A stretch of 26,514 bases of DNA from a virus: positions 1-26,514 of IMG/VR virus record IMGVR_UViG_3300040808_001646. One strand, given 5' to 3'. Made by a program: the position numbers and the translations under genes. Below are positions 1 to 26,514 of this stretch, one piece after another (within the stretch, counting starts at the first letter, position 1; each line of letters starts with the position of its first letter). The notes beneath the pieces are model-generated. The model had not been told where the DNA came from, searched no databases, and saw only the letters and a list, made by a program, of their open reading frames with translations.

Positions 1-514
1 TAGCAGGTTCTGCTGTTATACTTTCTGAATACCATACATCGTTTGCCTCTGAAAAACTTGACACACTGTACGTAGACATTGGGCCTGGAAAAGAGTCTGC
101 ACTCAGATATATTGTGCCTGATGTATTGCTTTGTTCGTCCGCGTATGTTATTTCTTTATTATTGTTTGCATCAACAGTGTGTATGTTATATTTTAAATAT
201 TGTTGTTTTAAATTAAGTGTATCATTTTCTGTAACTACAACTTTAAATAATCCTTTATTTGCAATTACAACTTCACCGTCGTGCTCAATTACTAATCTAT
301 TATTTTCGTCATATGCACGAAACTTCATAGTTTTATTAGCAAGACTCACAGGTTTATGATCTGCATTTTTTAATTGAAATTCTAAGGTATTATCTATACC
401 TTTGTATACTGGTAAATCTCTTTGATACACTTTTACATACTCCGTGACAAATCCTGCTTCATTAGATACAAGCACTGTTCTATTGTTGACTAAATATCTG
501 GGTATAAGCTTCAT
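1..514 (-). CDS. Probable virion (baseplate/fibre-like) protein, N-terminal part, cut by window edge
   Basis: An open minus-strand frame starts at the ATG at 514 (MKLIPRYLVNN) and runs off the left edge without a stop, giving about 171 residues. After a short N-terminal strand region, residues 25-110 read as a beta-rich Ig-like module: KVYQRDLPVYKG, then LEFQLKNADHKPV, then KFRAYDENNRLVIEH, then GLFKVVVTENDTL. This layout resembles the N-terminal domain of phage baseplate and receptor-binding proteins of the BppU type; that is a family-level impression, not a firm match. The start is fixed by a late-promoter element (TATAAATA at 519-526) lying only 4 nt upstream. No Shine-Dalgarno sequence is present. 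Late expression fits a structural protein. The C-terminal part is outside the window, so length and exact role cannot be judged. Confidence 0.75.
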   Translation of the reverse strand, partial: MKLIPRYLVNNRTVLVSNEAGFVTEYVKVYQRDLPVYKGIDNTLEFQLKNADHKPVSLANKTMKFRAYDENNRLVIEHDGEVVIANKGLFKVVVTENDTLNLKQQYLKYNIHTVDANNNKEITYADEQSNTSGTIYLSADSFPGPMSTYSVSSFSEANDVWYSESITAEPA

Positions 515-518
515 ACAG

Positions 519-526
519 TATTTATA
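519..526 (-). promoter_or_regulatory. T4-type late promoter (TATAAATA)
   Basis: On the minus strand a perfect TATAAATA is followed by CTGT and then the ATG of the probable virion gene. T4 late promoters consist of this -10 element alone, recognised by the gp55 sigma factor. With the usual -13 to -6 placement, transcription would start at or within a base of the start codon, giving a leaderless mRNA. Confidence 0.7.
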
Positions 527-544
527 GGAATTTATTATAGAACT

Positions 545-916
545 ATGTTAACAAAAGAAATACGCGAAAACTTTCCGTTTATATCTGTTGTTTCTTATGG
601 GGGTAACGAATACGTTGGAATAGTAATTAATCAAGATCAAACTGTTACTAGTATGTATGTGTTTACACAGTTACGTTCCGATGATGAAAAAAGATACTTT
701 CTAGAAATGGGAGAAACTTGGTGGTGGGAATCAAATCGAATGATTCCTATTAGTATATTTCTCAAACAAGAAATGGACCCGTTCCGTTATGCGATTGTTA
801 CAATGAACTCTAAAGATGTTCGAATTGTATCAGGTCCGTGTGTTAATCTTAACAATCTTGCAGTAAAGCGTGTAAAGAGAAAAAACGTTCAGTTAGTCCG
901 TAAACCTAAGAATTAA
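545..916 (+). CDS. Conserved-looking phage protein of unknown function
   Basis: This 123-residue protein is one of only three plus-strand genes in the window. It has no recognised domain. It opens with a beta-rich segment (ISVVSYGGNEYVGIVINQDQ) and carries an aromatic cluster GETWWWESNRMIPI near residue 60. The C-terminus is strongly basic (VKRVKRKNVQLVRKPKN), which could bind nucleic acid. The upstream gap of 30 nt is shared with the divergent virion gene and shows no good Shine-Dalgarno site; an AGGA lies about 15 nt upstream. Its last 11 nt overlap tail-to-tail with the DnaE-like gene, leaving no room for a terminator. The overlap and compact fit suggest a real gene; function unknown. Confidence 0.7.
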   Translation: MLTKEIRENFPFISVVSYGGNEYVGIVINQDQTVTSMYVFTQLRSDDEKRYFLEMGETWWWESNRMIPISIFLKQEMDPFRYAIVTMNSKDVRIVSGPCVNLNNLAVKRVKRKNVQLVRKPKN

Positions 917-1466
917 GTTGTTCTACAATTAAATTCATATGCACAACTACAGCCATAGCATATGAGATAGCGTGTGCCTTCTTAAAGTAGTAGTCACCGT
1001 TTGTTGGTTTCGTCCACACTTCTTTCATCACTACATCCCATGGCTGCCCGACTAGGTGTCGTTTCGCTGGACGTATCATTGCTAGTACTGCTGCCAATTG
1101 CTCCACTGATTTCGGCTGCGCGGATCGCAGTATGTCGCCATGTCCTGCGACGTGAAAAACTAAGTTGTTGAAGTCGTCGTGCTCCAGTAGTTGCCATTGT
1201 GGTTCCTCCTCCATAAGTTTTTGTAGATGTGCTTCGTCTTTTACATCGTTGTATATGCTAACATTCAAAAAGTCTAGTTTAAAGTAGCCTCTGTCTTCTG
1301 CTGTTTTATAATCAATAGTAGATAGATTGTCTACGGGATTGTGCGGACACTCTGTTACATATACGCCAGTATTATGCTTTTTACCTGTATCTAATTTTGC
1401 CACACGGTGTTGTATTTTTGATAACACTATGTCTCTGTCTGCAAAATCGATATCAATATCAGGCAT
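906..1466 (-). CDS. Miniature DnaE-like protein (DNA polymerase III alpha palm remnant or minimal form)
   Basis: This 186-residue protein matches, in order, several signature blocks of the C-family polymerase DnaE. Residues 2-8 read PDIDIDF, as in the DnaE block carrying the first two catalytic aspartates (here D5 and D7). Residues 29-39 (KKHNTGVYVTE) resemble the block before the third aspartate. Residues 62-70 (FKLDFLNVS) match KFDFLGLRT, with D65 at the third catalytic position. Residues 110-134 (GDILRSAQPKS...AAVLAMIRP) match the family's LL..LKP.SFEDL.ALLALYRPG region. Residues 161-170 (FKKAHAISYA) match FNKSHAAAYA. Normal DnaE exceeds 1000 residues; the PHP, thumb, beta-binding and OB regions are absent here. 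It overlaps the deformylase gene by 8 nt and is the last gene of the operon. Whether it polymerises DNA, primes, or interferes with host Pol III is unknown. Confidence 0.8.
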   Translation of the reverse strand: MPDIDIDFADRDIVLSKIQHRVAKLDTGKKHNTGVYVTECPHNPVDNLSTIDYKTAEDRGYFKLDFLNVSIYNDVKDEAHLQKLMEEEPQWQLLEHDDFNNLVFHVAGHGDILRSAQPKSVEQLAAVLAMIRPAKRHLVGQPWDVVMKEVWTKPTNGDYYFKKAHAISYAMAVVVHMNLIVEQLNS

Positions 1467-1956
1467 GTTGTTTCTCTAACTTAGTTGCTTTTTTCTTAGC
1501 CATATCCCATTTAAGTTTGCTTACACGATCTTTAAATGTAATGCCTAAGCAGTGATCAAGTTCATGCAAATATACCCTAGCACTATAACCTGTGATCTTT
1601 ACAGTTTGCTTTTTCAGAAACTCGTCGTAGTATTCTGCAAGTATTTCTTTAGGACGTTTTACTTTTACAAACACATTAGGGAAGCTTAAACAACCCTCCA
1701 TTTCTAAAACTGTTTCTTCAGTATATTGTAGCACAGTTGGATTGATATGTAAAGTAATATTATCAGGCTTGTCGCCCATTATAAACACTTTATAATCTAA
1801 TCCTACTTGGCATGCACTTAGCCCTACTCCATAGTTATTTAACATCGCTACACTCATATCTTTCTTAAGTCTCAGCGGGTCAAATGGTAGATTTTCTAAG
1901 TCTACATCCTGTAGTTCTTTTTCTAGTATAGGGTTTGGTGCATACACAATTTCCAT
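1459..1956 (-). CDS. def: Peptide deformylase
   Basis: This 165-residue protein is a phage-type peptide deformylase, a metal enzyme that removes the N-formyl group from new proteins. All three family motifs are intact: motif 1 GVGLSACQ (residues 43-50), motif 2 EGCLS (87-91, the Cys metal ligand) and motif 3 HELDH (131-135, two His ligands and the catalytic Glu). It lacks the long C-terminal extension of many bacterial enzymes, although a Lys-rich tail follows motif 3. The start ATG overlaps the stop of the nucleotidyltransferase gene by one base (TAATG), and the end overlaps the DnaE-like gene. Marine T4-like phages often carry this enzyme, presumably to speed maturation of phage or host proteins during infection. 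Confidence 0.95.
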   Translation of the reverse strand: MEIVYAPNPILEKELQDVDLENLPFDPLRLKKDMSVAMLNNYGVGLSACQVGLDYKVFIMGDKPDNITLHINPTVLQYTEETVLEMEGCLSFPNVFVKVKRPKEILAEYYDEFLKKQTVKITGYSARVYLHELDHCLGITFKDRVSKLKWDMAKKKATKLEKQHA

Positions 1957-2369
1957 TATAACTTACCTTCTTCTCTTAATTTTGCTCTAATCTTTGTTGC
2001 TGAGATGTTGTGTATTTCTTCGCCAAGATCATGCTCTGTAAATGTGTAACCTACACCACGACCATAGCTAATATCAACAATATTAGGAACCTTCATTATA
2101 ACATATTCGTGACCGTATATAAAGTCGTGTTCTGCTAATCCCATTTCAATATTATTATAAACTTGTTCAAAGTCAAAAGGATTATCATTCTGCTCGGCAG
2201 TACGTCCTGCGCCTGCATCTTTACCCACAATACCACCAACATCACGTATCATAATACATACTTGTCCAGTTTCTAGCAGTGCTTTTTTAAACAATGCTGT
2301 GTGGCCATCGTGCCAAGGTTGCCATCTACCTAACATCTGTGTTGTAGGTTTTTTCCAATCAAAACTCAT
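1956..2369 (-). CDS. Small nucleotidyltransferase (HxGH superfamily, adenylyl/cytidylyltransferase-like)
   Basis: This 137-residue protein belongs to the HxGH nucleotidyltransferase superfamily. Residues 14-23 (GRWQPWHDGH) hold the nucleotide-binding HxGH motif, and residues 122-128 (ISATKIR) match the C-terminal ISxTxxR motif. The family transfers AMP or CMP to a phosphate or sulfate acceptor; members include NMN adenylyltransferase and distantly ATP sulfurylase. Substrate cannot be read from the sequence. It sits in one overlapping block with the DUF2061 gene (4-nt ATGA overlap) and the APS-kinase-like gene, so a role in making activated sulfate is an attractive but unproven inference. An NAD-related or glycan-precursor role is the main alternative. 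Confidence 0.8.
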   Translation of the reverse strand: MSFDWKKPTTQMLGRWQPWHDGHTALFKKALLETGQVCIMIRDVGGIVGKDAGAGRTAEQNDNPFDFEQVYNNIEMGLAEHDFIYGHEYVIMKVPNIVDISYGRGVGYTFTEHDLGEEIHNISATKIRAKLREEGKL

Positions 2370-2584
2370 TCTTTTATTCCTTTCGTTAGTCCAAATTTAA
2401 TATATTTGTACCATATTCTTTCATGTCCGTAGTACAGAACGAACTTAATGATTAGATCAGCCACGAAAACAGCCCCAACTGCTTTCGGAGGTAATCCAAA
2501 ATACCATGCAATAAGTGCAGTGGTAATGCTTGCAATGATACGCCAAGTTACTGCCTTGGCTAGATGTCTAGTCTTTGTTACCAT
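2366..2584 (-). CDS. DUF2061 small membrane protein
   Basis: This 72-residue protein has the DUF2061 layout: a basic N-terminus (KTRHLAKAVTWRIIAS), a first hydrophobic helix (about residues 15-30, ITTALIAWYFG), a second (about 36-53, VGAVFVADLIIKFVLYY), and the closing HERIWYKYIKFG motif. It is probably an inner-membrane protein with two membrane segments. The domain has no established function; I recall it occurring next to or fused with APS-kinase domains in bacteria, and here it directly follows the APS-kinase-like gene with a 17-nt overlap. That pairing supports a joint function of the two. Confidence 0.85.
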   Translation of the reverse strand: MVTKTRHLAKAVTWRIIASITTALIAWYFGLPPKAVGAVFVADLIIKFVLYYGHERIWYKYIKFGLTKGIKE

Positions 2585-2999
2585 CTCTTTTCATCCATGC
2601 TTTTACAACTTTAAATAGTTGTTCGTGTGTATCACTAAACCAGTCAGCTACATGATAATCACACTTAGGAGGTTGCTCAAACATCTTGTTTGTATCTTCG
2701 AAACGTCCTTCTTTGATTGTATCCATCCATACTGTGTAGTCAGGGTCAAACGCCTGTCTAGCAGCTTCTGTAGGACACACAAAGTCGGTAACAGCAATCT
2801 TGCCTGCCATTACTACACCGTCGCTTAAATGACGCATACGTTGCGCTTGTCGCATACGACCTTCAGGAGTAAAGTCCCAATCGTCATAGCGTTCTCTTAT
2901 AGCGTCTGCGTTAATATGCACTCCGCCGATTAAATCAGAAAACGGTTTTGCCAGTGTAGTTTTGCCACTACCTGGTAGTCCAAATATTAGGATCTTCAT
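2568..2999 (-). CDS. APS-kinase-like P-loop kinase
   Basis: This 143-residue P-loop kinase most resembles adenylylsulfate kinase (CysC), which phosphorylates APS to PAPS, the sulfate donor. Residues 7-15 form the Walker A loop GLPGSGKTT. Residues 30-48 (NADAIRERYDDWDFTPEGR) align with the CysC block D-x-D-x-x-R...LGF...R. Residues 93-107 (DTIKEGRFEDTNKMF) align with the CysC segment after the VDTP strand. At 143 residues it is shorter than typical CysC (about 200). It overlaps the zinc-finger gene by 4 nt and the DUF2061 gene by 17 nt. A sulfotransferase-like gene lies at 16086-16682, giving a possible consumer of PAPS. A different small-molecule kinase activity cannot be excluded. Confidence 0.75.
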   Translation of the reverse strand: MKILIFGLPGSGKTTLAKPFSDLIGGVHINADAIRERYDDWDFTPEGRMRQAQRMRHLSDGVVMAGKIAVTDFVCPTEAARQAFDPDYTVWMDTIKEGRFEDTNKMFEQPPKCDYHVADWFSDTHEQLFKVVKAWMKRDGNKD

Positions 3000-3685
3000 A
3001 ATTTACTTTCCTTTACTACATCCTTAACGAGTTGCACATCACTAGGCTGTCGTTTGAAACGTATTGCCCAGTGCTCAGGATTAATTACATGATATACAAG
3101 CTCTAGTTGTTCATCATTAAACTTACTTAACATTTCTTTACCTGTACGACAGTTAAGTATGAGCCACGGTGAAACCTTGCCGTCTTTGATATCCCACACT
3201 GCTCTGTTTAGACTTACATGTTGAAAGTAATGATTCCATGGAGCACTTTTATCTTCTGCCCACTCCATCATGTTTTTTACTGATCTTTCTAGAGCAGTTG
3301 TTACGTCTTCTTTTAGGATTAATTCTAGTGCATATTTTTCATACAGTGCATCTCTACACCAATGATCAAGTTTTACGCCGCTAGTAACAACGTAGTCTAT
3401 GTACTTCTCAGGATACAAAGGTTGTACGTTATTAAGAAAACTGCCAAATTTGACAAAAGCATTATAGTACTGGCTATCAACAAAATCAGCATAACTCTTT
3501 TCTTTCTTCGCTCCTGCAGAGAGTTTGTAGAATCTCTGGAACGCATATAGTCCGTAGCGGACCCTCTTTTCATCTTTTTGTAACCACCGTCTTTTCTTTT
3601 CACACATATGGGCTGCAAGAGTTTTTTCTCGCATGTATCCGTTGCCACAGTATTCACACTTATATGGTTTATCGGAATTTGACAT
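2996..3685 (-). CDS. Zinc-finger-containing conserved phage protein, unknown function
   Basis: The protein is 229 residues from the ATG at 3685 (MSNSDKPYKCEYCG). A longer frame reaches 3757, but that start would overlap the upstream gene by 89 nt, so the inner ATG is preferred; one at 3694 is also possible. Residues 9-12 (CEYC) and the following TLAAHMC form a C2H-C-type zinc finger that resembles the start of a classical C2H2 finger. The rest is helical with many aromatic residues (WCRDALYEKYALELI, EWAEDKSAPWNHYFQHV) and shows no enzyme motif I recognise. It overlaps the preceding gene by 17 nt and the next by 4 nt. A DNA- or RNA-binding role is plausible from the finger alone. Confidence 0.75.
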   Translation of the reverse strand: MSNSDKPYKCEYCGNGYMREKTLAAHMCEKKRRWLQKDEKRVRYGLYAFQRFYKLSAGAKKEKSYADFVDSQYYNAFVKFGSFLNNVQPLYPEKYIDYVVTSGVKLDHWCRDALYEKYALELILKEDVTTALERSVKNMMEWAEDKSAPWNHYFQHVSLNRAVWDIKDGKVSPWLILNCRTGKEMLSKFNDEQLELVYHVINPEHWAIRFKRQPSDVQLVKDVVKESKL

Positions 3686-4127
3686 CGCTGTCATGTTCTT
3701 CAGCCAATTGGTTGAGTTCTTTTTTTGTAGATAATCTAGCAAGTAATTCTGCCTCATCTTCTTTCATGTTAGGATAAATTCTTTTTATAAATTCTACTTC
3801 TTTAGAACCTGCACGTTTCAATCCTATCCAAGGATGAAATTCTTTCTTACCTGTGTTGCCGCACTGACATAGTAATAACCATTGTAGTTTAGGTTCTTTG
3901 TTACCTAGTACAGCCCAGTTCTTATTATAGTATTCGTTTGTTTTAAATACCGCAAGTTCTTGTTTATCACGTGATCCGCTTACGCTGCTCATGTATCTGT
4001 TTAGATTCCACAAGTCGCCTTTGATTTCTTTTTGACCTTCTTCACCAGCAGCATCATATAGTTCACGCATACCTCCATCTAGTGCAGGTATCATTTCTTT
4101 AAACAAGTCAATGTGTTTGTTTGGCAT
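3669..4127 (-). CDS. Conserved phage protein of unknown function
   Basis: From the ATG at 4127 (MPNKHIDLFKEMIPALDGG) the protein has 152 residues. This start is preferred over an upstream one at 4181 because a clear GAGGA Shine-Dalgarno site lies about 6 nt before it and because the overlap with kdsB drops to 20 nt. The sequence is mixed alpha and beta with a CQC pair (LLLCQCGNTGKKEFHPWIG), which is too little for a zinc site by itself. The C-terminal part is acidic and helical (YPNMKEDEAELLARL). I do not recognise a family. It lies between kdsB and the zinc-finger gene in the same overlapping operon. Confidence 0.7.
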   Translation of the reverse strand: MPNKHIDLFKEMIPALDGGMRELYDAAGEEGQKEIKGDLWNLNRYMSSVSGSRDKQELAVFKTNEYYNKNWAVLGNKEPKLQWLLLCQCGNTGKKEFHPWIGLKRAGSKEVEFIKRIYPNMKEDEAELLARLSTKKELNQLAEEHDSDVKFR

Positions 4128-4794
4128 GCCATTCCTCGACGTCTTGCGGAGTATTAATCTCAGTACCATTATATTGTACACTCAAACAACCAATTTGCCA
4201 ACCGCTTTTTAACCAACGCAGTTGTTCGAGTTTTTCTACACGTTCTTCTTGTGTAACTTCTAGAGTAGGATATAATTGTAGTGCGTTCTTACGGTATCCA
4301 TAAACACCTAAGTGCCAATCACCATAGCCTGTCATACCTCTGCCAAACCATAGTGCCTGGTCACCTGCTCTAACCATTTTTACTGTGTTAGGATCGTTCT
4401 GTTTTTCTTCTGGCATATCCGTAAACACTGTTGTAACTGGATAGTGTTTTAAGTGCCAACGAGCTTTATCGATCATTTCTTCTGTAACATCAGGCATGTC
4501 ACCTTGTACATTTATAAATTGATCGTAACCGAAATTAAGTAGACTACCATCAATAGCACCAGCACACCGTTCGGTTCCATTCTCATAGTCCGTTTGATCG
4601 ATCCAACACACTTCCCAATTGAATAACCTAGCGATCTGCATATTATCTGTAAGCACGTAGGTGTCAGTTCCTGTAGCTTTGCATTTTTCATATACAGTCT
4701 CAATCATTGTTTTATTGCCAAGCTTGGCAAGTGGTTTACCTGGAAAGCGTGTGCTAGCATATCTAGCGGGAATAATGATGGCCGATGATGTCAC
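4108..4794 (-). CDS. kdsB: CMP-Kdo synthetase (3-deoxy-manno-octulosonate cytidylyltransferase)
   Basis: KdsB couples CTP and Kdo to CMP-Kdo, the donor for Kdo transferases. The family motifs are clear: IPARYASTRFPGKPLA near the N-terminus (nucleotide loop), GTERCAGA, NVQGDMP (metal-binding Asp), HLGVYGYR, and EKLEQLRWLKSGW near the C-terminus. I place the start at a GTG at 4794 because a perfect AAGGAG lies 6 nt upstream (4801-4806); the ATG at 4809 lies upstream of that Shine-Dalgarno site. This gives about 228 residues, close to the usual 240-250. It overlaps kdsA by 32 nt, so the two consecutive Kdo enzymes are probably translated together. Confidence 0.92.
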   Translation of the reverse strand: MTSSAIIIPARYASTRFPGKPLAKLGNKTMIETVYEKCKATGTDTYVLTDNMQIARLFNWEVCWIDQTDYENGTERCAGAIDGSLLNFGYDQFINVQGDMPDVTEEMIDKARWHLKHYPVTTVFTDMPEEKQNDPNTVKMVRAGDQALWFGRGMTGYGDWHLGVYGYRKNALQLYPTLEVTQEERVEKLEQLRWLKSGWQIGCLSVQYNGTEINTPQDVEEWHAKQTH

Positions 4795-5536
4795 GAACAA
4801 CTCCTTCAAAGTCCTCTAGTTTTAACATATTGGGCCCGTCGCTAGGAGCGTTATCTGGATCGGCATGTACTTCTAAAAAGAAATTCCCAATCCCCAAAGC
4901 ACTAGCTGCACGACATAGGCCAGGAACATAATCCCTATTGCCGCCGCTACTGCCTCCGTTGCCACCTGGCTTTTGTACGCTGTGCGTGGCGTCCAATACC
5001 ACAGGACAATCAAAATTATCAAGCATGTAATTAAGGCCGGTGAAATCAACAACCAAAGTATTATATCCAAAACTAGTACCCCTTTCTGTGATCCATACTT
5101 CTCGGGCACCTTCTGTTTTTGAAAGGATACCTTTTACGTCCCACGGTGCAAGGAACTGTCCTTTTTTGATATTTACAATCTTATCTGTAGCACAGGCTGC
5201 ACGAATTAAATCTGTTTGTCTACATAGGAACGCAGGAATCTGTAGTACATCGATTGCATCATCAAACTCGTCTCTAATAGTATACACTTGGCGCACATCG
5301 TGTACATCTGTGAGAGTTTTTACTCCAAGTGTTTTTTTGATTTCACGAAAGTCAAACAGTGTTGCGTACAGTCCTTGTCCGCGTTCGCCGTTTGCACTTG
5401 TACGGTTGGCTTTGTCGTAACTAGCCTTGAAGATATATTCTATGCCGTACTTGTCGCATACACGCTTACATTCACGTGCAATCTCAGCTGATTGTGCTAG
5501 TGTTTCGTGTTGACATGGTCCTGCAATAATTCTCAT
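4763..5536 (-). CDS. kdsA: Kdo-8-phosphate synthase
   Basis: KdsA condenses phosphoenolpyruvate with arabinose-5-phosphate to Kdo-8-phosphate. The 257-residue protein keeps essentially all family blocks: IAGPCQHE at the start, FKASYDKANRTS, TDVHD, LQIPAFLCRQTDLI, NIKKGQFLAPWDVKGI, TERGTSFGYNTLVVDF, DATHSVQKPGG-N-GGSSGG, and EVHADPDNAPSDGPNML. Compared with bacterial enzymes (about 280 residues) it lacks only a short N-terminal extension. The start overlaps the upstream 85-residue gene by 4 nt (ATGA). Kdo-8-P phosphatase (KdsC) and arabinose-5-P isomerase (KdsD) are not in the window and may come from the host. Phage carriage suggests that Kdo supply is limiting for a phage-made glycan. Confidence 0.96.
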   Translation of the reverse strand: MRIIAGPCQHETLAQSAEIARECKRVCDKYGIEYIFKASYDKANRTSANGERGQGLYATLFDFREIKKTLGVKTLTDVHDVRQVYTIRDEFDDAIDVLQIPAFLCRQTDLIRAACATDKIVNIKKGQFLAPWDVKGILSKTEGAREVWITERGTSFGYNTLVVDFTGLNYMLDNFDCPVVLDATHSVQKPGGNGGSSGGNRDYVPGLCRAASALGIGNFFLEVHADPDNAPSDGPNMLKLEDFEGVVRDIIGHHYSR

Positions 5537-5790
5537 TTATCGTCCTTTACAATGTAATAGATATCTAAAAGTTTTTTCATTTGTGTCTTAAGTGTATGAT
5601 TGTCTTCTGCAATACGCATCATATCCTGCCATTCACTATAACTAAACAAGCAACCTTGTAATTGATTTATTTCGTCAGCATCGCCGCCGACAATCCATCG
5701 CGGGACCTCGGGCTTGTCTCGATACCTAGCAAATACAACTCCATTAACACGCTCGTATATGAGCGCCTCTCCAGGTATAAGTTTAGTCAT
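5533..5790 (-). CDS. Small conserved phage protein, unknown function
   Basis: This 85-residue protein starts with a beta-rich half (GEALIYERVNGVVFARYRDKPEVPRWIVGG) and ends with a helical, charged half (EWQDMMRIAEDNHTLKTQMKKLLDIYYIV) that could form a coiled coil. No enzyme motif is seen. It is held in the operon by an 8-nt overlap with the 2OG oxygenase-like gene upstream and a 4-nt ATGA overlap with kdsA downstream, which supports it being a real gene. I do not recognise its family. Confidence 0.7.
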   Translation of the reverse strand: MTKLIPGEALIYERVNGVVFARYRDKPEVPRWIVGGDADEINQLQGCLFSYSEWQDMMRIAEDNHTLKTQMKKLLDIYYIVKDDK

Positions 5791-6322
5791 TAGATATCTC
5801 TATATTATAAAAAGAAGAATTAAAAGATATAATTGTTTTTCTACTACTATCTAATTTAGGAGATCTGTGTAGCATATGAGCAGGAAAAGTTAAAACTTGT
5901 CCTTCCTTTACATCTAAATTTATAACAGATTTTTTTTCTAAATCATAAATTTCAGTAGCAAATTTTTTATCTGATAATTCTAAAAAATATACACTTGCAT
6001 AATTTGCATGAGAATGATTATGCCAGTTGTGGATATCTTTTTTTAAATATTGTTGGAACCAAATATTATGCACTTCGTAGTCTTTAGCACAAAGATATTT
6101 ACTAATCTCTTGCATACAAGGATCTAATAATTCCTGTACAAGAGTGTAGTACTCTTGATTTTGCTGAGTGATCCCCCAGTCTGTTTTACTAATAGAATCA
6201 GTATTATTTTGTATAGATACCGAATCGAGACTATTAATCAAGTCTAGAAGCTTTACTTTTTGTAAAGCATGGTCTTTAATATCATTTACAAAATAATACG
6301 AATCTATAGGTTTTACCTGCAT
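5783..6322 (-). CDS. 2OG-Fe(II) oxygenase-like protein
   Basis: The 179-residue protein has the core of a 2-oxoglutarate/Fe(II) dioxygenase double-stranded beta-helix. Residues near 97-113 read NWHNHSHANYASVYFLE, where His residues would supply part of the iron site. The later VLTFPAHMLHRSPKL carries the distal His, and the following RKTIISFN holds the Arg expected to bind 2-oxoglutarate. The pattern resembles the putative 2OG oxygenases common in marine T4-like phages. The usual HxD is read here as HSH, so activity is uncertain. Local codon use is noticeably AT-rich. It overlaps the neighbouring SAP-domain gene by one base (TAATG). Substrate unknown; protein or glycan hydroxylation are both possible. 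Confidence 0.7.
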   Translation of the reverse strand: MQVKPIDSYYFVNDIKDHALQKVKLLDLINSLDSVSIQNNTDSISKTDWGITQQNQEYYTLVQELLDPCMQEISKYLCAKDYEVHNIWFQQYLKKDIHNWHNHSHANYASVYFLELSDKKFATEIYDLEKKSVINLDVKEGQVLTFPAHMLHRSPKLDSSRKTIISFNSSFYNIEISND

Positions 6323-6624
6323 TACGCCGTCAATCTTGAAAGAAGTTCATCTTTTTTAAGACTTGCATTTGCAGCAATACCGCGTTCTTTACAAAGGGCA
6401 AGTAACTGTGTTTTATTCATTGTAGATAGATCTTCTGTTGCTTTTGCCTTTGTAGCTTTTTTAGGTTTAGGTGCTGTAGCTTTTTTAGGTTTAGGCGCTT
6501 CTTCAACAACTACCGTTTCTGCTAGCGCAGCATTGTCAGTAACCTTTTGCTCTTCAGTAAGAACAAGTGGTTCACCTGTTGATTGTACCTTACCTCCAAA
6601 TAAATTTCTTAACCATCCAAACAT
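6322..6624 (-). CDS. Basic protein with C-terminal SAP/Rho-N-like domain
   Basis: This 100-residue protein has three parts. The N-terminus (MFGWLRNLFGG) is a short amphipathic or hydrophobic helix that could touch membrane or another protein. The middle (about 43-64) is a Lys-Pro-Ala low-complexity linker with repeated KPKKAT units. The C-terminus (about 69-99, MNKTQLLALCKERGIAANASLKKDELLSRL) is a helix-extended loop-helix of the SAP/HeH/Rho N-terminal kind, usually nucleic-acid binding. A strong AAAGGAG Shine-Dalgarno site lies just upstream of the ATG. Role unknown; a DNA-binding accessory or virion-associated protein is possible. Confidence 0.75.
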   Translation of the reverse strand: MFGWLRNLFGGKVQSTGEPLVLTEEQKVTDNAALAETVVVEEAPKPKKATAPKPKKATKAKATEDLSTMNKTQLLALCKERGIAANASLKKDELLSRLTA

Positions 6625-6636
6625 TTTTTATCTCCT

Positions 6637-6993
6637 TTAGATTTTAGTGCCTACTGTACGACGAACAATATCGTCGTGGTTAAACTCCGCCCAGTAAAGT
6701 TCAAAAGCGACACCATCTTCTAAACCTTCAAACTGGTGGATCTTTCCTGGCTTCACTTGAGTGAAGTCACCGGCTTCAAGAACGGTTTCATCTACTAACC
6801 CTTCTTGCTCGCCGTCTTGCCAAACACGAACCAACATCTTTCCTGACTCTACGAAGAAGCCGTTCCATTTAAATTGGTGTTCGTGTTCTGAACATTTAAA
6901 TCCTTTTTTAAACTCGATACGGTGAAACTCTAATACTCCGTTAGCATGTACTAGTTCTGTCTTACCCCAAATTTTTCCTGCTTTAATTCCCAT
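6637..6993 (-). CDS. Small cupin-domain protein
   Basis: This 118-residue single-domain cupin has the first motif in CSEHEHQFKWNGFFVESGKM (His pair and Glu) and the second in AGDFTQVKPGKIHQFEG (closing His). The fold is shared by sugar-phosphate isomerases, epimerases and small dioxygenases. It resembles the cupin part of mannose-6-phosphate isomerases, but the substrate cannot be read. Its position upstream of kdsA and kdsB makes a sugar-related role a reasonable guess. An AAAGG Shine-Dalgarno precedes the start. Confidence 0.75.
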   Translation of the reverse strand: MGIKAGKIWGKTELVHANGVLEFHRIEFKKGFKCSEHEHQFKWNGFFVESGKMLVRVWQDGEQEGLVDETVLEAGDFTQVKPGKIHQFEGLEDGVAFELYWAEFNHDDIVRRTVGTKI

Positions 6994-7005
6994 AGTTTTA
7001 CCTTT

Positions 7006-7512
7006 CTATACTAGCAACGAATACTCTATCACTTCACATTGTCTACTAATATCCTTGACAAAAAATGCACATAATGGTTTTTCTCCGTCTGTGATAGGAA
7101 CACTAAGTAGTTGTCCGTTTTTCATTTTTGGAAAATACCATTTTACATCTGAGTAAAAGTTTACAATTTCTATTTCTGCAAAGTCTACTTTATAACTTGA
7201 TAATGGATTAAAAAGAAATGCTTCGAAGCCTCTGTTGTTAAGACTTGTAAGGGGAAGTATTTCTAAATCATTACCACTTTCTGAACATCCTACTGCAACA
7301 CTCCAATCAACTGGCATTGTAATTTCATGCCCATTAATATTAATTACCATTGCAGGAGAACTAAAGCTCTCAAGAAAGATTAAAGGTACAAAAAAGAAGT
7401 CAGGGTTTTTAGGATCGCTGTTGTCTAGTACACTGAAGCGTACATCATCTTCTATTTCATCTGGTAACTTATCTAAGTGAAAGCACTCGTTTTCTAATGT
7501 TAATATTCTCAT
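7006..7512 (-). CDS. Conserved protein encoded next to uvsW, unknown function
   Basis: I start this protein (168 residues) at the ATG at 7512, which overlaps the uvsW stop by 4 nt (ATGA), rather than at an in-frame TTG at 7518. It opens MRILTLENECFHLDKL and contains conserved-looking stretches FNPLSSYKVDFAEIEIV, VKWYFPKMKNGQLLSVPI and CAFFVKDISRQ. It looks like a soluble beta-rich protein. My recollection is that a similar protein accompanies uvsW in marine T4-like phages, but I know no function for it. Confidence 0.75.
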   Translation of the reverse strand: MRILTLENECFHLDKLPDEIEDDVRFSVLDNSDPKNPDFFFVPLIFLESFSSPAMVININGHEITMPVDWSVAVGCSESGNDLEILPLTSLNNRGFEAFLFNPLSSYKVDFAEIEIVNFYSDVKWYFPKMKNGQLLSVPITDGEKPLCAFFVKDISRQCEVIEYSLLV

Positions 7513-8972
7513 TGCCAATCTACCTTTTCTATTGTGAAGGGGTATTGGGCTTCCTTATAAAACTTTTTGCGTTGTGTAAGGTGCCGCTTCGCAAACTTAC
7601 AAGTGCTTGTAAGATCCCATATTTGTACGAAGTCTTTGTCCTTTGCCTTTCTAACGCCTCTACCAATTGATTGAATTACACGAACAAAAGACTTACCAGG
7701 TTCAAGCAGTACCAAGTTAAAAATGCGAGGAATGTTGATACCAACGGCAGCCACACCATAGGTAGCAATGACCACCTGATTATCGCCCGTATTAATATCG
7801 TCATACGCATCTTTCCTGTCCTTTAGTTTTACATCTCCTTTAACAAAGACGCTTCCTGGTATAAGTTCGTGTAGCATCTCGCCTGCTGAAATACGATCTA
7901 CTAGTATTAGTGTATTGCCTGATTCTTTAACTGTGTTTAATAGTTTGCCTATATATTCTATTCTTGCTGTGTTTGTTGTTAGATATTTTAATTCTGATTG
8001 ATAATCATTATGTGCTACTGTATCCATTAGCTGTACAATGTTAACATGCACTTGTGATAGTACACCTTTGTCTTGTAGTTCTTTAGCACTGATCTGTCCG
8101 ATAACAGGACCTAAGCTAGCATGAATACTTTCAAACTCAAACTTCTCTTTAGGTACTGTACCAGTTAGTCCCCAACGGATAGGAGCGTTGCGTAGGTTGC
8201 GTGTAAGCAAGTTCTTAAGAACTTCTGCTTTAGCTTGGTGTACTTCGTCGACAATAATAGTGCTTACACCTTCTAAAAACTCTGCAAGGCTTAATATAGC
8301 CGCGCCGTCTTTGTGTCGCTTGTCAAGTATATTCAAACTCTGCCAAGTGCATATAGTGTGAGTCTTACCTAGTTCTTTTCTGTCTCCGAAGTACACCCCT
8401 ACGTCTAACCCACAATTGATATAGTCTTCTTCAGTTTGTGTAACAAGACTTTTGTTAGGCACAATTACAAGACTACGTCCGTACGGCTCACTAATATGTG
8501 ACAGGGTAGCAGTTGTGATTGTCTTACCTGCTCCTGTTGCAATCTCTTGCAAGCTCTGTGGGTTTTGTAGAAAGTTGTTGATTGCTGTGACCTGATAGTC
8601 ACGCAGTATTATTTCTTCGCCTTCTGCTGGATGTCCTTTAGGCCAGCGTACACCTTGGTCCGCCCAGTAACGTTCTGTGATAGGCTGAAAGTCTAATTGT
8701 ATAGGATGTCTACGATCATCAATGTCTACAATTTCGACACGATTCTTTTGCAAAACTTCAACAATAGTATCAAGATGATTAACGTAGCCGGTACCGCCAA
8801 TACCAAAGAAAGCCACTTTGCCATCCCAACGTCCCAGTTTATATTGGGGCATGTATCGAGCGTAAGGCACTTCAAATTTAAGAGCATTCGCGAGCTTTCG
8901 CCGTACGTCAACTTCTAAACCCTCCAGTTTTATGTTTACTTCATCTTCAATAATTAATCTACAACTTGCCAT
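7509..8972 (-). CDS. uvsW: UvsW-type SF2 DNA/RNA helicase
   Basis: UvsW in T4 unwinds branched DNA and R-loops and helps switch from origin-dependent to recombination-dependent replication. The 487-residue product is close to T4 UvsW in length (503). After an N-terminal domain of about 120 residues comes the Q-motif-like LRDYQ (123-127), Walker A ATGAGKT (145-151), the DEVH box (242-245), motif III GLTGT (268-272), and motif VI QSIGRGVRK (434-442). The gene overlaps its upstream neighbour by one base and its downstream neighbour by 4 nt. It is the second gene read from the sigma70-like promoter at 10226-10254, consistent with early or middle expression. Confidence 0.95.
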   Translation of the reverse strand: MASCRLIIEDEVNIKLEGLEVDVRRKLANALKFEVPYARYMPQYKLGRWDGKVAFFGIGGTGYVNHLDTIVEVLQKNRVEIVDIDDRRHPIQLDFQPITERYWADQGVRWPKGHPAEGEEIILRDYQVTAINNFLQNPQSLQEIATGAGKTITTATLSHISEPYGRSLVIVPNKSLVTQTEEDYINCGLDVGVYFGDRKELGKTHTICTWQSLNILDKRHKDGAAILSLAEFLEGVSTIIVDEVHQAKAEVLKNLLTRNLRNAPIRWGLTGTVPKEKFEFESIHASLGPVIGQISAKELQDKGVLSQVHVNIVQLMDTVAHNDYQSELKYLTTNTARIEYIGKLLNTVKESGNTLILVDRISAGEMLHELIPGSVFVKGDVKLKDRKDAYDDINTGDNQVVIATYGVAAVGINIPRIFNLVLLEPGKSFVRVIQSIGRGVRKAKDKDFVQIWDLTSTCKFAKRHLTQRKKFYKEAQYPFTIEKVDWQ

Positions 8973-10219
8973 TATAGTATATCTAATTTCCTTGTATATT
9001 TCATCATCGTAGAAACTTCGTCATCATAATGAATGATTAAATCAAAGTCTTCAGACCAATAAGATAGTTTAGTATGCACACGCTGACTCTGTAACATAAG
9101 CATTGTTCTTGGATTACAATTACTTTTTAAAAGCGGCTTATTAATCTTTTCTCTACTAATATACACTATTTTTGTATTGTTGTCAATCGGAGAGTTTAAT
9201 TCTTGTTCTTTGATATATTCGTTAAACCCATTGCTCTTACTTGATTCTAATCTAAATAAAACACTAATTTGTTCTGCTGGAATAATATTTTTGAAATGCT
9301 TGTGTGTTTGCACAAGAGTATCAAAAGGCATATCTTCGTCTAATAAAATTACTAGCGGATATCTTTCTAGATCGTTTATTGATTGTACTATGTTATCAAG
9401 TGTCCAAGACTTTTTATCTATAAAAATATTAGCGTTTTCTCTGTTAACAATTTTTTGTGTAAGTGTAGAATAATTTGTTAGACTATCCGCAAAAGAGTTA
9501 TCAAAGGAATGTATACCATACAACAAACTACGATCTTTATATAAGACGACATTGTCGCTGCTTAATTTGCCTAATTCTTCTTCAATACTTTTTACACCAT
9601 TAGGATGTAGATTTTTCAACTGCATATTTTCTACACAAGGCAAATGATTTGTTTCTTGTAGTGCAGCAACCTTTTCATAGTAATCGATTAATTCTTGATC
9701 TATTTCAAAGTTTTTGTCTTTGAAAGTTTTAACAATGTTGTAAGCATTTTTTTCATTTAACATAAAGAAGTGCTCGTGCGAGCCCTTTTCATGTAGCTTT
9801 TCATTATGCGGACATACGATAGACTGTAGATCTACAATTAATTTTTTACTAAAAGGAAAACGTACTTTAATCCAATTCCAAGATTCTTTATATCGTTCGT
9901 ACGGAACATTTTGATATACAACTGCATTATCAACAATCTTAATATATTTGCTGCGATCAATTTGACGTAGGGGTTGTCTAAGGGTTTGTACAGCATTATC
10001 AAAATCTTGTTTGTATAATAAAAACTGAGGTTTGTATGCTTGCAGCTTTTCTTGCATTAGAGCAAACTGTCTATCAGTAAGAGGTGTACCTTTAAAAGCC
10101 TGTCTTGCAATGCTGTACATTATAGTAGCGTCAGACGACTCTATGTCTATCTTTGCTCCAGTACGCATACCGGCTAACATCTCAAGGAGATCTTCTATTG
10201 TTTCAGCTTTATGTTTCAT
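8972..10219 (-). CDS. Unknown protein, first gene of the uvsW operon
   Basis: This 415-residue protein has no recognised family. The N-terminal third is helical and begins IEDLLEMLAGMRTGAKIDIESS. A short CPHNEKLHEKGSHEH segment near residue 136 is rich in Cys and His. The C-terminal half alternates strands and helices (LVILLDEDMPF, ISVLFRLES, KIVYISREKI, DLIIHYDDE), suggesting a Rossmann-like or helicase-like fold without a visible Walker A. It directly precedes uvsW with a one-base overlap, so a partner role in helicase or recombination work is an inference. A near-consensus sigma70 promoter ends 6 nt before its ATG, leaving essentially no 5' leader and no Shine-Dalgarno. Confidence 0.75.
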   Translation of the reverse strand: MKHKAETIEDLLEMLAGMRTGAKIDIESSDATIMYSIARQAFKGTPLTDRQFALMQEKLQAYKPQFLLYKQDFDNAVQTLRQPLRQIDRSKYIKIVDNAVVYQNVPYERYKESWNWIKVRFPFSKKLIVDLQSIVCPHNEKLHEKGSHEHFFMLNEKNAYNIVKTFKDKNFEIDQELIDYYEKVAALQETNHLPCVENMQLKNLHPNGVKSIEEELGKLSSDNVVLYKDRSLLYGIHSFDNSFADSLTNYSTLTQKIVNRENANIFIDKKSWTLDNIVQSINDLERYPLVILLDEDMPFDTLVQTHKHFKNIIPAEQISVLFRLESSKSNGFNEYIKEQELNSPIDNNTKIVYISREKINKPLLKSNCNPRTMLMLQSQRVHTKLSYWSEDFDLIIHYDDEVSTMMKYTRKLDIL

Positions 10220-10225
10220 GTAAAC

Positions 10226-10254
10226 ATTATAACTTAAAATAGCTTAGAAGTCAA
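10226..10254 (-). promoter_or_regulatory. Sigma70-type promoter of the uvsW/kds operon
   Basis: On the minus strand TTGACT (10249-10254) and TATAAT (10226-10231) are separated by exactly 17 nt, one mismatch from full consensus. The ATG of the downstream gene begins 7 nt after the -10 box, so the expected start site coincides with the start codon. The -35 box lies inside the 3' end of the KpsS-like gene. It probably drives the long operon down to position 906 with host RNA polymerase. Confidence 0.8.
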
Positions 10255-11082
10255 GCGATTAAGTGGCAATCCGTCTGCTATTTCGTCTACAGTGTATTCT
10301 GTCCAAGCGTAGTCATTTAACCACTGCTGCCTTTCTGGCTGTAGAGGAGACTCTATAAATGCATAATTATTATTTGCAACAGTATATGCTAGGCTTTCAG
10401 GTCCAGTAAAGGCAGGAATACCATTTATTACACTGTGTATTCCTGGATTACTTGACCAGCTTACTGTTGCCCATATATTGTCAAACTTCATATCAAAGTC
10501 GTCGTATGTTCCGGGCAGTTGTCTTGGATCTTGTCTATAAACATTTTTATATTGATGCTCGATTGCGTCTAATCTACATCTTGGATGAGGGCGAAACAGT
10601 ATAGGTCTTTTGCTATGTCTTTGTATTTGATCAATAGTATCCATAACCCATTTGCTCATGCTTGGCATGTTTTGCCATTGTAAACTTTTATCGTGTTGTC
10701 CACAAATTAAAATAAATTCGCCGTCATTGCGCCAAGGTTTTAAAGTAAGTCCAAGTAACGTAGCACGATCAGGACTATTACCCACATCACCAAAATAAGC
10801 ACTACGATTAATTCCATTAATACCTACTTTCCATGTTGTGCCTCGTTTGATGCCGCCTACTTCTAGGACCACCACCGGTTTGGATTGTGCCAGTGCCCGT
10901 TCCCAGATAGCTTTATTCGAAGCCATTCTGCCATGCCAAAGAACACTCCAAATAACATCAACATCGCAAACAGGATCATTGTAAACAACATCATGACCAG
11001 CAGTATTGAGACTGTGAGCAAAGGCATCAAAAATTGGTTTACTATTGAGTGCGCCATATTGTGTCCATAAACTAAATTTCAT
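10234..11082 (-). CDS. KpsS/KpsC-like capsule (Kdo) transferase-like protein
   Basis: The 282-residue protein resembles the GT-B-like domains of KpsS/KpsC capsule proteins, which transfer Kdo from CMP-Kdo onto capsule lipid. The key block is LFRPHPRC (about 162-169, the HP motif) followed by ATVSWSSNPGIHSVINGIPAF (about 205-225), which mirrors the family's SS/TSN-x-G...EAL..GKPV. An ADG-like C-terminal tail (YTVDEIADGLP) is shared with the two paralogues at 11961 and 12829. CMP-Kdo is made by KdsA and KdsB in this same window, which strengthens the call. Its own 40-nt upstream gap is shared with a divergent glycosyltransferase gene; no clear promoter was found there. Confidence 0.75.
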   Translation of the reverse strand: MKFSLWTQYGALNSKPIFDAFAHSLNTAGHDVVYNDPVCDVDVIWSVLWHGRMASNKAIWERALAQSKPVVVLEVGGIKRGTTWKVGINGINRSAYFGDVGNSPDRATLLGLTLKPWRNDGEFILICGQHDKSLQWQNMPSMSKWVMDTIDQIQRHSKRPILFRPHPRCRLDAIEHQYKNVYRQDPRQLPGTYDDFDMKFDNIWATVSWSSNPGIHSVINGIPAFTGPESLAYTVANNNYAFIESPLQPERQQWLNDYAWTEYTVDEIADGLPLNRLTSKLF

Positions 11083-11122
11083 CTGTTAAATATCCGTATA
11101 ACATATTTACACGAGGAAGTAC

Positions 11123-11980
11123 ATGTCAGATATAACTGTGGTTACAACTTTTCACCAACCGGGGCTTAGCCTATATGGTCAACGTTTTTTAGATAGTTTT
11201 GCAGAGAGGGTAGACAAACGAATTAAACTTTTAGTTTATGCAGAAGACTGTACTCCAGTAAATCCAGATCCTACAAGGATAGAAATATTAGATGCAAAAC
11301 AAGCATTGCCTAAATTAAATGCATTCAAAGAACGTTGGAAAGATGAACCTAAAGCGAACGGAATACCTCCAGCAGATATTAAAGCAAGACGTCCAAGAGA
11401 TTGGAATAAAGAATTTAAATGGCATGCTATAAGATTTGCTAATAAAGTATATGCAGTGTTTGATGCGTGTGAAAGATCCAAAGATTGGTGTGTATGGATG
11501 GACGCAGACACGTTCGTACACAGCGATTGGAGTTACGAACAATTTATAGAGCTATTACCTGTGAATGCTTGGATTACCTACGTTGGTAGAGGAAAAGGCT
11601 CACAGACTTGGCCAGAATGTGGATTTTATGGCATGAACCTAAATCATCCTGTATGTCATGAATTCTTAAAAGAGTTTGAGCGCATGTACGAAGATGCAGA
11701 CAATGGAATTTTTACATTAGAAGAATGGCATGATAGTTTTGTGTTTGGGCACATACTTAACGATCTAAAAGTACACTTTCCTACTGCACACGATTACAGT
11801 GCTGAAATGTATTTACGTGAAGCAAAGACAGGCGGCGGTGGCCATCCACTTATTAACGGACCTCTAGGCAAATGGATTGATCATATGAAAGGTGTTCGCA
11901 AAAATGAAGGTCGTAGTAGAGATAAAGATATTATGGTAAATCGAAATGAAGAGTATTGGACTAAACGTACTGTTTCATAA
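11123..11980 (+). CDS. Putative glycosyltransferase (DxD type)
   Basis: This 285-residue plus-strand protein looks like a GT-A glycosyltransferase. It begins VVTTFHQPGLSLYGQRFLDSF, typical of the first nucleotide-binding strand of such enzymes, and carries a DxD motif in WMDADTF (D127, D129). Later segments, CGFYGMNLNHPVC, WHDSFVFGHIL and the Gly-rich GGGGHP...GPLGKWIDHMKG, fit acceptor-binding and C-terminal regions. The start is supported by GAGGAAGTAC-ATG. It is divergent from the KpsS-like gene and overlaps the next KpsS-like gene tail-to-tail by 20 nt. Sugar specificity unknown. Confidence 0.8.
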   Translation: MSDITVVTTFHQPGLSLYGQRFLDSFAERVDKRIKLLVYAEDCTPVNPDPTRIEILDAKQALPKLNAFKERWKDEPKANGIPPADIKARRPRDWNKEFKWHAIRFANKVYAVFDACERSKDWCVWMDADTFVHSDWSYEQFIELLPVNAWITYVGRGKGSQTWPECGFYGMNLNHPVCHEFLKEFERMYEDADNGIFTLEEWHDSFVFGHILNDLKVHFPTAHDYSAEMYLREAKTGGGGHPLINGPLGKWIDHMKGVRKNEGRSRDKDIMVNRNEEYWTKRTVS

Positions 11981-12881
11981 ACTCCCATGCTTCGCCTGAC
12001 GAAGTTTCTGCAAAGCTCCAATGACACATACTAATGCGTTCTATCCAGTCTTGTCTTTCGTGTAATGCTGGATTTTCTATTGTTGATAAATCAAAGTTAG
12101 CAACTTCGCTGTACATACTGTAACTTTTATCAGTATCCATTTGATAAACCGGTACCCCTTCTATTAGACTAGCTACTCCTGGACTACTATTAAAAACTAC
12201 AGTGGCCCATGCGTTTTTTAAATCTTCTGTTAAAGGAAAGTCGATATTTGAAAAATGTTCTTTTGGGAATCGTTGACGTAGCTGTTGGTATGTTTTTTTG
12301 TCGCCCGGGTGTGCTCTTATTTTTATTGGACGGTCAGTATATTGTCTTATTTCTTTTATAGTTCTTTTACAAAATTTTTCAACATCATTGTCTTTCATAC
12401 TCCAACCGCCATTCCGTTGGAGACATAAAAGGATGTAATGACCATTTGTTTTATAATCTTTTAGATCTATACCGTAATTTGTTTTTATTTTTTTCCATCT
12501 ACTCGGATCAATATCTTTATCAAAATAAAACCCGGTGTCTCTAAATACTCCATCATAGCTGTATCGCAAATAATGAAATGGTTTATTAGATTTATTTAAG
12601 TATAAAAATAAATTACTATCTACAATTAAAGAGCGTTTTTTTCTAGCCCGTTGAAGTTCGATTACATCTCTTCGTAATTTTAGATGTGGTAGGTTTTTTG
12701 AATTTGCATGTACAAATCCTTGTAAAACAGCAACATCGCAGTCTACAGGAGTTAACCCAGTATAACTTATTCCGTTGTCGCCTTTTGCTTTTACTCCTGA
12801 AATAAAATTATTGAGTATTGCTGGTTTTTCAGGACTCGTGTTTTTTGTCGGGATTCCAGACAGGTAACTCACCACTCTCAT
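11961..12881 (-). CDS. KpsS/KpsC-like capsule (Kdo) transferase-like protein
   Basis: From the ATG at 12881 the protein has 306 residues; this start has a strong GGGAGG Shine-Dalgarno 6 nt upstream, better than an in-frame codon at 12899. The body matches the paralogue at 10234: IKIRAHPGDKKTYQQL carries the HP motif, followed by WATVVFNSSPGVASLIEGVPVYQ and a C-terminal CHWSFAETSSGEAWEFM that is close to the end of the 12829-14535 protein. The N-terminal half is not conserved. It overlaps the upstream gene by 53 nt. A Kdo-transferase-like role is inferred from the family and from kdsA/kdsB nearby. Confidence 0.75.
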   Translation of the reverse strand: MRVVSYLSGIPTKNTSPEKPAILNNFISGVKAKGDNGISYTGLTPVDCDVAVLQGFVHANSKNLPHLKLRRDVIELQRARKKRSLIVDSNLFLYLNKSNKPFHYLRYSYDGVFRDTGFYFDKDIDPSRWKKIKTNYGIDLKDYKTNGHYILLCLQRNGGWSMKDNDVEKFCKRTIKEIRQYTDRPIKIRAHPGDKKTYQQLRQRFPKEHFSNIDFPLTEDLKNAWATVVFNSSPGVASLIEGVPVYQMDTDKSYSMYSEVANFDLSTIENPALHERQDWIERISMCHWSFAETSSGEAWEFMKQYV

Positions 12882-14535
12882 TAACCACCTCCCATGCATA
12901 TCCAGAACTAAGTTCTGGAACTGTGAATTGACAATACCCTAAGTGCGCAAAAAATGCATCTGTCTCGTCTCTTGTTGGTATTCTCGGATTGTCGATATTA
13001 GAAATATCTGTTTCTGCAATACTACTTGCTGCATTCGGCCCTAATACTAGAGCAGGTTTACCCTCCATAAGAGCTTCTACAGCAGCAATACTATTATATG
13101 TAACAAGACAATGGACATCGTCTTGAAGTGCAGCTCTCATAGTTTTTGTAGTAACACGCTCTGTTCTATTAGGTTTCATTCTAATTTCGATTGGTCTATC
13201 TGTATGTTTTTTTAAGGCTTGTATAGTTTGTTTAACCCATTCTTCAGGACTAGGTTGATTAAACAGATCCATTACTTTTAAACTAGGTGGACAGATTAAA
13301 ATTTTTCTGCCTGGAGTAAATTTTCTAAATTTATATCCAAATGTCTTAGCACGATCCATAGGTCGTTCTAAAATAGGTCCGCAATTGTGAAGATCATTTT
13401 TTGTAACTCTATGAACAAGTTTACTTTTTATATTACCATAATACCCAGTATCCACAGTATAGAATGTCCTTCCAGACTGCCAGCATTCCTGTATAGCCTT
13501 TCGACTGCCGCCACCGACGCCGCGGATAACTAATGCATTATCAGTATGTTTTTCATCTTCGTAACTGCTTATTACTCCGTTACTACCTCTAACAAAACTC
13601 TGTAATATAGGATCGTATACTAAATCTTTTTTTTCTAAATTTATTTCGCTTGTATTAATTGCTGCTATTTTTGACATTGTTTCCTTTATCCTTTGACCTA
13701 ATTCTAACCAATCAGTATCATAAAACTTGCTATCTGGATCTACAATATAATTTAGCACATCTTTTAGTACTTCGGTATGTCTTTCATTTAAATTATTAAA
13801 TGTTGATCCTTTAAATTGTTTTGCAGCATTTTTTTGTTTAATAACTTTCTTTTCTACAAGTAACCAATCTGCTGCATATTCACATTTTTGGTAATCTTTA
13901 AACCAAGGGCCGCCTTCTGTATAATGCAATGCTCTAGGTCGACCGTCGTCAGGTTGATGATACCAGCCTACTAACCAATTCCATGTATGAGGTAGCTCTC
14001 CTATTTCTTTGTCGTCTAACCAACTAAATCTATGTAAAAATTGTCCGGTTGTTTCGGGATCATTTACTAATTCTTTTGTAATAATTTTATTAGATGGATG
14101 ACCACAATTCCATAGTACCATTGAACTCCAATTTTTTCTTGGATAAATGTGCTGAGCTTTTCCGTCCATTTTTTTGCCAGGCTTTGGTGTATAGTCATGT
14201 TTTGCACACATAACAGCAAAATTGTCGTTACAATGATCAAACAGTTTTCCAACATCATCTAAAAATACAAAATCGCAATCTATAAAGAGTGCCCAACCGC
14301 TAAAATTCATAAGCTCAGGCACAAGGAATCTACTAAAAGTAAATTCAGTAGAACCCAACTTGTCTTGCTCGCGCCAATACATTTCGTTTTGTGCTAACTC
14401 ACTTAATTTTATTGGTATAATTTCTACATCGTTTGGATATCTTGCTCTATCTAATATACTTTGTTTTGCAACTTCGTACGCAATATCTTCGCGGCTATCA
14501 TAGCCAATAAAAACTTTATATTTGATTTCGCTCAT
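12829..14535 (-). CDS. Two-domain glycosyltransferase: GT8-like plus KpsS-like
   Basis: This 568-residue protein fuses two transferase domains. Residues 1 to about 225 are GT8-like: VFIGYDSREDIAYEVAKQSIL at the start, the metal-binding DCD (86-88) in ALFIDCDFVFLDD, and HYTEGGPWF (204-212) near the domain end. A helical linker (about 230-300) follows. Residues about 310-568 are KpsS/KpsC-like: RGVGGGSRKA, EIRMKPNRTER in place of the HP motif, VTYNSIAAVEALMEGKPALVLG, and an ending CQFTVPELSSGYAWEVV shared with the paralogue downstream. The fusion suggests two sequential sugar transfers by one protein. The HP-to-KP change in the second domain could alter or weaken its activity. Confidence 0.85.
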   Translation of the reverse strand: MSEIKYKVFIGYDSREDIAYEVAKQSILDRARYPNDVEIIPIKLSELAQNEMYWREQDKLGSTEFTFSRFLVPELMNFSGWALFIDCDFVFLDDVGKLFDHCNDNFAVMCAKHDYTPKPGKKMDGKAQHIYPRKNWSSMVLWNCGHPSNKIITKELVNDPETTGQFLHRFSWLDDKEIGELPHTWNWLVGWYHQPDDGRPRALHYTEGGPWFKDYQKCEYAADWLLVEKKVIKQKNAAKQFKGSTFNNLNERHTEVLKDVLNYIVDPDSKFYDTDWLELGQRIKETMSKIAAINTSEINLEKKDLVYDPILQSFVRGSNGVISSYEDEKHTDNALVIRGVGGGSRKAIQECWQSGRTFYTVDTGYYGNIKSKLVHRVTKNDLHNCGPILERPMDRAKTFGYKFRKFTPGRKILICPPSLKVMDLFNQPSPEEWVKQTIQALKKHTDRPIEIRMKPNRTERVTTKTMRAALQDDVHCLVTYNSIAAVEALMEGKPALVLGPNAASSIAETDISNIDNPRIPTRDETDAFFAHLGYCQFTVPELSSGYAWEVVNESGELPVWNPDKKHES

Positions 14536-14538
14536 CTG

Positions 14539-15306
14539 CTAATCTCTTCTTTCTATGTCATCTTCTGTTAGTTCGTTGCCCATCCAAACTTCTATAACTC
14601 GTGCAGTAGTTTGTCCTATATTAGTTGCTTTATGCCAGGTGTTTACTGGTATATCTGTACTCTGACCTGACTTCACATTTAATGTTTCTCGTACACCATC
14701 TGGATATTCAAGATCCATTTTTATATATCCCTCAACAATATGCCAGTGTTCACTACGTTTAAAATGTCTTTGATCGCTTAAAGCTTTACCTGCATCGAAT
14801 GCAAGTTGTTTTACTTGCCAACCTTCGCCCTTGTCTAATACAGTGTATCTACCCCAGGCACGTTCTGTAGTAGGCTGGCTCCATTCTTTAAGGATCCAAC
14901 TGCTTGAATTCTTTTTGTCTTTGCCGCCAACGCCCCAGGCAAACTCGCACCAACGATAATCACCGTACACTTCATACTCAGGTGTAGTAGTATCAGTTCT
15001 GTCTCCGCCATTAGCAAAGATCATAACGTCATCACCTGTAATCATTGTTGCTACTTGACCGATTGCTTTGTTCGCTGTGTTGTCTAAATCGTCGAATCCG
15101 ATAACCTGATCAACTACTGCTAGTTCTTTGATAATAGCAGCCCGTTCATCAAACGGCATAAACGGACGGCCTTTTTTACGTGTAAGCCAAGCATCTGAAT
15201 TAAGGCCAACAACTAAGTGATCTCCAAGTTCTCGTGCTGCTTTAAAGTATGCAATGTGCCCTGAGTGTAAGGGATCAAAGCCTCCAGTAACTAAAACTAC
15301 TTTCAT
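14539..15306 (-). CDS. RfaE/HldE-type cytidylyltransferase fused to ManC-type cupin
   Basis: The 255-residue protein has an N-terminal nucleotidyltransferase (1 to about 130) with GGFDPLHSGH (8-17), GLNSD, KGRPFMPFDERAAII and the FDD-x-DNTANKAI region, very close to the nucleotide-transfer half of HldE/RfaE. The C-terminal part (about 148-250) is a cupin like the isomerase domain of ManC: ERAWGRYTVLDKGEGWQVK, HFKRSEHWHIVEG (H187, H189) and GQSTDIPVNTWHKATN. The combination suggests activation of a sugar- or polyol-phosphate plus its isomerisation, but the substrate is unknown. The sugar-1-P guanylyltransferase part of ManC is absent. A TATAAATA late promoter sits 5 nt before the ATG, without a Shine-Dalgarno. 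Confidence 0.88.
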   Translation of the reverse strand: MKVVLVTGGFDPLHSGHIAYFKAARELGDHLVVGLNSDAWLTRKKGRPFMPFDERAAIIKELAVVDQVIGFDDLDNTANKAIGQVATMITGDDVMIFANGGDRTDTTTPEYEVYGDYRWCEFAWGVGGKDKKNSSSWILKEWSQPTTERAWGRYTVLDKGEGWQVKQLAFDAGKALSDQRHFKRSEHWHIVEGYIKMDLEYPDGVRETLNVKSGQSTDIPVNTWHKATNIGQTTARVIEVWMGNELTEDDIERRD

Positions 15307-15311
15307 GTAGA

Positions 15312-15319
15312 TATTTATA
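15312..15319 (-). promoter_or_regulatory. T4-type late promoter (TATAAATA)
   Basis: Minus-strand TATAAATA followed by TCTAC and the ATG at 15306. With -13 to -6 placement the start site falls on the A of the start codon. It would drive the cytidylyltransferase-cupin gene and the glycosyltransferase genes downstream of it. Confidence 0.75.
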
Positions 15320-15349
15320 TACGCACTTTATAACTAGTAAGTTTTATGA

Positions 15350-16030
15350 TTAAGCTACTGCGTATAGTGTATCTCGATCCCATTCTTTTACTACTTTGTA
15401 ACCGAACTGAGATAGGAAGTTTAATATATCTTCTTTTGTGCAATTATATCGTTCTAATGCATCAGTTGTTTCTAATACTATCATAGGCTTCGACGATTCG
15501 ATAGTGTTAACTGCACCCTTCAATGCAAATAACTCATATCCTTCGATATCTAAATGTATGAGATCGCAATCTATTACATTATAACTATCTATTGTTTTAA
15601 TTAAGATATTTCCAGTATCGTTTTCTTCGGGATTAACATGATGTGCTCCTGAATTTTTTCGACTAACATTAAACAATACTTTTTTTTCTATCTCGCCTAA
15701 CCCATTATTGTGAACTATAATATTTTCATAGTCTTTTGTGTTTTCACTTAAACAGTAATGATTTATGTACGTAGGTTCAAAAGTGTGTACAGTTTTAAAA
15801 CGTTTGCTATATTGTAATGGATATAATCCGCAGTGTCCTCCTGCTTGAATAATCGTTCGAAAACTTGTACAGTACTCGTCCATTATTATTTGAGGGAATT
15901 TTTGGTGTTCTTCGTCTTGAAAATATTTCCAAGCTTTTTCTATCTTATCTTTTGACTTATCTTTTAACCATAATAAATCTAAGCCAGCGATGTGTCTAAG
16001 TTCTACTCTTTTTGCTATTTCAGGCGGCAT
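15350..16030 (-). CDS. FkbM-family methyltransferase
   Basis: This 226-residue protein is an FkbM-type SAM-dependent methyltransferase, a family that usually O-methylates sugars. The SAM-binding motif I region reads IIQAGGHCGLYPLQY, followed by the acidic motif VHTFEP. The family signature DLIHLDIEGYELFALKGA is intact and is followed by PMIVLETTD. It has a true leader with an AAGGA Shine-Dalgarno and lies downstream of the palindromic late promoter at 16069-16080. A glycan-modifying role fits the surrounding genes. Confidence 0.87.
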   Translation of the reverse strand: MPPEIAKRVELRHIAGLDLLWLKDKSKDKIEKAWKYFQDEEHQKFPQIIMDEYCTSFRTIIQAGGHCGLYPLQYSKRFKTVHTFEPTYINHYCLSENTKDYENIIVHNNGLGEIEKKVLFNVSRKNSGAHHVNPEENDTGNILIKTIDSYNVIDCDLIHLDIEGYELFALKGAVNTIESSKPMIVLETTDALERYNCTKEDILNFLSQFGYKVVKEWDRDTLYAVA

Positions 16031-16051
16031 GTTTTGTCCTTTTCAATGTAT

Positions 16052-16059
16052 TATTTATG
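16052..16059 (-). promoter_or_regulatory. Possible second late promoter (CATAAATA)
   Basis: A one-mismatch late element on the minus strand upstream of the FkbM gene. A start about 6 nt downstream would give a short leader containing the AAGGA ribosome-binding site. It lies just inside the stronger TATAAATA at 16069-16076. Confidence 0.4.
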
Positions 16060-16068
16060 TGCGTATAT

Positions 16069-16080
16069 TATTTATAAATA
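16069..16080. promoter_or_regulatory. Palindromic bidirectional late promoter (TATTTATAAATA)
   Basis: The 12-nt sequence is its own reverse complement, so it provides TATAAATA on both strands (minus 16069-16076, plus 16073-16080). The plus copy lies 5 nt before the ATG of the sulfotransferase gene; the minus copy lies upstream of the FkbM gene. One site could therefore fire late transcription in both directions. Confidence 0.65.
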
Positions 16081-16085
16081 AGTTT

Positions 16086-16682
16086 ATGATCATAAGCCAT
16101 AAGTATAAATTTATTTTTATAAAGACAAGAAAAACTGCTGGATCGAGCATAGAAATGTTTTTGGAAAAATACTTAGATGACAACGACATATCTACAGGAT
16201 CAGATATAGACGGAGTTGAACCTAGAAACATCAATATTGACGGTCATGTAGGATACAAATACATACAAACAAACTATCCTAAAGAATGGAAAGAATATTT
16301 CAAATTTGCAGTTGAAAGAAATCCGTGGGACGCAATGGTTAGTAAGTATTATTGGTATAAAAAAATAAAACCTAAAAAAGCGAAAAACTCTTTCTATGAA
16401 TTTGTTGCAAATAACAAAAAACTATCGTCGTTAAACGACTGGAAACTATATGCAGATAGAGATAATATTGTAGTTGATAAGCTAATTCGATATGAAGAAT
16501 TGCACGAGTTTTTTTCTCAGCAAACTATTATACCTTACAATAATGAAATGCTAACGACATTTGTAAAATCTGGAATAAGACCTACAAAAGAATATAAAGA
16601 TCATTACAACAAAGAGACTGCTAAGTTAATAGAAGAAGAATTTGCTAAACAAATAAAATTATTAGACTACAAGTTTGAATAA
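16086..16682 (+). CDS. PAPS-dependent sulfotransferase-like protein
   Basis: The start at 16086 (MIISHKYKFIFIKT) gives 198 residues and removes a non-conserved 32-residue stretch that would run back over the FkbM gene. Residues 13-21 (KTRKTAGSS) form the 5'-phosphosulfate-binding loop of sulfotransferases, and R78 and S86 in ERNPWDAMVSKYYW form the 3'-phosphate-binding motif. The fold transfers sulfate from PAPS to hydroxyls, often on glycans. An APS-kinase-like gene at 2568 could provide PAPS. The gene is on the plus strand, preceded directly by a late promoter and lacking a Shine-Dalgarno, and overlaps the next gene tail-to-tail by 21 nt. Very AT-rich codon use may indicate separate acquisition. 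Confidence 0.85.
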   Translation: MIISHKYKFIFIKTRKTAGSSIEMFLEKYLDDNDISTGSDIDGVEPRNINIDGHVGYKYIQTNYPKEWKEYFKFAVERNPWDAMVSKYYWYKKIKPKKAKNSFYEFVANNKKLSSLNDWKLYADRDNIVVDKLIRYEELHEFFSQQTIIPYNNEMLTTFVKSGIRPTKEYKDHYNKETAKLIEEEFAKQIKLLDYKFE

Positions 16683-17231
16683 CGTTGCTTCTAAAGAAAT
16701 GTTTTGTTTCTTTCCTTTTCTTTGCATATAATGATAGGTTTGCATTGGTTTTAAAAAATCTATAGCTTCTATTCCTTGCTTTATAGATTCTACGTTACTA
16801 TTATTTACAAAAACAAAAGGTATATTTCGTTCCTTTGCAATATGCAAATCATTAATAACTATCTCAGTCTTGGGATTGCCGTCTACAAATAACAAATCTT
16901 GCTTACATAAATTTGCAATACCTTCTTTAAATTCTTTACGTAATATAACAGAGTCATATTTATAAAACTGATATCTAAATGGAAATTCCTTATCTACTAT
17001 CCTTGCACCTTGTATAGTTCGTTCGTCATTTGCTATGTCAAAACTATAGACATTTACATCAGGAAATAATGTCATTACAATTGTACTAGAATGTCCTACG
17101 CCAAAACCTATTTCCATCATTGTTTGAAAATTAGTAACATTTTTTACAGCTCTCCACATATCTATTACAGACTGTTGAGGCTGCATATTAGGTCCTATAG
17201 CTTTAGGTAAAATATGCGTTTTAATATACAT
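16662..17231 (-). CDS. Class I SAM-dependent methyltransferase-like protein
   Basis: The 189-residue protein has a motif I of class I methyltransferases (TMMEIGFGVGHSS, about 37-49), followed by a strand ending in an acidic residue (VYSFDIAND). A later LLFVDGNPKTE is compatible with motif IV. Overall it resembles the Methyltransf_24/TylF-like group often found in glycan clusters. Its ATG overlaps the stop of the GT25-like gene by one base. Acceptor unknown; a sugar hydroxyl is likely from context. Confidence 0.75.
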   Translation of the reverse strand: MYIKTHILPKAIGPNMQPQQSVIDMWRAVKNVTNFQTMMEIGFGVGHSSTIVMTLFPDVNVYSFDIANDERTIQGARIVDKEFPFRYQFYKYDSVILRKEFKEGIANLCKQDLLFVDGNPKTEIVINDLHIAKERNIPFVFVNNSNVESIKQGIEAIDFLKPMQTYHYMQRKGKKQNISLEATLFKLVV

Positions 17232-17800
17232 TATAAATCCTTTGTAAAACTAAAAGTCTTTTGGTGATAATCTACTCGTTTGTTATGATCAAATACTAAA
17301 TCTACAATTCCATCACATAACATCCAGTCTGCAGGCATAGCACCGTGTACTGATATCCAATCAACTATTCTTTGTGCGCCTTCTGGACTTATAGAATAAG
17401 CTCTTGCGCCTTCAAACCAATTACCACACGGTATAGGTTTAGCTTTATTAAATCCTTCATATTTGATTACATCAAAACTTAACGGCAGTGTAGGTGGACT
17501 ATTTTTAAAATAAACATCGTGTTCGAAAATCGTAATAGGTTTGTTTTCTATTATGCATTTTTTCCATAAATTATAATGACTTAAAAAACAACCTATAGTT
17601 CCAGGACGTTGCATATATCTAAAACATTTTTTGTTTATTTTGCTAGCAAATGTTCCATGACTTTCAAGAGAAGTAATACTTCCGTCTACACCTTCATATA
17701 ATTGTAAATTCCAGCCGTGATCATTACCTGACTCTACTGCATTGTTAGCCCACGCAACACTGCTTGGATACGTTGGTAGATATATTACATATTGGTCCAT
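17231..17800 (-). CDS. GT25-like (LPS-type) glycosyltransferase
   Basis: The 189-residue protein has the features of GT25 family enzymes, which include LPS beta-galactosyltransferases. It starts with YVIYLPTYPSS, contains GTIGCFLSHYNLWKKCI (the family's GxxGCxLSH block) followed by ITIFEHDVYF, where EHD takes the place of the usual EDD. GARAYSISPEGAQRIVDW and PADWMLCD match the late family blocks. It overlaps its upstream neighbour by 16 nt. Specificity unknown; the EHD variant may affect metal use. Confidence 0.82.
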   Translation of the reverse strand: MDQYVIYLPTYPSSVAWANNAVESGNDHGWNLQLYEGVDGSITSLESHGTFASKINKKCFRYMQRPGTIGCFLSHYNLWKKCIIENKPITIFEHDVYFKNSPPTLPLSFDVIKYEGFNKAKPIPCGNWFEGARAYSISPEGAQRIVDWISVHGAMPADWMLCDGIVDLVFDHNKRVDYHQKTFSFTKDL

Positions 17801-18552
17801 TTTTCTAATTCATTCTTAAAAACATCGTTTGTTGTTTTTTTATTACCTTTTGCAGTTCTAAAATACGAATTGCGTTTTTTAAAACTCCAATGATTCCAAT
17901 GTAATGGCAACGGCTCAAATTGCATTTTATTAAAAATATTTTGTAATACAACTTGATCTACAAACCAATAAGCTTCTTTACTAAATGTTTCTGTCATTTC
18001 TTTAGCAAGACGCTTTCTAAATGCAAGACCATCTTCACCTTTTCCTAGTGATAAACAACTTGCAATTATTTTTTCTGGTGACTTAGGCTTTCGCATTGCT
18101 CGTACATAATCAGTTGCCTGTTCGAAATCAAGTTTAGGAAAATTTTTGAATAATAAAGTATCACAGTCAACTTGTAAAATTCTTTTATATGGTGTAGGAA
18201 ATATTTTATCTATATGCATAAACCTACTACAAGCATAGTATGTTTTTTCTGCATCTAATACAGCATCAAACTTTCCTGGATGAAATCCTGCATTTGTAAA
18301 ATTTATTGTATCAAAAAAATTATCGTCTACAAACTCTGTACTGTATGATACTCTGTTATTAGGATATCTATCAAAATTATTAGTATCTTTTAATATTAGA
18401 TGACAATGAACACCTACCCAGCCATTTTGATGTATAATACTCTTGATTAGTGGAATTCCGTATAGATTATAATATTTTAAATCACACGAAAAGAAAATAA
18501 TAAATTTTTCAGTGTTTTCTTCAACATTAATTTGAGGTAATTGAAAACTCAT
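17785..18552 (-). CDS. GT8-like glycosyltransferase
   Basis: The 255-residue protein has a DxD motif in RILQVDCDTLLFKN (D129, D131) preceded by YYACSRFMHIDKIF, the typical arrangement in GT8-like enzymes. WFVDQVVLQNIFNKM, before the C-terminus, matches the family's DQ..LN segment. A shortened Lys-rich TAKGNKKT could replace the usual HxxGxxKPW block. It overlaps uvsY by 4 nt upstream (ATGA) and the GT25-like gene downstream, so the glycan island is translationally coupled to the recombination operon. Confidence 0.8.
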   Translation of the reverse strand: MSFQLPQINVEENTEKFIIFFSCDLKYYNLYGIPLIKSIIHQNGWVGVHCHLILKDTNNFDRYPNNRVSYSTEFVDDNFFDTINFTNAGFHPGKFDAVLDAEKTYYACSRFMHIDKIFPTPYKRILQVDCDTLLFKNFPKLDFEQATDYVRAMRKPKSPEKIIASCLSLGKGEDGLAFRKRLAKEMTETFSKEAYWFVDQVVLQNIFNKMQFEPLPLHWNHWSFKKRNSYFRTAKGNKKTTNDVFKNELEKWTNM

Positions 18553-19004
18553 AATGTAGCATCTTCCATTCCTGCTACACGTAGTTTAACTACATTAGTA
18601 ATTTGCCATTGCTTTTGATCAAGGGCCTTCAAGACTCCTAACCATTTGTTACGCATAAGTGCAAACTCGTTGATAATCTTTTCATAGTCAACAACATCTG
18701 CTTCGCCATCAACGTATTTTTCAACGTCACGGCTTGACAGAGCTCGTTGATAGTTTTCAAGATATTTTTTGAAATAAGAGCTACGCAATCTACGTAGCTC
18801 TATATTTAGATAGTTTAAAATAGCTTCTATTTCTTGTAACTGATTAAAGCGATGTTCAACGATGCCTGGCATAGCAGCCGCCGACTTTTCAACATTGCCT
18901 ACTAGTTTACACTCTGCTCGTGCTTGTACTAGTTCAGCTTCAAAGTGTTGTATAGCAGCAGGTATTTGATTAATATCTCTGCTTACGCTACTATACCAGC
19001 CCAT
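18549..19004 (-). CDS. uvsY: UvsY-like recombination mediator
   Basis: UvsY loads UvsX onto gp32-coated single-stranded DNA. The 151-residue protein is about the T4 size (137) and strongly helical. The central and C-terminal part (YFKKYLENYQRALSSRDVEKYV, VVDYEKIINEFALMRNKWLGVL, WQITNVVKLR) fits the divergent UvsY forms of marine T4-like phages. Sequence identity with T4 UvsY is low, so the call leans on size, helical pattern and on its place right after uvsX. It overlaps both neighbours (TAATG and ATGA). Confidence 0.78.
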   Translation of the reverse strand: MGWYSSVSRDINQIPAAIQHFEAELVQARAECKLVGNVEKSAAAMPGIVEHRFNQLQEIEAILNYLNIELRRLRSSYFKKYLENYQRALSSRDVEKYVDGEADVVDYEKIINEFALMRNKWLGVLKALDQKQWQITNVVKLRVAGMEDATL

Positions 19005-19231
19005 TATTCATCCCATTCTTCGTAATCATCAATGTCAGCGTCAATATCAAGATAGTAGTTAATTGCTTCGTCTAGTGCAGAACAAGTACCCATAGAATCT
19101 TTAAGTACTTCATCTGACACTCCGTAGTCTGCTAATAGATCTACATAGCTTTCTGCAATAATTTCTATTTGTTTTTTATCAACGTATTCTTTAAACAGTG
19201 TCCAAATTTCGACTATTTTTTCTTCATTCAT
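19004..19231 (-). CDS. Small acidic protein between uvsX and uvsY
   Basis: This 75-residue helical protein is highly acidic, ending in DIDADIDDYEEWDE. It has no recognised domain. It overlaps uvsX by 8 nt and uvsY by one base, and so is embedded in the recombination operon. The acidic tail could mimic DNA or contact gp32 or UvsX; that is inference only. Confidence 0.78.
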   Translation of the reverse strand: MNEEKIVEIWTLFKEYVDKKQIEIIAESYVDLLADYGVSDEVLKDSMGTCSALDEAINYYLDIDADIDDYEEWDE

Positions 19232-20315
19232 TAGTTAGTGCTTCCTCGATATAGTCATCAGCAGCTTCTTCGTCTGCATTGTCGATATTTACCATAGATG
19301 CTTCTTTTACTAGGTAATCTGACATAACTGTATCAAGTAATTCACCACTCCAATTTTTGCGATATTCAAGGATCTCTTCACCGTCGCTAGTAACATACTT
19401 TAAACGATTACCTTGCTTTACAATAACTTCTTTCTTTTCAAATAGTTCAATTAAACCACTATAAGGATTCATACCTGTTTCGTATGGAATCTTAACCTGT
19501 ACACCTTCAAACGGTTTAGCATAACGTGTTTTCATAACCTTACAGCCTGCACGAATACCACGTACTTCGCTGATCTTATTACCGTCTTCGTCTTCTTTTA
19601 GTTTCAACTTCTTCATTGCAACTACGATAGATGATGCATAGATAAATCCTTGTCCACCTGAAATTTTATCATCCGGATCAAACATATCTTGTGATGCATA
19701 TGTGTGGTTAGTACACACAAGACCAATGTTATGCGAACCAATCATGTTCACAGTATTACGTACAAGTGATGTTAGTGCTTTGGGCTTACGACCCATATCA
19801 CCTTTCATATCACCCTTGTTAAACTGATCAACGTCTGTAGGTGTTAGCAACATACCTAATGAGTCAACAACAAACAGTACCTTAGGACGGTCTTCTTCCG
19901 CCATTTCTTTGTAATCTTTCATGAACGTACTAATAGTCTTAGCAACGTCATCAATCATTGACATGTTAAGTTTTAGTAGTTTATCTTCTGATGTATCTAC
20001 ATCAAGTGCTTGCAGCCACGCTTCGTCAAGTGCGTTCTCTGAGTCGATTAGTACTACAAAAATACCTTGATCTTGTGCTGCCTTTACAATGTTACCTGAA
20101 CAGATATATGATTTACCTGCGCCACTTTCACCTGCAAAAACAGTTACCTTACCAAGAGGTACACCTTTGTTAAAATCACCTGAGATAAGATAGTTGAGTG
20201 CGTAGTTACCAGTACTAATCCAATCAGTAGGATCGTTAAATCCTGCACTCATGCCTGTTATGGACTTAGTTAACGAAGTACGAAACTTCGTTGGGTCGAA
20301 TGCTTTATTCGCCAT
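19224..20315 (-). CDS. uvsX: UvsX recombinase (RecA family)
   Basis: UvsX is the T4-type RecA strand-exchange protein used in recombination-dependent replication. The 363-residue product has Walker A GESGAGKS (62-69), the strand and Glu of VVLIDSENALDEAW, Walker B VLFVVDSLGMLL, and the RecA L2-type Gly-rich region KISGGQGFIYASS after TNHTYAS. The C-terminus is acidic (DNADEEAADDYIEEALTNE), as in T4 UvsX. An AGGAG lies 6 nt before the ATG. A hairpin terminator separates it from gp32 upstream; its own promoter was not clearly identified, so it may rely on readthrough. Confidence 0.95.
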   Translation of the reverse strand: MANKAFDPTKFRTSLTKSITGMSAGFNDPTDWISTGNYALNYLISGDFNKGVPLGKVTVFAGESGAGKSYICSGNIVKAAQDQGIFVVLIDSENALDEAWLQALDVDTSEDKLLKLNMSMIDDVAKTISTFMKDYKEMAEEDRPKVLFVVDSLGMLLTPTDVDQFNKGDMKGDMGRKPKALTSLVRNTVNMIGSHNIGLVCTNHTYASQDMFDPDDKISGGQGFIYASSIVVAMKKLKLKEDEDGNKISEVRGIRAGCKVMKTRYAKPFEGVQVKIPYETGMNPYSGLIELFEKKEVIVKQGNRLKYVTSDGEEILEYRKNWSGELLDTVMSDYLVKEASMVNIDNADEEAADDYIEEALTNE

Positions 20316-20349
20316 TTGTTTCTCCTAATCTAAAAAGCTGGGCAAGTAT

Positions 20350-20380
20350 AAAGGGTTGCATCTAGACAATGCAACCCTTT
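20350..20380 (-). terminator. Hairpin terminator between gene 32 and uvsX
   Basis: A perfect 12-bp stem (20350-20361 with 20369-20380) and a 7-nt loop lie 12 nt past the gene 32 stop. On the minus strand it is followed by TTTATACTT, a weak U-tract. It probably attenuates gene 32 transcription, with partial readthrough into uvsX. Confidence 0.75.
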
Positions 20381-20392
20381 TAGCTTGCTCTA

Positions 20393-21391
20393 TTACTGAC
20401 CTTGACGTGCGCGAATCATTGCAAGAATGTCTTGCGCATTACCGCCACCATCTGCTGGTGCTGCCGCTGGAGCAGATTCTGCCGCTACTTCTTCGTTAGA
20501 CTTAAAAGGAACGTCATCTTCTACTGCCGGAGCAGGTGTTGCTGCCGGAGTTGCTGCCGGTGCCGGAGTTGCTGCCGGTGGATTTGGATCGCCAGTAGCT
20601 GCACTCATACCTGCCGGACGGAAGTAATTGCTCCAACGATCTGGATCATATGCTTCGCCATCAACTGACGCTTCGAACATTTCAGTTAATACTTTAACTG
20701 CTGTTTCGTCTGGCTTTTTAGGTAGGAAGTCTGATAGATTAAACAAGCCATGTGTATTAACAGCCTGCATTTCAGCATCGCTCAGAGGACGTTCACGACG
20801 TGCCCAGTTAGATGTTGAATAGTCTGCGTAACCGCCTTTAGAACTTTTGTTAAGACGGAAGTCTACACCTGCTGTGTAATCTGTTGGCAATTCTTCCATG
20901 TCAGGATCCATAAGCGCCTGCTTAATGATCTGGAAGATCTGAGGACCAATAATGAATCGACGAATTGGATTCTCTGGAGCCTCGTCATCTGCAATTGGAT
21001 TGTCTGTTACAAAGCCTTGGAACAAATACGAACGCTTTTTCCAATACTTACGACCCATATCTTCTAATGAAGGATCCTTAAACCAACCACGTACCTCTTG
21101 TAGAATAGGACAGCTTTCGCCATACATTTCCATACATGGAACTTGTACTTGTACAGGACGCGAGTCAGTTTGACCTTTGACGCCTGCGAACGGAAGTTTG
21201 ATCATCAAACGTTCTGCCCAGAAGAAAGTGTTGTCTGGATTGCCATCAGGAAGGAAACGTAGAGTTGCACTCTCGCCTTCTTTCATATTCCAAAATGGGT
21301 AGATTGGGTTAGGACCGCTTGGGCCTCTGTTTCCGCCAGTATTGGCTTCTTGTTGTTTGAGCTTTGCTCGGATTTCTGCTAATGATGCCAT
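20393..21391 (-). CDS. 32: gp32 single-stranded DNA-binding protein
   Basis: gp32 coats single-stranded DNA in replication and recombination. The 332-residue product (T4: 301) has a basic N-terminus with AEIRAKLKQQEAN, the cooperativity region, then an OB-type core: YPFWNMKEGESATLRFLPDG, FFWAERLMIKLPF, CMEMYGESCPIL, WKKRSYLFQGFV and IIGPQIFQII. The T4 zinc site needs three Cys and one His; only C86 and C94 occur here, so that site seems reduced. Residues about 265-290 are a Pro-Ala linker, and a conserved-looking acidic and then helical tail (AQDILAMIRARQ) follows, probably the protein-interaction tail. AGGAGG lies 8 nt before the ATG, downstream of a sigma70-type promoter. Confidence 0.93.
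   Translation of the reverse strand: MASLAEIRAKLKQQEANTGGNRGPSGPNPIYPFWNMKEGESATLRFLPDGNPDNTFFWAERLMIKLPFAGVKGQTDSRPVQVQVPCMEMYGESCPILQEVRGWFKDPSLEDMGRKYWKKRSYLFQGFVTDNPIADDEAPENPIRRFIIGPQIFQIIKQALMDPDMEELPTDYTAGVDFRLNKSSKGGYADYSTSNWARRERPLSDAEMQAVNTHGLFNLSDFLPKKPDETAVKVLTEMFEASVDGEAYDPDRWSNYFRPAGMSAATGDPNPPAATPAPAATPAATPAPAVEDDVPFKSNEEVAAESAPAAAPADGGGNAQDILAMIRARQGQ
20538..20578. repeat. Short tandem repeats coding the gp32 Pro-Ala linker
   Basis: The 11-nt unit GTTGCTGCCGG occurs three times (20538-20548, 20550-20560, 20568-20578), spaced by one and seven bases. On the minus strand it codes for the PAATPAPAATPAATPAP linker of gp32. Such repeats can change copy number by slippage, so linker length may vary between strains. 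Confidence 0.8.
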
Positions 21392-21432
21392 AGTTATGCC
21401 TCCTATTGTTATGCCTATGTGCTTGTGCCTTT

Positions 21433-21459
21433 TTGTATAGCACAGTTAATACTATACAA
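21433..21459. repeat. 8-bp inverted repeat over the gene 32 -10 box
   Basis: TTGTATAG (21433-21440) and CTATACAA (21452-21459) are perfect inverted copies 11 nt apart. One arm overlaps the -10 box at 21451-21456, and the other lies just after the expected start site. The placement fits a DNA operator better than an RNA hairpin, since only one arm would be in the transcript. Confidence 0.5.
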
Positions 21460-21479
21460 CAATATTTATCAAAAGTCAA
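21451..21479 (-). promoter_or_regulatory. Sigma70-type promoter of gene 32
   Basis: Minus-strand TTGACT (21474-21479) and TATAGT (21451-21456) are 17 nt apart. The predicted start lies near 21444, leaving a leader of about 50 nt that ends in a strong AGGAGG. The spacer also contains GATAAATA (21463-21470), one mismatch from the late element, so gene 32 could be read both early and late. Confidence 0.78.
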
Positions 21480-22139
21480 CTACTTTTTTAAATAATTTTT
21501 TTCGTAATCGTGTAAATCTATGTAATCTTTGGTTACTTCTATAGTGAATATATCATTTGCCCAAATAAGATGACCATAATCAAACTGTGCTTTTACGCCA
21601 TATGCCTCTTCTAATACGTGCATATTATAAAATACATTAAAACCAAGATCATAATCTTTTCTTGCATCATCGCAAATTATTAATGAGCCTTTTGGCATAT
21701 TTTTACAAACATGGTTTAGGATATCAATATCATTAGGATTTACATGATCTGAGTCTAAGAATAAAACATCAATATCGTTACCTTTCCACTGAACATCATA
21801 TGGAAAATAACCTTGTATCTTTTGTATATTTTTGTACTCTAGTGTGTTTTTTTCAAATTCAGACCTTGTATTTAACACCATGCCAGATTTTAGTCTTCCT
21901 TCTTTGCCGTCATAAAAAGACTTATCTGGTATTGTAATGCTTTCTCTAAATCTATCTATACAAAAAACATCAACATCTGGACCGACTGTCTCTGCAATAC
22001 ATGTACTACTTCTTCCACAAAAAGAACCAACTTCTACAACTGTTTTAATGTTTTGTCTTTTTGATAATATGTCATTAAGAGCTTGAAGTTTACCCAAACT
22101 AGTATATCCCGGAATTGACATAAATTTATCGTAGTTCAT
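21480..22139 (-). CDS. Class I SAM-dependent methyltransferase (TylF/Methyltransf_24-like)
   Basis: The 219-residue protein has motif I VVEVGSFCGRSSTCIAETVG, an acidic strand end VFCIDRF, and DVLFLDSDHVNPNDIDIL, where the DSDH block is typical of this group's metal- or SAM-site. SLIICDDARKDY follows. Related enzymes methylate sugars or small molecules. It stands between gene 32 and the large unknown gene, away from the main glycan island. An AAAGG site precedes the ATG. Confidence 0.82.
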   Translation of the reverse strand: MNYDKFMSIPGYTSLGKLQALNDILSKRQNIKTVVEVGSFCGRSSTCIAETVGPDVDVFCIDRFRESITIPDKSFYDGKEGRLKSGMVLNTRSEFEKNTLEYKNIQKIQGYFPYDVQWKGNDIDVLFLDSDHVNPNDIDILNHVCKNMPKGSLIICDDARKDYDLGFNVFYNMHVLEEAYGVKAQFDYGHLIWANDIFTIEVTKDYIDLHDYEKNYLKK

Positions 22140-22165
22140 TGTTTTACCTTTGTATTATGAACGAA

Positions 22166-22191
22166 TTAGCCGATTATCTTAAACCGGCTAA
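22166..22191 (-). terminator. Weak hairpin at the end of the large unknown gene
   Basis: TTAGCCG (22166-22172) and CGGCTAA (22185-22191) form a 7-bp stem with a 12-nt loop spanning the stop codon of the 22174-24123 gene. There is no good U-tract after it on the minus strand, so termination is uncertain. Confidence 0.3.
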
Positions 22192-24123
22192 CTCGCGCAT
22201 TCTATCAAATTCTGGAGCAACTTGTTCTGCTTGCTTGAATTCTACAAATGTTTGGTTTACTTGTTCTATAAACGCCTTTGCGGGTTCTATGAACTCTTCG
22301 CCATAGTCCTTTTCAACCATTGTAAGTATAGATGTTTCGCCTTTTGGAAAATCACCTGTTTCTCTATCAAAGTAACTTAAAATGAATTCGCCTAATGGTG
22401 TCTTTTGTTCTTTTTCTAGTGTAATCTCATCACCGTCTGGACCTTTGACTTTGTCGCCTTTTTTCTTACCGTCCATCTTAGCCTGACGCACTGCTTTAGC
22501 ATATGCATTGCCTTCGTCGGTATCTTTGTCGCCTTTTGACTTGTTCATTACGTTTTTTTCAAGCCATTGTAATGCTTTGGCGTGTGATCCGTCAAACTCG
22601 CCGTCGTTATAATATCCACTTTCAAATGATAGGTTGTCAACAATACTATAAAATGTCTTGATATCTTCTTCGGAATACTGTGCCCAATTTACTTTTGACA
22701 AATTAGCATAATCAAAGTCAATACCATTTGGCGGATCTTCTGACATTATGTCATGTCCGTCAAATTCGCTTTCGCCTTCTTTGACCTTAACACAGTTATC
22801 TACACGCTTGCCACCTTTCATTTTGGTGCCCATGCGCTTGTAGCCTTTCCAGCATACTTTACCGTCTACGCCTTTTTGCTTTTCTTCGTCTAGTGTGCGC
22901 CAGCTTGGGTTGCCGCAGTCTTCGCATACTTCGTCACTAAACTGACCCATTGCATCTTCAAATGCCTGTTCTAGTTCGAACTCTTCTTTTGTTTTCTTTT
23001 CTGCCTTGCTGTACTTGTCTTTTAGACGTCCTAGTTCTTCTTGGCTAGCACCTTTACGTCCAGCCTCGGCAGCTTTTTTCATGTATTCTTTACCGTGCTT
23101 CTTGACACCTGTGTAGTACTGTAGGCCTGATTCGTCAAGTAAGTCGTCTGCGCCGATTTCTTGTGCCTTAGTTGCTTCGCTTACTAGCTTGTAAATGTAA
23201 GGGAATACATCTTTTAATTCTTCGTTAAACTGCTTGATTGTTAGTTGATCAATCCAGTTTTCAGCAACATCGCTTGGTACATCTTCTAAGATAGGTGCTT
23301 CAAATCCTTCTACTGCTTCTTTGTATGCTGCTGATTTTTGTAGGCTTTCGATTGTCTTTTTGACTGCTGTAATACGCCCTTTTACAACATCCATGTAACC
23401 TGCTAGACTTTCTGCCATTACTGCACTACGACCCATGTAAGTTTTAAACTTACGTAGTTTTGCCATTTCTTCACTTAGTCCAGTGATATGCTTGCCAAAA
23501 TCATCATATGGATTACCGCCTTCTGCAACATGACGAGCCATTGCTCTTGCACCACTTAGGTGTTTGTAAGGGTACATAAATCTTTCGCCGTCTGCACTTT
23601 CAATGTAGATCTTACCAATCTTCTGTGTGCGTCCTGCGGCATTTTCTTGGTTAATGCTTTCAGTATGCTTGATTACCAAACGTGCATTATCTATGTTCTG
23701 GTAACTTAACTTGCTTGTACCATACATTTTCGATTCGTTCATGTTACTGTCCTCTGGGCGGTTTGCTAGATATTTGTAGTCTCTTTTTTCTAAATTGCTT
23801 TTAGTTATATCTCTAGTATCAAAGTTTAACATACGCTTCTTTGCAAACTGACGTAGTTCTTTTAAAAAGTCATACCACTTTGATTTAGACACTGCATTTT
23901 CCGCAACGTCTTTGTTAAACATAATTACCAAACCTTCTTCTTCTTCTAGGCTTACACTAATCTTTCCTAGATCATCGTCTCCTTCTCTAAAAGGAAATTC
24001 AAAGAATCTTGCTTCGCTAGGCTCTGTTGTTACATTGCCTTCGGCATTGCCGATTGTAACGCCAGGAAAGCGTCCACGTATTTTTGCAAATAATTCTTTA
24101 GCTGTTTGGTCTAAGTTCTTCAT
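22174..24123 (-). CDS. Large late protein with Zn-ribbon-like CWKGYK module, unknown function
   Basis: I start this 649-residue protein at the ATG at 24123; an in-frame TTG at 24138 is unlikely because a GATAAATA late promoter lies between them. The N-terminal part is mixed alpha/beta; the middle (about 330-390) is Lys/Glu-rich and probably coiled coil. Near residues 395-445 CEDCGNPSW is followed by VCWKGYKRMGTKMKGGKRVDNC, a Cys-rich module I recall in many marine T4-like phage proteins and that may bind zinc. The C-terminus (EFDRMRELAGLR) is helical. Its place right after gp17 and its late promoter suggest a virion or head-assembly role; this is inference. Function unrecognised. Confidence 0.8.
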   Translation of the reverse strand: MKNLDQTAKELFAKIRGRFPGVTIGNAEGNVTTEPSEARFFEFPFREGDDDLGKISVSLEEEEGLVIMFNKDVAENAVSKSKWYDFLKELRQFAKKRMLNFDTRDITKSNLEKRDYKYLANRPEDSNMNESKMYGTSKLSYQNIDNARLVIKHTESINQENAAGRTQKIGKIYIESADGERFMYPYKHLSGARAMARHVAEGGNPYDDFGKHITGLSEEMAKLRKFKTYMGRSAVMAESLAGYMDVVKGRITAVKKTIESLQKSAAYKEAVEGFEAPILEDVPSDVAENWIDQLTIKQFNEELKDVFPYIYKLVSEATKAQEIGADDLLDESGLQYYTGVKKHGKEYMKKAAEAGRKGASQEELGRLKDKYSKAEKKTKEEFELEQAFEDAMGQFSDEVCEDCGNPSWRTLDEEKQKGVDGKVCWKGYKRMGTKMKGGKRVDNCVKVKEGESEFDGHDIMSEDPPNGIDFDYANLSKVNWAQYSEEDIKTFYSIVDNLSFESGYYNDGEFDGSHAKALQWLEKNVMNKSKGDKDTDEGNAYAKAVRQAKMDGKKKGDKVKGPDGDEITLEKEQKTPLGEFILSYFDRETGDFPKGETSILTMVEKDYGEEFIEPAKAFIEQVNQTFVEFKQAEQVAPEFDRMRELAGLR

Positions 24124-24128
24124 AATAG

Positions 24129-24136
24129 TATTTATC
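24129..24136 (-). promoter_or_regulatory. Late promoter (GATAAATACTATT-ATG)
   Basis: Minus-strand GATAAATA followed by CTATT and the ATG at 24123. Both the -10 core (one mismatch) and the CTATT that follows match the extended T4 late consensus. It overlaps the 3' end of gene 17. No Shine-Dalgarno is present. Confidence 0.7.
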
Positions 24137-25715
24137 AAAAGTTGCTGCTAATAAAGATGGGCATTGGTGCTTCGTAATCTTCATCATCAGATGCTTGACT
24201 AAATGTATTATAGATCCTAGGATCCCAATCTTTTAGCACACTCATCATACGTATAGCTAACAATGTAGCACTTACTAAATCATCAGTCATACCTGTCTTT
24301 GCTTGGAAACTAGTGTTAGTTGCAACAAATCCTTTGAGCTCACTAATCAATGGTTTGCTGTGTATGACCATTTTGTCGTTTTCTAACATAGTCTTTAAGC
24401 GACTACACGCTGTGATTTTAGTGCTGTGTGTTGTATTAAATCCTTTACGGAACTTGCGCACATGTCCTTTACGCATAGGTTCGCTGACAAACAGCCCCGG
24501 AATGTTCTCTTCCCCAAAATCGTTTATAACGATTAATGCTGCCTCTCCTATGCCGTTGTTTTCAACGCTCCAATATATACCATTAGGATTCTTTGTTTCC
24601 TCTGCTAGGTATTTGCATATATCTGCCAGCACTCTAATCTGTCCGGGTATTGCGGTTGTATTGTGTTGCCATTCTGCTACTTGTTCGTAACTTGGTAATT
24701 CGTATACTTGTATTGCAGCAAAATCGCCGCCTGTTCCCATACTAGGATCAAGTGCTACACAATATGTAAATTGACTGGTAGGTTTTTTATACCAGCGTGT
24801 TTGTCCCATGTTTAGTATTGGATTATTACCTTCCATTACACTAAGTTTAATCGAGTTTATAAGTGTTTCGTCAAATACTAAGAATTCACAGCCGTATTCA
24901 CGACGGAACTTTTCTTCTCCGATACGACCTATTTCAGCTGCCTTCCATTCTTCGTCTCTATCAGGGTGTTCATCCCAACTTGCCATAAAGGATCTAAAAC
25001 CATTTATGCCTACTTCTTGTTCGTTACCGTGATTATCAAAACGTTGTTCTGCTTGTTTCCAAATAGTAGCAAATGTATCTTCGTCTGAATTAGGTGTGCT
25101 AGTAATAATAGCACGACCACCTGTTGCTAGTGTAGGTGAAATTGAAGTCCAAAACTCTTCCGCAATGTTAGGCATAACAAATGCAAACTCGTCACAGTAT
25201 AGTAATGAAATTGACATACCACGTCCTGTGTTGCCTGTTGTTGTTTGCGATACAATACGTGATCCGTTTTCAAACTCAATGCTACCTTTGTTATAGCTAG
25301 TAACACCTGCTCTAATATGATCAGGACAAGTTTCATACACATAGCGTATACGTGCCATAATCTCTTGCGCACCTGTGTATTTGTGTGCAGCAATAAGAAT
25401 AGTTTGGTCAGGATTAAACATAGCATACCAAGCAAGATAGATAGCAGCACAAGTAGTCTTGCCTGTTTGTCTAGGCATCATGTTTATATTAAAACGATAG
25501 TTGTGGTATGTATCCATTAACCCTAGTTGATAGTCATAAGGTTCAAACAACAGCTTACCTTTTACAGGATGCTGTATATAGGCAAACTTGCGAGCAAAAT
25601 ATAGATACCCATCTTTAGGATCCATGCACTGCATCAAGTCTTGTATTTGTTCTTCTGTATACGTTTCTTTGGTATTAGCTTTTTTAGTTAATACACCGTC
25701 TAAACTTTTACTCAT
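24135..25715 (-). CDS. 17: Terminase large subunit gp17 (DNA packaging ATPase-nuclease)
   Basis: gp17 pumps DNA into the prohead and cuts it at headful length. The 526-residue protein has Walker A PRQTGKTT (81-88), the Walker B strand and catalytic Glu in LLYCDEFAF, and coupling motif IITSTP. The RNase-H-like nuclease domain carries its aspartates and Glu in VALDPSMGTGGDF, WSVENNGIGEAAL and MTDDLVSATLLA. T4 gp17 is 610 residues; the difference is mainly at the ends. The ATG lies 5 nt after AGTAAATA and has no Shine-Dalgarno. A small terminase is not seen in the window. Confidence 0.96.
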   Translation of the reverse strand: MSKSLDGVLTKKANTKETYTEEQIQDLMQCMDPKDGYLYFARKFAYIQHPVKGKLLFEPYDYQLGLMDTYHNYRFNINMMPRQTGKTTCAAIYLAWYAMFNPDQTILIAAHKYTGAQEIMARIRYVYETCPDHIRAGVTSYNKGSIEFENGSRIVSQTTTGNTGRGMSISLLYCDEFAFVMPNIAEEFWTSISPTLATGGRAIITSTPNSDEDTFATIWKQAEQRFDNHGNEQEVGINGFRSFMASWDEHPDRDEEWKAAEIGRIGEEKFRREYGCEFLVFDETLINSIKLSVMEGNNPILNMGQTRWYKKPTSQFTYCVALDPSMGTGGDFAAIQVYELPSYEQVAEWQHNTTAIPGQIRVLADICKYLAEETKNPNGIYWSVENNGIGEAALIVINDFGEENIPGLFVSEPMRKGHVRKFRKGFNTTHSTKITACSRLKTMLENDKMVIHSKPLISELKGFVATNTSFQAKTGMTDDLVSATLLAIRMMSVLKDWDPRIYNTFSQASDDEDYEAPMPIFISSNF

Positions 25716-25720
25716 GTAAG

Positions 25721-25728
25721 TATTTACT
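25721..25728 (-). promoter_or_regulatory. Late promoter of gene 17 (AGTAAATA)
   Basis: Minus-strand AGTAAATA with CTTAC and then the ATG at 25715, the same 5-nt spacing as the other late sites, with two mismatches to TATAAATA. It directly abuts the T-tract of the upstream terminator, so gene 17 should need its own start. Confidence 0.6.
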
Positions 25729-25729
25729 C

Positions 25730-25757
25730 AAAAAAATAGCACCCGAAGGTGCTATTT
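25730..25757 (-). terminator. Strong rho-independent terminator upstream of gene 17
   Basis: A perfect 10-bp stem (25734-25743 with 25748-25757) closes a TTCG tetraloop on the minus strand, followed by seven T residues. It lies 22 nt past the stop of the acidic protein gene and ends that transcript. Confidence 0.92.
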
Positions 25758-25778
25758 GATTGGACCGCCCTTGCCTAG

Positions 25779-26366
25779 TTATTTTTTGGCTTTCTTATCC
25801 TTGATAGCTTTTTTCATTGGTTCTGCTTTGTCACCGTCGCCGTCCATGTCTAAGAAATCTGGCTTTGCTTTCTTTTCGGCTAGTGCAGCATATAATGCAG
25901 ACTTAATGTCTTCCATTGCCATTGCATTATCGCCTGGCTGTGCTGCTTTAAACTGTTTCTTCTTACGGTTTAGATCGTCGCCATCTGGAATAGCGTCTGA
26001 CATATCGCCAAATTCTTCTTCTGGTTCATTAGCATAGCCTTCTTCTGTATCAATTTCGTCAACTGGCTCCATTTCTTCGTTTGGATCCTCGTCGCCTGGC
26101 TCGTCCATAATACCTTTTAGGCGTTCCATATCCATGCGCATTGGCATCATATCTTGAGCAACTGGTTTTGCATCACCTAAGCCTGCATTTTTCATCATGT
26201 CAATAAGATCAGCAACATGATCTTTGCCTGCTGCACTTAAATTAACATTCATTCTTACAGGATCACCGTTGTCCATTGGAGGTGCCATTGGTGCTGGCAT
26301 TGGACCTTCATCCATTCCGCACTCATCTATTTCCTGCATTGATTCTAAAAGCTTTTTCATATCCAT
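25779..26366 (-). CDS. Acidic Met-rich protein, possible scaffold-like or virion protein
   Basis: This 195-residue protein is low in complexity: Met/Pro-rich near 18-35 (PMPAPMAPPM), with an acidic stretch (about 85-130) and a basic C-terminus (MKKAIKDKKAKK). Before the tail, FLDMDGDGDKAEPMKKA is an EF-hand-like DxDGDG loop that could bind calcium; I recall similar endings on several marine T4-like phage proteins. The makeup suits a prohead scaffold or a disordered virion protein, but no family is certain. An AGGAGG inside the stop region of the preceding gene lies 8 nt before the ATG (a second ATG is at 26360). A strong terminator follows. Confidence 0.75.
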   Translation of the reverse strand: MDMKKLLESMQEIDECGMDEGPMPAPMAPPMDNGDPVRMNVNLSAAGKDHVADLIDMMKNAGLGDAKPVAQDMMPMRMDMERLKGIMDEPGDEDPNEEMEPVDEIDTEEGYANEPEEEFGDMSDAIPDGDDLNRKKKQFKAAQPGDNAMAMEDIKSALYAALAEKKAKPDFLDMDGDGDKAEPMKKAIKDKKAKK

Positions 26367-26370
26367 GGGT

Positions 26371-26514
26371 TTAACCTCCTACTACCGCTTTTGAGTTTTC
26401 GCTAGCGTCAATGTCCTTGCTCTCACCAGTCGGTGCTGCGGCAGCGGGATCGTGTTCACGTTCTTTTCTAGCTGTTTCTAGTTCTTTTAGCAAGTCCATC
26501 ACCCGATTGCCTGC
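26371..26514 (-). CDS. C-terminal end of an unknown protein, cut by window edge
   Basis: An open minus-strand frame enters from the right edge and ends at TAA (26371-26373), giving the last 47 residues: a charged helix (NRVMDLLKELETARKEREHD), an Ala run and the end SKAVVGG. The stop codon sits 4 nt before the ATG of the acidic protein gene, and its last codons contain the AGGAGG used by that gene, which supports co-transcription. Too little is visible to name it; a head or scaffold protein would fit its place before gene 17. Confidence 0.65.
   Translation of the reverse strand, partial: AGNRVMDLLKELETARKEREHDPAAAAPTGESKDIDASENSKAVVGG

Follow-up and report, generated by a model that had tools for sequence, protein, structure and literature searches.

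The 26,514-base virus record analyzed here, which we refer to at its full length as the window, encodes a terminase large subunit, ssb, a UvsX-like recombinase, a UvsY-like protein and a UvsW-type helicase and is therefore a fragment of a T4-like phage. On its minus strand, an apparent promoter for the host RNA polymerase stands so close to the start codon of the first gene of the uvsW operon, g415, that it raises the question of whether the operon mRNA has any 5′ leader at all. The original prediction was that it does not and that even the early transcript, like those of the late genes, begins with the start codon. We addressed this question by comparing the window with 160 related loci, designated here by L numbers, which were gathered through uvsW and terL scans (in each case the best 80 of about 600) and some of which come from one contig (L018 and L161).

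Results

A predicted sigma70-type promoter abuts the start codon of g415

A near-consensus sigma70-type promoter is present where it had been proposed, agreeing with the consensus at 11 of 12 positions and having a 17-nt spacer (Table 1). The TATAAT hexamer is followed, after six nucleotides, by the ATG of g415, a 415-codon gene lying directly upstream of the UvsW-type helicase gene. In the usual promoter geometry the −10 element ends at −7, which would make the A of the g415 ATG the +1 nucleotide. TTGACT-N15-19-TATAAT occurs once in the window, against a mean of 0.06 in shuffles; TTGAC[AT]-N17-TATAAT appeared in 3 of 300 first-order Markov shuffles of the window, and the same motif followed by an ATG at 5 to 7 nt appeared in none of the 300. 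By its hexamers, its spacing and its conservation as DNA (described below), we take the site to be a sigma70-type promoter, from which transcription is predicted and whose type points to early expression.

Table 1. Features of the window discussed in the text
Feature	Position	Strand	Remarks
g282, upstream gene	10234..11082	−	Last codons hold the −35; stop codon inside the promoter spacer
g415 promoter site, TTGACTTCTAAGCTATTTTAAGTTATAAT	10254..10226	−	TTGACT-N17-TATAAT
−35 hexamer TTGACT	10249..10254	−	Within the 3′ end of g282, as Leu-Thr codons
−10 hexamer TATAAT	10226..10231	−	17-nt spacer to the −35
6-nt gap GTTTAC, −10 to ATG	10220..10225	−	No Shine-Dalgarno motif
ATG start codon of g415	10217..10219	−	At predicted +1; read from the sequence; distance from the −10 kept in relatives
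g415, first gene of the uvsW operon	8972..10219	−	415 aa; window protein without PHROG, Pfam or NCBIfam match
UvsW-type DNA helicase gene	7509..8972	−	One-base overlap of ATG with g415 stop (TAATG)
Internal promoter TTGACA-N17-TATATT in g415	9158..9186	−	Score equal to those of the ssb and g415 promoter sites; 185 nt before uvsW
ssb promoter TTGACT-N17-TATAGT	21451..21479	−	59 nt from the −10 to the ssb ATG; AGGAGG in this interval
Late-type box TAAATA	25721..25726	−	5 nt before the terminase large subunit ATG (25715)
Late-type box TAAATA	24129..24134	−	5 nt before the ATG at 24123
Late-type box TATAAATA	15312..15319	−	5 nt before the ATG at 15306

We propose that host polymerase, directed by its principal sigma factor, would initiate on the first base of the g415 ATG or no more than one nucleotide away, so that the g415-uvsW mRNA would have no 5′ leader. 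Translation of g415 would then follow the leaderless pathway of 70S ribosomes binding to a 5′-terminal AUG (reviewed in PMC9031893). Stop-start coupling would allow uvsW and other genes further downstream to be translated, uvsW being served in addition by an internal promoter.

The distance from the −10 element to the ATG is nearly fixed among relatives

A g415 match is present in 77 of the 160 related loci. We counted spacing in 68 rows, consisting of the window and 67 of these 77 loci, the 10 in which the match begins after residue 40 being excluded. In these rows, which are related, so that the counts are not independent, the gap between the −10 element and the ATG was 5 to 7 nt in 50 of 68 (6 nt in 40, 5 nt in 6 and 7 nt in 4), 8 nt in 1 and 9 nt in 2; a further 14 had gaps of 16 to 67 nt, and 1 had no ATG. 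The spacer was 17 nt in 60 of the 67 rows having an ATG. One of the 14 distant rows, L006, was counted at 16 nt only since another −10 scores higher, and with TTGACT-N17-TATACT as the choice its gap is 6 nt, as it is in one further relative, L175. Two loci (L007 and L072) had no promoter scoring 10 of 12 (score, 9), the promoter of L005 lies 64 nt from the ATG, and that of L030 is without an ATG. Identity to the window g415 runs from 58 down to 26% among the 49 aligned relatives (the alignment comprised the window and 49 of the 66 complete loci sequences), and the fact that the gap is held within about a nucleotide across this range implies that mere compactness is no explanation.

How precisely the start site coincides with the ATG is a separate matter, as transcription from a real promoter might begin 1 to 4 nt before the ATG and yield a very short leader with no true 5′-AUG. 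Start-site choice commonly varies by 1 to 2 nt, and the gap itself is 5, 6 or 7 nt among relatives, both of which leave room for such a leader. The base before the ATG, however, is a pyrimidine in 46 of the 53 close-spaced rows compared with 1466 of 2907 open reading frame (ORF) starts in the 160 relatives, which fits the A as +1, and even a very short leader would have no room for a Shine-Dalgarno site. The A found at this position in 7 of the 53 rows counts against the A of the ATG being +1 throughout. On balance we consider a short leader unlikely.

Shine-Dalgarno motifs accompany the longer gaps

For the leader-versus-Shine-Dalgarno test we scored AGGA, GGAG, GAGG or AAGG between −15 and −3 as a motif and used a tree of 64 g415 proteins from which L030 (no ATG), L007 and L072 (score of 9) and, by hand, L005 (ATG 64 nt away) were excluded, the gap of L006 also being set to 6 nt by hand. 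The tree contains 54 close-spaced rows and 10 with a gap of 17 to 25 nt, and the label changes at least three times along it. A Shine-Dalgarno motif was present in none of the 54 close-spaced rows and in 8 of the 10 distant ones (relatives carrying one are, for example, L050, L067 and L039), suggesting that the gain of a leader mostly brings a ribosome site with it. The two other distant rows are L033, in which AAGGAG immediately precedes the first ATG, and L053, with AGGT; in the close-spaced L075 an AAGG falls inside the 7-nt gap, nearer to the ATG than the motif window reaches. An independent-pair test on the tree provided only 3 pairs, which put significance out of reach.

These counts bear on the idea that the promoter is close to g415 merely through genome compaction and that g415 is translated from a read-through mRNA by coupling to g282. 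Such an arrangement would suit the position of the −35 within g282 and of the g282 stop codon, which lies 13 to 18 nt before the ATG in most close-spaced rows. The two distances behave differently, however: the gap from the −10 is nearly fixed, whereas that from the g282 stop ranges in close-spaced rows from 2 nt (L003) to 26 nt (L060 and L061) when loci whose g415 match begins after residue 10 are excluded. Furthermore, both promoter and ATG are kept in L088, L076 and L078, three loci in which the search for g282 gave no match, and the uniform lack of a Shine-Dalgarno motif in the close-spaced rows also argues against compaction, to which we assign a small probability. Smaller again is the likelihood that g415 truly starts further downstream, after a normal leader. 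N-terminal lengths do vary among relatives, but in the window no further in-frame ATG occurs until codon 14, which already belongs to the conserved TIEDCLE region, and relatives retain an ATG at an almost constant gap though the residues after it differ.

Codon choice in g282 preserves the −35 element

The promoter overlaps g282 in 62 loci, in the same frame in 61 of them; the single off-frame overlap, in L007, is without a good promoter. At all 61 in-frame sites the Leu codon at the −35 is TTG, compared with 12.2% of 1065 Leu codons elsewhere in g282. Each promoter was picked for its fit to the consensus around a start, a procedure that favors TTG, and the rows are related; given this, the real evidence for conservation of the −35 is that the picks land on the same, homologous Leu-Thr close to the g282 C terminus, except in L006, where the pick is at a neighboring Leu and the homologous Leu-Thr is also TTG-ACT. 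Protein constraint by itself would not account for the uniform use of TTG at a homologous Leu-Thr, which suits a −35 element. That the promoter resemblance is a by-product of g282 coding constraint, the −35 encoding a near-constant Leu-Thr, is hardly credible in view of this codon choice, the three loci that keep the promoter with no g282 match, and the retention of the −10 and the gap, which mostly lie past the g282 stop.

The leaderless transcript that had been read from promoter position is thus supported by comparison, through the 5- to 7-nt gap, the −35 kept in coding DNA and the occurrence of Shine-Dalgarno motifs mostly with longer gaps. We consider it highly probable, on this comparative evidence, that g415-uvsW is expressed as a leaderless mRNA from a functional sigma70-type promoter by host RNA polymerase and enters translation by the leaderless route.

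The predicted fold of g415 resembles a helicase domain, and its gene contains a probable promoter for uvsW

A scan of 50 g415 members gave one weak match to each of four NCBIfam families, and a sequence search of the PDB with g415 found no match. A fold model of g415 (mean pLDDT, 94) likewise had no Foldseek match in the PDB at an E value of 0.001 or below; in a viral structure library it matched two uncharacterized proteins of uncultured phages (E values of 1.6e-27 and 6.6e-21). Residues 229 to 415 of the model aligned with an XPB-like domain (Z, 12) and with a domain of T4 UvsW (Z, 10), so that the predicted C-terminal half resembles the RecA domain of superfamily 2 helicases. Because no Pfam helicase domain was found in g415 despite this resemblance, the protein may be an inactive partner of UvsW.

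The overlap of the uvsW ATG with the g415 stop codon suggests translational coupling. Within g415 there is also an internal site (Table 1), and a best score of at least 11 of 12 at 150 to 240 nt upstream of uvsW was found in 36 of 78 loci compared with 0 or 1 locus at this threshold in each of six control intervals. Among the 34 of 78 sequences having the amino-acid motif, codon choice agrees with the promoter hexamers: the Asp codon is GAC in 32 (versus 33% overall) and the Tyr codon is TAT in all 34. With 0.41 sites of at least 11 of 12 expected per window, we had considered chance as the source of the site at 9186; conservation and codon choice led us to reject this. As judged from these features, the site is a conserved sigma70-like promoter of uvsW, and would give the uvsW mRNA a leader about 180 nt long.

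Other sigma70-type promoters include leadered and close-spaced classes

Two promoters in the window do share TTGACT and a 17-nt spacer, as the original prediction had it. The second precedes ssb and, because 59 nt with an AGGAGG separate it from the ATG, is leadered; the promoter lies 58 to 88 nt from the ATG in 28 of 28 members of the ssb family that carry such a promoter, and those whose leaders were read have AGGAGG or AGGAGA. TTGAC[AT]-N17-TATANT occurs at 201 sites in the 160 loci and the window, and the next long ORF begins 5 to 7 nt away in 68 of these, g415 accounting for 42 of the 68. With a looser score of 10 of 12, 84 of 585 sites in the 160 relatives end 5 to 7 nt before an ATG. 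A 334-amino-acid protein family, which by its sequence looks like a DNA primase, has the promoter at 6 to 7 nt in all 12 copies carrying such a promoter and is an independent candidate for leaderless expression. Examples of this family with TTGACT-N17-TATAAT-like promoters are L063:14606, L065:7584 and L069:11438.

A subset of late genes has the TAAATA box 4 to 5 nt before the ATG

The comparison with late genes on which the original prediction drew held for some of them only. In the window, TAAATA stands 5 nt before the ATG of three genes (24135-25715, 14539-15306, and 22174 read from the ATG at 24123). Among 2304 TAAATA sites in the 160 relatives, 272 lie 4 to 5 nt before an ATG, 31 lie at 6 to 14 nt, and 334 lie at 15 to 40 nt; these totals include repeats because terL supplies a large share and some loci share a contig. 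Of the terL relatives, 65 of 81 have TAAATA 4 to 5 nt before the ATG; the remaining 16 lack the box over a distance of 60 nt. Immediately before the ATG there is a pyrimidine at 191 of 191 sites with a 5-nt gap and 79 of 81 with a 4-nt gap, as opposed to the roughly even split at ORF starts overall given above (1466 of 2907). A Shine-Dalgarno motif, from a somewhat wider motif set, accompanies 38 of the 272 sites at 4 to 5 nt versus 227 of 387 at 15 to 60 nt.

The gaps that put +1 on the A of an ATG are 6 nt for a sigma70-type promoter and 5 nt for the late class, and these are the commonest gaps seen. Five of eight long related contigs have a match to the gp55-like late sigma factor of HTVC008M (E values of 1e-12 to 1e-11).

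Two further arrangements of late boxes were seen in the window. A strong terminator-like hairpin (25757-25734) stands directly before the terL late box and ATG, which places termination, late promoter and start codon within about 45 nt (25713-25757, minus strand). Between two divergent genes, positions 11083-11122 hold opposed TAAATA boxes, one per strand, possibly a two-way late promoter with ordinary leaders.

The late spacing is shared with cultured SAR11 phages

As controls we used stretches of 49 to 50 kb from named phages, a single one per phage (two for HTVC008M) and with genes not matched, so that the following rates are only roughly comparable: TAAATA was found 4 to 5 nt before an ATG at 0 of 77 sites in T4 (49 kb), 0 of 30 in Syn9, 0 of 39 in P-SSM2, 0 of 26 in S-PM2, 0 of 42 in GAP32, 0 of 22 in Phosso, 0 of 46 in Atu_ph07, 0 of 29 in Vibrio 2.275.O, 1 of 117 in PA5oct, 2 of 38 in Melnitz, 4 of 94 in Mosig and 11 of 128 in HTVC008M. 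T4 thus differs from the window relatives, having 16 of its sites at 15 to 40 nt and none at 4 to 5 nt, where the relatives have both classes. Counted by ORFs of at least 60 amino acids, the figures were 12 of 242 for HTVC008M and 6 of 249 for Mosig over three stretches each, and 1 of 76 for P-SSM2, 1 of 68 for PA5oct and 2 of 107 for Melnitz, and the box was ATAAATA in 8 of the 12 HTVC008M and all 6 Mosig ORFs. The excess is clear in HTVC008M, with 6 per position at 4 to 5 nt versus 1.25 at 0 to 3 nt and 0.44 at 6 to 14 nt, and modest in Mosig, with 3 per position versus 1.00 at 0 to 3 nt, 0.44 at 6 to 14 nt and 1.12 at 15 to 30 nt.

Sigma70 sites of at least 10 of 12 were found 5 to 7 nt before an ATG at 0 of 29 in HTVC008M (two of the three stretches), 1 of 15 in Mosig and 1 of 12 in PA5oct, and none was found in the other nine control stretches, a near-absence suggesting that the early habit is characteristic of the window's own lineage. 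The cultured SAR11 phages HTVC008M and Mosig EXVC030M (141 to 147 kb; family Kyanoviridae) therefore resemble that lineage in their late boxes but differ from it in nearly lacking close-spaced sigma70 sites.

Discussion

A phage gene with a host-polymerase promoter and an AUG at the 5′ end of its mRNA is familiar from the cI message made from PRM of lambda, and the g415 case would share all three features. PRM, however, is an activated lysogeny promoter serving one gene, whereas the g415 promoter is near-consensus, stands before a recombination operon and is shared by many relatives. Leaderless expression from −10 regions adjoining ORFs, with a TANNNT −10 motif, is described for Deinococcus-Thermus in PMC12340547; that is a cellular phylum, whereas the window lineage is one of phages and has a full −35, a 17-nt spacer and a late box with the same habit. 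T4 late promoters carry their 8-bp TATA box roughly one helical turn upstream of the start site (PMC2988020), and the late box NATAAATA is also reported in S-PM2 (PMC2984593). Leaders of 26 to 491 nt are given for phage AR9 in a paper that calls phage transcripts often leaderless, citing an Escherichia coli study (PMC5312081). Leaderless mRNA is thus already known, but a T4-like lineage that keeps it under both promoter classes looks new: we found no such case among the matches listed in searches of the open-access literature.

With some hesitation, we suggest that a large T4-like phage lineage, probably marine, positions its host-polymerase promoters and its late promoters alike to make messages that open with the start codon, and that this might be an adaptation to streamlined marine hosts, since the cultured SAR11 phages share the late-gene habit. 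This would also explain why late-promoter prediction by a cyanophage method failed for pelagimyophages. A pelagimyophage report states that prediction of middle and late promoters was unsuccessful (PMC7029224), and the abutting TAAATA boxes of HTVC008M and Mosig, whose host is cultured, are a candidate answer to that gap for late promoters. If the proposal is correct, an environmental phage group bypasses Shine-Dalgarno initiation for chosen genes through two promoter classes, each with its own distance, and leaderless expression could be predicted gene by gene from an ATG about 6 nt after a sigma70 −10 element or about 5 nt after a late box.

Relatives and origin of the window phage

By terminase and helicase, the best named matches to the window are jumbo phages such as PA5oct, Phosso and Atu_ph07, at about 49 to 55% identity; IMG/VR environmental contigs, one of them 357 kb long, are nearer relatives. 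For g415, a peptide-pattern search of viral contigs and a tblastn search of phage records found no relatives, and a DNA-level search with the g415 region found no match. A marine origin of the window phage and its relatives is probable; the Red Sea is named in one title among the records. A uvsW scan of bacterial and archaeal genomes returned three loci, in metagenome bins labeled Neomarinimicrobiota and Euryarchaeota, which we did not accept as hosts because phage contigs are often misbinned.

A gene for an enzyme of the DAHP/KDO-8-phosphate synthase type (Pfam DAHP_synth_1) adjoins a likely CMP-KDO synthetase gene in the window (4763-5536 and 4108-4809, minus strand), the latter assignment being a presumed one from a sequence motif. 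The pair hints at phage-encoded synthesis of a lipopolysaccharide sugar.
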